From assembly GCF_002252755.1 (NCBI RefSeq), contig NZ_NHOY01000007.1, forward strand, positions 1-51,026: a DNA stretch of 51,026 nucleotides, written 5' to 3'. The DNA comes from Halorubrum sp. Hd13. Its GTDB lineage: Archaea; Halobacteriota; Halobacteria; Halobacteriales; Haloferacaceae. The first letter of the stretch is position 1. The number at the start of each line of letters is the position of its first letter. The notes beneath the pieces are model-generated. The model saw nothing but the letters and a program-made list of their open reading frames with translations, was not told where the DNA came from and searched no databases. The position numbers and the translations under genes were made by a program. Of this stretch, positions 1-51,026 are shown one piece after another.

Positions 1-306
<306 letters not shown>

Positions 307-308
<2 letters not shown>

Positions 309-320
309 TACAATTGTAAT
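307..320. promoter_or_regulatory. 14-bp perfect palindrome over the tnpB start codon
   Basis: The sequence ATTACAATTGTAAT is its own reverse complement and includes the first two bases of the tnpB start codon. It contains TTAC on both strands. It could be an operator limiting tnpB expression or a relic of a target site; this is inference. Confidence 0.4.
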
Positions 321-328
321 TAAGTGTG

Positions 329-338
329 CTATATAAAG
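329..338 (-). promoter_or_regulatory. TATA element of tnpB
   Basis: CTTTATATAG on the minus strand lies 21-30 nt before the tnpB ATG. This spacing fits a leaderless transcript. Confidence 0.55.
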
Positions 339-401
339 GATCTACTGGAATATCAGGCCGCGCTATCGTCGGTGGTTTGTATCATCGTTTGTCGGATTCA
401 T

Positions 402-421
402 CCCCGCGCTGAAGCGCGAGG
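402..421 (-). repeat. 8-bp GC hairpin resembling a TnpB element right-end / guide-RNA stem
   Basis: On the minus strand CCTCGCGC-TTCA-GCGCGGGG folds into an 8-bp stem with one G-T pair. Hairpins of this form are what I would expect at the 3' side of haloarchaeal tnpB genes, where they belong to the guide RNA scaffold. Here the hairpin lies upstream of tnpB, between the cut transporter gene and the tnpB promoter. It may be a left-end hairpin or the remnant of a second element. Confidence 0.5.
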
Positions 422-439
422 CTTTCTCTTTGATTCTCC

Positions 440-1236
440 GTAATCTGCTGGAAGACGGCGAGCCCGAGTCCGACGATCAGTGCGGGGCGCATCCACGGGC
501 TGAGGAGATCGCGGATCCCGTTGCCCGACTGCGCCTCGACGGTCGCCTCGATCTCCGCGAGCTCGTCTTCGATGTCGCCGTCGCGCGTTCGTCGGAGCAC
601 CGCCCGCGCCTCCTCGGTCCGTCCCCGCTCGTAGAGCCAGCGCGGGCTCTCGGGCATCCGGACCATCCCGACGGCGAGCACGACTGCGGGGACCATCCCC
701 GCGCCGAGCATCAGGCGCCACGCGCCGGCGCCCGAGAACGCGTAGTTGACGAAGTACGACGAGAGGATTCCGACCGTCACCATCAGCTGATTCAACGACG
801 TGAGTCCGCCTCGGACCGACGGCGGCGCGATCTCCGAGATGTACAGCGGGCCGACGATCGAGGCGAAGCCGATGGCGACGCCGTCGATCATCCGGCCGGC
901 GACGAGGACGGGGACCGTCGGCGCGACGGCCATGAGGAACGAGCCGGCGAAGAAGACGCCGGCCGAGAGGAGGATGAACCGCTTGCGACCGATGCGATCG
1001 GAGATGCGCCCCCCGATCGCCGCGCCCGCCGCCGCGCCGACCATCGCCCCGCTCACGACGATCCCTTCCACCAGCGCGCTCAGCTCGAACGCGGTGTCGA
1101 TAAAGAGGATCGCGCCCGAGATGATCCCGGTGTCGAACCCGAAGAGGAGCCCGTTGAGCGCCGCGAGCGCGGAGACGACGTACACGAAGCGACCGGCGTC
1201 CCCGCGGATCACGGCCCGGATATCAGCGGTTGACAT
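440..1236 (-). pseudogene. MFS sugar-type transporter truncated by IS insertion
   Basis: The 265 transporter codons begin at ATG 1236 and match the N-terminal half of sugar/H+ symporters: first helix with LLFGFDTGIISGA, the RISDRIGRKR loop between helices 2 and 3, and the PESPRWLYERG motif after helix 6. The text breaks inside the FQQITG motif that normally opens helix 7. The frame then adds 18 unrelated residues from the inserted element and stops at 382. A complete symporter has about 460-480 residues, so half the membrane segments are missing and transport is unlikely. The remaining half could lie beyond the left edge. Confidence 0.85.
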
Positions 1237-1285
1237 GACGTATCAACCCGTCCGTTTTCATCTTTTATTTAGAAGCCTTCTGATT

Positions 1286-1347
1286 TATTATTAATTTAAA
1301 TAAATTAGATAAATTTCTGTCGGCGGAGATTGCTGGAATCTACGCCG
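1286..1347 (-). promoter_or_regulatory. AT-rich promoter region and interrupted inverted repeat upstream of the MFS gene
   Basis: The gap 1237-1548 holds no gene that I can support. Between 1255 and 1310 it is very AT-rich, unlike the flanks, with TTATTAATTTAAATAAATTA as the best TATA candidate for the minus-strand transporter. At 1321-1347 lies CGGCG-G-AGATT-GCTGG-AATCT-A-CGCCG, a 10-bp dyad with one mismatch and a 5-nt centre. Its place upstream of a sugar-type transporter suggests an operator for a sugar-responsive regulator. That role is inferred. Confidence 0.4.
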
Positions 1348-1548
1348 TCTCCAGTAATATTTATTTTATACTGAGTAGTATCTTATCGGCTCACGGCGTC
1401 GGTCCGAAGACGCTCCGCGGGCTGGCGGCCTCGGTTCAGCGGGCACGTGGCCTTAACTCGGTGGTCTCGGTGCGAGAGAGGGATACGGCCGTAGATTCGG
1501 GTTCGTGACCGGCGGCGGCCCGGCAGGGGATCCGTCCGTCGCCGGACG

Positions 1549-2271
1549 TTACTCCAGCGTGTACGTCTCGTCGCCGTCGAGAACGACGGGCTCGGCGACG
1601 GCACCCGCGGCCTTCACCTCGTTGACGAACTCCCGCGTCTCGATCTCGATCGGCGGGAACGAGTCGTAATGCATCGGGAACACCACGTCGGCGCCCACCC
1701 AGTCGGCGGCGATGCCGGCGCCCGCGGGCCCCATCGTGAAGTGGTCGCCCGCGGGAAGCGCGGCGGCGTCGGGCTCGAGGTACGGCGCGATCACGTCGAC
1801 CATCTCGGACATGAGTCCCGTGTCGCCCGCGTGGTAGAACGTCGTGCAGTCGGGGTCGGACTCCTGGGTCGGCTTCTTGTCGCCGACCACGAAGCCGGCG
1901 GGCATCCCGGCGGAGTAGTCGGGGTCGTTCTCGATCCCGTTCGAGTGGTCCGCGCGGACCATCGTCACCCACGCGTCGCCGCACTCGACGGTGCCGCCGA
2001 TGTTCATCCCGCCGGCCGCGACCGAGTGTTCGAGACCGAACTCCTCCTGGACGTACGCGGTCAGCTCCGGCGTGGCGACCACGGTCGCGTCGGGGAACGC
2101 CGCGGCGTCGGCGACGTGGTCGCCGTGGCCGTGCGTCAAGAGTAGGTAGTCCGGATCGAGCTCCGCAGGATCGACGTCGGTCTTCGGGTTGTCGAAGAAC
2201 GGATCGATCAGGAGCTCCGTGTCGTCGACGACGACGTGCCACGTCGCGTGGCCGTGCCAGGTGAGTTCCAT
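1549..2271 (-). CDS. Metal-dependent hydrolase, metallo-beta-lactamase superfamily (UPF0173 type)
   Basis: The 240-residue protein starts at ATG 2271 with [11 protein letters not shown], the typical opening of the UPF0173/YtkL-like hydrolases. The metal-binding HGHGDH motif follows near residue 56, with later conserved pieces [19 protein letters not shown] and FPMHYDSFP. The length fits the family, usually about 230-240. Such enzymes bind two metals and act on unknown substrates in the cytoplasm. The reading frame stays open further upstream, but the WHGHA opening and the lack of conserved text before it support this start. The neighbours give no pathway hint. Confidence 0.85.
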
Positions 2272-2446
2272 GGTTCGTCCGGATCCTCTCGGCGAACAGT
2301 AATAAAAGTCGACGCCGCGGACCCGCTCTCGGGGACGGGAGTCGGACTCCTGAGTCGCGACTCGCGCGTTCGACCGGGCCCTCGTCCCGTCGGTCCGTGA
2401 CGCGTCGGGAGAGGAATTAACACCGCTCCGACTCAACCGGTAGATC

Positions 2447-3520
2447 ATGCCCTCCGAGCGGACCGGGAGCCCCCCATCCACCGACGCGTGTCGCGAGTGC
2501 GGCCGGACCCTCCCGCCGGACGCGAACTTCTGTCCCGGCTGCGGCGCCGAGGTGCGGACCGGCGGCGGCGTCGCGTACTGCGCCGACTGCGGCGAGCGGC
2601 TCGCGCCCGACGACGAGTTCTGCGCCGAGTGCGGGGCGGCGCGGCCCGGAGCAGGCGGTCGCGTGACCCGTCGACCCGACGATGCGGTCGATACCGAGGC
2701 GCGCCGCGCGTTCCGCGCCCGGGTGAGCGACCACCTCGACGACGGCTGGGAACTCGTCGAGGACCGCGGCGATCGGGTCGTACTCGTCGACAGGGGGGTG
2801 GGCTCGATCCCCGTCCACGTGCTCCTCCTCCTGACGACAGGCGGCGTCGGGAACCTGCTGTACGGCTGGTACCACTACTCCGAGCTGGCCGAAACGCGGC
2901 GGCTTAGCGTCTCCGACGGCCCGATTCCGGACGGCGAACTCCCCGCGCCAGACGGGAACGACGACCCGCTCGTGGCCCTCTCCGGGTACCTCTTGGGCGG
3001 CATCCTCCTGCTGATCGGGCTCGGGATCGCCGTCGTCTCAGCGAGACAGGGAGCGCTCCCCGGCGCGGCGTTCGGCGCCGCGTTCGCGCTCGTCGGCCTC
3101 GCGCTGACGCCGCCCGCGGAGCGACGTCTGCGCCGGCGACACGGGCTCTCCCGGTTCGGTCGGATCCGGACCGTCGACCACCGGGTGATCCGAGCGACGG
3201 AGCGCACAGAGTCCCCGTGCGTCGTCTGCGGCGAGTCCTTCGAGCGCGGGGTCGTCCGCCGCCGCCGCGACGAGACGGTCGCGGCTGGCGTGCCGGTCCG
3301 GACGCACGCGATCGAGCGAAACCGCTACTGCGAGGACTGCGCCCGCGAGGAGCTGTTCGGCGGGTCGGAGGGAGCGGCGGACGGCCGCGCCGAGAGCGTC
3401 GAGCCGACGGATCGCGTCGAGGCCGGGGGATCGACTGGCGACTGGGAGACCGTCGGATCGACTGACGATGCCGATGGCGACGGATCGGGGGCGGCGACCG
3501 ACCGCGCCCGCGACGGTTGA
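2447..3520 (+). CDS. Double zinc-ribbon membrane protein, function unknown
   Basis: The 357-residue protein begins with two CxxC...CxxC zinc ribbons (CRECGRTL...CPGCG and CADCGERL...CAECG). Hydrophobic stretches near residues 125-140 and 180-220 look like membrane helices. A third pair of CxxC motifs (CVVCGES and CEDCARE) lies near residues 258-300, followed by an acidic tail. AATTAAC at 2415-2421 lies about 30 nt before the ATG and supports a leaderless start. Zinc-ribbon membrane proteins of this layout are common in haloarchaea and mostly uncharacterised. A role in protein-protein contact is possible but unproven. Confidence 0.8.
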
Positions 3521-3590
3521 CGCGGACGGCGTACCGGTCGAGGGGGGACGGACCAGACCGCTTATCAGCGTCTGCCCGACAACAACGCCC

Positions 3591-4730
3591 ATGCAGGCGC
3601 TAACAGCCGCGCAGCGCGAGTTCGCCGAGCAGGCCGAAGCGGTCGCCGCGGAGTTCGCCGAGGACGCCTACACCTGGGGGGGCGACGTGCCGTGGGAGAA
3701 CCTCCGGCGGCTCGCCGAGGCGGACCTCTACTGCCCGTCCATCTCCGAGGAGTACGGCGGGCAGGGCCGCTCCGACGTGGCGGCGATGCTCCTCACACAG
3801 GCGGTCGGGCGAGAGTGTCCCGACACGGGGTGGTTCACCTACATGCAGGGGATGGTCGGACCGCGGGCGATCGACCTCTTCGGGTCCGACGCGGTCAAGG
3901 AAGAGTACCTCCCCGCCGTCACCGCCGGCGAGAGCTTCGTCTCCATCGCCATCTCGGAGCCCGACGCCGGCTCGGACGTGGGGTCGATGTCGACCGAGGT
4001 GACTGAGGAGGACGGGAAGCTCGTGTGTAACGGCGAGAAGACCTGGGTCGGCGGCGTCCCCTTCGGCGACGCGGCGGTCGCCTGGGTCAGGTTCCCCGAG
4101 GGGCTCGGGTCGGTCGTGATTCCCTACGACGACCCCGGCGTCGAGATCGAGGAGGTGTACACGAACATGGCCGGGTACGCGCAGACGCACTTCACGATCG
4201 ACGACGTCGTGATCCCCGAGACGCACGTCCTGACTCGGGGGACGGAGGCGTTCAAACAGCAGCTGGTCTCGCTCAACTGGGAGCGGCTCGGCAGTTCGGT
4301 GCTCACGGTCGCGTGGGCGGAGGCCGCGCTGGAGCAGGCGCTGGCGTACGCGACCGACCGCGAGCAGTTCGATCAGCCGCTCGACGAGTTCCAGGGGATC
4401 GAGTGGCGGCTCGCGGAGATGTACCGGAACGTCGAGACCGCGGCGTCGCTGGTGTATATGTCGGCCGCCGGCGCGCAGGGCCACGACCCCGCCCCGCCGC
4501 GGCTCCAGACATCGACCGCGAAGCTCCACTGCTCGCAGATGGTCGAGCAGGTCGCGAGCGAGGCGGTCCAGATCGTCGGCGCCCGCGCCTACCAGCGGGG
4601 CCACCCGCTGGAGTACCTCTACCGCTTCGCGCGGAGCCGCCGTATCGCGGCCGGCACGGACGAGATGCAGCTGAACACCATCGCTCGGGCGCTGAAGGAG
4701 GACGGCGTGCCGCCGGTCTCGGCGCGGTAG
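3591..4730 (+). CDS. Acyl-CoA dehydrogenase, isovaleryl/long-chain-like active site
   Basis: The 379-residue protein covers the whole acyl-CoA dehydrogenase fold: alpha domain, SEPDAGSDVGS flavin and substrate segment, KTWVGG, and the C-terminal helices with DEFQGIEWRLAEM. The family oxidises acyl-CoA to enoyl-CoA with FAD and passes electrons to ETF. The usual YEGT(S/T)EI base motif is IAAGTDEMQ here, so glutamate is absent at that place. A glutamate in NWERLGSS (E231) sits where isovaleryl-CoA and long-chain enzymes keep their base. The ATG at 3591 opens with MQALTAAQREF, a normal start, and CTTATC about 30 nt upstream may be its TATA. It faces the enoyl-CoA hydratase gene. Confidence 0.9.
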   Translation: MQALTAAQREFAEQAEAVAAEFAEDAYTWGGDVPWENLRRLAEADLYCPSISEEYGGQGRSDVAAMLLTQAVGRECPDTGWFTYMQGMVGPRAIDLFGSDAVKEEYLPAVTAGESFVSIAISEPDAGSDVGSMSTEVTEEDGKLVCNGEKTWVGGVPFGDAAVAWVRFPEGLGSVVIPYDDPGVEIEEVYTNMAGYAQTHFTIDDVVIPETHVLTRGTEAFKQQLVSLNWERLGSSVLTVAWAEAALEQALAYATDREQFDQPLDEFQGIEWRLAEMYRNVETAASLVYMSAAGAQGHDPAPPRLQTSTAKLHCSQMVEQVASEAVQIVGARAYQRGHPLEYLYRFARSRRIAAGTDEMQLNTIARALKEDGVPPVSAR

Positions 4731-4804
4731 CGCCGGTCGGCCCGCTGCCGGTCTTCGTGCGGTAGCGCGGCGAGTCACCTCCCAGACGCTTGCGTCCGCC
4801 CTCG

Positions 4805-5632
4805 CTACTCGTCGTACGACCGGCCGTAATCGGGCTCGCGCTTCTCGTTGAACGCCGCGACCGCCTCCTCGTGTTCGGGGTCGATGACGCAGTCCCACTG
4901 GTACTCGGCCGCCTTCCGACAGTACTCGTCGAAGCTCTGTTGTGGATCGATCAGCCGGTTCGTGTGCCGGACGGCGGTCCTCGGCTTGTCCCGGATCTCC
5001 TCGGCGAGCGCGGTGGCGGCCGCGAGAGCGTCCTCGGCCCGCTCCGTAGCGAGCCCGATGTCGACGGCGTCCTCTGGAGTGATGTCCCGGCCGGTGAGCA
5101 GGTACTCGCGGGCCTTCGACTCGCCGATCAGCCGGGGAAGGAGCCACCCGCCGCCGTCGCCGGGGACGAGCCCGACGTTGACGAACCCCTCGCGCATGAC
5201 CGCGTCGTCGGCGATCGTGCGCAGGTCGCAGGCGAGCGCGAAGTCGCAGCCGGCGCCGATCGCCGGGCCATTCACCGCGGCGACCGAGGGCGTCGCGGCC
5301 GTCCGGAGCCGCCAGACGAGCTGCTGGATGAGCCAGAGGAACGCCCCGTACTCCTCCGGGTACTGATCGTCCCAGTCGGGCATCTCCGTCGTGTCCGCCC
5401 CGGCGCAGAACCCGTCGCCAGCGCCCGTGAGGACCGTCGCGTACACGCCGTCGTCGCGCTCGGCCCGCCGCACCGCGTCGTTGAGTTCGAGGACCGTGGT
5501 CCGGGTGAAGGCGTTGTACACGTCCGGGCGGTCGATGGTGACCGTCGCGACCCCCTCGCTCACCGCGTACCGGACGTCGTCGTAGTCGCGCGCTTCCGCG
5601 TCGATTTCTCCGTCGGCTGTGACGTCGGCCAT
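4805..5632 (-). CDS. Enoyl-CoA hydratase/isomerase family protein
   Basis: The 275-residue crotonase-fold protein shows the first oxyanion segment GAGDGFCAGADTTEM and the second segment NGPAIGAGCDFALACDLR. At the hydratase glutamate positions it reads REGFVNVGLVPGDGG, so the second glutamate-like site of true hydratases (PExxLG) is changed to VPGDGG. It is therefore a crotonase relative whose exact reaction is uncertain. The start at ATG 5632 (MADVTADGE) fits the family length of about 260. Convergent with the acyl-CoA dehydrogenase and divergent from the FAH gene, it suggests a CoA-thioester catabolic patch. Confidence 0.88.
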   Translation of the reverse strand: MADVTADGEIDAEARDYDDVRYAVSEGVATVTIDRPDVYNAFTRTTVLELNDAVRRAERDDGVYATVLTGAGDGFCAGADTTEMPDWDDQYPEEYGAFLWLIQQLVWRLRTAATPSVAAVNGPAIGAGCDFALACDLRTIADDAVMREGFVNVGLVPGDGGGWLLPRLIGESKAREYLLTGRDITPEDAVDIGLATERAEDALAAATALAEEIRDKPRTAVRHTNRLIDPQQSFDEYCRKAAEYQWDCVIDPEHEEAVAAFNEKREPDYGRSYDE

Positions 5633-5698
5633 ACCGGACGGCGGGCCGGCCTCCACAAATAGGTGTGCGGTCGGCCGCCTTGCGTCGACCGGGAACGC

Positions 5699-5706
5699 TT
5701 TTTATC
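5699..5706 (+). promoter_or_regulatory. TATA element of the FAH-family gene
   Basis: TTTTTATC lies 21-28 nt before the ATG at 5727. It fixes a leaderless start and rules out the longer upstream frame. Confidence 0.5.
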
Positions 5707-5726
5707 CGCGTCGCCCCACGCCGCAC

Positions 5727-6470
5727 ATGCACTGCGCACGGTTCCGCGACCCGGCCGGATCGATCCGCGAAGGCACCTACGATCCCGAGAGCGACGCCGT
5801 CGCCTTCGGCGGCGACGAGTACGCGCTCGACGACCCCGCGATCGACGTGCTCCCGCCGACCGACCCGACGAAGATCGTCTGTATCGGGCGCAACTACGCC
5901 GACCACGCGGCCGAGCTCGGCAACGACGTGCCGGATCGCCCGCTCCTCTTTCTCAAGCCGCCGAACGCGCTGGCGAGCCACGGCGACACGGTCACCGTCC
6001 CCGAGGGGAAAGACCGGATCGACTGGGAGGCCGAGCTGGCGGTCGTGATCGGCGAGCAGTGCAAGGCCGTCGACGCCGACGACGCGATGGACGTCGTCGC
6101 GGGGTTCACCTGCATGAACGACGTGTCGAACCGCGACGACCAGAACCGCGAGCAGAACTGGGTGCGCGGGAAGGCGTTCGACAACGCCGCGCCGCTCGGT
6201 CCGGTGATGGCGACGCCCGAGGAGGTCCCCGCGGACGCCGGCGTCGAGCTCCGAGTGAACGGCGAGACGAAGCAGTCGAGCGACCGCGAGCACCTCATCT
6301 TCGACGTGCCGACCCTGATCGAAGAGATCACGACGTACCTCACGCTGGAGGCCGGCGACGTCATCGCGACGGGCACGCCGGAGGGCGTCGGCGCGCTCTC
6401 CGACGGCGACACCGTCGAGGTGGAGATAGAGGGCGTCGGGACGCTCGAACACGACGTGCGCGTCCCCTGA
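5727..6470 (+). CDS. Fumarylacetoacetate hydrolase family protein
   Basis: The 247-residue protein has the short N-terminal beta segment and the FAH catalytic fold: KIVCIGRNYADHAAELG, PLLFLKPPNAL, the metal-binding DWEAELAVVIG (E..E), and the closing GDVIATGTPEGVG. Family members cleave or hydrolyse C-C bonds in 2-keto or acylpyruvate compounds with Mg2+ (for example acylpyruvases, oxaloacetate decarboxylases, hydroxyhepta-dienedioate isomerases). The substrate cannot be read from sequence. The start is supported by the TATA element at 5699-5706. Its promoter region is shared with the divergent crotonase gene. Confidence 0.9.
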   Translation: MHCARFRDPAGSIREGTYDPESDAVAFGGDEYALDDPAIDVLPPTDPTKIVCIGRNYADHAAELGNDVPDRPLLFLKPPNALASHGDTVTVPEGKDRIDWEAELAVVIGEQCKAVDADDAMDVVAGFTCMNDVSNRDDQNREQNWVRGKAFDNAAPLGPVMATPEEVPADAGVELRVNGETKQSSDREHLIFDVPTLIEEITTYLTLEAGDVIATGTPEGVGALSDGDTVEVEIEGVGTLEHDVRVP

Positions 6471-6866
6471 GCGGCGGACGGGATCGCGCCGTCCGGCGCT
6501 CCCTGGGCCCCGATCGCACACCTCGTTTCCGGTGAACGCTTATGTATCGTCGGTTCGGTAACCAATACGTGAAGTCCATCTCGTTCTCGCGCTGACCGCG
6601 GCTCGCGACGACTCCGCGCACCCGTCTCCGCCCGCTTCGGAGGCCCCGGCCAGCGCCCGACCAGTGCGACCGAGAGACTCGGTCTCGGAGACAATCGCCC
6701 TCCGTTCCGGGGCGGTCCGCTCTCCGGCGACCTTCGACGCCTCTCGATCGCGCAGGGTATCGCTCCAGAACACGGTTCGTCGTCGCCGCCGCGTGCCGGA
6801 CGTCGCGAGTCCGCGGTCGGCGGTGTCGAACCCCTCTCCGGGCCGACGCGAGCGCCCGACGACCCG
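6471..6866. other. Noncoding gap between FAH and hflX
   Basis: No gene can be supported in these 396 bases. A weak TATA-like CTTATGTATC lies near 6540. The short frames here are arginine/serine-rich and look like high-GC shadows. An hflX promoter within this gap is probable, but I could not place it. Confidence 0.4.
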
Positions 6867-8261
6867 ATGTCACGAGACGAGAAATCCGACGACGAGACGC
6901 GAGACGGAACCGACAACGACCGACGCCGGACGCACCGCCTCGACGCCGGCCGTGCGCTGATCGCCGCGCGCGACGCCGACGTTCGCCCCGAGACGGACGA
7001 GATCCGCGGGCTCGCCCGCTCGGCGGGGTACGAGGTCGTCGGCGAGGTCACCCAGCGGCGCCGCGAGGACCCGACGTACGGACTCGGCCGCGGCAAGGCG
7101 GAGGAGCTGATGCGCCGAGCGTCGGTCGAGGACGTCGACGCCGTGATCTACGACGGCGAACTCTCGCCCGGGCAGACGGCGTCGCTCTCCGACCTGCTCC
7201 CGGACGGGGTCGAACCGATCGACCGGACGCGGCTGGTTCTCGACCTGTTCGCCGAGGGGGCCGGCTCGCGCGCGGCCGAGCTACAGGTCGAGCTCGCCCG
7301 CCTCGAGTACCTGAAGCCGCGGCTCCGGGAGCTCATCGCGCGCGACTACGCGACCGACCTCCGGTACCACAACGAGGACGACCGACGGGTCCTCGACGTG
7401 GAGCGTCGGATCGACGACGCTCGACGCGCCCTCAGCGAGGTGACGGAGGCCCGGAGCGAGCGGCGAGAGCAGCGCCGGCGGGCGGGATTCGACGCGGTCG
7501 CGCTGGCCGGGTACACCAACGCCGGCAAATCGACGCTGCTCCGACGCCTCGCCGACGACGTCGACGGTCCGGGAACCCACGACGATCCGGGAACTCACGC
7601 CGACGTCGACGACTCCGTCTCGGCCGCCGATCGCCCCTTCGAGACGCTCGACGTGACCACCCGTCGGGCGACGCTCGGCGGCCGACGGACCCTCGTCACC
7701 GACACGGTCGGGTTCGTCGACGCGCTCCCGCATCGGAGCGTCCGGTCGTTCCGGGCGACGATCGAGTCGGTCCGCGACGCCGACGCGGTCCTGCTCGTCG
7801 TCGACGCCGCCGACGATCCCGAGACGGTCGGCGACCGCGTCCGGACGACCCTCTCCGCCGTCGAGGAGACGGCCGGTCCGATCGTCCCGGTGCTCAACAA
7901 GGTCGACTTACTCGACGGTCGCGAGCTCCGCGCCCGCCGCGAGGTCATCGCGGACGCCGCGGCGGACCTGAACGCTGACGGCCACGCCGTCGCCGAGGCG
8001 CTCGAACCGGCCGTCCCGGCGAGCGCGCTCACGGGAGCGGGGGTCGACGCGGTCCGGGAGGCGCTCCGCTCGGCGCTGCCGACGGAGGCGGCGACCCTCC
8101 GACTGCCGAACTCGGGCGCGGCGCAGGCGCTGCTGTCGTGGGCGCACGACAGCGGTGAGGTCCGCGACGTGACGTACGCTCCGGACGGCGTGACGGTCGC
8201 GTTCGCGGGTCGACCGTCGGTCGTCGCCGAGGCGGAGCGACGGGCCGCGGACCTCCGGTGA
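6867..8261 (+). CDS. hflX: GTPase HflX
   Basis: The 464-residue protein contains the HflX N-terminal domain (YGLGRGKAEEL, VIYDGELSPGQ), the helical linker with RLEYLKPRLREL, and a GTPase domain with G1 GYTNAGKST, G3 DTVGFVD, and G4 NKVD. HflX GTPases bind the large ribosomal subunit and split or rescue stalled ribosomes. An acidic insert rich in D/H/G separates G1 and G2 near residues 232-255. This is a halophilic elaboration not present in bacterial HflX. The first 25 residues are charged and disordered, so a slightly later start is possible, although no better ATG is seen. Confidence 0.93.
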   Translation: MSRDEKSDDETRDGTDNDRRRTHRLDAGRALIAARDADVRPETDEIRGLARSAGYEVVGEVTQRRREDPTYGLGRGKAEELMRRASVEDVDAVIYDGELSPGQTASLSDLLPDGVEPIDRTRLVLDLFAEGAGSRAAELQVELARLEYLKPRLRELIARDYATDLRYHNEDDRRVLDVERRIDDARRALSEVTEARSERREQRRRAGFDAVALAGYTNAGKSTLLRRLADDVDGPGTHDDPGTHADVDDSVSAADRPFETLDVTTRRATLGGRRTLVTDTVGFVDALPHRSVRSFRATIESVRDADAVLLVVDAADDPETVGDRVRTTLSAVEETAGPIVPVLNKVDLLDGRELRARREVIADAAADLNADGHAVAEALEPAVPASALTGAGVDAVREALRSALPTEAATLRLPNSGAAQALLSWAHDSGEVRDVTYAPDGVTVAFAGRPSVVAEAERRAADLR

Positions 8262-8322
8262 GCGGGTCCGATCCGGGATCCGTTCGGCCACCCTTAAGAC
8301 CGACCGTCCCGGACGAACGGTC

Positions 8323-9417
8323 ATGGAACCACGCGATCTCTCGGACCACTCGCCGTACGTCCCGGGACGAGGCGTCGAGGAGGTCGCCCGCGAACGCGGG
8401 ATCGACCCCGACGACCTGATCAAGCTCTCCTCGAACGAGAACCCGCACGGCCCGAGCCCGGCGGCGGTCGAGGCGATCCGCGAGCACGCCGACCGCGTCC
8501 ACCAGTACCCGAAGTCCTCGCACACGGACCTCACCGCGAAGATCGCGGAGAAGTGGGACGTGGCGACCGAGCAGGTCTGGGTCTCGCCCGGTGCCGACGG
8601 CTCGATCGACTACCTCGCGCGGGCCGCCTTAGAGCCCGACGACGCCGTCCTCGTCCCGACGCCCGGCTTCGCCTACTACGGGATGTCGGCCCGGTACCAC
8701 CACGGCGAGGTGACGGAGTACGCGCTCGACGCGGCCGACGGGTTCGCGCAGGACGCGGAGACGGTCCTGAGCGCTTACGGCGGCGAGCGGATCGTCTACG
8801 TCACCTCCCCGCACAACCCCTCTGGGTCGACGTTGCCCCTGGACGACGTCGAGGCGATCGCGGACGCGACCGCCGAGGAGACGCTCGTCGTCGTCGACGA
8901 GGCGTACGGCGAGTTCGCCGCGGTCGACAGCGCGATCCCGCTGGTCGACGAGCGCGACGACGTGGCGGTGCTCCGGACGTTCTCGAAGGCGTACGGGCTC
9001 GCGGGGCTCCGGATCGGCTACAGCGTCGTCCCCGAGGCGTGGGGCGAGGCGTACGCCCGAGTGAACACCCCGTTCGCGGCGAACGAGCTCGCCTGCCGGG
9101 CCGCGCTCGCCGCCCTCGACGACGAGGACCACGTCGAGGAGTCGATCGAGTCGGCGCGGTGGGCCCGCGAGCACATCGCGGACGAGCTCGACGCGCCCAC
9201 GGTCGAGTCGGCCGGCAACTTCGTGCTCGCCGAGGTCGGCGACGCGGAGCGGGTCGCCGACGCGGCCCAAGAGCGCGGCGTGATCATCCGTGACTGCACC
9301 TCGTTCGGCCTTCCGAACCACGTCCGGATCTCGACCGGCACCCGCGAGGAGACGCGCGAGGCGGTCGAGCGACTGAACGAGACGCTCGCCGACCTCGGGC
9401 TCGGTGTTCGGGCGTGA
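8323..9417 (+). CDS. hisC: Histidinol-phosphate aminotransferase
   Basis: The 364-residue class I/II PLP enzyme opens with YVPGRGVEEVARERG and KLSSNENPHGPS, the substrate-end motif of HisC. It carries YVTSPHNPSGS and VVVDEAYGEF around the cofactor, and the Schiff-base lysine in TFSKAYGLAGLRIGY. HisC converts imidazole-acetol phosphate to histidinol phosphate in histidine synthesis; some archaeal copies also serve aromatic amino acids. CTTAAG about 28 nt before the ATG may be its TATA. Its stop overlaps the GTG of the next gene by 4 bases, pointing to coupled translation with the kinase. Confidence 0.93.
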   Translation: MEPRDLSDHSPYVPGRGVEEVARERGIDPDDLIKLSSNENPHGPSPAAVEAIREHADRVHQYPKSSHTDLTAKIAEKWDVATEQVWVSPGADGSIDYLARAALEPDDAVLVPTPGFAYYGMSARYHHGEVTEYALDAADGFAQDAETVLSAYGGERIVYVTSPHNPSGSTLPLDDVEAIADATAEETLVVVDEAYGEFAAVDSAIPLVDERDDVAVLRTFSKAYGLAGLRIGYSVVPEAWGEAYARVNTPFAANELACRAALAALDDEDHVEESIESARWAREHIADELDAPTVESAGNFVLAEVGDAERVADAAQERGVIIRDCTSFGLPNHVRISTGTREETREAVERLNETLADLGLGVRA

Positions 9418-10022
9418 GCGGGAGCGAGCGAGACGCCGCCGGCACCGGCGCCGACGGCGCCCCCGCCCGCGTCGCCGTCACCGGCACCCCCGGAACCGGC
9501 AAGTCGACCGCGACCGCCCTCTTGGAGGGTGAGTACGACGTGATCCACCTCAACGACCGCATCAAGGGCGACGACGACCTCTGGACCGAGCGCGACGTCG
9601 AGCGCGACACCCTCGTCGCCGACCTCGACGCGGTGCGCGACCGCCTCGGGGAGTGGTCGGGCGTGCTCGACTCCCACCTCGCCCACCGCTTCGACGTCGA
9701 CCGCGTGATCGTCCTGCGCTGTCGCCCGGAGACGGTCGAGACTCGGCTCCGTGAGCGCGGGGAGTCGGACGCGACCGCCGAGGAGAACGCCGAGCCGGAT
9801 GAACCGTCTCGAGCTCTCGCTCGCAAGGCTCGCGAGAACGCGGAGAGCGAGGCGCTCGACGTGATCCTCTCGGAGGCCGTCGCGGAGCACGGGGTCGCGA
9901 ACGTCTACGAGATCGACACGACCGACCGCGACCCCGCGGCCGTGGCCGACGAGATCCGCGCCGCGATCGAGGGCGAGCGCGAGCCGAGCGCCGGCACCGT
10001 CGACTTCATCGATTATATATGA
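9414..10022 (+). CDS. AK6/Fap7-like adenylate kinase family NTPase
   Basis: The 202-residue protein starts at GTG 9414, overlapping the hisC stop as GTGA. It has an early Walker A motif VTGTPGTGKST, the LNDRIKGDDDLWTE segment, and the RCRPETVETRLRERG lid region typical of the AK6/Fap7 group rather than classic Adk. In eukaryotes and archaea this group has adenylate kinase or ATPase activity and helps small-subunit ribosome maturation together with uS11. The insertion ATAEENAEPDEPSRAL near residue 125 and a C-terminal tail are acidic additions. Only 26 nt separate it from the lipid synthase gene. Confidence 0.85.
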   Translation: MSGSERDAAGTGADGAPARVAVTGTPGTGKSTATALLEGEYDVIHLNDRIKGDDDLWTERDVERDTLVADLDAVRDRLGEWSGVLDSHLAHRFDVDRVIVLRCRPETVETRLRERGESDATAEENAEPDEPSRALARKARENAESEALDVILSEAVAEHGVANVYEIDTTDRDPAAVADEIRAAIEGEREPSAGTVDFIDYI

Positions 10023-10048
10023 GCCCGCCGCGACGGTCGGGACGGTAG

Positions 10049-10651
10049 ATGACCCTCGACCAGTACCGCTCGGTGGCGGACCGCCTGCTCGGCCCGTGGG
10101 TGCGCGCCGCCGCCCGGCTCGGGCTCTCGCCGGACCAGGTGAGCGCCCTCGCGTTCGGCGTCGCGGTCGCGGCCGCGGGGGCCTTCGCGGTCGGCGAACC
10201 GCTCTTCTACGCCGTCGGCGCGGTCTGCGTCCTGCTCAACGGCTGGCTCGACCTCGTCGACGGCGCGCTCGCGCGCCACTTGGAGGTCTCCTCGGACGGC
10301 GGCGACCTCCTCGATCACGTCCTCGACCGCTACGCCGACATCGCGATCATCGCGGGGTTCACGGTCGGGGTCGAGGCGTACGCCCTCGGCTTCCTCGCCG
10401 TCACCGGCGTCCTGATGACCTCGTACATGGGCACCCAGATCCAGGCGGTCGGCATCGGGCGCGAGTACGGCGGACTCCTCGGTCGGGCCGACCGACTCGC
10501 GCTGATGGGTATCGTCGGCCTCGTCGCCGCCGTCTACTCGACGCCGATCGTCGTCGGACTCAACGTCGTCGGCCTCCTGCTCGCGCTGTTCGCCGCGGTC
10601 GGGCACCTGACCGCGGTCCAGCGGTTCCTCGGCGCCTGGAGCGATTTATAA
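10049..10651 (+). CDS. CDP-alcohol phosphatidyltransferase (archaetidyltransferase) family membrane enzyme
   Basis: The 200-residue integral membrane protein carries the diagnostic catalytic motif DLVDGALAR followed by GGDLLDHVLD, matching DG-x2-AR-x8-G-x3-D-x3-D. Six hydrophobic segments surround it. The family joins CDP-activated archaeol to a polar alcohol, such as glycerol phosphate, serine or inositol phosphate, to make membrane lipids. The alcohol acceptor cannot be read from sequence. It ends the hisC/AK6 group, with gaps of -4 and 26 nt, and a TATA-like TTTATAA sits right at its stop. Confidence 0.88.
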   Translation: MTLDQYRSVADRLLGPWVRAAARLGLSPDQVSALAFGVAVAAAGAFAVGEPLFYAVGAVCVLLNGWLDLVDGALARHLEVSSDGGDLLDHVLDRYADIAIIAGFTVGVEAYALGFLAVTGVLMTSYMGTQIQAVGIGREYGGLLGRADRLALMGIVGLVAAVYSTPIVVGLNVVGLLLALFAAVGHLTAVQRFLGAWSDL

Positions 10652-10771
10652 ACCGGGCCGACGAGCTGAGTGCGAATCTCGGCGTGATGATGCAGTTGTT
10701 TATATTCCGGACCGCGGTGTTGCCATCGGCTGTTTATCCCTGGTCGACGACTCTGCGGTGAACACGTCCAA

Positions 10772-10880
10772 AGCCCCAGGCGACGAGAGCGACGCACGCT
10801 CGCTGCGCACCTCACTCGATCGCTGACGCTCTCTCGTTGCGGTGCTTGCGTCTCCTGCGTCGCTCTCGTCGCCTGCCCCT
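10772..10880. repeat. Long inverted repeat, 20-bp perfect arms
   Basis: Arm 1 (10777-10796, CAGGCGACGAGAGCGACGCA) is the exact reverse complement of arm 2 (10856-10875). Beyond a 3-nt mismatch block (CCC facing CCC) the pairing resumes for 5 bp (CAAAG at its outer left end, CTTTG at its outer right end). The 59-nt centre is itself rich in TCGCTCGCT-like text. As RNA this would be a very stable stem; as DNA it resembles the end pairs of small mobile elements. Confidence 0.7.
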
Positions 10881-10938
10881 TTGAGTCCCACCCACATAGC
10901 ACCGCAGCCTCACGCCCCCCCCAGCCTCGGCGGACGGC

Positions 10939-11013
10939 CCGGCGCGGGCGGAGCCGCGCCGGCCCGCCGCCTCCCTCGCACGCGCTCTGAGCGGCCGCCG
11001 ATGGCGGCCGCTC
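10939..11013. repeat. Two GC-rich perfect hairpins
   Basis: The first is CCGGCGCGG-GCGGAG-CCGCGCCGG at 10939-10962, with further near-pairing outside it. The second is GAGCGGCCGCC-GAT-GGCGGCCGCTC at 10989-11013 with 11-bp arms. They follow the long inverted repeat on the same side, so a + strand transcript would carry three stems in a row. Confidence 0.65.
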
Positions 11014-11101
11014 GGAGGCGCGCGCCACCGCGTCTACTCCTTATAAGCGATCGCCGCCGTGGCCGTGCCGATCGGGATCGGTGGAGAACGCCTCACTTAC
11101 C

Positions 11102-11211
11102 GATACGCCCGACAGAAACGAGAGATACGCCCGACAGAAACGTGAGATACGGTCGACAGAAACGAGAGATACGGTCGACAGAAACGAGAGATACGGTCGA
11201 CAGAAACGAGA
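11102..11211. repeat. Five tandem copies of a 22-bp repeat
   Basis: Units start at 11102, 11124, 11146, 11168 and 11190. The consensus is GATACGGTCGACAGAAACGA plus GA. Copies 3-5 are identical; copies 1-2 have CGCC in place of CGGT, and copy 2 has one more change. The length 22 is not a multiple of 3, so this is not a coding repeat. The array ends 7 nt before the stop codon of the minus-strand mrp gene and therefore sits in its 3' untranslated region, where each copy gives a CUCGUUUCUG tract. Confidence 0.9.
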
Positions 11212-11218
11212 CGGGCGA

Positions 11219-12547
11219 TTACGATCGCGTCGCCCGCGCGAACCACGTCTCCGGGTTCTGTCGCTTGACGCGGAAGCTCGGGAGCTCCTCGGCGTCGGTC
11301 AGGTCGAGCAGGAACCCCCGGACGGGCGTCGGGTCGCGGTCGCTCACGATGAAACACTCCTCGCCCGAGCCGAGCTCACGGAACCGCTTCTCGACGCGCT
11401 CTTTGCGCGTCTCCGGGTCGAGTCCGCGCAGGTCGACGGCGTCCGCCGGCGGGTCGACCGACCACACCGCCTCGTACCGCTCGTCGATCGCAGCGGCGAG
11501 CTCTGTCGCGTACTCGGGGAGCGCGTCGGCGCTCGGTGCCGGCGTCGACTGCAGCTCCGGGTCGAAGGGGAGCTCCGCGAGGACGGGTAGCTCGAGCGCC
11601 TCGATCGGGTCGTCGCCGCCGAACAGGTCGTGGGGCGTTCCGCACTCGTCGCAGACGAACTCGCCCATGTTCGAGACGACGCCGAGCACGGGCACGTCGT
11701 TCTCCTCGAACAGCTCCAGCGCCCGGGCGGTGTCGGAGACGGCGGCGTGGAACGGCGTCGTGACGAGGACGACGCCGTCGACCGGGACCTCCTGCAGGGT
11801 CGTCAGCGTCACGTCTCCCGTGCCCGGCGGCATGTCGACGACGACGCTGTCCGGGTCGCTCCACGCGGTCGTCTCGAACAGGTCCGAGAGCGCGTCGTGG
11901 GCCATCGCGCCCCGCCACGCGAGCGGGCCGTCGTCAGAGAGCAGCGCCATGCTCATGACCTCCAGCCCGCCGGCGTCGACCGGGACCGGGTTGCCGTCGT
12001 CGTCGCTGTAGACTGGGCCGCTCGCGCCGATCACCTCGGGGACGTTCGGGCCGTAGATGTCGGCGTCGAAGAGTCCGACAGAGGGGGTGTCCTGACTATC
12101 GCTGTTACCCGCCGCGAGCGCGCACGCCAGCGTCGTCGCGACCGTCGTCTTCCCGACGCCGCCCTTCGTGCTCGCGACCGCGATCACCCGGTCCGCGGTC
12201 TCTATCCCAGACGACCGCCCGTCGAGGTCCGGTTTCGGATCGGCCCCTTCGACGCGCGCGTTCGAGACGCCCCGCGCGTCAGAGACCGCCTGCACCATGG
12301 CGGCCGACACCCGCTCGGCGGCGTCCCGCGGGAACTCCCGCAGGTCTGCGGTGATCGTCGCGGTGCCGTCGGCGACCACGACGTCCTCGATCACTCCGGC
12401 CTCGAACACGCTGACTCCGGCGTCCGGGTCTCGGACCTTCCGGAGCGCGGCCTCCGCGGCGTCGGCGGGCGATTCCTGAGCGAGCGGTTCGTCGGTGTCG
12501 TCGGTTCCGTCGGCTTCGTCGGGGGTATCAACGGTGGGATCTGTCAT
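11219..12547 (-). CDS. Mrp/NBP35-type Fe-S carrier ATPase with C-terminal DUF2249-like domain
   Basis: The 442-residue protein starts at ATG 12547. Residues 27-100 resemble the MIP18/DUF59 domain often fused to Mrp. The deviant Walker A motif KGGVGKT (128-134) and DMPPGTGD (238-245) mark the MinD/Mrp ATPase, and C299-x2-C302 fits the paired cysteines that hold a bridging Fe-S cluster. Residues 371-442 carry VDLRGLDPETR and SDRDPTPVRGFLL, which match DUF2249 (PF10006) by eye. Mrp proteins deliver Fe-S clusters. Placed 70 nt after the HEAT gene at the end of the nitrate reductase cluster, it may serve the many clusters of NarGH; that is inference. Its 3' end runs into the 22-bp repeat array. 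Confidence 0.88.
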   Translation of the reverse strand: MTDPTVDTPDEADGTDDTDEPLAQESPADAAEAALRKVRDPDAGVSVFEAGVIEDVVVADGTATITADLREFPRDAAERVSAAMVQAVSDARGVSNARVEGADPKPDLDGRSSGIETADRVIAVASTKGGVGKTTVATTLACALAAGNSDSQDTPSVGLFDADIYGPNVPEVIGASGPVYSDDDGNPVPVDAGGLEVMSMALLSDDGPLAWRGAMAHDALSDLFETTAWSDPDSVVVDMPPGTGDVTLTTLQEVPVDGVVLVTTPFHAAVSDTARALELFEENDVPVLGVVSNMGEFVCDECGTPHDLFGGDDPIEALELPVLAELPFDPELQSTPAPSADALPEYATELAAAIDERYEAVWSVDPPADAVDLRGLDPETRKERVEKRFRELGSGEECFIVSDRDPTPVRGFLLDLTDAEELPSFRVKRQNPETWFARATRS

Positions 12548-12617
12548 TGGTGTCGGTGTGGTTTGGATCGGTGGGGTGTCGGCGCGGCTGCGATCGGCGG
12601 CTCCGGACCCGAACGGT

Positions 12618-13454
12618 TCACAGGTCCGGCCGGCGGTTGAGCGTGCTCTCGCCGGGCAGGTCGGCGCTGTCGTTCTCGGTGCCGCCGCTGAACTGCCGCC
12701 GGAACTTCCCCGGGTCGGCGTCGAGCGCGCGGACGGCGGTGCTCCGGACGACCGTCGACTGCGTCTCGTCGTTCGCGACCGCGTCGAGGCGGGCCGCGGC
12801 GCGCTCGGCGTCGACGCCCGCGAGCAGGTGGACCGCCCACTCCCGAAGGCGCTCGCTGTCAGCGTGCGACAGCTCCAGCAGGACGGGGCACAGCGCCTCG
12901 CCGCGCAGCTTGAACAGCGAGACCATCGCGTTCCTGACGACCGCGTGGTGCTCGTCGTCGAGCGCCGCCTCGATCGTCGGCGCGTACTCGCTCCTGCCGA
13001 TCCGGTCGAGCGCGACGACCGCCTCGGCGCGGACCCACGGGTCGGGGTCGTCACACGCCGCGACCGCGGCCTCGCCGGCCCGCCCGCCGCCGAGTTCGCC
13101 GAGCGCCTCGACGGCGAACTGGCGCACGTCGGCGTCGTCGTCCGCGAGGCCGTGCTCGATCAGCGCGTCGACTGCGGCCTCGGTGGGCCGCCCCTCGCCG
13201 AGCGCCAGCGCGGCTCGTCGGCGCTCGACGGGGTCGCCGTCGACGAGGTCCGCGATCTTCTCGGCGACGTCGGTCCCCCGGAGCGGCGCCGTGTCCGTCG
13301 CCTGAAGCTCTCGGGGAGTCGCGTCGCCGATCGTCACGTCGCGGCTCACCTCGATGTCTTCGAGCCCGTCGGGTTCCTCGCCGAACCCCGGGCTCTCCTC
13401 GGGGTGGACCCGGGGGTCGGTGGGGCCGTCCGTCGCCTCGTCGGGGTCTCTCAT
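12618..13454 (-). CDS. HEAT-repeat protein of the nitrate reductase cluster
   Basis: The 278-residue soluble protein has an acidic N-terminal 60 residues. About five or six HEAT/PBS-lyase-type helical repeats follow from residue 68 to 255, with units such as ERRRAALALGEG, DVRQFAVEALGELG, WVRAEAVVALDRIG, VVRNAMVSLFKL and RLREWAVHLLAG. HEAT repeats form scaffolds for protein contacts and have no catalytic residues. Its start overlaps the stop of the preceding membrane-protein gene by 4 bases, so it belongs to the nar operon. A role as an assembly or docking factor is inferred from position only. Confidence 0.85.
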   Translation of the reverse strand: MRDPDEATDGPTDPRVHPEESPGFGEEPDGLEDIEVSRDVTIGDATPRELQATDTAPLRGTDVAEKIADLVDGDPVERRRAALALGEGRPTEAAVDALIEHGLADDDADVRQFAVEALGELGGGRAGEAAVAACDDPDPWVRAEAVVALDRIGRSEYAPTIEAALDDEHHAVVRNAMVSLFKLRGEALCPVLLELSHADSERLREWAVHLLAGVDAERAAARLDAVANDETQSTVVRSTAVRALDADPGKFRRQFSGGTENDSADLPGESTLNRRPDL

Positions 13455-14374
13455 CGGGCGCTCACCTCCCTCGAATCCGTCGAGTCCGGCGCGCCCCCCG
13501 ATTGCGCGCCGAACGGCTCGTCGGCATCGAGCGCCACGAGCGCGGCGCCGAGACAGACGGCGGTCGCGGCCCCCGGCGTCGCCGGGACGCCCGCGGCAAG
13601 CAGGAGGACCGCACCGATCGCGAGCCGCGCGTCACCGTCGCGGAGCCCGGCGACTGCGGCGGCGACACCGCCGAACGCCGCGGTCGCGACGAGCAGTGAC
13701 GGGATCCCGACGACGGCGAATCCGACGAGCAGCGCGCTCCCGGTGACGAACGGGGCGGCGGCGCTCGCGGCGACGACACCCGCGAACGCGAACGCACCGG
13801 CACCGAGCGCGACCCGGTCGCGCTCGGCCCGCACCGCGAGGAGGGTCACTCCCGCGAGGAAGGCGACGGATCCGGCCACGCGGTAGGCGGAACCGACCAT
13901 GCCGGCCGTCGCGACGAGCGAGAGCCCGACGGCGAGCGCGAACGCCAGCGCGAGGGCTCCGCGCCGGAGCTCGAAGTAGGTCGCCGGCACTCCCAGCGCG
14001 CGGGCGAACGCCAGCGCCGCGCCGCCCGGAATCGCGACGGCCGCGGCGACCGTCGCCGAGCCCGAGATCGTCGCGAGCACGCCGAACACACCGGCGAACA
14101 GGAGCCCGACGCGGACCGCGGACCGCCTCGTCGAGAGCGCGACCGCCGCGAGCGCAACCCCTGCCGCGAGCGCCGCGACCGTCCCGACGACCGGGACCAG
14201 TCGGGGCGGAAGCGCGGCCGGCTCGAACGGGGCGTTGTACAGCACGCGGACCGCGGTCGCGACCCCGGTGGCGACGGCGACGAGCAGGCCGATCGCCCCG
14301 ACGCGGCCGCCGAAGCGACCGAGGGCCCCCGGAGAGGCCGCCCGGGCGCTCACGCTTCCCGTCGGCGAGCTCAC
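13451..14374 (-). CDS. Polytopic membrane protein of the nitrate reductase cluster, unknown function
   Basis: The 307-residue protein is made almost wholly of Ala/Val/Leu/Gly helices; I count about nine possible membrane segments between residues 22 and 285. It lacks an obvious signal peptide, haem motif or transporter signature that I recognise. It overlaps the NarJ-like gene upstream and the HEAT gene downstream by 4 bases each. NarI is not a good match, since paired histidines in helices are missing. Nitrate/nitrite transport or help with membrane assembly are possible, neither shown by sequence. Confidence 0.8.
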   Translation of the reverse strand: MSSPTGSVSARAASPGALGRFGGRVGAIGLLVAVATGVATAVRVLYNAPFEPAALPPRLVPVVGTVAALAAGVALAAVALSTRRSAVRVGLLFAGVFGVLATISGSATVAAAVAIPGGAALAFARALGVPATYFELRRGALALAFALAVGLSLVATAGMVGSAYRVAGSVAFLAGVTLLAVRAERDRVALGAGAFAFAGVVAASAAAPFVTGSALLVGFAVVGIPSLLVATAAFGGVAAAVAGLRDGDARLAIGAVLLLAAGVPATPGAATAVCLGAALVALDADEPFGAQSGGAPDSTDSREVSAR

Positions 14375-15180
14375 GGCCTCTCACCCCCGTTCGGACCGTC
14401 CGAGGTCGCGTGCTCGCGCTCCCCGCCGACGCCGGCGTCGAGCCGGACCGCCAGATCGTCGATATCCGCGGCGACGAACGCGTCGAGGAACCGGCTGAGG
14501 CGGCCGTAGACGCTCGTCCCGGGCTCCTCGTCGAGGGCGCACCATAGCCCCGACGCGAGGATGGAGAGGTGCCTGTCGTGGAAGTCAAGCCGCGCGCGGT
14601 CGAGGTTCGCCGGTTCGGCGGCGTCAGTCGAGTCGCCGCCGACGGTTGCGTCGCCCGCGGCGGCCAGCCGACAGAGGTACCCCGCGAATTCGAGTTCCAG
14701 CCGGGCGTGATCGTGGTGGCGGCGCTCCTCGCCGCCGATCTCGCACCCGAAGTGCTCGTACGCCCGAGCGAGGTCGAGGTTCACGTCGTTCCACGACACC
14801 TCCGAGCGGTACGTCGACTCGTACAGCGACACCGGCGGCCCCTGATTCTCGACCGTCCCGTCGGTCCCGTCGATCACTTCGGAGTAGCCGACCACGAACA
14901 GGTCGTTGTACCGGGCCGCGAGCGTCTCGCGGTCGTCCTCGACGGTCAGGTCCGGCGGGTCGACGTCGAGGCCGCTCCGCTCGACGAGCGTCGCGACGGC
15001 GTCGTCGAGCGAGCCGTCCGCGAACCGCTCGTAAAGCCCTTGGCTCGGCTCGGTGAACGCCGCCGCCACAAGCGCGTAGACGTTCCCGCGGGCGGCGGTC
15101 TCCTCGTCGACCGCGCCGCTCGGAAGCTCCGTGTCGAGTCGCGAGCCGTCGCGTTCGGGCGTCGACCCCGACACGGTCAC
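14371..15180 (-). CDS. narJ: NarJ/TorD-family molybdoenzyme chaperone
   Basis: The 269-residue, mostly helical protein has the TorD/NarJ/DmsD layout: N-terminal helices with VYALVAAAFTEPSQGLYERF, the central YNDLFVVGYSEV and PPVSLYESTYR segments, and the late LDFHDRHLSILA segment before an acidic tail. These chaperones bind the apo catalytic subunit and its Tat signal until the molybdenum cofactor is inserted. It sits three genes after narG and overlaps both neighbours by 4 bases. Its length is above the usual 200-230 because of acidic inserts near residues 175-190 and a disordered C-terminus. Confidence 0.88.
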   Translation of the reverse strand: MTVSGSTPERDGSRLDTELPSGAVDEETAARGNVYALVAAAFTEPSQGLYERFADGSLDDAVATLVERSGLDVDPPDLTVEDDRETLAARYNDLFVVGYSEVIDGTDGTVENQGPPVSLYESTYRSEVSWNDVNLDLARAYEHFGCEIGGEERRHHDHARLELEFAGYLCRLAAAGDATVGGDSTDAAEPANLDRARLDFHDRHLSILASGLWCALDEEPGTSVYGRLSRFLDAFVAADIDDLAVRLDAGVGGEREHATSDGPNGGERP

Positions 15181-16028
15181 TCACCCCTCGTCCGGCGGAT
15201 ACCCTCGACGGTCACGAACGTGGTGAACACGACGGCGATGCCGGCTAACGCCCACAGCACCGTCTCGTACGGCGCCCCGCCATCGTCCGGGTCGAGTGAG
15301 AGATAGTACCACTCGCTGACCGCCTTCTGGCCGGAGCGCTCCTCGTTCGCTCCCTGCCAGACCGCGAACGCGGCGTTCACGTCCTCGTTCGGGGCGATAT
15401 CGGTCACGTTCGCGCGGTCGGACGCAAGCGGCCGGCTGAACACGACGGTCCAGCGGTCGCCGCTGTGTGCCGCGTTCGTCTCCACCGCCGACTCCGGAAT
15501 CTGCGTCGTGCTCCCGGCGCCGCCGGCGAGCAGCGACTCCGTCCCGTCGGCCCCGTTCCAGTACCAGACGTTCACCCGGTTGTCGGTCGACCCCATCGCG
15601 ATCGGCGGCCGTTCCTCGGACGAAACGGGGAGCTGGACCGCGGTGGAATCGGCGAACGCCCGCAGCGAGTCGGTCGACGTGTTCGCGGACGCGTCGCTCC
15701 ACGACAGCCGGAGGTAGAGCCGCTCGTCGGTCCGTGCGGCCGCGACGCTGGCGGAGTCGACCGCGGCGTCGGATCCGCCCGGCACCGCCGCGCCGGAGCT
15801 GCTCATCGGCACGTCCACGGTCTCGACCGACTGCCACGCGTCGCCGGTCGGATCCGCGAGGTCGCCGGCACTCGACTGCTGCTCGACCGGGATCTCGTAG
15901 GCCGCACGGGCGTCGACGATCATCGGGAACGCCGCGGTCGCGACCACGACGGCGAGCGCGAGCGCCGCCGCAACGGCGAGCTCCCGCGACCCGATTCCGC
16001 CGAGAGTCGTCGCATCGTCAGCCGTCAT
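15177..16028 (-). CDS. Haem-b gamma-like subunit (ethylbenzene dehydrogenase gamma family)
   Basis: The 283-residue protein has an N-terminal hydrophobic signal/anchor (about residues 17-37), an extracytoplasmic domain, and a C-terminal membrane helix (about 256-274). In the gamma subunits of ethylbenzene dehydrogenase-type enzymes a Met and a Lys hold one haem b; here M75 in VDVPMSS and K235 in SGQKAVSEWYY fit those places. Such subunits pass electrons to or from the beta subunit's Fe-S chain. It overlaps narH by 11 bases. A gene in this position is known in other haloarchaeal nar clusters. Confidence 0.85.
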   Translation of the reverse strand: MTADDATTLGGIGSRELAVAAALALAVVVATAAFPMIVDARAAYEIPVEQQSSAGDLADPTGDAWQSVETVDVPMSSSGAAVPGGSDAAVDSASVAAARTDERLYLRLSWSDASANTSTDSLRAFADSTAVQLPVSSEERPPIAMGSTDNRVNVWYWNGADGTESLLAGGAGSTTQIPESAVETNAAHSGDRWTVVFSRPLASDRANVTDIAPNEDVNAAFAVWQGANEERSGQKAVSEWYYLSLDPDDGGAPYETVLWALAGIAVVFTTFVTVEGIRRTRGE

Positions 16029-17118
16029 CGTCGAACACCTCCAGCCGGTATTGGTCGTCGTTGTTCACGGTCGAGAGGATCTCCATGAGTTCGCTCTCTT
16101 CGCCGCGCTCGACCTTCTCCCGCTCACGGGTGATCGTGTTGAGCGCCGACTCCACCTCAGGGCCGAACAACTCTTCCAGGTAGTTGCGCGGGATACGGTC
16201 GGCGTCCACCGTCTCGCCGCTCTCCGAGGTTTGTGGCGGCGCGTACGGCGGGATGTAGTAGACGTTCGGCTCCGTCCGGTACTCGGGGTGGAGCCGCAAG
16301 GCGACCTCGTACTCGTTGACGAGCTTGTGTATCGGGCCGGCCTCGTCGTCGAGGAAGCCGACGTGCCGGAGCTGCGGCGGGCAGTCCTCGGCGCACGACG
16401 GCGGCCGGACCTCGCCCTCTGGCCCCTCCCCCTCGATCCGGGGGTAACAGAAGATGCACTTCTCGCTGGTCTTCGTCTGCGCGTTGTAGAACACCTTCTT
16501 GTAGGGACACCCCTCGACGCAGTAGCGGTAACCGCGACAGCGGTCCTGATCGACCAGAACGATGCCGTCCTCCTCGCGCTTGTAGATCGCGGATCGCGGG
16601 CACGCCTCCACGCAGGAGGGGTGCGTGCAGTGGTTGCAGATCCGAGGGAGGTAAAAGTAGTACGAGTTCGGGTACTCGCCGGCGCCCTCGTCCTCGTCCC
16701 AGTTCGGCCCCCAGTCGGCGTTCTCCATGGGGCGGAGCGGCTCGTCGCTGCCCTCGTACATGATCGCCTCGTGGTTGAAGTCCCACGCGCGACCGTAGTC
16801 CTCTTGCTCCGGGAGTTCGCCGGGCGTTCGGGACTGTCCCTCCTCGTCCCAGCCGCCGCCCATCTCCTCCCAGTCGCGCGGGTAGCCGGCGCCGGGCTTC
16901 GTCTCGACGTTGTTCCAGTACATGTACTCGCGTCCCCCGGACTCGGTCCAGTTGGTCTTACACGCGATCGTACACGTCTGGCAGCCGATGCACTTGTTCA
17001 GGTCCATCACCATCGCCACCTGGTGATCGACGCCCTCCGCGAGCGGGACGTCGCCGTCCTCGGTCTGGCGGGCGCCGTCTTCGGTCTGGTGAACCGTGTC
17101 GTCAGTGGTCTTACTCAT
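16018..17118 (-). CDS. narH: Respiratory nitrate reductase beta subunit
   Basis: The 366-residue ferredoxin-like protein carries four cysteine clusters: CIGCQTCTIACK, CNHCTHPSCVEACP, CRGYRYCVEGCPYKK, and the distal CIFCYPR...CAEDCP pair. In the third cluster a tyrosine stands where a four-cluster ferredoxin would have the second cysteine. This matches the [3Fe-4S] site of NarH and the other type II DMSO reductase beta subunits. The chain carries electrons from the haem or Rieske side to NarG. The gene starts inside the narG stop (TGATG on the minus strand), so the two are translationally coupled. Binding to NarG lets it be exported with the Tat signal of that subunit. Confidence 0.95.
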   Translation of the reverse strand: MSKTTDDTVHQTEDGARQTEDGDVPLAEGVDHQVAMVMDLNKCIGCQTCTIACKTNWTESGGREYMYWNNVETKPGAGYPRDWEEMGGGWDEEGQSRTPGELPEQEDYGRAWDFNHEAIMYEGSDEPLRPMENADWGPNWDEDEGAGEYPNSYYFYLPRICNHCTHPSCVEACPRSAIYKREEDGIVLVDQDRCRGYRYCVEGCPYKKVFYNAQTKTSEKCIFCYPRIEGEGPEGEVRPPSCAEDCPPQLRHVGFLDDEAGPIHKLVNEYEVALRLHPEYRTEPNVYYIPPYAPPQTSESGETVDADRIPRNYLEELFGPEVESALNTITREREKVERGEESELMEILSTVNNDDQYRLEVFDDDG

Positions 17119-20108
17119 CAGTCGTCACCTCCGAGTAGGTCCGAGATGCGACCCAACGCGCCGCGCGACTCGGACCCCGAACGGAGCGACGCTGACCCCG
17201 CTTCCGACGCCCCGAGCGAGTCGGAAACGATCGACGCCGCCCCCGATTCAACCTTCTCGACTTCGATCCGAACGTCGCTGTTCACGCCGGTCGGTCCCCA
17301 GTAGTTCGGGAAGAAGTGGAGGTGCTCGCCCGTGTCTTCGGGGTACTGGACGAGCTGCGTCGGCTTCATGTACATCGGCACGAGCGAGTTGAAGTTGTTG
17401 CGGTCGGGATACTGGAACCGTTCCCAGCTGAAGAAGTGCCGGACCGTTCCCGGCTCCCCGCTCGGGTAGATCTTCGCCTGCACCTCCACGGAGTCGAGGT
17501 CGTTGTACACCCGCACGGTGTCGCCGTCCTCGATCCCCCGTTCCTCGGCGTCATCGGGGTTGAGATAGACGGTCGGCTCGCCGCGCTGCAGTCGGAGCAT
17601 CTTGCTGTCGTCGCGCCACGTCGAGTGGATCGCCCAGCGGCTGTGGGGCGTGTTGTAGCCGAGCGGGTACTCCGACTTCTCCTGTAACACCGGTGCCTCC
17701 TTGTGCGTCGGGAGCTGCTCGTCGAGCTCCAGGAACCAGTCGTGGTCGATGTAGTACTGCTGCCGTCCGGTGAACGTCGGCCACGGGTTCTTGTCCTGCA
17801 CGTAGTCTTTCCACGGCGCGTACGCCTCGCCCTCCTCGATGTCCGACGACCAGTGGTCGCCGGCTTCGAGGAGGCGCCGCGGCTGCTCTTCGATGTCGTC
17901 GAACGTGAGCTGCTCGTCGGCGCCCTCCGGGTTCGACTCCTCGGAGTTTTCGAGGATGAACTCCGCGGCCGCCTTGTCCTCCGCGAGGGCGCCGGGCTCC
18001 TCGGTGAGCCAGTCGCGGACGTAGTCGTCGTGAATCGACTGGAGGTCGATCTGTCGGTCGAACTTCCGGTCCTCGACCGGTTCCACGCCGCTCTCCTCGG
18101 CGAGCTCCTGGATCTTCGCGGCGAGCTCGCGGAAGATCTGCCAGTCCGTCTTCGACTCCCCCAGTGGCTCGACCGCCGGCGTGAACGGGTGCACGTAGGT
18201 GTGCATGTCCGTCACCGACAGGTCGTGTTTCTCGTAGTGGCTCGCCGTCGGCAGGACGATGTCGCTGTTGAGCGCCGTCGAGTCCATCCGGAAGTTGATG
18301 TCGACGACCAGATCGAGCTTCGGCCACAGCTCCTCTTCGAGCGCGATGTTCCCCTTGGCCTGATTGAAGTAGTTCCCGCGCCAGACGAACATGAGTCTGG
18401 GGTCGGGGCGGCTGCCGTCGTCGCGCTCGCTCGGGTACAGCGGCATCCACCCTTTGTCGATCGACTCCCGGATCTTCGCCGCCGTGTCCGGGTCGGTGTT
18501 CTCTAAGATTCCGGCGTGGTAGTACGTCCACAGCGTCGTCGGGACGCCCCGGACGCTCCCGGTCGGGAACGAGAGGTTCTTCCAGCCGTTGAACGTCCAG
18601 ATCTTCTCCTGACCGACGTAGTGGTCGAGGCCGGTCCCCTGTCGGCCGAGGTTCCCCGTGAGCGTGACGAGCAGCTGGATCGCGCGGTTTCCGAGATCGT
18701 TGTGGTACCAGTCGTTGACCCCCTTGCCGTGGATGATCTTCGCGCGATCGACGTCGGCGAACTCGCGGGCGATCTTCTGGTGGGTCTGCTCGCCGACGCC
18801 GGTGATCTCGTTGACCTGCTCGGGGGTGTACTCCGACAGCTCGTCGCGGAGGTTCAACCACACGGAGCGCGTCTCGACGTCGCCGTCGGTCGTGTCGACC
18901 GTGCGCTCGACGGCGAGTTCGGGGTCGAAGTCGAGCTCGATGCTCACGGAGTGGTCGTTCTGGCCGTCGCGCTCGCCCAGCGATCCGGGCGCGGTGCGGA
19001 GGGTGCCGTCGGCGTCCTGCATGACGAACACCTTCTCCGGCCGGTCGGCGTCGACGTCGAGCCCGGACACCTCGCTCGCGCGGAGGAACTTCCCGGTGTC
19101 CTCACGGACGAGCAGCGGCATGTCCGTCTGCTCTTTCAAGTGCTCCTCGTCGTACAGCCCCTCGTCGACGATGGTGCGCGCCATCCCGAGCGCGAGTGCG
19201 GTGTCGCTCCCGGGCTCCGGCCCGATCCACTCGTCGCAGTGGATGGCCGTCTGGCTGTAGTCGGTGAAGATCCCGACGCGCTTGGCGCCGTCGTACCCAG
19301 CTTCGAGGAAGTACTTCGCGTCGGGGATCCGCGTGACGTTGATGTTCGATCCCCACGCGATGATGTAGTCGGCGTTGTACCAGTCCGCGCTCTCGGCGTT
19401 GTCGGTCTGGGTTCCCCACGTGATCGGCTGTCCGGGCGGAAGGTCGGAGTACCAGTCATAAAAGGAGTGACTGACGCCGCCGAGCAGGTTGACGAGGCGG
19501 CTCCCCGAGGCGAACGACACCGGGCTCATCGCCGGAATCGGAGTAAAACCGCTGATCGCGTCGTACTCCTCGTCTTCCACGGTGTCGATGACCTCCTCGG
19601 CGATCTCGGTGAGCGCCTCGTCCCAAGAGATCCGCTCCCACTTCCCCTCCCCGCGCTCGCCGGTCCGGCGGAGCGGGTGTGTGACGCGCTGGTCCGCGTT
19701 CACGTAGTCGGTGAAACACGCCCCCTTCTGACAGCCCCGCGGGTTGGGGTCGGGAAGCGACTCGTCGAAGCGCGGGTAGTCACCGGCCTGCTCCTCGCGC
19801 CATACCTGCCCGTTCCGCGTGTACACCTGCCACGAGCAGCTGCCCGTGCAGTTGACGCTGTGCGTCGAGCGGGCCTTGTCGTCCCAGTCCCACTCCTCGC
19901 GGTAGAGGTCCTCCCAGTCTCGGTACGGGTAGCTCCCGATCGGGTCGTCGACGACGTCCAGCGCGGTCATTTCCGTGAGGTCCTGCGCGGATCCCAGCCC
20001 GGTGGCGCCGACGGCGGCCGCTGCCCCGACCCCTTTCAGGAAGTCGCGGCGCGCGGCGCCGCTGCCGTCGCGTGTCGATTCGCTCGGTGTGTCTGTCTTG
20101 TCTGTCAT
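17118..20108 (-). CDS. narG: Respiratory nitrate reductase catalytic alpha subunit, Tat-exported
   Basis: The 996-residue molybdopterin oxidoreductase starts with a twin-arginine signal, RRDFLKG at residues 20-26. The iron-sulfur site H83-x3-C87-x3-C91-x34-C126 has the histidine and the spacing of NarG. Aspartate D222 in WYSDLPPG sits at the molybdenum-ligand position, and the following WGTQTDNAESADWYNADY is close to bacterial NarG. This supports reduction of nitrate to nitrite, on the outer face of the membrane because of the Tat signal. Chlorate or related type II enzymes remain possible, but the DLPPG/ADWYN context favours nitrate. Its start overlaps the small membrane-protein gene by 4 bases. 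Confidence 0.95.
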   Translation of the reverse strand: MTDKTDTPSESTRDGSGAARRDFLKGVGAAAAVGATGLGSAQDLTEMTALDVVDDPIGSYPYRDWEDLYREEWDWDDKARSTHSVNCTGSCSWQVYTRNGQVWREEQAGDYPRFDESLPDPNPRGCQKGACFTDYVNADQRVTHPLRRTGERGEGKWERISWDEALTEIAEEVIDTVEDEEYDAISGFTPIPAMSPVSFASGSRLVNLLGGVSHSFYDWYSDLPPGQPITWGTQTDNAESADWYNADYIIAWGSNINVTRIPDAKYFLEAGYDGAKRVGIFTDYSQTAIHCDEWIGPEPGSDTALALGMARTIVDEGLYDEEHLKEQTDMPLLVREDTGKFLRASEVSGLDVDADRPEKVFVMQDADGTLRTAPGSLGERDGQNDHSVSIELDFDPELAVERTVDTTDGDVETRSVWLNLRDELSEYTPEQVNEITGVGEQTHQKIAREFADVDRAKIIHGKGVNDWYHNDLGNRAIQLLVTLTGNLGRQGTGLDHYVGQEKIWTFNGWKNLSFPTGSVRGVPTTLWTYYHAGILENTDPDTAAKIRESIDKGWMPLYPSERDDGSRPDPRLMFVWRGNYFNQAKGNIALEEELWPKLDLVVDINFRMDSTALNSDIVLPTASHYEKHDLSVTDMHTYVHPFTPAVEPLGESKTDWQIFRELAAKIQELAEESGVEPVEDRKFDRQIDLQSIHDDYVRDWLTEEPGALAEDKAAAEFILENSEESNPEGADEQLTFDDIEEQPRRLLEAGDHWSSDIEEGEAYAPWKDYVQDKNPWPTFTGRQQYYIDHDWFLELDEQLPTHKEAPVLQEKSEYPLGYNTPHSRWAIHSTWRDDSKMLRLQRGEPTVYLNPDDAEERGIEDGDTVRVYNDLDSVEVQAKIYPSGEPGTVRHFFSWERFQYPDRNNFNSLVPMYMKPTQLVQYPEDTGEHLHFFPNYWGPTGVNSDVRIEVEKVESGAASIVSDSLGASEAGSASLRSGSESRGALGRISDLLGGDD

Positions 20109-20302
20109 TGTTTCTCTATGAGAACGGTTGCGAGGCCGAGCGCGACGCCGAGCGCCGCGAACGCGACGCCCTCGGGGGTACCGCCGCCCGCGTCCAGCCC
20201 GGCGGCTATCAGTCCCACGCCGGCCAGTTTCGTCGCTCGATCCGCCCAGCGGTACCGGCGGGGCGACAGCTCGGCCAGCCGGAACGCGCTCGACTCAGTC
20301 AT
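20105..20302 (-). CDS. Small two-helix membrane protein between cytochrome b and narG
   Basis: The 65-residue protein has two hydrophobic segments (about 26-38 and 46-61) joined by a GGGTPEG turn, after a basic N-terminus [10 protein letters not shown]. It overlaps the cytochrome b gene by 8 bases and narG by 4 bases, so it is a real member of the operon. Small genes in this slot occur in other haloarchaeal nar clusters. A role in holding NarGH to the cytochrome b/Rieske module is possible, but nothing in the sequence proves it. Confidence 0.8.
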
Positions 20303-21800
20303 CGCTCGATCCCTCCGTGGCCGACGCGGTTCCGTCGTCTTCCGACATCGTCGGCTCCGCGCCGCCCTCTCCCGAATCGTCCGCGAAGCCGCCGAGAATC
20401 GCGTAGGTGAGGGTGCCGGCCGCGGCCGGGACGAGAACGAGCGTCGCGGTCAGGTACGGTCGGAGCACCGCCGTCGACGTACCGAGTATCTCGGCGAGGA
20501 TCACGTCCATCCCGGCGATAGAGGCCACCATGACGAGCGTGACCCCGAGGATGCCGACCGCGGTCGGGAACGGGCGGTCGAGGTAGTTCCGGGTGAAGTG
20601 TTCCGGCTTCTCTGCGCGGTCGATGAACGGCCAGACCGCCACGGCGACGAACACCAGGCTGGGCAAGAGCAGACCGCCCACGAACTCCGAGCTGATGTGG
20701 ATCCCGAGCACGTCGAAGCTCAGCCACGAGGGAGTGAGCTTTAAGAATCCGTACCCCCACATCAGGAACCAGTCCGGCATGACGAGCGACGGCGTCGACG
20801 CCGGGTCGTTCGGGCCGTACTCGGCGATGTTGTGAACGGGAAGCAGCCCCGCGAGTAGCGAGAGCACGGCCATCGTGAGGAAGAACACGACCGCGCTCAC
20901 GGCGGCTTGGTTCGGGAACGCGGGGAGCCCGATAACGACGCTGTCGTCGTCGCGGTCGATCAGGCGCGCGCCGCCGTCCGGCGCTTCGGCGCCCCCGCTC
21001 GCGCTCGGAGCGTCGCCGCCCGCTCCCGCGGCGCCCCCGCTCACGTCCGCGCCGGTCCCCGCGGCGGCGACGTCCCCGTCGCGCCGCGCCTCGGTGTGTT
21101 TCTGCCGGACGAGGATGGCCATATGTACGGCGATGAGTCCCGCGATCGCGGCCGGGATGAGGAAGACGTGGAGGAAGAACAGGCGCGGGATCGTCGCGCT
21201 CGTCGGGAATTGCCCGCCGAACACGATGCTCGCGAGCGGGTCGCCCACGATCGGGACAGAGGCGGCGACGTTGTAGCCGATGCCGACCGCCGTGCTCGCG
21301 AACTCGTCGTACGGGAGCGAGTACCCGGTGTACGCGGCGAACATCGCCAGCCCGGCGAGGCCGGTCCCGACGAGCCAGTTCGGCTCGCGCGGGTTGCGAT
21401 ACGCCCCGGTGAAGAACACGCGGAGCATGTGCAAGGCGATCGCGGCGACGAACAGGTGCGCCGCCCAGTGGTGCATGCGCCGCAGGAACATCCCGAACGG
21501 CACGTCGTAGGTGATGTTGAGGACGCTCTTGAACGCCGCCGGCACCTCTTGGCCTTGGTACTGCGCGACGCTGCCGCCGTACTCGACGGCGGCCGTGCTC
21601 GGCTCGTAAAAGAACGCGAGGAACGTCCCGGTCGAGACGAGGATGCCGAAACAAAACAGCGCGACCTCGCCGAGCAGGAAGGAGTCCTCCGCGGGGAACG
21701 CCTTCCCGAGGAAGTCGCTCTCGCCCTCCAGGTCCAGCCGCGAGTCGACCCAGTCGTAGGCGGACTCGGCCCGGTCGGTCGCGGCGTCGATCCGGGACAT
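20295..21800 (-). CDS. narC: Cytochrome b of the nitrate reductase complex
   Basis: The 501-residue membrane protein contains haem ligand candidates H110, H124, H211 and H226. The spacing of 14 and 15 residues is that of b6-type cytochromes. The PDWFLMWGY motif in the second half stands for the quinol-site PEWY. An Ala/Gly/Asp-rich insert at about residues 238-285 lies between the b6-like and subunit IV-like halves, so this is a fused protein. It should oxidise quinol and pass electrons to the Rieske protein. I chose ATG 21800, which overlaps the Rieske stop as TGATG like other junctions here; a GTG one codon earlier is the alternative. Confidence 0.92.
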
Positions 21801-22549
21801 CACTCACCCCCCGGGCCGACCGGTCCCCGGAAGTCGCCCGTCGCGACGAGGTAGCCGTCGCCCGAGAGCGTGATCGGGAGCTGCGGCAGCGACCGCGGCG
21901 CCGGCCCACCGACGACTTCTCCGCCGGTTACCGGGTCGAACCGCCCGGAGTGACACGGGCAGACGAGCACGTCGCCGTCGCGGTCGGCGACCATACAGCC
22001 CGCGTGAGTACACACCTTCGAGAACGCGGCGTACCCGCCGACGGTGTACTCGTCGCGCACGTCGTCGCTGTACGCCGACTCCTCGAAGCGCACGAGCAGC
22101 GTCGGGGCGTCTTCGATCCCCGGACGCGGCTCGGGGAACACCGTGAGCTGTTCGCCCGGAGCGATGCGGTCCTCCGTGATCCGTTCGCCGACGTCGTCGA
22201 CGAGGGGGATCCCGTCTTCGTACACCGGTCCCCGATACTTCGTGTCGAACACCCGAGTGAGCCCGGCGACGGGGGCTGCGAGACTCCCGACCGCGGTGAT
22301 CCCCCCGACGGTCGCGAGGACCTTCGCGTAGTCACGGCGCTTGAGTTCGGCGCGCGCGTCCCGCCAATACGGCCGGTAGATGCTCGGATTGACCGCGGGC
22401 CCGTCGTCGTTATCCGGGCACGCGTCGCACAGCTCGCCGTCGCCGGCGTCGGTCCGCCCGCCAGGGCCCTCGTCTCCGTGCGACGCGGCGTTCGGCGGGG
22501 CGTCGGTTCCGTCTCCCGTCGGTCGTGGGTCGGTTACGTCGTCTTCCAT
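21800..22549 (-). CDS. narB: Rieske iron-sulfur protein of the nitrate reductase complex
   Basis: The 249-residue protein ends in a Rieske domain with C180-T-H182 and C197-P-C199-H200 as cluster ligands and the C185/C199 disulfide pair. An RRDYAK twin-arginine signal-anchor (71-76) precedes the hydrophobic segment 77-97. Ahead of it is a 70-residue acidic cytoplasmic head that contains an unusual CDACPDND motif (C41, C44). Paired with the downstream cytochrome b, it would carry electrons from quinol toward NarGH. It overlaps both neighbouring genes by 1 base (TGATG). Confidence 0.93.
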
Positions 22550-23187
22550 CAGTGGTCCCTCCGTTCGGCGACTTCGACGTGAGGCATGAACCACGCGTAG
22601 TACGACACCGTCGAGCCCAGCAGCGACATGAACAGCCCGAAGGCGTAGATCCCGAAGTACTGGGTCCGGGCGAGCGTGAGGTACTCGGCGGTGAGCAGCG
22701 CAGAGAACACTATGGCGAGGGCGGTGAGCCCGCCCATCGCGACGAGCCCCTCGATGGCGTCGCTCGCGTCGTGGTACTCGACGACCCACCGGTCCTCGGT
22801 CTCGAGCCAGGGGAACGTCGCTCGATTCACTCCCTCCGGCGGCGGTGCGTCGAGTCCGCCGCCGTCTGTGGCCGCTGCCTCGGTTGTGTCGGCCGCATCG
22901 CCCGGGCCCCCACCGCTCGCGTCGGGCCGCGCGGCCCGGTTCATGAAGCGGTGAAAAAAGGCCATGGCTCCCAAGAGGCCCAGCAGCGCGACCCAGACGA
23001 TCACGCCAACCTGACTCGGCGAGAGCTTGTTCGGCGTGTCTACGAACCCCTCCAGCGGTTGCATCTCGCTCACGCTCTGGTCGATCCGAACCTCCTCTGA
23101 CGGCGGCTCGCCGTGGAGCCCGACGTACCACGTCGGCAGCAGCACGGCGAGCACGATGAGGAGGATGGCAATCGTTCGTCGGTCCAT
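22549..23187 (-). CDS. narA: NarA-like membrane protein, first gene of the nitrate reductase cluster
   Basis: The 212-residue protein has a membrane helix at residues 5-24, a second at about 60-80, an acidic loop, and two more near 150-168 and 180-202. It ends in a short cytoplasmic tail. No haem or metal motif stands out apart from scattered histidines. Its place directly before the Rieske and cytochrome b genes equals that of narA in other haloarchaeal clusters, whose function is not established. The symbol rests on position and rough character only. It overlaps the Rieske gene by 1 base and is led by the promoter region described separately. Confidence 0.75.
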   Translation of the reverse strand: MDRRTIAILLIVLAVLLPTWYVGLHGEPPSEEVRIDQSVSEMQPLEGFVDTPNKLSPSQVGVIVWVALLGLLGAMAFFHRFMNRAARPDASGGGPGDAADTTEAAATDGGGLDAPPPEGVNRATFPWLETEDRWVVEYHDASDAIEGLVAMGGLTALAIVFSALLTAEYLTLARTQYFGIYAFGLFMSLLGSTVSYYAWFMPHVEVAERRDH

Positions 23188-23564
23188 TGTGTTGTATCGT
23201 GTGTCGTGTCGATGAGCCGGCTCAGCGGCGCGAACGCGCTCCCGCGGCGCCGGCCCACCGTCCGCCGCGGTGATCGCTCGTGAGATCTCGATTCCCTGTG
23301 GGCGTCTGGTCGGTGTTACTTACGGTAGACAGATCTCTGACATACTGTAACGTTGGACCGGAAACGAACAACTAGCTACTCCCGAACTGTTCGGCGGTTT
23401 AAATACGGTCGCAAAACCACCCGGCCGGCGTCGGTGTCTTCCGAGTCGTCGTCGAACAACTGGGACAGCAGGGTCGCCGTCACGAGCGAAGGGCTCCGAG
23501 ACGGTCGACGTGGCCAGACCGAGTTCGGACCGCTAAGCGACGGCGCTACTGGTTGGCGGACGCG
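23188..23564 (-). promoter_or_regulatory. Upstream region of the nitrate reductase cluster
   Basis: The minus strand shows TATTTAAA at 23398-23405 as the best TATA. CCGAAC-T-GTTCGG, a perfect 6-bp dyad with a 1-nt centre, lies at 23382-23394, just downstream of that TATA. As I recall, the haloarchaeal denitrification activator NarO recognises CGAAC/GTTCG half-sites with a wider spacer, so a match is suggestive only. From this TATA the mRNA would have a leader of nearly 190 nt. No gene is convincing in 23400-23564. Confidence 0.45.
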
Positions 23565-23987
23565 TTATCGTCGAACCGCGAGCACGGGAGCGTTCGCGTG
23601 CCGGACGACCTCATCGGTGATGCTGCCGAAGACGATGCGTTCCGCTCCGCTTCGGCCCTTTGTACTCATCACTACGAGGTCGATATCGTTGTCGTCGACG
23701 TACTCCGTGATCACCCTCGCCGGGCTACCGACCTCGACAGCGATGGTCGCCTCGACATCGTCGGGCGCGGTTTTCGAGACAATCTTCTCAGCCGCCGACA
23801 CTCGTTCGGTTCGCCGCTCGGCGAGCTCCGCTTCGTCACGCCCGGCGGTGCCGAGACCGCTCGCGAGTTCGACGATCGAGAGCACGTGTATCGCCGCGTC
23901 GTATCGCTCTGCGTGGCTGAATGCGTGTGTCGCGGCGCTGGTCGTCGCCTCGCTGCCGTCCGTCGGAAAGAGGATGGTCTCGTACAT
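23565..23987 (-). CDS. Universal stress protein UspA family
   Basis: The 140-residue protein opens with MYETILFPTDGSEATTSAA and ends with STKGRSGAERIVFGSITDEV followed by PVLAV. This gives the G-x2-G-x9-G-S/T ATP-binding loop (GRSG...GS). It is therefore probably an ATP-binding Usp. Usp proteins act in the cytoplasm in stress and energy signalling. The gene follows a small membrane-protein gene by 54 nt on the same strand and precedes the nar promoter region. A link to anaerobic or nitrate growth is possible from position alone. Confidence 0.93.
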   Translation of the reverse strand: MYETILFPTDGSEATTSAATHAFSHAERYDAAIHVLSIVELASGLGTAGRDEAELAERRTERVSAAEKIVSKTAPDDVEATIAVEVGSPARVITEYVDDNDIDLVVMSTKGRSGAERIVFGSITDEVVRHANAPVLAVRR

Positions 23988-24041
23988 TCTGTGGGATCCG
24001 TCGAATCGTCGGTCGGTGTCGTTCGGATGGCGGTCGTTGAG

Positions 24042-24689
24042 TCACTGTCGACGGGCGATAAGCACTGCGTCGGCAAGCACGTCGTGGCCGATCGGAACAA
24101 GGTGAACGACCGCACCGATCGCGAAGATGTTCAGCGTGACGAACGCGCGTAGCGGACCGAGGCTCCCTGCGAGGAGACCGAGCGTCACCACGCCGGTCGC
24201 GGCGTAGACGACGCGCTCTTGGTGTCGTATCTGTGGGCTCTCCCAGTTGTACAGTGCGGTGACGAGGTAGCCGATTCCGAGTACCGCCAACCACGGGTGC
24301 CAGTACGCGTACTGCAACATCGCGGACGGGACGAGGTCAGCGAGGGCGGCGACGTTAATGACGGTCGCGGCGACGTTCAGGACACCCCAAACTAACCAGA
24401 CGCGGTTCCGCCGTACGGTCGGTGTGGTATACGTCACGCCGAAGAACACGATTCCGACGGTCAACACCATCCAGACGACGACGATCGACTGGATCAGTCC
24501 GAACGGAGCGAGACCCGGGTTACGACTGAACAGCCACGAGATTCCCCATCCGAGAACGCCTTCGAGAAAGCCGAACAACAGCAGTCCGTCTCCGGGAAGC
24601 GGCGGCGACAACAGCCGCCGAAAGTACAGTACCAACGCGATCCGTGACCGGTGAAGTCGACCGGACCAGTCCGATGTTTCATTAGTCAC
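24042..24689 (-). CDS. Small polytopic membrane protein, unknown function
   Basis: From GTG 24689 the frame gives 215 residues starting VTNETSDWSGRL. About six hydrophobic helices run from residue 35 to 205. Histidines sit in YWHPW, RHQER, VVHLVPIGHD, which could hint at a metal site, but no known motif is seen. A longer frame opens at 24872, but its first 60 residues are Arg/Pro-rich and unlike membrane-protein text, so I prefer the later GTG. An 11-bp dyad, CATAC-C-GTATG at 24754-24764, lies 65 nt upstream. It may be cotranscribed with the uspA gene. Confidence 0.7.
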   Translation of the reverse strand: MTNETSDWSGRLHRSRIALVLYFRRLLSPPLPGDGLLLFGFLEGVLGWGISWLFSRNPGLAPFGLIQSIVVVWMVLTVGIVFFGVTYTTPTVRRNRVWLVWGVLNVAATVINVAALADLVPSAMLQYAYWHPWLAVLGIGYLVTALYNWESPQIRHQERVVYAATGVVTLGLLAGSLGPLRAFVTLNIFAIGAVVHLVPIGHDVLADAVLIARRQ

Positions 24690-25013
24690 GGGCGGTCTGG
24701 CCCCTGTAACCGGCAGTCGTCGATACCGCCTCGTTGCGGCGGCGCCAGTGGGACATACCGTATGGTAGAACGGGAGACGGAAAGTATCGGGGGTCGTTCG
24801 CTCGACCGCACGCGACAGCGACGTATAGTCGAGCGGTCGCGGGCCAAGCGATCGCGACCGAACGGCGACCAATATTCCCGTCCACTCTGTTCGGATCGTT
24901 GCTCACGGCGGGCCACCGGGTGAGCTCCGGTGCGTCGCGGCCCTCGATTTGCCCAGGTCTCCGGCGTCTCCGCCGAGGGAACGTTTAAAAGCGTCCGGCC
25001 GGAACGAGGGGGT
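24690..25013. other. Divergent promoter region
   Basis: These 324 bases separate two divergent genes. I see no gene. On the right, GTTTAAAA at 24983-24990 is a TATA 24-31 nt before the ATG at 25014. On the left, the CATACCGTATG dyad at 24754-24764 is the only regulatory candidate for the minus-strand membrane-protein gene. Confidence 0.5.
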
Positions 25014-25250
25014 ATGCCAACCTTCGAACTGAACCTCTCGGACGACGTCTACGCGGAGTTCCAGCAGCTCGCCGACCAGGAGTTCGTCTCCGAGGAACAG
25101 GCCGCGGAGGACCTCATCGCCTCCGGCATCGAGGCGTACAACGTGAGCGTCGTCGACGACGAGCCGCGCGACGAGATGCTGGACGGCGCGGAGAACAACA
25201 TGTTCGACACCGCCGAGGACCCCGGAAGCCTCGAAGACGACCGGCTGTAG
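25014..25250 (+). CDS. Small acidic CopG-like haloarchaeal protein
   Basis: The 78-residue protein starts MPTFELNLSDDVYAEFQQLA, with the beta-strand then helix start of ribbon-helix-helix proteins, and continues into a strongly acidic tail. The ribbon part resembles CopG/Arc folds used for DNA binding, but the acidic tail and lack of basic residues in the strand argue against firm DNA contact. TATA at 24983-24990 supports a leaderless start. It is alone in its transcription unit. Confidence 0.75.
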   Translation: MPTFELNLSDDVYAEFQQLADQEFVSEEQAAEDLIASGIEAYNVSVVDDEPRDEMLDGAENNMFDTAEDPGSLEDDRL

Positions 25251-25284
25251 GCGACCTCGGTCTCGTCCCGACTTTTCGTTCCCG

Positions 25285-26475
25285 TCAGTACCCCAGCCCC
25301 AGCGCTCGGTTCGCGAGCAGCGTGACCAGCCCGAGCGTCATCACGCCGGCGAGCAGGCCGAACGCGACGCCCCAGCCCGCGACGTCGGAGATGGTCCCGA
25401 CGACGACGCTACCGGACGCGCCGAGCACCATGTAGGCCGTTCGGACGAGCCCGAACCCGGCGCCGCGCTCGGCGTCGGAGAGGAGGTCCATGAACCGGGA
25501 CTGGACGGGCGCCCCCCACGACATCGCGACGCCGACGAGGCAGACCGCGGCGACCGTCGGCCCGAGCCCGAGGCCGAGGTCGAACCGCGCCGTCGCGACG
25601 AGGAGCCCGTAGCCGGCGATCCCCGCGCTCATCGTCCCCATCGCCGTCACGTCGCGACCGAACCGGTCGGAGAGCGAGCCCGTGACCGGTTGGGTCCCGC
25701 CGTGAACGAGGAAGTACAGCGAGAACAGCAGCGCCGACAGCGCCGTCGAGAGCCCGCTCCCGACGTCGAGGAACGTCGGGAGGAACGAGGCGGTCGCCTG
25801 CCACGAGAACGCGCCCATCGTCGCCAGCGCGGTCGTGTAGAGGATCGGCGGCCGCGAGAGCAGTTCGAGGAGCGGCGCGAGAGCGAACCGCTCGCGCATC
25901 GGCTGATCCGGGCGGATCGGCTCGGTGGGCCGCACCCGCCACGCGAACAGGGCGAACACGGGTACCGCGACGGCGACGCCGAGGAGGATGCCGGCGCGCC
26001 AGCCGTACCGGGAGCCGACGAGCGCGGCGAGGGGCGGCGCGGCGAGCCCGGCGATCGGGCCGCCCGCGACGTGGACGCCGATGGCGCGGCCGATGTCGTC
26101 GAACTGCTTCGCGAGGAACGTCGTCGCCACGGAGTAGTGGAGTCCGGCGCCCGCGCCGAGCGCCACGGTGAACAGGATGAAGACGGCGATCGACGGTGAG
26201 GCGGCGATCAGGAGCGAGGCGACCGCGGTGGCGCCGACCGCGGTCAGGATGACCGTGCGCTCCCCGTACCGGTCGCCGAGCACGCCGGAGGGGAACTGCG
26301 CCAGCGCGTACGCCAGCCACATCCCCGAGAGCGCGAGGCCGACCGTCGCGTTCGTGACGCCGAACCGCGCCGTGATCCGCGGGACCAGCGGGCTGATGGC
26401 CAGCCGCGCGACCATCGTCGCGGTGAACGCGAGCGTGCAGAGGGCGAGCGCCGTGTGCCGGTACCGCCAGTTCAC
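25285..26475 (-). CDS. Major facilitator superfamily permease
   Basis: The 396-residue protein has 12 predicted membrane helices. The loop between helices 2 and 3 carries GVLGDRYGERTV, the MFS motif A, and a weaker copy, GSLSDRFGRDV, lies in the second half. HYSVATTFLAKQFDD near residue 112 resembles nitrate/nitrite porter and oxalate/formate-type permeases only loosely. The substrate is unknown. It converges on the small acidic gene, with 34 nt between the stops. The ATG at 26475 opens straight into helix 1, and no other start is better. Confidence 0.88.
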   Translation of the reverse strand: MNWRYRHTALALCTLAFTATMVARLAISPLVPRITARFGVTNATVGLALSGMWLAYALAQFPSGVLGDRYGERTVILTAVGATAVASLLIAASPSIAVFILFTVALGAGAGLHYSVATTFLAKQFDDIGRAIGVHVAGGPIAGLAAPPLAALVGSRYGWRAGILLGVAVAVPVFALFAWRVRPTEPIRPDQPMRERFALAPLLELLSRPPILYTTALATMGAFSWQATASFLPTFLDVGSGLSTALSALLFSLYFLVHGGTQPVTGSLSDRFGRDVTAMGTMSAGIAGYGLLVATARFDLGLGLGPTVAAVCLVGVAMSWGAPVQSRFMDLLSDAERGAGFGLVRTAYMVLGASGSVVVGTISDVAGWGVAFGLLAGVMTLGLVTLLANRALGLGY

Positions 26476-26583
26476 GGTCGCCGTTCTCGACCCGGGTCAA
26501 AGCGGGTTCCGGTCGCGGCCAGTCGGGCCGAGTGTGGTGTGCGGTCGCCTCGCACGCACCGCGGACCGGACCGCCGAGCCCCG

Positions 26584-27771
26584 TCAGACCTCGAACGCGA
26601 TCGGGTACTCGGTGAGGTTCTCGTACCCGTCCTCGGTGACGACCACGAGGTCCTCGATCCGGACCCCACCGACGTCCGGGTCGTACAGGCCGGGCTCGAC
26701 GGTGATCACGTGACCGGGCTCCAGCTCCCCGCCGCCGCTCGCGAGCCGGGGGGACTCGTGGACGTCGAGCCCGATCCCGTGGCCGGTGGAGTGGATGAAC
26801 CCCGTCTCCGTCTCGGGAGCGGTGCGGAACGTCGGCTCGCCGGCCTCCTCGTACACCTCGCAGGCCGCGGCGTGGACGTCCTCGCCGGTCGCGCCCGGCT
26901 CGACGGCGTCGAGGGCGGCCGCCAGCGCGCGCTCGGTGAGGTCGTACCACTCCCGGAGCGCCGCCGGCGGCTCGCCGACGCAGAACGTCCGGGTCATGTC
27001 GGCGTTGTACTTCGTCGCCTTCGACCGCGGGAAGACGTCGACGATTATGGCCTCGTTCGCTCGGAGCGGGCCGGAGCCGCGGTCGTGGGGGTCGGCCGCC
27101 TGCGCGCCGCCGGCGACGATCGTCTCGTCGAGCGCGCAGCCGTGACGGAGCAGCGTCGCCTCGATCTCCTCGGCGACGCGCTCGCTGGTGAGCGGCTCGC
27201 CGTCCGCGATCAGGAGCGTCCCGGGCTCGACGTCGGCGTCGGCGGACGCGGCTTCGCCGGCGACGTCCGCGCTCGCGAGCAGGTCCTCGGCGGCGCGCAT
27301 CGCGGCCTCGTTCGCGCGCTGGGCCTCGCGGATCGCGTCGACCTCCTCGTCGGTCTTCACGGCGCGGACCTCCCGGAGGAGGTCGTCGCCGTCGACCGCG
27401 ACGTCGACCCCGCGCTCCCGCATCGCGTCGGCGGTCCCGACCGGGCCGCGCGGCGGCATGAACACCGACTCGACGCCCTTGTCGCGGACGAACGCGGCGT
27501 ACATGTCGTAGCGCTCCTCGCGCCCGCCGTACTCGTAGTCGTAGTCGGCGTGGCGCTCGACGGTGTCGGCGGCGGCCTCCGACCGCGCCCGCCCGTACTC
27601 CAGCCCCGAGACCAGCACGTGGACCTCGCCGTCGGCGTACAGCGTCAGGAACGGGTCCGGGCCGGTGAACCCGGAGAGGTACAGCTGGTTCGCGTCCTCC
27701 TGCGAGGCGTCGAGCAGGTAGCCGTCGGTCTCGAGGGCGGCGAGCGTCTCGTCGAGGCGTGTGCGGTTCAT
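26584..27771 (-). CDS. M24-family Xaa-Pro aminopeptidase/dipeptidase
   Basis: The 395-residue protein has a creatinase-like N-terminal domain and the pita-bread catalytic domain. Metal ligands can be read in order: Asp of IIVDVFPRS, Asp of YNADMTRTF, His of STGHGIGLD, Glu of ITVEPGLY, and Glu of VRIEDLV. All five are present, so a two-metal peptidase acting on Xaa-Pro bonds is likely. An upstream in-frame extension exists, but MNRTRLDETLAAL is the normal family opening. On the minus strand CTATATAGATATTT (about 27855-27868) gives a TATA candidate. Confidence 0.92.
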   Translation of the reverse strand: MNRTRLDETLAALETDGYLLDASQEDANQLYLSGFTGPDPFLTLYADGEVHVLVSGLEYGRARSEAAADTVERHADYDYEYGGREERYDMYAAFVRDKGVESVFMPPRGPVGTADAMRERGVDVAVDGDDLLREVRAVKTDEEVDAIREAQRANEAAMRAAEDLLASADVAGEAASADADVEPGTLLIADGEPLTSERVAEEIEATLLRHGCALDETIVAGGAQAADPHDRGSGPLRANEAIIVDVFPRSKATKYNADMTRTFCVGEPPAALREWYDLTERALAAALDAVEPGATGEDVHAAACEVYEEAGEPTFRTAPETETGFIHSTGHGIGLDVHESPRLASGGGELEPGHVITVEPGLYDPDVGGVRIEDLVVVTEDGYENLTEYPIAFEV

Positions 27772-28082
27772 ACGCGAGGTGCTCGGGCGACGCCCAAATC
27801 GGTTGCCCTCGCGGAACCGAGCGGCCGCGTCGAATCGCCGGTATATCACGAAATATCTATATAGCAGCGATAGGCGAGCCGGCGCGCAGAGCACGCGGCC
27901 GTCGAACCGCCGAAAAATCACGGCTATTTTTGCCGTGGTGACGTTCACGACGGCCTCTTCCGTAGGTTTTCAGAATCGATATCGGCACAAGGATTTAAAT
28001 ACTCTCAGGCCTTACCCGTTAGTGAGGAGACTAACCGAGACGCGTCTCTCGGTCCCCTCGTTCCCTCCATTTGAACCAACCA
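27772..28082. promoter_or_regulatory. Divergent promoter region of the M24 peptidase and TFB genes
   Basis: The AT content rises sharply here. ATTTAAATA at 27993-28001 is the likely TATA of the TFB gene, giving a leader of about 55 nt. At 27919-27937 CACGGC-TATTTTT-GCCGTG forms a 6-bp hairpin or operator. A second AT-rich TATA cluster near 27841-27870 serves the minus strand. No gene is seen. Confidence 0.5.
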
Positions 28083-29054
28083 ATGAGCGAAAACGTTCGA
28101 ACGTACACGGCGGAGCACGTCGACGACGAGGAGGAGACCGAGTCGTCGGACGAGGAACTGCGATGTCCCGAGTGCAGCGGCCAGCTCGCGACCGACACCG
28201 AGCACGGCGAGACGGTGTGTGTCGACTGCGGGCTCGTCGTCGAGGAGGACGAGATCGACCGCGGGCCGGAGTGGCGCGCGTTCGACTCCAAGGAGAAGGA
28301 CAACAAGTCGCGCGTCGGCGCCCCGACGACGAACATGATGCACGACAAGGGGCTCTCGACGAACATCGGCTGGCAGGACAAGGACGCCTACGGCAAGTCC
28401 CTCTCCAGCCGGCAGCGCGAGAAGATGCAGCGGCTCCGCACCTGGAACGAGCGGTTCCGCACCCGCGACTCCAAGGAACGGAACCTGAAACAGGCGCTCG
28501 GCGAGGTCGACCGCATGGCCTCGGCGCTCGGCCTCCCGGACAACGTCCGCGAGACCGCCTCGGTCATCTACCGCCGCGCGCTCGACGAGGACCTCCTGCC
28601 CGGCCGTTCCATCGAGGGGGTCTCGACGGCCTCGCTGTACGCGGCCGCCCGGCAGGCCGGCACGCCGCGCAGCCTCGACGAGATCGCGGCCGTCTCCCGC
28701 GTCGAGAAGGACGAGATCGCCCGGACGTACCGCTACGTCGTCCGCGAACTCAAGCTGGAGATCCAGCCCGCGGACCCCGAGAGCTACGTCCCGCGGTTCG
28801 CCTCCGACCTCGGCCTCTCGGACGAGGCCGAGCGCCGCGCCCGGTCGCTGCTCGACACCGCGAAGTCGCAGGGGATCCACTCCGGCAAGTCGCCGGTCGG
28901 CCTCGCCGCCGCGGCGGTGTACGCCGCCTCGCTGCTGGTCAACGAGAAGGTGACTCAGAGCGAGGTCAGCGACGTCGCGAACATCAGCGAAGTGACCATC
29001 AGGAACCGGTACCACGAGCTGTTGGAGGCCGAGGACGGCGTCGCGCTGAGCTGA
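28083..29054 (+). CDS. tfb: Transcription initiation factor IIB (TFB)
   Basis: The 323-residue protein has an acidic start, a zinc ribbon (CPECSGQL...CVDCG, residues about 28-50), the B-finger/linker with EWRAFDSKEKDNKSRVG, and two cyclin-like repeats of about 90 residues from 125 to 315. The recognition helix SEVTIRNRYHELLE closes the second repeat. TFB bridges TBP at the promoter with RNA polymerase. Haloarchaea hold several TFB paralogues, and the sequence does not tell which this is. ATG 28083 is preferred over a TTG 12 nt earlier. A strong hairpin with a T-rich tail follows the gene. Confidence 0.95.
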   Translation: MSENVRTYTAEHVDDEEETESSDEELRCPECSGQLATDTEHGETVCVDCGLVVEEDEIDRGPEWRAFDSKEKDNKSRVGAPTTNMMHDKGLSTNIGWQDKDAYGKSLSSRQREKMQRLRTWNERFRTRDSKERNLKQALGEVDRMASALGLPDNVRETASVIYRRALDEDLLPGRSIEGVSTASLYAAARQAGTPRSLDEIAAVSRVEKDEIARTYRYVVRELKLEIQPADPESYVPRFASDLGLSDEAERRARSLLDTAKSQGIHSGKSPVGLAAAAVYAASLLVNEKVTQSEVSDVANISEVTIRNRYHELLEAEDGVALS

Positions 29055-29110
29055 TCGGCGCGCCGGACACGACGACCGCACGCGGTCGACGCTCCGCCCT
29101 TTCTGACCGA

Positions 29111-29136
29111 CGTCCGGACGCTCGGGCGTCCGGACG
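29111..29136 (+). terminator. Hairpin terminator candidate after the TFB gene
   Basis: CGTCCGGACGC-TCGG-GCGTCCGGACG is a perfect 11-bp inverted repeat, 57 nt beyond the TFB stop, followed by CGGTTCCCCTTTC. The perfect arms and pyrimidine tract fit a transcript end. It could also be a binding site, since each arm contains the palindrome CGTCCGGACG. Confidence 0.5.
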
Positions 29137-29184
29137 CGGTTCCCCTTTCAGAACGCCCAAGCCCCCGCGGGCCGAGCGGCGCGT

Positions 29185-29658
29185 ATGGAGACCACCCGTC
29201 ACTTCACCGCGACGACGTACGTCGTCAACGACGGCGCGACCGCGCTCCACGCGCACGACCGGCTCGGGATCCGGCTCCCGCCGGGCGGCCACGTCGACCG
29301 CGACGAGCTCCCCCACGAGGCGGCGCTCCGCGAGGTCCGCGAGGAGACCGGGCTGGAGGCCGAGCTGGTTGCGACCGAGTCGTCGATCGAGGGGCCGAAC
29401 ACGCGCGGGCTCCCGGAGCCGGCCCACCTCATGCTCCACGACATCAACGTCCGCGAGGACGGGGCCGTGGGGCACCAACACGTCGACCACCTCTACTACG
29501 CCCGCGTCGGCTCCCGCGATATCGCGCCGAACGGCGACGACGAGGTCGACTCGGACGGCTGGCGCTGGTACACGCCGGCCGAACTGGCCGCGAGCGAGCT
29601 GCAGCCGGACGTGATCGAACTCGGCCGCGAGGCGATCGCGACCGTCGAGGAGCCGTAG
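29185..29658 (+). CDS. NUDIX hydrolase
   Basis: The 157-residue protein shows the full Nudix box from GGHVDRDE through REVREETGL, matching G-x5-E-x7-REU-x-EE-x-G-U with all catalytic glutamates. Nudix enzymes hydrolyse nucleoside diphosphate-linked compounds with Mg2+. The early ATTYVVNDG opening is typical, and the HQHVDHLYYARV segment follows later. The substrate is not readable. It lies between the TFB terminator and the large coiled-coil gene and shows no operon link. Confidence 0.92.
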   Translation: METTRHFTATTYVVNDGATALHAHDRLGIRLPPGGHVDRDELPHEAALREVREETGLEAELVATESSIEGPNTRGLPEPAHLMLHDINVREDGAVGHQHVDHLYYARVGSRDIAPNGDDEVDSDGWRWYTPAELAASELQPDVIELGREAIATVEEP

Positions 29659-29802
29659 TCGGTCGACGACCCGCGGGAGCGATCGCCGGAAACCCCGGGC
29701 CTGCGCGCCGGTCGGCACCGACTGGATCGGCTTCGATCGGCGTCAGACGGGCGTCTCACGGTCCGGAAGGTATTTGGGTCGTTGCAGGCGACATAAACCA
29801 AG

Positions 29803-32181
29803 ATGGACGCGCAGCGACGATCGGAGATCACCGAGTGGGATTCCCGCGGGTTCTCGGGCGGATTCGCCGAACTCGGGCGCCTCGTCGACCGCGGATTCTC
29901 CGGCGCGGTGACCGACGGCACGGCGTGGCTGTTCGTGTTCGAGGGCCGCGTCGTCGGCGCGGTCGACGGCGACCTCGCGGACTTCTCGGAGGCCTCTGGC
30001 ACGCTGTACGAGGCCCCCGAACCGGTCCTCCCGGTCCTGTTCGCCATGCAGGAGCGGGGCGGCGAGCCCCGGGCGCAGTACTACACGAACGACACCCCGC
30101 TCTCGGAGGCGGACCAGAAGCTCTCTCGCGGCGGGTTCACGGGCTACGTCGAGCTGTCGGAGAACGTGCTCTCCGGCGACTACTACGTCACGTACACGGC
30201 GGGCGAGTCGATGACCGCCGCGTACGTCGGCAACTCGCGACGCCTGGAGACGGGCGAGAAGGCGTTCTCGCTGGCCGACGACGAGGTCGGCATCTACACC
30301 GTCTACGAGGTCGACCTGAGCGTCAGGGAGATCCCGTCCGACGGCGACGCCGGTGCAGCCGAGTCCGGGGCCGCCTCGACAGCCGAACCGTCCCTCGACG
30401 GGTCGGCAGCGGCGGACCCCGAGCCGAGCGCTGCGGGCCGCGACGGCGACTCGGATCGAGACGACGTCACCGCGGCCGACGAGCCCGGTGACGCGGCGGC
30501 CGACGACGCCGACGGGAGTCCGGCGCGCCACGGAGTCGCCGGAAGCGAGAGGGCGGACGAGAGCCGCGAGAGTCCCGCTGGTCGGGACGAGACCGAAGCC
30601 GGCGGCGACGACGGACCGTCGCCCGTCAGGGTCGGCGGATCCGACGGCCGAGATACTGACGGTCGCGATACCGACGGCCGAGATACTGACGGCGAACGAC
30701 GGGAAGCCAACGGAGAGCGCAGCGCAGACGCGGAACGTGGCGCGAACGAGGCGCGAAGCGCTGATGACGCCGCCCTCGACGCGGGCGCCGGCGCGGACGA
30801 ACCGGCGAGCGACGCAGAGGCCGCGGCCACGTCGGACGCCCGCGACGATCGCGAGCCCTCCGACGCGGCCGCCGTCTCGGCGGACTCGGACCGGCCCGAG
30901 GGCGAGCCGCACCCGAGCGACGACGTGTTCTCCGAGGAGGAGGAGTGGCGCGAACAGAAGTCGATCCCCGCGTTGGACCCGTCGGAATCGAGCGACCCGC
31001 CGACCGGCCGCGACGGAAACGGGGGAGGCTCCGCCAGCGGCTCCCGGCGGTCCCGCGGATCGAACGGCGCCGCGCGGCGAAACGATCCCGAACCGGGCGG
31101 GCAGTCCGCGGGGGACGACTCTCCGGATCCGCGGTCGACGGCCGAGGCCGACTCGAACCGGTCCGCCGTGTCGCAGCGCTCGCGGGGCGCCGACGGATCG
31201 ACCGGCGACGGACGGGGCCAGGATCGCCTGCGCCAGCTGAAGAGCGCGCTGGAGGAGTCGGAGCGGAAGCGCGAGTCGCTGGCGGCGGAGCTGGACGAGG
31301 CCGTCGCGGACCGGGACGACGTCGAGGCCGAGCGCGACGAGCTGGCCGCCGAGGTGGACCGCTTGGAGTCGGAGCTCTCGACGCTCCGCGAGGAGCGCGA
31401 CCGCCTGCGCGAGGAGCTCGCCGCGGCCCGCGACCGGCTCCCCGAGGGCGACCGCTCGCTGTCTCCCGCGGAGGCGCGAAGCGGGACGAACCTCTTCGTG
31501 CGGTACGACTCCAAGGGCGGCGCGACGCTCGAGGACGCACACGACGGGGCGGTCGACCGCGACGCGCTCGGCGAGAACCTGCGGATCGAACACCACACGA
31601 GCTTCGAGACGGACGGGCTCACGGTCGACGGCCGACCGTACGAGGAGTTCCTGCGGGACACGATCGAGTACGGGTTCACCCGCTGGCTCGTCGAGGACCT
31701 CCCGTTCGAGGTGAGCGGGACCGGTAACCAGAGCGTCCTCCGCGACCTGTACGACGCGATCCCCGAGGTCGACCGGGCGGAGATCGGCGGGTCGGTGTCG
31801 ATAGCGATCCGCGAGAACGGCGAGGAGACGCGGGAGCAGCGCGCGTTCGACCTCGTGTTGCGCGACCGGATGGGGAACCCCCTGTTCGTCGCCGACCTCA
31901 ACGACAGCCGGGACCCGACCGCCGAGGGGACGCTGGAGTCCCTCGTGGGCAACGGCCGCGACATCGCGGAGTCGAACGACTCGTTCGCGGCTGCGTTCGC
32001 GGTGACTGAGAGCTTCTTCGAGCCGGGCGCGTTAGAGACGGCGAGCGACGCGGTCGGCGGCGGGCTGTTCAGCCGATCGAAGCGCGCCAGCTTCGTGAAG
32101 CTTTCGCGCAAGCAGGGGTACCACCTCTGTCTGGTCGAGGCCCGCGACGGCGGCTTCCACATGACCGTCCCCGACCTGTAG
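29803..32181 (+). CDS. Large acidic coiled-coil protein of unknown function
   Basis: The 792-residue protein has four parts. Residues 1-165 form a conserved-looking domain with FSGAVTDGTAWLFVFEGRVVG and GDYYVTYTAGESMTAAYVGN. Residues 166-470 are a very acidic low-complexity linker that includes a three-copy TDGRD repeat. Residues 472-547 are a heptad coiled coil. Residues 555-792 form a second globular domain with EYGFTRWLVEDLPFEV and the strand pair FDLVLRDRMGNPLFVAD. The last part recalls PD-(D/E)XK nuclease-like folds, but the usual E-x-K is missing. It has no signal or membrane helix. I do not recognise the function. Confidence 0.85.
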   Translation: MDAQRRSEITEWDSRGFSGGFAELGRLVDRGFSGAVTDGTAWLFVFEGRVVGAVDGDLADFSEASGTLYEAPEPVLPVLFAMQERGGEPRAQYYTNDTPLSEADQKLSRGGFTGYVELSENVLSGDYYVTYTAGESMTAAYVGNSRRLETGEKAFSLADDEVGIYTVYEVDLSVREIPSDGDAGAAESGAASTAEPSLDGSAAADPEPSAAGRDGDSDRDDVTAADEPGDAAADDADGSPARHGVAGSERADESRESPAGRDETEAGGDDGPSPVRVGGSDGRDTDGRDTDGRDTDGERREANGERSADAERGANEARSADDAALDAGAGADEPASDAEAAATSDARDDREPSDAAAVSADSDRPEGEPHPSDDVFSEEEEWREQKSIPALDPSESSDPPTGRDGNGGGSASGSRRSRGSNGAARRNDPEPGGQSAGDDSPDPRSTAEADSNRSAVSQRSRGADGSTGDGRGQDRLRQLKSALEESERKRESLAAELDEAVADRDDVEAERDELAAEVDRLESELSTLREERDRLREELAAARDRLPEGDRSLSPAEARSGTNLFVRYDSKGGATLEDAHDGAVDRDALGENLRIEHHTSFETDGLTVDGRPYEEFLRDTIEYGFTRWLVEDLPFEVSGTGNQSVLRDLYDAIPEVDRAEIGGSVSIAIRENGEETREQRAFDLVLRDRMGNPLFVADLNDSRDPTAEGTLESLVGNGRDIAESNDSFAAAFAVTESFFEPGALETASDAVGGGLFSRSKRASFVKLSRKQGYHLCLVEARDGGFHMTVPDL
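30643..30687 (+). repeat. Three 15-bp in-frame repeats
   Basis: Units at 30643, 30658 and 30673 read GACGGCCGAGATACT with small changes and encode DGRDT each time. They lie in the disordered linker of the large coiled-coil protein and probably vary in number by slippage. Confidence 0.75.
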
Positions 32182-32344
32182 CTCGGCGCTGTTCGCGGCG
32201 GAGAGACGGCGACCCGTGACTCCGGGCGGGCGGCGAGAGAAACCGCGGCGGGTAATCAGAGTCGGGGCGCGAGACAACTGCGGCTGCGGTGACCCGAGAT
32301 CGAAACGCGGACCCGCGGCCGGCGGCGCGTACGAACGGAGGCGT

Positions 32345-32650
32345 TCAGTTCTCGAGCTCGGCGGCGTCGTCGATCCGCATGGAGCCGAGCTTGTCGACCG
32401 TCTCGTCGAGCTTCTCGTCGAGCTCGTCGACGAACTCGTGGGTTCGCTCGGTGGTGATGGCGCCCTGGCTCGACGGCTCGATGAGGTTCTCCTCCTCGAG
32501 CACGCGCAGGGAGTACCGGACCTTGTGATGGGGGTATCCCGTCTCGTTCGACATCTTCACGATGCCGATCGGCTCGTTTTCGATGACCATCCGCAGGACT
32601 TGGAGGTGTCGTTCCAGCATGTCTACCTCCTTCTCTAGTCGATCTATCAT
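32345..32650 (-). CDS. Winged-helix transcriptional regulator, small haloarchaeal type
   Basis: The 101-residue protein starts MIDRLEKEVDMLERHLQVL, a dimer-type helix, followed by a winged helix (PIGIVKMSNETGYPHHKVRYSLRVLEEENLI) and a second coiled coil with EFVDELDEKLDETVDKL. The ATG at 32650 is fixed by TTTAAAAG at 32678-32685, which lies 28 nt upstream. A longer frame from 32887 is a shadow without promoter. The protein is likely a DNA-binding dimer, but its targets are unknown. Confidence 0.85.
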   Translation of the reverse strand: MIDRLEKEVDMLERHLQVLRMVIENEPIGIVKMSNETGYPHHKVRYSLRVLEEENLIEPSSQGAITTERTHEFVDELDEKLDETVDKLGSMRIDDAAELEN

Positions 32651-32986
32651 GGCACATGTTAACTCGTCATGCCCCTGTTTAAAAGTTGCTGTCGTCGGCC
32701 GCCCCCGGGTCGCTCGATCCCCGACTTCGACGTGGCAGTAGTTAACGTGTTCGATCGATCGGGGACCGAGTGGTCGTGCGAATCGACGGCCGACTCCGCG
32801 AGCAGCGGCCCCGCGAATCGGTGGCGGAGTTCGTCGCTTCGCTCGTCGCGAGCCCGTCAGACGGGGATCTATCGCACGAACGGGCATACCTCATATGAGT
32901 ACGCCGCAATCTGATGCACGTTCGTGGGGTGAGCGCGTCCGCGGACCGTAATCTGTTTTACCCCCCGGAAGGAACCACCGGGCCGT
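32651..32986. other. Divergent intergenic region before purA
   Basis: Besides the TATA of the winged-helix gene (32678-32685) this 336-bp gap has CTGTTTTACC near 32951-32960 as the likely purA TATA, about 27 nt from its ATG. A 42-codon frame (32770-32898, GTG start) is open but has no supporting motif. I see nothing else. Confidence 0.45.
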
Positions 32987-34342
32987 ATGACACTCACCAT
33001 CGTCGGCTCCCAGCTGGGTGACGAGGGCAAGGGCGCGCTCGTCGACCGGTGGGGAGGGGACGCGGACGTCGTAGTCCGTTATCAGGGCGGCGACAACGCC
33101 GGCCACACCGTCGTCGAGGGGGGCGCGGAGTACAAGCTCTCGCTGGTACCGAGCGGCGCCGTCCGCGGCACGGTCGGCGTCCTCGGCAACGGCTGCGTCG
33201 TCAACCCGCGCACGCTGTTCAGCGAGATAGACGGCCTGCGCGAGCGCGGGCTCGACCCGGACGTGCGGGTCGCCCGCCGGGCGCACGTGATCCTGCCGTA
33301 CCACCGCGTGCTGGACGGGATCGAAGAGGAGGTCAAGGCCGACGACGACGCCGGCGACGAGGTCGGCACGACCGGCCGCGGAATCGGGCCGACGTACGAG
33401 GACAAAGCGGGCCGCCGAGGGGTCCGGGTCGCCGACCTGCTCGACCCCGGCGTGCTCCGAGAGAAACTGGAGTACGCCGTCCCGCAGAAGCGCGCGATCG
33501 TCGAGGACGTGTACGGGCTCGAGATCGACGGCGATGAAGAGCGCGCCGAGGCGTTCGACGTCGACGCGCTCCACCAGGAGTTCGCCGCGATCGGAGAGCG
33601 CCTCGCCGACGAGGGGATGACGGTCAACTGCTCGGACTACCTCCACCGCCGCCACGAGGCCGGCGACGAGATCCTCTTCGAGGGCGCTCAGGGGACGCAC
33701 ATCGACGTCGACCACGGGAACTACCCGTTCGTCACGTCCTCGAATCCGACCGCCGGCGCCGCCGCGGTGGGCTCCGGGCTCGGGGTCACGAAGGTCGGCG
33801 ACGGCGAGGTCGTCGGGATCGTGAAGGCGTACCTCTCCCGCGTCGGCGAGGGGCCGATGCCGACCGAGCTCGACGGGGACGCCGACGAGGAGGCGCTCGC
33901 CGACGACATCCGAGAGAAGGGCGGTGAGTTCGGCACCGTGACGGGTCGCCCCCGTCGGATCGGCTGGCTCGACCTCCCGATGCTGCGCCACGCGGCGCGC
34001 GTCTCCGGCTTCACGGGGCTCGCGGTCAATCACGTCGACGTGCTCGCCGGGCTCGACGGGCTGAAGGTGTGTACCGGCTACGAGCTAGATGGAGAGGAGA
34101 TCGATACCGTCCCCACCACGACCGACCGATGGGAGCGGTGCGAACCGGTGTACGAGTCCCTCGACACCTGGGCGGAGTTCGACTCGGCCGCGGTCGCCGA
34201 GGAAGGCTACGACGCGCTCCCCGAGGCGGCCCGCGAGTACCTCGAGTTCGTCGCCGACGAGACCGACACGCCCGTCTACGCGGTCGGCGTCGGTCCCGAC
34301 CGCGAGGAGACGGTCGAGCTGGTGAACCCGTTCGACGCGTAG
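32987..34342 (+). CDS. purA: Adenylosuccinate synthase
   Basis: The 451-residue protein starts MTLTIVGSQLGDEGKGALVD, with the P-loop GDEGKG and the substrate aspartate/histidine in GGDNAGHT. It continues with GTTGRGIGPTYEDKAGRRGVR, QGTHIDVDHGNYPFVT, and NHVDVL near the base-binding site. PurA joins IMP and aspartate using GTP, the first step from IMP to AMP. The family length is about 430, and the extra residues are acidic inserts. A TATA-like TTTTACC lies about 30 nt upstream. Confidence 0.96.
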   Translation: MTLTIVGSQLGDEGKGALVDRWGGDADVVVRYQGGDNAGHTVVEGGAEYKLSLVPSGAVRGTVGVLGNGCVVNPRTLFSEIDGLRERGLDPDVRVARRAHVILPYHRVLDGIEEEVKADDDAGDEVGTTGRGIGPTYEDKAGRRGVRVADLLDPGVLREKLEYAVPQKRAIVEDVYGLEIDGDEERAEAFDVDALHQEFAAIGERLADEGMTVNCSDYLHRRHEAGDEILFEGAQGTHIDVDHGNYPFVTSSNPTAGAAAVGSGLGVTKVGDGEVVGIVKAYLSRVGEGPMPTELDGDADEEALADDIREKGGEFGTVTGRPRRIGWLDLPMLRHAARVSGFTGLAVNHVDVLAGLDGLKVCTGYELDGEEIDTVPTTTDRWERCEPVYESLDTWAEFDSAAVAEEGYDALPEAAREYLEFVADETDTPVYAVGVGPDREETVELVNPFDA

Positions 34343-34502
34343 GCCCCCGTCGCGGGCATACGTCGTTTGGTGCGACGCGCTCGACGGGTGTGAGCTGGCC
34401 GTTCAGACGGCTCTCTCTGGCCATCCGACTTTCCGGACACTGAGGTCACACGCACGGTACGTCCCGGAGTCCTCGCGACACGCTCGCACTTGCGACGGGG
34501 GC

Positions 34503-35171
34503 TCACCTGTTCGGCTCTTCGCTGTCGTCCATCAGAGAGGAGATGATCAGTCGCTTGATTCCGCGCCGAAGGAGCCCGCTAGCCGCGGGCTGAGAGATGT
34601 CCAGGTCAGCGGCGACGTCACTGAGAGTCACGTCTCGGGGCTCTTCGAAATACCCCGCATCGACCGCGACGAGGAGCGCCTCCCGCTGGCTGTCGGTCAG
34701 TCCCGCGTCCGTGGTACCGATGCCATCGTACTCGTTGACGCGCACGAGCTCGATACTGATGTCATTCCGTCGTGCGTAGTCCCACAGGCGAGTCAGATTC
34801 GCTCGCTCGGGCAGCCACACCGTCAGGTTCCACGCGCCACCCTCGTTTTCCATGTCGAGGATGACACCGCTCGCCGCCGAGACGACCGGCGAGACGATCG
34901 TTGCTTCGTCCGAATACTCCACGCTGTAAATCGCCCTCCCGTCGCCGGTTTCACGCAGGCGCTCGAACGCCCCGATTGTGTGATCGTTCCGCAATCCCCT
35001 CTCGAACCGACGGAGATCGGACGATTCCACGCGGTAAAAGAACCGCCCGGACGTCGGATCGGTGCCCGCCTCCGATACCGATTCGACGCTCGCACTGCTG
35101 TCGTGACGGACCGCGCCCGTGAGGACGATGTCGGCGTGCTCGACTCGGACGACCGCTTTAATATCGCTCAT
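34503..35171 (-). CDS. Bat-type HTH-10 transcriptional regulator
   Basis: From ATG 35171 the protein has 222 residues. The N-terminal part has the mixed strand/helix sensor-like text common in bacterio-opsin activator relatives, and the last 60 residues are the HTH_10 domain: LTDSQREALLVAVDAGYFEEP, then RDVTLSDVAADLDIS and the recognition helix. There are no cysteines, so it is not the Cys-rich NarO/DmsR type. An inverted repeat GGAACT-8-AGTTCC at 35183-35202 lies 11 nt before the ATG and may be an autoregulatory site. Confidence 0.88.
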   Translation of the reverse strand: MSDIKAVVRVEHADIVLTGAVRHDSSASVESVSEAGTDPTSGRFFYRVESSDLRRFERGLRNDHTIGAFERLRETGDGRAIYSVEYSDEATIVSPVVSAASGVILDMENEGGAWNLTVWLPERANLTRLWDYARRNDISIELVRVNEYDGIGTTDAGLTDSQREALLVAVDAGYFEEPRDVTLSDVAADLDISQPAASGLLRRGIKRLIISSLMDDSEEPNR

Positions 35172-35182
35172 CGTTCTGTGAG

Positions 35183-35202
35183 GGAACTGCCTCCGGAGTT
35201 CC
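35183..35202. promoter_or_regulatory. Inverted repeat at the HTH-10 gene start
   Basis: GGAACT-GCCTCCGG-AGTTCC has 6-bp perfect arms with an 8-nt centre, immediately upstream of the HTH-10 start codon. It may be an operator or a leader hairpin that hides the start. Confidence 0.35.
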
Positions 35203-35478
35203 ACCTCCGTGAGCGACGGGTGCCGAGGTGGTCGGCGCAAATCGACGATCGAACGCTCGCGACCGGCGTCAGTGCGGCGGTCGTTCGGTGAGTCCCGTCG
35301 CCCGGTTGGGCACGGCCTTCGGATACGCGGGTCGCGGTGATATACCTATGTCTCATACGTGTGCGGTTCGGACCGGGAGGGCGACTTGGGGACCGACACG
35401 GTGTCGGCCCGAACCGACCGGTCCGGTTCGGCTGTTCGAAGACCCTCCGGCGGACCCGTTCGCAGCGTTCTCGACTCG

Positions 35479-35616
35479 TCACCGTGGCGGCTTGAACAGC
35501 GTCGCGCGGACCCGGTCAAACCAATCGAGTGCGGCCGGGCGAGCGGACGCGGCAGGGAGGTAGAACTTCGGTTCGGTTCTGTCGGCGCCGTCGCGGACGC
35601 GGTCGTTCCGTGTCAT
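35479..35616 (-). CDS. Possible 45-residue protein
   Basis: From ATG 35616 a short frame gives MTRNDRVRDGADRTEPKF, then LPAASARPAALDWFDRVR, ending KPPR. The base use at third positions is G/C in nearly all codons, and the aromatic/Arg pattern looks like protein. It is supported by a TATA (TATATAAG, 35673-35680 minus strand) about 60 nt upstream and by the dyad described next. No homologue is recognised by eye. It could be chance in GC-rich DNA. Confidence 0.35.
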   Translation of the reverse strand: MTRNDRVRDGADRTEPKFYLPAASARPAALDWFDRVRATLFKPPR

Positions 35617-35659
35617 ACGGGTGGAACGTGGAGCCCGCGGCCCATCGGTCTCCGGCTTA

Positions 35660-35681
35660 TGAGTATAACTCACTTATATAC
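35660..35681 (-). promoter_or_regulatory. TATA element next to a TGAGT-ATA-ACTCA dyad
   Basis: On the minus strand GTATATAAG (35673-35681) is followed directly by TGAGTTATACTCA (35660-35672), a perfect 5-bp dyad with a 3-nt centre. The dyad touches the TATA, a good place for a repressor. The AT-rich block stands out in an otherwise GC-rich 1.1-kb gap. Confidence 0.45.
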
Positions 35682-35862
35682 TAACGGCCGATCGCGCCCC
35701 TGCCGGCCGCCACTGGCGGCCACCTGCCGTACACGATGGCGGGGCGGTCGAGGTCGGTGAGAACGGCGGCCATCGTGACAACGGACGGCGAACGAGGGGT
35801 GTGGGTCGCGACCGTCATCGCCCGGGGGTCGGCGCGTCTCCGACCGAGAGAGACCTTCGACG

Positions 35863-36235
35863 TCAAAGCGATCGGGTGCTCCAACGGGCTCGATCGGCTC
35901 CGTCGTTACCGACCCGCACCCGGACGCCGTCGTTCACGGTACGGGGGTCGCGTCGTTCGACGTGAGTCCTCCGACGCGGGCCGTGCGTACCTCCGTCCGC
36001 GGTGCTAGCTCGCTCGACACACTCGTCGGCGACGGCCGCTCTGGCCGCCCGAACGGTGCTCCTGAAGCGGCGGCGGGTATCGACGGTCCACGCGAACGGC
36101 CCGCGCCGGTCGTCGCCGAAGACGGCCGTTCCGGACCGTGAGGTCCAAGCGCCCGCGCCGCTGGCCGCCGAACGATCCTGGACACCCCGGCACGGCGACT
36201 GCCGTCCCGAGCGCGGGGAACTGACGCCGACGCAC
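35863..36235 (-). pseudogene. Decayed Tat-lipoprotein-like gene
   Basis: Reading from GTG 36235 gives RRRQFPALGTAVAVPGCPG, close to the signal peptides of haloarchaeal Tat lipoproteins (RRR-x-F, then a hydrophobic stretch and a Cys). The next 25 residues continue with LDLTVRNGR. A one-base shift near 36120 then restores a better frame (VFGDDRRGPFAWTVDTRRR) that ends at TGA 35863. Arg-rich text toward the end argues for further decay. Expected length and function are unknown. Confidence 0.4.
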
Positions 36236-36292
36236 CCGAGGCCGGACGCCGTGAGAGGGCTCAGGAATCGGGGCGCATCGCTCGTCGGCGCT

Positions 36293-37159
36293 CTACGCCC
36301 GCAGATCGATCTCGTCCAGAGCTGCCATATCCTCGTCGGTCAGCGAGAGGTCGGCGGCCGCGACGTTCGTTTCGAGGTGTTCGACGCTCGACGTGCCCGG
36401 GATCGGGAGCGTCACGTCGGAGTGTTCGAGCAGCCACGCCAGCGCGACCTGCTGTGGCGTGGCGTCGCGACGCTCGGCGACCTCGTCGAGCACGGCGGCC
36501 GGCCCCTCCTGAAAGACCGCGTACATCGGCCCCCACGGGATGAACCCCACGTCGTCGCGCTCGCAGGCGCGGAGCACGTCCTCGTCGTCTCGGTGCCCGA
36601 CGTTGTACCGGTTCTGGACGGTCGCGATATCGACGATCTCCGTCGCCGTCTCCAGCTGTTCGACGGTGACGTTCGAGAGGCCGACGTGGGCGATCTGCCC
36701 GGCGTCCTTCATCTCCGCGAAGGCGTGGACGGAGGCCTCGAAGTCGGTGTCCGGGTCGGGCCGATGGAACTGGTAGAGGTCGATCGTGTCGGCCCCGAGC
36801 CGGTCGAGGCTGCACAGCACCTGATTCTTCAGGAAGTCCGGGTCGCCGTGGGGGAGCCAGTCGCCCTCGCGGTTGCGGAGCAGCCCGGCCTTCGAGGCGA
36901 CGACCACGTCGTCGGGGTCGCCGAGGGCCTCGCCGATCAGGCGTTCGCTGACGCCCGGCCCGTAGGAGTCGGCGGTGTCCACGAAGTCGACGCCGAGCTC
37001 GACGGCCCGCCGGAGGACCCGCTTGGCCTCCTCCTCGTCGGCCGGCCGCCCGATGATGTCCTCGCCCGTGACTCGCATCGCGCCGAAGCCGAGGCGATTG
37101 ACGGTCAGGTCGCCGCCGATGTCGAACGTCTCGCTCCGGGTCGTCGTCGCTGGTGACAT
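36293..37159 (-). CDS. Aldo/keto reductase
   Basis: The 288-residue TIM-barrel enzyme has the tetrad of the family: Asp and Tyr in VDFVDTADSYGPG, Lys in VVVASKAG, and His in IDLYQFHRPD. NADPH-loop text, LPIPGTSSVEHLETN, lies near the end. It reduces aldehydes or ketones with NAD(P)H; the substrate is unknown. The start at ATG 37159 (MSPATTTRSETF) gives the usual length, and the 9-residue extension upstream is not needed. It is divergent from the Lrp/aminotransferase pair. Confidence 0.93.
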   Translation of the reverse strand: MSPATTTRSETFDIGGDLTVNRLGFGAMRVTGEDIIGRPADEEEAKRVLRRAVELGVDFVDTADSYGPGVSERLIGEALGDPDDVVVASKAGLLRNREGDWLPHGDPDFLKNQVLCSLDRLGADTIDLYQFHRPDPDTDFEASVHAFAEMKDAGQIAHVGLSNVTVEQLETATEIVDIATVQNRYNVGHRDDEDVLRACERDDVGFIPWGPMYAVFQEGPAAVLDEVAERRDATPQQVALAWLLEHSDVTLPIPGTSSVEHLETNVAAADLSLTDEDMAALDEIDLRA

Positions 37160-37291
37160 GGCCGGGCGTACGCGTGCGGCCCCCAAAGTCGTAAGGATAG
37201 CGGAGGGGAGAGCGCCGACCGGCGCGCCGCGGCCGACGGCCCGTCTTGCGCGCGTCGCTACTCATAAACCGCCCCCGCGTGATCGTGAAGT

Positions 37292-37780
37292 ATGGACGCC
37301 GAGCGCGAGGTACTCGACGTGTTGGCGCGGAACGCCCGCGAGGACATCGACGACATCGCGGCCCAGACGGGCCTCGACGCCGCCGCGGTAGAGGAGGCCA
37401 TCGCGGCGCTGGAGGCGGACAACGTGGTCCACGGCTACCAGGCGGTCATCGACTGGGACCGCGTCGACGAGGGGAAGATCCGGGCGGTCGTCGAGATCAA
37501 CGTGGAGCTCGACCGCGAAACGGGGTACGAGCAGGTCGCCGACCGAATCGCGAAGTTCCCGGCGGTCGACGCCCTCCACCTCGTTTCCGGTGACTACGAC
37601 TTCGCCGTCGAGGTGCTCGGCGAGACGATGCAGGACGTCTCCCGGTTCATCTCCGAGCAGGTCGCGCCCATGCCGGAGGTCACCCAGACGGTGACTCACT
37701 ACATCATGGAGACGTACAAGGACGGCGGGGTGCGGTTCGAGGACGGCGACGACGACGACCGCCTCTCCGTCTCGCCATGA
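37292..37780 (+). CDS. Lrp/AsnC-family transcriptional regulator
   Basis: The 162-residue protein has an N-terminal HTH (EVLDVLARNAREDIDDIAAQ through LEADNVVHGY) and a C-terminal RAM ligand-binding domain with VVEINVELDR and HLVSGDYDFAVEVLG. Such regulators sense amino acids. CATAAACC at 37263-37270 lies about 25 nt before the ATG. Its stop overlaps the start of the aminotransferase gene as ATGA, so it probably controls or responds to the substrate of that enzyme. Confidence 0.93.
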   Translation: MDAEREVLDVLARNAREDIDDIAAQTGLDAAAVEEAIAALEADNVVHGYQAVIDWDRVDEGKIRAVVEINVELDRETGYEQVADRIAKFPAVDALHLVSGDYDFAVEVLGETMQDVSRFISEQVAPMPEVTQTVTHYIMETYKDGGVRFEDGDDDDRLSVSP

Positions 37781-38919
37781 GGCTCTCGGAGCGCGCGCGC
37801 GACCTCCCCGAGTCGGGGATCCGGAAGTTCTTCGAGCTCGCGGAGGCGCGCGACGACGTGATCTCGCTGGGCGTCGGCGAGCCGGACTTCTCGGCGCCGT
37901 GGGCGGCCCGGAACGCCGCGATCGACTCGCTCGAACGCGGGAAGACCTCCTACACGTCGAACCGCGGAATGGCCGCCCTCCGCGAGCGGATCGCGGCCCA
38001 ACACGAGCGCTACGACCAGTCGTACGACCCGGCCGAGGAGGTGCTCGTCACCACCGGCGCGAGCGAGGCGGTCGACCTCGCCTTCCGCGCGCTCGTCGAC
38101 CCCGGCGACACGGTCGCGGTCCACGAGCCGACGTACATCTCCTACGGCCCGGGGATCGAACTGGCCGGCGGCGAGCGGCTGACGGTCCCCACGCGGGCCG
38201 AGGACGACTTCGCGCTCACGCGGAGCGCGCTGGAGGCGTCGGGCGCCGCCGACGCGGACCTCCTCGTCCTCTGTTACCCGAACAATCCGACCGGCGCGAC
38301 CATGACCGACGAGCAGTACGCGGCGGTCGCCGCCTTCTGTCGCGAGAACGACATCCGGGTGATCGCCGACGAGATCTACGCCGCGCTCACGTACGGGACC
38401 GACCACGCCTCGATCGTCACGCGGCCGGGGATGCGCGAGCGCACCGTCGTCGTCAACGGCTTCTCGAAGGCGTACGCGATGACCGGCCTCCGGCTCGGGT
38501 ACGCGCTCGGACCGACCGAGGCGATCGACGCGATGAACCGGATCCACCAGTACACGATGCTGTCGGCGCCGACGACGCCGCAGTACGCGGCGATCGAGGC
38601 GCTCGACCGCTGCGACGACGAAGTGACCGAGATGGTCGACGAGTACAACCGCCGCCGCCGACTCGTCGTCTCCCGGTTCAACGAGATGGGCCTCGACACG
38701 TTCGAGCCCGGCGGCGCCTTCTACGCCTTCCCCGACTGCGGGGGCGACGACGAGGTCTTCGCCGAGGAGCTGCTGGAGGCGCAGGGCGTCGCCGTCGTCC
38801 CCGGCTCCGTCTTCGGCGCGGGCGGCGAGGGCCACCTCCGGGTGTCGTACGCGACCTCGATGCGCGAGCTGAAGGAGGCGACCGACCGGATCGCGACGTT
38901 CGTCAACGGGCGTAACTGA
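37777..38919 (+). CDS. Class I/II PLP-dependent aminotransferase
   Basis: The 380-residue protein has SLGVGEPDFSAPW, YTSNRGMAALRERIA, LCYPNNPTGA, VIADEIYAALTY, and the PLP lysine in VVNGFSKAYAMTGLRLGY. It belongs to the fold I group of aspartate, aromatic or alanine-type aminotransferases; the donor cannot be picked by eye. It overlaps the Lrp gene by 4 bases, and the pair is likely one transcript. No transcription signal is seen at its own start. Confidence 0.93.
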   Translation: MRLSERARDLPESGIRKFFELAEARDDVISLGVGEPDFSAPWAARNAAIDSLERGKTSYTSNRGMAALRERIAAQHERYDQSYDPAEEVLVTTGASEAVDLAFRALVDPGDTVAVHEPTYISYGPGIELAGGERLTVPTRAEDDFALTRSALEASGAADADLLVLCYPNNPTGATMTDEQYAAVAAFCRENDIRVIADEIYAALTYGTDHASIVTRPGMRERTVVVNGFSKAYAMTGLRLGYALGPTEAIDAMNRIHQYTMLSAPTTPQYAAIEALDRCDDEVTEMVDEYNRRRRLVVSRFNEMGLDTFEPGGAFYAFPDCGGDDEVFAEELLEAQGVAVVPGSVFGAGGEGHLRVSYATSMRELKEATDRIATFVNGRN

Positions 38920-39009
38920 CGAGCGTCCGCCGAGCGCCCGCCGAGCGCGCCCGGTCGGTCTCGCTTCTCGGAGCCAAACGACTAACGCGGTCGCCCGCCA
39001 CGAGCGGGT

Positions 39010-40158
39010 ATGGGCGAGTACGACGCAGTCGTGGTCGGTGCGGGCGTGGTGGGGTGTGCGGCCGCCCGCGCGCTCGCCGGCGAGGGTCGAGGCGTGCTGC
39101 TGTTGGAGCGAGGCGACTTCCCGAACCCGCGGGCGACCTCGCACGGACCGAGCCGCATCTTCCGACTCGCCTACCACGAGGGCGAGATGTACGTGCCGAT
39201 GCTTCGCCGGAGCCGACGGGCGTGGCAGCGACTCGACCGCGACGCGGAGGCCGACCTCTTTTATCGAACCGGGTCCCTGACCGTCGGGCCCGAGTCGGGC
39301 GACTCGTTCACCGGCGCGCGAGCGACCTGTCACACCCACGACATCGACCACGAGGTGCTGGACGCGGCCGCTGTCAACGACCGGTTTCCGGCCTACGACC
39401 TCCCCGAGGGGTACCGAGCCGTGTTCCAGCCCGACGGCGGGCTCCTCGACCCGGAGCGGTGTCTCGTCGCGCTCGCCGAGGCGGCGATGGCGGACGGCGC
39501 CGAGCTGCGGGCCCGCGAGCCGGTAGTCGACTGGACCGCGGGCGAGGACGGGGTCCGCGTTCGGACGCCGCGACGGGACTACGACGCCGACTCGCTCGTG
39601 GTCGCGTCGGGCGCTTGGGCCGCCGACCACGTCGCCGCGGTGGAGGGGTTGGTGGAGCGCGAGCGGCACGTTGCCTGTCGGATCCGGCCGCGGACCCCGG
39701 CCGCGTTCGCGCCCGACTCGTTTCCGGTGTTCGTGATGGACACCGAGGACGGCCGGCACTTCTACGGCCTCCCCCGGCATCGCGTTCCCGGATTCAAGGT
39801 GGGGGCGACCCACGCCGAGGGGAGCGCCGTCCATCCCGACGAGATTCACGACGCGGGACTGGCCGAGACGGAGGCGGCGCGCGGGTTCGCCCGCGACTTC
39901 GCGCCGACCGGTGACGGGGCGGTGCTGGGGACGAGGGCGTGCGTGCTGTCGCAGACGCCGGACGGGGACTACATCATCGACACGCTCCCCGACGGTGGGA
40001 ACGTCGTCGTCGCGGTCGGGATGTCCGGACACGGGTTCAAGACGGCGCCGGTCGTCGGCGAGGTCGCCGCCGCGCTCGCCACGGACTCGGACCCGCCGGT
40101 CGACGCAGACCCGTTCGCTCTCGATCGGTTCGACGGGGTCGGTGACGGACGGGGGTAA
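39010..40158 (+). CDS. Monomeric sarcosine oxidase / N-methyl amino acid oxidase family flavoprotein
   Basis: The 382-residue protein starts with the FAD-binding VVVGAGVVGCAAARALA and has the family motif ATSHGPSRIFRLAYHE. Near the C-terminus ACVLSQTPDGDYIID includes C311, which fits the cysteine that binds FAD covalently in monomeric sarcosine oxidase. The enzyme should oxidise a secondary amine such as sarcosine or N-methyl-tryptophan, with H2O2 as product. The exact substrate is open. It stands 90 nt after the aminotransferase gene and may take part in the same amine catabolism. Confidence 0.9.
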   Translation: MGEYDAVVVGAGVVGCAAARALAGEGRGVLLLERGDFPNPRATSHGPSRIFRLAYHEGEMYVPMLRRSRRAWQRLDRDAEADLFYRTGSLTVGPESGDSFTGARATCHTHDIDHEVLDAAAVNDRFPAYDLPEGYRAVFQPDGGLLDPERCLVALAEAAMADGAELRAREPVVDWTAGEDGVRVRTPRRDYDADSLVVASGAWAADHVAAVEGLVERERHVACRIRPRTPAAFAPDSFPVFVMDTEDGRHFYGLPRHRVPGFKVGATHAEGSAVHPDEIHDAGLAETEAARGFARDFAPTGDGAVLGTRACVLSQTPDGDYIIDTLPDGGNVVVAVGMSGHGFKTAPVVGEVAAALATDSDPPVDADPFALDRFDGVGDGRG

Positions 40159-40314
40159 CCCCGACCGCTCGCGGTCGACGATCCGTCGACACGGGCGCCG
40201 ACCGGAAGACACGGCGCGATCCGACGCCCGCCGTGCCGGGACGCCGTGATAAACGCGCTCCGGATTCCTCGTCATTTACGAATAATTATGATGAATTCGG
40301 CGGATCGGGTGAAC

Positions 40315-41469
40315 ATGGAGTTCCAGCTGACCGACGAGCAACGACACCTGCGGGACGAGGTGCGGAAGTTCGCCGACGAGGAGATCCGACCGGTCGCGAC
40401 GGAGTACGACGTGGCCGAGGAGTACCCCCACGAGGTCATGGAGAAGGCCGCCGAGATGGGCCTGCTCGCCCCGCACGTCCCGGTCGAGTACGGCGGCGTC
40501 GGGTACTCGTCGGTGGAGAACGCGATCCTGACCGAGGAGCTGTTCGCGGCCGACCCCGGGATCGGCCTCTGCGTCTCCAGCGCCGGGTTCGGCGCCGAGG
40601 CGCTGATGGAGTTCGGTACGGAGGCACAGAAGGAGCGCGTCCTCCCGGAGGTGACCGCCGGCGACGCGGTGATGGGCTCGGCGATCTCGGAGCCGCAGGC
40701 GGGCTCGGACGTGACGTCGGTCGAGACCCGCGCGGAGAAGGACGGCGACGAGTGGGTGATCAACGGGTCGAAGATGTGGATCACGAACGGCACCGTCGCC
40801 GACTACTTCGTCGTCGTCTGCGAGACCGACCCGGAGATCGACGACCGCTACTCCGGCTACTCGCAGATCCTCGTCGAGGGCGACCGCGACGGGCTCACCC
40901 GCGACAAGATCACCGGGAAGCTCGGTATCCGAGCGAGCGACACCGCCGAGCTCCGTTTCGACGACGTCAGGGTGCCGGAGGAGAACCTGATCGGCCAGCG
41001 CGGGATGGGATTCCTCCAGCTGATGCAGTTCTTCGACGAGACACGCACCGCGGTCGCCGCGCAGGGCGTCGGGATCGCCCGCGGCGCGGCCGAGCGCGCA
41101 CTTGAGTACGCGGAGGAGCGCGAGCAGTTCGACCGCCCGATCAGCGACTTCCAGGCGATCAAACACAAGCTCGCGGAGATGCACACGAACACGGAGGCCG
41201 CCCGCTGGCTCACTTACCGCTCCGCGTGGGCGGTCGACAACGAGGCCGCCGATCTCACCGCGCTCGCGTCGATGGCCAAGGAGTTCGCCTCGCGGGTCGC
41301 CGTGGACGTCGCCGACGAGGCGGTCCAGGTCCACGGCGGCGCCGGCTTCGTCAACGACCACGACGTCGAGCGGCTCTACCGCGACGCGAAGATCACCCAG
41401 ATATACGAGGGGACCACCGAGATCCAGAAGAACATCATCGCTCGCGAACTGCTCGACGAGGGGTTGTGA
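40315..41469 (+). CDS. Acyl-CoA dehydrogenase, short/medium-chain type
   Basis: From ATG 40315 the protein has 384 residues and opens with MEFQLTDEQRHLRDEVRKFA, the standard start of the family. SAISEPQAGSDVTS, SKMWITNG, EREQFDRPISDFQAIKHKLAEM, QVHGGAGF and the base motif IYEGTTEIQKNI are all present, so the catalytic glutamate is at the usual YEGT place. This differs from the first acyl-CoA dehydrogenase here. AATAATTATG at 40281-40290 lies 25-34 nt upstream and supports leaderless translation from this ATG over earlier GTG/ATG choices. Confidence 0.94.
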   Translation: MEFQLTDEQRHLRDEVRKFADEEIRPVATEYDVAEEYPHEVMEKAAEMGLLAPHVPVEYGGVGYSSVENAILTEELFAADPGIGLCVSSAGFGAEALMEFGTEAQKERVLPEVTAGDAVMGSAISEPQAGSDVTSVETRAEKDGDEWVINGSKMWITNGTVADYFVVVCETDPEIDDRYSGYSQILVEGDRDGLTRDKITGKLGIRASDTAELRFDDVRVPEENLIGQRGMGFLQLMQFFDETRTAVAAQGVGIARGAAERALEYAEEREQFDRPISDFQAIKHKLAEMHTNTEAARWLTYRSAWAVDNEAADLTALASMAKEFASRVAVDVADEAVQVHGGAGFVNDHDVERLYRDAKITQIYEGTTEIQKNIIARELLDEGL

Positions 41470-41510
41470 GCGACTCCGTCGGGTCGCTCGCGCCCCCCGC
41501 TCGCGACCGG

Positions 41511-41520
41511 TATATAAAAA
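41511..41520 (+). promoter_or_regulatory. TATA element of the histidine kinase gene
   Basis: TATATAAAAA lies 26-35 nt before the ATG at 41546. It is flanked by CCGG-T and A-CCGG half-sites (CCGGTATATAAAAACCGG), which form a dyad around the TATA itself. Confidence 0.55.
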
Positions 41521-41545
41521 CCGGCGGCGGCCCTTCGTCACCGAC

Positions 41546-42343
41546 ATGAGCGACGGTGCGGACTCCGAGCCGGCCGGGAGCGCGAGCGACGGCGCGGACG
41601 CCGAGTCGGCCGGGAGCGCGAGCGGCGACGCGGACGCCGAGTCGGCCGACGGCGTGACCCCGGAGGAACGCCTCAAGCGCCAGCGCGACGACCTCCGCCT
41701 GCTGAACCAGGTGATGCGCCACGACATCCGCAACGACCTCCAGCTGGTCGGGGCGTACGCCGAACTGCTCGACGACCACGTCGACGAGGACGGGAAGGAG
41801 TACCTAGAGGTCATAAAGCGCAACACCCAGAGCGCGGTCTCGCTGACCACGACGGTCCGCGACCTGGCCGAGGTCATGCTCCGGGAGGACACCGACCCGA
41901 GCCGCGTCGCGCTCGATAGGGTCCTCTCCCAGCAGGTCGAGGAGGTCCGCTCGGCGTACTCGGAGGCGGTGTTCACCGTCGAGGGATCGTTCCCCGACGA
42001 GGCGGTCGTCGCCGACGAGATGCTGAGCTCGGTGTTCCGGAACCTCCTGCGGAACGCGGTCCAGCACAACGACGAGACGCCGCCGACGGTGACGGTGTCG
42101 GCGACCCTCGACGAGGGCGAGGGCGTCGTCGAGGTACGCGTCGCCGACAACGGGCCCGGGATCCCCGAGGGCCAGCGCGACGAGGTGTTCGGGAAAGGAG
42201 AGAAGGGACTCGACAGCCCGGGCGCCGGTATCGGGCTGTACCTAGTCCGGTCGCTCGTCGAGATTTACGACGGGGACGTGTGGATCGAGGGCAACGAGCC
42301 GAAGGGGGCGGTGTTCGTCGTCAGGCTCTCGCTGGCGGAGTAG
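41546..42343 (+). CDS. Histidine kinase without a sensor domain
   Basis: The 265-residue protein begins with about 35 acidic, repeated residues, then the H-box MRHDIRNDLQLVGAYAELL with the phosphorylated histidine, the N-box NLLRNAVQHND, the G1 box DNGPGIPEG and G2 GAGIGLYLVRSLVEIY. No PAS, GAF or membrane segment is present, so the signal must come through a partner. There is no response regulator next to it. The start is set by the TATA element 26-35 nt upstream. Haloarchaea hold many such short kinases. Confidence 0.92.
   Translation: MSDGADSEPAGSASDGADAESAGSASGDADAESADGVTPEERLKRQRDDLRLLNQVMRHDIRNDLQLVGAYAELLDDHVDEDGKEYLEVIKRNTQSAVSLTTTVRDLAEVMLREDTDPSRVALDRVLSQQVEEVRSAYSEAVFTVEGSFPDEAVVADEMLSSVFRNLLRNAVQHNDETPPTVTVSATLDEGEGVVEVRVADNGPGIPEGQRDEVFGKGEKGLDSPGAGIGLYLVRSLVEIYDGDVWIEGNEPKGAVFVVRLSLAE
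41573..41644 (+). repeat. Two 36-bp in-frame repeats
   Basis: Units at 41573-41608 and 41609-41644 differ at only a few bases (GACGGC against GGCGAC) and encode AGSASDGADAES and AGSASGDADAES. A partial third copy lies just upstream. They make up the disordered head of the histidine kinase. Confidence 0.85.
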
Positions 42344-42481
42344 GGCGCGAGGGCGTCGCCGGTCTCTCCGCCAGTCTCTCCGTCCGCGCCGCCAGCGCCG
42401 CCACCAACGCCGCCAGCGTCATCAACGCCGCCAGCGTGATCAACGCCACCAGCGTCGGTTCCCCGGGCGCACCGAGCGCGC

Positions 42482-42901
42482 TCACTCGTCGTCGTACTCC
42501 ATCGCGACCGAGTTGATGCAGAACCGCTTCCCGGTCGGCTCGGGGCCGTCGTCGAACACGTGGCCCAAGTGGGAATCGCAGTTCGCGCACCGCACCTCGG
42601 TGCGGCGCATCCCGTGGCTCGTGTCGACGGTCGTCGTCACCGACTCCTCCTCGGCCGCGTAGAACGCCGGCCAGCCGCAGCCGGACTCGTACTTCGTCTC
42701 GGCGTCGAAGAGGACGGTCCCGCAGGCCCGACAGCGGTACTCCCCGTCGTCGGGGTGGTGGTCGACGTACTCGCCCGAGAACTTCGCCTCCGTGCCGCTC
42801 TCGCGGAGCACGCGGTACTCCTCCTCGGAGAGCCGCTCGCGCCACTCCTCGTCGGTCAGCTCTCCCGGGTCGACCGCGTCTCCCTCCTCGGTCTCGCTCA
42901 T
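42482..42901 (-). CDS. msrB: Peptide methionine-R-sulfoxide reductase
   Basis: The 139-residue protein starts MSETEEGDAVDPG and carries two zinc-binding pairs, CRAC and CANC, the substrate-binding GCGWPAF and DTSHGM...EV, and the catalytic cysteine C128 in KRFCINSVAM. MsrB repairs methionine-R-sulfoxide in proteins with thioredoxin. The usual second recycling cysteine near residue 60 is not obvious. A longer upstream frame is Arg-rich and not used. It is divergent from the CDGSH gene, 104 nt apart, so both may answer to oxidative stress. Confidence 0.94.
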   Translation of the reverse strand: MSETEEGDAVDPGELTDEEWRERLSEEEYRVLRESGTEAKFSGEYVDHHPDDGEYRCRACGTVLFDAETKYESGCGWPAFYAAEEESVTTTVDTSHGMRRTEVRCANCDSHLGHVFDDGPEPTGKRFCINSVAMEYDDE

Positions 42902-43005
42902 ACGCCGAGTACGGGCCCCACGCCCAAGGCGGTTCCGGCGGGGTCTCGGTCGCCCCGCCCGGACCGGCCCCAAACCGTATGCCTGCGGGCACGGATCGAC
43001 GTGAC

Positions 43006-43242
43006 ATGGCGCGCGAAGTCACCCACGAGGAGCGCGGTCCGGCGATACTCGACGAGTCCGACACCGGCGACGACGGCAAGATATACGTCTGTCAGTGCGG
43101 CCTCTCCGACTCGAAGCCGCTCTGTGACGGGTCGCACAACGCGACCGCCGACGAGGCGGACGGCGTCGTATATAAGTACGCGAACGACGACGCCGACGGC
43201 GAGCGGCGCGAGATCGACGAGATCGCGTCCGAAGACCGGTAA
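43006..43242 (+). CDS. CDGSH-type iron-sulfur protein
   Basis: The 78-residue protein contains the motif CQCGLSDSKPLCDGSH, which matches C-x-C-x2-S-x3-P-x-C-D-G-x-H and so binds one [2Fe-2S] cluster by three Cys and one His. CDGSH proteins act in iron, redox or cluster transfer in the cytoplasm. ATG 43006 starts MAREVTHEERGPAIL, a normal opening; an ATG 27 nt earlier is the alternative. The acidic end is usual for halophiles. It has no membrane anchor. Confidence 0.92.
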   Translation: MAREVTHEERGPAILDESDTGDDGKIYVCQCGLSDSKPLCDGSHNATADEADGVVYKYANDDADGERREIDEIASEDR

Positions 43243-43283
43243 GCGAACCTGAGACGGTCGGGTGGTAGCGGGGAGGCGTTCGC

Positions 43284-44303
43284 TCAGGAGTCGACGGGAG
43301 GCCTCTCGTCGAGGAATGCGGCGATCTCGTTCGGACCGCCGGTACTGCCGGATTCGACGTAGGAGACCGCACAGGCGTTTCCACACGCCAGCGCGACGTC
43401 CCAATCCCACCCGCACGCCAGCGCGTGGCCGAGCCCGCCGGTGAATCGATCGCCGCCACCGGTGTGTCGGACCGGACGCTCGACGCTGTAGTTGCTGACC
43501 CGCAGACGATCGTCGGACGTGACGGCGGCGGCCTCGTCTCTCGCGTGCATCACCGCGGCCGTGATCCCCGTCTCCGCTCGGATCGCGGCGAGTCGAGCGA
43601 GGTCGTGGTCGAACGGTCCGGACAGGGGCGCGGCCGTCGCCCGGACTTCCTGCCGATTGGCTGAGTACACCACGTCGAACGCGTCTTGGAGAGCGGCCAT
43701 TGCGTCGAGCAACGCACCGATCTCGTCGGGCCCGCACCCGACGATATCGCCCGGGTCGAAAACGAAGGGGATCCGCGGGACGTCCGCGTCGCTCAGCCGG
43801 TGAAACGCGCTTTCGAGCCCCGCCACGGAGTCCCAGTTACTACAGCAGACGGCGTCACCCCCGAACACGTCCGGGAGATCAGCGACTCGGCGTACCTCCG
43901 CGAGGGTCCACTCCGCGACGTCGGCGGCCTCGACGAACATCACGTCCCGATCGCTGAAGCCGAACACGTACACGACCGCCGGAGCCCCCATCGACACGGT
44001 ATCGAAGGGTAGCGACTCGAATACCGGCGCGTCGAGGTGGCCGTAACAGGTGACCGATCCGCCGAGCGCGTGGAGCTGTTTCGCCGCGTTGACCGCTTGG
44101 CCGCCGGGCTCGGTCGCCTCGACGGCGAACGAGAACGACGACCGATCTCCGAGGATCTCCCGGCCGAACGCGTCGCGGGTCTCCGGCGACTCGGCGTCGT
44201 CTTCGGCGACCGTACAGAAGTGGTCGACGCTTCCGTCGGGGAGCGTCGTCACAGTCGGAGACCCCGACTCAGTGAGACGCCGCCGCAGCCGATCGTAGGG
44301 CAT
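43284..44303 (-). CDS. PfkB-family carbohydrate kinase
   Basis: The 339-residue protein has the family's early GGQAVNAAKQLHALGG and the late active-site loop HTGGGDRFTGGLGHAL with the catalytic Asp. VFDPGD and YSANRQEV lie in between at the expected places. PfkB kinases phosphorylate sugars or nucleosides using ATP, or ADP in some archaea. The longer N-terminus with its PDGSVDH start and the GGGD in place of GAGD set it apart from ribokinase, and the substrate is unknown. It ends 42 nt from the CDGSH stop, in convergent order, and lies just downstream of top6A. Confidence 0.88.
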   Translation of the reverse strand: MPYDRLRRRLTESGSPTVTTLPDGSVDHFCTVAEDDAESPETRDAFGREILGDRSSFSFAVEATEPGGQAVNAAKQLHALGGSVTCYGHLDAPVFESLPFDTVSMGAPAVVYVFGFSDRDVMFVEAADVAEWTLAEVRRVADLPDVFGGDAVCCSNWDSVAGLESAFHRLSDADVPRIPFVFDPGDIVGCGPDEIGALLDAMAALQDAFDVVYSANRQEVRATAAPLSGPFDHDLARLAAIRAETGITAAVMHARDEAAAVTSDDRLRVSNYSVERPVRHTGGGDRFTGGLGHALACGWDWDVALACGNACAVSYVESGSTGGPNEIAAFLDERPPVDS

Positions 44304-44316
44304 GCGACACCTCCGT

Positions 44317-45402
44317 TCAGAGCACGCCCATCGCTCCGAGCCGCTCGGGGAGGTACGTGTCGGTGACGAAGTCGAGCCCGCGGCTCGCGAGCGACTGCTG
44401 TTCGGACTTCTTCCCGATGTCGAGCTGGAGCTCGATCTGCTCCTCCCAGTAGTCGGTCTGGAAGCGCGGGTCCTCCAGCTCCGACTCGAGGGCGTTCACG
44501 TCTGAATCCGAGAGCGGGTCGGCCGGGAGGTCGTACTCGACGATGTCCTCGGGCTGGATCCCGACGAACTGCGCCTCCGGGGTCGCGAGGTACTTCGAGA
44601 GGTGCGCGGACTTGATCGAGCCGTACGCCACGGAGCCGTAGATCCGGTAGGACCACGGGTCGCCGTCGGCGAAGACGGCGATGGGGACGTCGAGCTCGTC
44701 GTGGACGCGCTTCGTGATGCGGCGGGTCGCTCGCGCCGGCTGGCCCTTTAAATGGATGACGAGGCAGTCGTACTCCTCGTCGAACCCGTTCTCGACGAGC
44801 CGGTCGCGCATCCCGCCGGTCTCCACCGCGAGCGCGAAGTCGATGTCGTCGTCGAGGAACTCGATCATGTCCGGGTTGTTCGGGATCTGGTACCCGCCCT
44901 CACCGACGTCCTCCTGGCAGTGGATCTCGCGCTCGCCGCGGCGGGTCTGCTCGCGGATCTCCAGCGGTCCCATCAGGGTCGCCCCCGACTCCTCCGGACG
45001 CATGTGGAAGTCCTCGCGGGTGACCCCCGTGACGATCTCCAGGTCCTCCACGAGGTCGTTGGACTCGTCCTGCGACTTGAACTGGGCCTCGTCGTTGTCC
45101 CACGACTCCGAGAGGTAGTACAGCTCCCGCAGCGTCGAGGAGCGCCCCTCGTCGAGCTGATTGGCGAGGAACTCGATCGTGTACGCCGCCTTCAAAAGCT
45201 TCCGAGCGCCCCGCACCGAGTTGGCGCTGCGCGTCGACGTGCGGTCGCCGTACGTCCACACGCCGCTCTCCGTGTCGTACTCGATGTTGCTCTTCGTCCG
45301 CGTCGGGAGCTGCAGCTCCGGGATCTTCCCGCCCGCGAACTGGTCGTAGAAGTCGGCGGCCAGGTCGATCAGCTCGTCTCGTGCGTCTGTGTCTGTCGTC
45401 AT
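44317..45402 (-). CDS. top6A: DNA topoisomerase VI subunit A
   Basis: The 361-residue protein has the winged-helix CAP domain with [13 protein letters not shown]. The tyrosine pair is Y95/Y96, and the second is likely the nucleophile that attacks DNA. The Toprim part shows [10 protein letters not shown] with the Glu and [13 protein letters not shown] with the D-x-D pair that bind Mg2+. Subunit A cuts both strands and, with subunit B, relaxes and decatenates DNA. The gene starts directly after the top6B stop (TAA then ATG), so the two are cotranscribed. Only 13 nt separate it from the PfkB gene. Confidence 0.97.
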
Positions 45403-47880
45403 TTACGCGTTCACCGTGAGTTTCTCCGTCTCGACGCCGCCGACGCTGACCTCGAACTCGGCGTCGTCGTCGACGGCGTACGTCAGTTCCCGCTCGTCGC
45501 CCGAGGGGACCTCGGGCTTCCACTGGACGAACCACTCGCCGTCCATGTCGACGACCGTCCCGTCCGAGGGGTCGGTCGGCTCGGTCGTGACGATATCGGT
45601 GATCTCCAACTGCTCGTTCACGTCCGAGTGGTTCTCGACGACCAGCGTCACGGTGCCGTCGGACACCTCGCGATCGACGCTGACGTTGTTCATGATCCGC
45701 GCCAGCGCGCCGTCGATGTCGGGGCGCGGGCGGCCCGTGACCTCGGAGACCTTGTCGGCCATCTCCGGGAGGATCTTCCCGAGCACGTCCTGCTTCTCGC
45801 GGCGCTGCTGCATCGAGCGGCGCTTGTTGAGGAACGACTTCAGCTCCCGAGCGGCCTCCCGCACGGCGAGCTCGATCTCGTCTTCGATCGCGGGGACGTT
45901 CGCGAGCGCGTCCTTCGACTCGCTCGTGAACGGGACGTTCGTGGAGGCGACGTGGATGCTGATCACGGCCGGCCCGTTCGGCATCCCCGAGCCGCCGGGC
46001 TGGTCGAGCCCGTAGTTGCGCCAGCCGATCGACTTGATCACGTCCGTCGTCGCGCAGGCGCCGCGCTGGTAGACGAGCGGGACGCGGTTCGCGAACCGGA
46101 GCAGCTCGACGGAGCCCTCCGCCGGAATATTCCCCCCGTAGGCGATGCCGGCCTCGACGATGAACGGGTCGCCGCCGTGGACCTCGGCGTCGCGGGTCGC
46201 CGCCGCGTAGAAGTCGGCGTCGTACTCCTTGCGGAGCCCGGCTTCGACGAGCTCGGCCGTGATGGGCGCGAGGCAGTCGGTCGGCGGCGCGAGGATGTCC
46301 GTGGTGCGCATCGCTTCGAGCAGGTCGGCCGCGGCGTCGCGGTCGGCGGCGACGTCGCGCACCTTCGGCGGGTCGTCCGGCACGGTGCGCGCCCGGGACC
46401 AGAACGCTTCGACGACGTTCTCGCGGGCGGTCTCTCCGAACGTCGCGTCGTGCTGTTCGGCGACGAAGTTCGCCGCGTCGGCGACGAGCCGATCCAGGTC
46501 GTCGCGAGCGATCCGGAAGGCGTCGCCGTCGAGGTTCAGGAACCGGCGCGTCAGCGCGTCGGCCATCGCCTGGACCGCGGCGTCGTCCTTCCGAGTCGAC
46601 GTCGCCTCGTCGACGAGCGCGTACGCGTCGGCGACGAGGGGGGAGTCGGCCTCTCCCCCGTCGTCCTCGCCGTCGCCGGCCGCGTCTCCCGCGGCGGCCC
46701 CGACCGGCTCGCCGTCGGTGTCGACCCCGGTGATCGCCCGCCACGCCGCGTCGACCGCGTTCTCCCGGACGGTCTCGCCGAACGTCTTCCCGGTGTCGTC
46801 CTCGACGCCGTCGGCGACGTTCCCGACGATCGTCGCGAGCTCGGACCGGCTCAGCCGGTCGTTCCCCGAGACCGTCTCGGCGACGCCTTCCGCGAAGGCG
46901 GTCGTCGCCGCCTTCCCCTTGTTGGCCACCGCTTCGCTCACCGCGGCCGCGACGTCGCGGTCGTCGTGCGCGCGCGGCGGCGTCCACGAGAGCTCGCGCC
47001 CGTAGTAGACGTCCCGGAAGTTGTCGATGACGCTGTCCGCGGTCTTCTTGCCGACCCGCGTGAACTCCTCCTGGAGGAACCCGGACACCGAGTACGACTC
47101 GGTCGCCTCCAGCATCTTGATCAGCGCGCCGAGCTCGACCCCGTGGGGGTGCGGGCGGATCTCCTTCGTCTCAGCCGGTAGATCGTCGGTCGCGCGCTCG
47201 AACTTCATCGGCTCGTCGAGCCCCGGCTCGCGGAGTTCGATCCGGGCGTGGGGGTTGACGACCGCGGTGTGTTTCACGTAGTCGTGGAGCTGCTGACGGG
47301 CCCGCATGTTCGCCTCCATCTCCAGCTCGATGCGGGTGCCGTGGGGGCGGTCCCACGTCGCCTCCTCGTCCGCCTTGATCTCCGGCTCGTTCGTGTCGGT
47401 GTCGATGATGAGCTCGAAGTACTGCGCCCGCGACTGCCCCTTCGGGCGCGAGGTGATCTTCGCGGGCTGGCCGGACGTCAACTGCGAGTACAGTACGGCC
47501 GCTGAAATCCCGATTCCCTGTTGACCGCGATTCTGTTCACGTGTATGAAACCTCGAACCGTACAGGAGCTTCCCGAACACTTTCGGGAGCTCCGCTTTCG
47601 TGATGCCCGGCCCGTTGTCCTCGATGACGAGCCGGTAGTAGTCGCCCACCTCCTCGATCTCGATGTAGATGTCGGGGAGGACGCCGGCCTCCTCGGTCGC
47701 GTCCAGGGCGTTGTCGACCGCCTCCTTGACGGCGGTGACGAGCCCGCGGGCGCCCGAGTCGAACCCGAGCATGTGCTTGTTCTTCTCGAAGAACTCGGCG
47801 ATGGAGATCTCGCGCTGGCCCTCGGCCAGCTCCTCCGCGATCCCCTCCTCGTCGCCGATCGTCGACTGGAAGGACGTCAT
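45403..47880 (-). CDS. top6B: DNA topoisomerase VI subunit B
   Basis: The 825-residue protein has a GHKL ATPase domain with [24 protein letters not shown] and the G-loop [16 protein letters not shown] helix-two-turn-helix and transducer segment follow. Compared with the usual 530-670 residues it carries a long acidic insert of about 190 residues near 315-510, rich in repeated [13 protein letters not shown]-like and [11 protein letters not shown]-like elements. The C-terminus is an Ig-like domain ([14 protein letters not shown]). ATP binding dimerises B and drives strand passage by A. The start follows a good TATA-free leader; the ATG at 47880 opens [18 protein letters not shown] as in relatives. 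Confidence 0.95.
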
Positions 47881-48049
47881 TCGGTGTCCTCTCCTTTCAC
47901 CGAGGCACCTAAAAACGCACCGCCGGCGCGGTGAAAGTGGATCCCGGCGTCAGACGCCGTCTCGATGCGGGTTCGGGAGCGTGCGGACCGGCGCTGAGAC
48001 GGGTCTCTCCGCCGACAGCTTTCTCCCCGTGAGACCCCTTCCACCGCGT

Positions 48050-49018
48050 ATGTCAGGCTGGACGACCGACGAGATGCCGCGACTGGACGGAAAAACTGTG
48101 GTCGTCACCGGGGCGAACAGCGGACTCGGCTACGAGGGGACCCGTGCGTTCGCCGAAAAGGGGGCGACGGTCGTGATGGCGTGCCGGAGCGTGCGGCGCG
48201 GCGATCGCGCCGCCGACGAGATCCGACGCGAGAGCGCTCTCGACCGCGACGACCTGGACCTCGACGTTCGCGAGTGCGACCTCGCCTCCCTCGACTCGGT
48301 AGCGGCCTTCGCCGAGGGACTCGCCGCCGACTACGACGCGGTCGACGTCTGCTGTAACAACGCCGGGGTGATGGCGATCCCGCGGAGCGAGACCGAGGAC
48401 GGCTTCGAGACCCAGTTCGGCGTCAACCACCTCGGGCATTTCGCGCTCACGGGGCGCCTGTTCCCGCTCCTGGACGCCGCCGAGGGGATCGGCGGGGCGG
48501 CCCGCGTCGTCACGCAGTCGTCTGGCGCCCACGAGCAGGGCGAGATGGACTTCTCGGACCTCAACTGGGAGCGCTCGTACGGGAAGTGGAAGGCGTACGG
48601 CCGGAGCAAGCTCGCGAACCTGCTGTTCGCCTACGAGCTCCAGCGGCGGATCGCCGACGCGAGGGGGAACGACGGGGGCGACGACCCCGAGATCCGAAGC
48701 GTCGCCTGCCACCCGGGCTACGCGGCGACGAACCTCCAGCACCGCACCGCGGAGGCGAGCGGTAACCCCCTGATGAAGGTCGGGATGAAGGCCGCGAACG
48801 CGGTGCTCGGACAGGACGCCGCGACGGGCGCCCTCCCCATGCTGTACGCCGCGACCGCCGACGTCGACGGCGGCGCCTACGTGGAGCCGGGCGGTCTCAT
48901 GAACATGCGGGGGACGCCGACCGTCGGCCGGTCGAACGACGCCTCGTACGACCGCGCGGACGCCCGCCGGCTCTGGGAGTACTCCGAGGAGGCGACCGGC
49001 GTCGAGTTTCCTATTTAA
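48050..49018 (+). CDS. Short-chain dehydrogenase/reductase
   Basis: The 322-residue Rossmann enzyme has the classic glycine pattern TGANSGLGYEGTRAFA, CCNNAGVM (NNAG), a serine in TQSSGAHEQ, and YGRSKLANLL with the catalytic Tyr and Lys. It resembles retinol dehydrogenase/WWOX-type SDRs, with the substrate unknown. The start at ATG 48050 (MSGWTTDEMPRLDGK) is preferred to an upstream frame that crosses the divergent top6B promoter. It converges with the HhH-GPD-like gene. Confidence 0.93.
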   Translation: MSGWTTDEMPRLDGKTVVVTGANSGLGYEGTRAFAEKGATVVMACRSVRRGDRAADEIRRESALDRDDLDLDVRECDLASLDSVAAFAEGLAADYDAVDVCCNNAGVMAIPRSETEDGFETQFGVNHLGHFALTGRLFPLLDAAEGIGGAARVVTQSSGAHEQGEMDFSDLNWERSYGKWKAYGRSKLANLLFAYELQRRIADARGNDGGDDPEIRSVACHPGYAATNLQHRTAEASGNPLMKVGMKAANAVLGQDAATGALPMLYAATADVDGGAYVEPGGLMNMRGTPTVGRSNDASYDRADARRLWEYSEEATGVEFPI

Positions 49019-49033
49019 AAGAAACCGCGGCGA

Positions 49034-49573
49034 CTAATGCAGCGTGCCCTCCCGCACGCGGTCGTCGTGCGCGAACAGCGCGTAGCCGACGTCGACCGCG
49101 CGGTGACCCGTCTCCTCGGCGATCTCGCGGATCGGTTCGATCATCGTCACGTAGTCGGCGGCGTCGAACGACTCCTTCCGCCCGTCGAGGTGCCCCAGCC
49201 GCTCCAGCGACGCCCAGACGCGGGTGTCGACGACGGCGTGGCGGTCGCCGTCGAGCGCGGCGACCACGCACGACGCCGTCGGCGCCTTGAACCCGGTGAG
49301 CCCCGTGATCAGGTGGATCGTCGAGAAGTCCCCGTCGACGGCGCGGGCGTTGCGGGTCACCTCCCGACAGCGCCGCTCCGGGTTCTTCCGGACGTGGTAC
49401 GCGCTCCGCGTCGACGACTCGTAGGCGATGTCGTACAGCTGTTCGCGGGTCAGGTGCCCCTGCGCCCGGTACCTGTCGCCGAACTCGTCGAGCCGCTCGG
49501 GGAGGACTCCCTGCGTCTCGGCGTAGCGGTCGAGGTGCTCGGCGACGAACTCGTCGAGGTCGTCGACGTCCAT
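49034..49573 (-). CDS. HhH-GPD-like protein, possible DNA glycosylase relative
   Basis: The 179-residue all-helical protein from ATG 49573 has TGLTGFKAPTASCVVAAL followed by HAVVDTRVWASLERLG. This looks like the helix-hairpin-helix and the catalytic-Asp loop (VDTHV) of endonuclease III-type glycosylases; the usual LPGVG-K is changed to LTGFKAP. There is no Fe-S cysteine cluster. The family usually has about 210 residues. The match is by eye, so a non-catalytic relative or an unrelated family is possible. A TTG start 27 nt earlier is the alternative. Confidence 0.6.
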   Translation of the reverse strand: MDVDDLDEFVAEHLDRYAETQGVLPERLDEFGDRYRAQGHLTREQLYDIAYESSTRSAYHVRKNPERRCREVTRNARAVDGDFSTIHLITGLTGFKAPTASCVVAALDGDRHAVVDTRVWASLERLGHLDGRKESFDAADYVTMIEPIREIAEETGHRAVDVGYALFAHDDRVREGTLH

Positions 49574-49690
49574 GTCGGCGTCCTCTGGCTCGGAGGTCAA
49601 AACACCGGCGACGCCGCTCGCGGTGTAATATACGCGGAACGCGTTTCGAGAGCTGTCCGCCGTCGCCGGTCGCGGGTACGGCCGAGCGAG

Positions 49691-49885
49691 CTACAGCCGA
49701 GTGAGGTTCGTCGCGCGCGGACCCTTGTCCGCCTCCTCGATCTCGAACTCTACCTCCTGGCCTTCCTCGAGGTCCGGGCCGCCGACGTCTTCCATGTGGA
49801 AGAATACGTCTTCGTCAGCGTCGTCAGTCTCGATGAATCCGTAGCCGCCGGTGTCGTTGAAGAAGTCGACCTTACCTGTCGCCAT
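49691..49885 (-). CDS. cspA: Cold-shock protein CspA family
   Basis: The 64-residue protein is one CSD barrel: MATGKVDFFNDTGGYGFIET with the RNP1-like GYGFIET, then DVFFHMEDV for RNP2, and a strongly acidic second half. Such proteins bind single-stranded RNA or DNA. The ATG at 49885 is preferred to the one 15 codons upstream. ACTTATCATCC about 25-35 nt before it is the likely TATA, so the mRNA is near-leaderless. Confidence 0.95.
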   Translation of the reverse strand: MATGKVDFFNDTGGYGFIETDDADEDVFFHMEDVGGPDLEEGQEVEFEIEEADKGPRATNLTRL

Positions 49886-50146
49886 CGCATTCGGACACAC
49901 TCCCGACTGGATGATAAGTGTTGTGTGCGCTCCGATCCACCCGTATTCGACGCTCTCAGACCCGGACAGGCTCTATGTCCGTTTTTCCGGACCGGATCGC
50001 CGCGGCGGACCCCTTCGCGGCCGGAACGTCGGAATCGCCGCCGGTCGCGCGCGGCACCGTCCGCGCCCGCATCGGCCCGCGAGTCGGATCGCGAACCGTT
50101 TCCCGAAACGTTAGGTCGCGAGCGGCCGTACGGTCGAACGTAACTC

Positions 50147-51026
50147 GTGGCGAAAGACGACGCTCGGGTCGACATGACGGCGGGAGCCATCTCGCCGAAG
50201 CTGTTCGACCTCGCGTGGCCGCTGGTGCTCGGGAACCTCCTCCAGACGCTGTACAACCTCGCGGACATGTTCTGGGTCGGGCGGGTGAGCACCGAGGCCG
50301 TCGCCGCCGTCTCGCTCATGTTCCCGCTGTCGTGGATGTTCGTCTCGACCGCGGTGGGCCTCACGGCCGCGACGATCGCCCTGGTCTCCCAGCACGTCGG
50401 CGCCGGCAACGACCGGCGCGCCGACGAGGTCGTGGGACAGACGGTGCTGCTCGCGGTCGCGGTCTCCGTCGCCCTCGCCGCCCTCGGGTTCGCGGCCCGT
50501 CACCGGCTGCTCTACTGGATCGGCGCGCGGGACGCGGTGTTCGTCGAGTCGCTCGCCTACATCGAGGTGATCCTCCTCACGCTCCCGCTCACGTTCCTCT
50601 TCTTCGCGTTCCGCGCCTCCCTGCAGGGCGCGGGCGACACGACGACGGCGATGTGGCTGGTCGGGATCTCCGCGGGGATCAACATCGTCATCGATCCCGT
50701 CTTCATCCTCGGATGGGGGCCGGTCCCGCCACTCGGGACGCGCGGGGCCGCGATCGCGACGCTGATCGCGCGCCTCTTCGCGACCGCGACGGGCGTCTGG
50801 ATTCTGCTGCGCGGCGACTGGGGGGTGAAGCTGTACGTCCGCGACCTCGCGCCGAACCCGGAGATCCTCCGGAAGCTGATCGGCGTGGGGTACCCGGCGA
50901 CGCTCGACGGGTGGGCGCGGTCGTTCGCGGCCGTCTTCATGGCCGCGCTGGTCGCGCGGTTCGGCCCGGCCGCGACCGCGGCCTACGGGATCGGCGTCAG
51001 GCTCATGTCCGTCTCGTGGTCGGTCG
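50147..51026 (+). CDS. MATE-family efflux transporter, N-terminal part
   Basis: The frame starts at GTG 50147 (VAKDDARVDMTAG) and runs off the window after 293 codons. An in-frame TAA at 50141 limits the start; ATG 50174 is the alternative. LFDLAWPLVLGNLLQTLYNLADM and GTRGAAIATLIAR match MATE helix 1 and the later NorM/DinF-type segments. About seven of twelve membrane helices are visible. MATE proteins export drugs or organic cations using Na+ or H+. The substrate is unknown. Confidence 0.9.
   Translation, partial: MAKDDARVDMTAGAISPKLFDLAWPLVLGNLLQTLYNLADMFWVGRVSTEAVAAVSLMFPLSWMFVSTAVGLTAATIALVSQHVGAGNDRRADEVVGQTVLLAVAVSVALAALGFAARHRLLYWIGARDAVFVESLAYIEVILLTLPLTFLFFAFRASLQGAGDTTTAMWLVGISAGINIVIDPVFILGWGPVPPLGTRGAAIATLIARLFATATGVWILLRGDWGVKLYVRDLAPNPEILRKLIGVGYPATLDGWARSFAAVFMAALVARFGPAATAAYGIGVRLMSVSWSV

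Follow-up and report, generated by a model that had tools for sequence, protein, structure and literature searches.

A dispersed intergenic repeat of Halorubrum with three covarying hairpins that are replaced at fixed sites

The window, a stretch of 51,026 nucleotides from Halorubrum sp. Hd13 (contig NZ_NHOY01000007.1), contains one copy of an intergenic repeat family whose three hairpins are under pairing constraint, and whose sites are inherited by position across species while the hairpins are replaced wholesale. With a probability of about 0.6, the locus belongs to a dispersed, non-autonomous family of intergenic repeats that is long resident and has a selected fold, hairpin cassettes being exchanged between its copies.

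The copy in the window and its family

Hairpin 1 is built on an inverted repeat at 10769-10796 and 10856-10883 (CAAAG-CCC-CAGGCGACGAGAGCGACGCA versus TGCGTCGCTCTCGTCGCCTG-CCC-CTTTG, with 59 nt between the arms), which gives 20 perfect pairs, a symmetric 3x3 CCC/CCC internal loop and 5 more pairs. The first-pass annotation had described a 20-bp perfect stem with a 5-bp extension, which was borne out, although the 3-nt bulge placed between the two is actually this symmetric loop. Two GC hairpins had been noted after the stem and were found at 10935-10966 and 10985-11017, hairpin 2 with arms of 13 nt (10935-10947 and 10954-10966, 92%) and hairpin 3 with arms of 15 nt (10985-10999 and 11003-11017, 93%). 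The TATA-like element announced in front of the stem is also there, and the copy was said to hold no credible protein, in agreement with the lack of any credible coding sequence seen within it. In the plus-strand MFE fold a closing stem, GCGGTG/CACCGC at 10755-10760 and 11026-11031, wraps all three hairpins, so the repeat unit is wider than the CAAAG...CTTTG part. CAAAG and CTTTG had been proposed as possible terminal repeats of a MITE, an idea that was rejected, since the two words close the foot of hairpin 1 and the unit around it also takes in hairpins 2 and 3.

The fold is much more stable than 200 dinucleotide shuffles, with z = -7.65 for the plus strand and -7.34 for the minus strand, and 0 shuffles were equally good. 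Using nhmmer and a profile of 47 copies, a match was obtained at 10756-11031 (E=2.6e-59) as the sole copy within the window. Since the flanking open frames end at 10651 and, on the opposite strand, at 11219, the copy lies between convergent genes. Its features are as follows.

10699-10706, plus strand: TATA-like TTTATATT in the left flank, read directly from the sequence
10733-10737, plus strand: second TATA-like word, TTTAT, read directly from the sequence
10756-11031, minus strand (the strand whose fold appears selected): repeat core of about 275 bp, from the family profile match and the closing stem
10769-10883, unstranded: hairpin 1, with CAAAG/CTTTG, CCC/CCC loop, 20-bp stem and 59-nt interior, from the fold and the covarying stem
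10838-10845, unstranded: TGCGGTGC in hairpin 1, complementary to GCACCGCA at 10899-10906, candidate pseudoknot
10873-10889, minus strand: conserved motif CTGCCCCTTTGAGTCCC, minus strand GGGACTCAAAGGGGCAG, from the copy alignment
10907-10929, minus strand: most conserved motif GCCTCACGCCTCCCCAGCCTCG, minus strand CGAGGCTGGGGAGGCGTGAGGC, from 407 collected copies
10929-10971, unstranded: hairpin 2, an exchangeable cassette, from 114 distinct sequences in 160 copies and swaps at orthologous sites
10972-10979, unstranded: conserved linker TCCCTCGC, from the copy alignment and profile
10978-11025, unstranded: hairpin 3, from the fold and covariation
11040-11047, unstranded: palindromic TATA-like CTTATAAG immediately beyond the core, a similar word lying 6-11 nt past CACCGC in most copies

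In aligned copies the plus-strand order is one or more TATA units ending in CCAAAGCCCCAG, hairpin 1, CTGCCCCTTTGAGTCCC, a variable ACCGC-rich spacer, GCCTCACGCCTCCCCAGCCTCG, hairpin 2, TCCCTCGC, hairpin 3, CACCGCA and a TATA-like word. The central motif GCCTCACGCCTCCCCAGCCTCG has 9 of 21 positions free of any substitution in the 407 copies, which were collected by a search that allowed 3 mismatches, and the window copy has CCCCCCCC where this motif reads CCTCCCC. A peak of TATA-like words lies about 31-40 nt ahead of CCAAAG (101 of 143 copies), and the word beyond the core, about 6-11 nt past CACCGC, was seen in 118 of the 143. The TATA-containing unit of 60-65 bp upstream of hairpin 1 is present two or three times in tandem at loci L055, L067, L030, L010 and L011; in 800 kb of genome G065 the 60-bp unit was found only beside elements and is therefore no independent repeat there. 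Motifs similar to TGCGGTGC and GCACCGCA recur across many copies, and from their complementarity the pair in the window may form a pseudoknot.

Other sequences accompany the family. Directly downstream of the window copy (11102-11211), a 22-bp unit, GATACGGTCGACAGAAACGAGA, is repeated five times in tandem with 95% likeness, and the orthologous sites in G004 and G008 hold single diverged traces only. Short palindromes with GATGACG-like spacers between them (TCAGAACGC..GCGTTCTGA, CACGAGAGC..GCTCTCGTG and CCAGAAATC..GATTTCTGG) lie side by side inside hairpin 1 at L163 (700-1200), L085, L162 and L166, and apparently represent a second, smaller dispersed family that inserts into this element. In the flanks of L076 and the intergenic region of L083, sequences like GGCTCTGTTGAAATCC ... 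GGATTTCAACAGAGCC, which we take to resemble IS6-type terminal repeats, flank or neighbour element copies.

BLAST against the genome of origin placed the element at 49 places at least, and the motif CCTCCCCARCCTCG occurs 70 times in it. Across 52 Halorubrum genomes this motif was counted 7-193 times per genome, with 0-2 for the reversed-motif control, and these counts are lower bounds because the window copy itself lacks the exact motif. Most Halorubrum genomes carry dozens to nearly two hundred copies. Within the order the motif is spread very unevenly (69 of 392 genomes, 16 of 95 genera) and beyond Halorubrum it is patchy, with 98 copies in one sister genus and 0 to 91 copies per genome in g17, a genus of another family. 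Copies were found in Halorubrum species, Haloparvum sedimenti, Halobellus captivus and Halorussus. In the non-Halorubrum copies examined, hairpin 1 is usually absent or different and the series GCCTCACGCCTCCCCAGCCTCG, hairpin 2, TCCCTCGC, hairpin 3 is largely retained, the GCCTCACGCCTCCCCAGCCTCG motif being found in Halorussus, Haloparvum and Halobellus copies alike. Several copies from outside Halorubrum (L148-L159) have a common left boundary, GCTAGCTACTGCCG, upstream of the conserved motif, which is perhaps the end of the non-Halorubrum version of the element. No match to the family was found in the phage records searched, and the plasmid records searched gave five partial matches only, none from Halorubrum. 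The single motif match on a viral contig (L294) was discarded, as the element is not present there and the match is probably due to chance. Several contigs of the Hd13 genome start or stop inside copies, so the element helps explain assembly breaks.

Sites are inherited by position while hairpins are replaced

At the window locus G004 and G003 have the element, G008 and G032 have it with hairpin 1 cleanly missing, G030 keeps a remnant and G005 has none. One site is filled in two species and empty in two. In many species pairs with about 89% identical flanks, hairpins at orthologous sites are no more alike than those of random copies: likeness was 0.67 for orthologous and 0.66 for random pairs in hairpin 1, 0.65 and 0.61 in hairpin 2, and 0.79 and 0.77 in hairpin 3, the orthologous values being slightly too high on account of a few same-species duplicates in the set.

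The closest pair found, the sister species G016 and G021, is 97% identical over one locus and about 95% over the sampled flanks. Nearly all sites are shared: thirty orthologous ones were located, and at one of them G016 clearly lacks the element. Likeness of at least 90% was seen for hairpin 2 at only 5 of 17 comparable sites and for hairpin 1 at 5 of 14, compared with 1-2% of random pairs. In the clearest case (L295 versus L339) the alignment is near-identical, with two base differences in hairpin 1 and none in hairpin 3, and hairpin 2 is a different hairpin, exchanged precisely at its base between CCCCAGCCTCG and TCCCTCGC. Both hairpins 2 have relatives elsewhere in the sampled genomes, and the part of G016 that was sampled holds one hairpin-2 sequence at four places. 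No identical donor for the new hairpin was seen, the nearest being 86% alike within what was sampled of its own genome and 98% alike at a different site of the sister genome; since no exact donor was found, conversion is something we infer and do not observe. In G016, the interior of one hairpin 1 is inverted.

The site empty in two species and the one empty in G016 would also be expected of a plain MITE, that is, a non-autonomous DNA transposon bounded by the terminal inverted repeats GATCGATAGCGGGAGT and moved by a transposase encoded elsewhere, in which the hairpins are incidental. The variation from 0 to 91 copies within genus g17 points the same way, and so do outer inverted repeats resembling GATAGCGGGAGT, found at both ends of six copies, each from a different species. 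With 1 mismatch allowed, GATAGCGGGAGT occurs 10 times in 800 kb of G065, and 9 of these occurrences are near elements, mostly pointing inward and mostly at distances from the core of about 96 bp (left) and 79 bp (right). However, such repeats belong to a small minority of copies and were not seen at the window copy, in contrast to the core and its pairing, which most copies retain, with compensatory changes and invariant linkers that are unexpected in an incidental interior. Moreover, the sites are mostly common to species, and the flanks of the empty sites are too diverged to define ends, so that a target duplication could not be delimited and none was seen. The first-pass annotation had looked to many copies with sharp ends as the sign of a mobile element: the dispersed copies are there, but sharp ends with target duplications were not found. 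With the evidence on both sides, a plain MITE is considered unlikely.

Pairing constraint, strand of the fold and placement

The three hairpins are under pairing constraint. RNAalifold on 25 copies gave compensated double changes at 29 of 66 consensus pairs on the minus strand, an abundance of the compensatory changes that had been named beforehand as support for an RNA, and a weaker consensus on the plus strand (-110.7 kcal/mol for minus versus -85.8 for plus). Covariation is present in all three hairpins, and shuffling the arms abolishes pairing. Among the distinct sequences of hairpin 2 (114 in 160 copies), the outer 10 positions are fully paired in 32% with their own arms versus 1.6% with shuffled arms, length differences not being allowed for in this test. 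Chimeras of two copies lose about 9, 16 and 8 kcal/mol for hairpins 2, 1 and 3, respectively, relative to hairpins with their own arms; for hairpin 3 the pairing was assessed by folding, since length differences defeat a fixed-register test.

What pairs as a wobble on one strand reads as an A-C mismatch on its complement. Stem-enclosed single mismatches, read on the plus strand, were A-C rather than G-T by 14:0 in hairpin 2 and 31:1 in hairpin 3, and in hairpin 1 by 53:15 in a larger set and 14:0 in a smaller one; pooled over hairpins, G·U on the minus strand prevails by 98 versus 16. Because the mismatches are mostly G·U or G-T on the minus strand, the selected fold is probably that of minus-strand RNA or single-stranded DNA, opposite to the C-rich strand viewed in the first-pass annotation. 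RNA is the simplest carrier and single-stranded DNA is less likely; that the minus-strand fold acts as RNA is rated somewhat better than even. The copies are related and non-independent, so these counts overstate significance. A strong mutational strand bias could mimic the wobble asymmetry. Per position, C>T and G>A stay within about a factor of two of each other in the CTGCCCCTTTGAGTCCC motif, but constraint on these sites makes this a weak control, and the central motif has more G>A. Initiation on the plus strand, close to the base of hairpin 1, accounts for the TATA-like boxes no less well than initiation on the minus strand, for which they place no clear start.

Single-stranded DNA hairpins also tolerate G-T better than A-C, and the wobble asymmetry is therefore compatible with a palindromic element acting at the DNA level, similar to PATE or REP, which would either be moved as single-stranded DNA by an HUH enzyme or owe its palindromes to template-switch repair, and whose fold would matter as single-stranded DNA instead of RNA. 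The inverted interior of hairpin 1 in G016 and its clean loss in G008 and G032 would suit such an element. Orientation agrees as well: near oriC of G065, 3 plus and 16 minus copies lie to the left versus 26 plus and 13 minus to the right (p=6e-4), pointing away from oriC, and G027 shows the same trend less clearly (p=0.03). That orientation follows replication near oriC is suggestive, the region having been chosen after the pattern was seen. However, this orientation puts the plus strand as the lagging-strand template, whereas the wobble asymmetry indicates the minus strand, and IS200/IS605 ends have two subterminal hairpins, fewer than the three of this family with its invariant linkers. A DNA-level palindrome is an improbable account of the family. 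As a separate observation, the leading strand of G065 near the origin is richer in C than in G.

Genomic placement was studied with 58 copies from the initial 800 kb of G065, a single-contig genome in which genes were predicted with a simple home-made codon model. None of the 58 overlaps a predicted gene. Convergent gaps hold 20 of them, against a background in which 89 of 513 gaps (30 bp or longer) are convergent (Fisher p=7e-4), 31 lie between co-directional genes and 7 between divergent ones. The enrichment in convergent gaps, about threefold, with depletion in divergent gaps, would follow from a host-selected transcription terminator or 3'-end stabiliser between convergent genes, and strong hairpins at sites conserved between species would suit this function. 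Nevertheless, avoidance of promoters can produce the same enrichment, which alone is therefore no proof of a 3'-end role; the co-directional and divergent copies do not fit, and an invariant 21-nt motif is not required for it. Archaeal termination is mainly driven by T-runs, which also speaks against this function, and it is regarded as quite unlikely. An independent plus-strand gene for a small RNA, with a TATA box of its own a short way ahead of CCAAAG and a 5' end expected near CGGTGAACACC, would explain the position of the TATA-like peak and the tandem duplication of the unit with TATA and CCAAAGCCCCAG in several copies, but it is very unlikely given that the plus-strand stems of hairpins 2 and 3 show A-C mismatches and almost no G-T, the plus linkers are C-rich and the plus consensus fold is less stable.

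Proposed explanation and comparison with known systems

If the family is a long-resident repeat with a selected fold and exchanged cassettes, its minus-strand fold would be that of an RNA read through or from the copy, and the hairpins would move as units between copies by short-tract ectopic gene conversion, for which the invariant linkers GCCTCACGCCTCCCCAGCCTCG and TCCCTCGC may serve as anchors. Exchange of whole hairpins would renew the sequence and carry complementarity along with no new compensating mutations. Haloarchaea recombine frequently and are polyploid. Gene conversion rather than a dedicated enzyme is the likely means of exchange. The family may first have spread as a mobile element, whose outer repeats GATAGCGGGAGT would survive in a minority of copies, and would now be kept mainly by descent, preferentially where promoters stay unbroken. 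The invariant 21-nt motif beside hairpin 2 is best read as a putative docking site of a trans-acting factor. The persistence of fold and linkers would mean that they are either needed for mobilisation or used by the host. It is somewhat doubtful that the element does useful host work rather than being a tolerated selfish repeat. A bolder version, which seems unlikely, would make the family a new class of archaeal repeat RNA with enzymatically exchanged hairpins: a site-keeping ribonucleoprotein element, with a trans factor recognising the invariant CGAGGCUGGGGAGGCGUGAGG and cassettes rewritten among about 100 genomic copies, possibly via an RNA or single-stranded DNA intermediate.

With up to about 190 copies in a 3-Mb genome, the family ranks as a major intergenic component throughout an archaeal genus. 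The block replacement of perfectly paired hairpins at otherwise vertically inherited positions provides a natural assay by which ectopic gene conversion can be counted in polyploid archaea, as well as a ready covariation set for an unknown RNA or single-stranded DNA fold.

Regarding known RNAs, no Rfam 15 family matched at gathering, the best sub-threshold match having E=0.9, in line with the earlier remark that no named RNA family has this shape. OLE, ROOL and GOLLD are large structured noncoding RNAs with one or few copies per genome. The present family is like them in its covarying multi-helix fold and invariant single-stranded motifs, and differs in having many copies per genome.

The nearest described haloarchaeal elements are the PATE and SMR elements of Haloquadratum walsbyi, reported there together with MITEs (PMC3119063). 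PATEs have palindromes near their termini, are related to IS605 ends and lack inverted terminal repeats, and SMRs are about 80-110 bp long and target other mobile elements (PMC3119063). The present family resembles both in being haloarchaeal, transposase-free, multi-copy and palindromic, with heterogeneous copies and core deletions. In contrast, it has three hairpins with invariant linkers, is intergenic, lies mostly at shared sites and changes its hairpins at fixed sites. When the features of PATEs were checked, hairpins 1 and 3 were found near the core ends with hairpin 2 between them, and some copies have outer inverted repeats. The defining features of MITEs and PATEs were tested in part, and none was clearly recognised. 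In open-licence papers on Halorubrum or haloarchaeal repeats, MITEs and noncoding RNAs, a description of the family was not found. Since neither these features nor a match in Rfam or the literature assigns it elsewhere, the family is classed with the dispersed structured intergenic repeats.

Among these, BIME/REP, ERIC and BOX occur in dozens to hundreds of intergenic copies with strong secondary structure, a modular or mosaic make-up and exchange between copies. The present family is similar in copy number, intergenic location, structure, mosaic make-up and sequence exchange, whereas it is archaeal and has a distinct three-hairpin core, and no sequence relation is expected. To our knowledge, no BIME/REP, ERIC or BOX element keeps its sites while replacing whole covarying hairpins between fixed linkers. 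The exchange of hairpins at fixed sites is the distinctive feature of this family among dispersed structured intergenic repeats.
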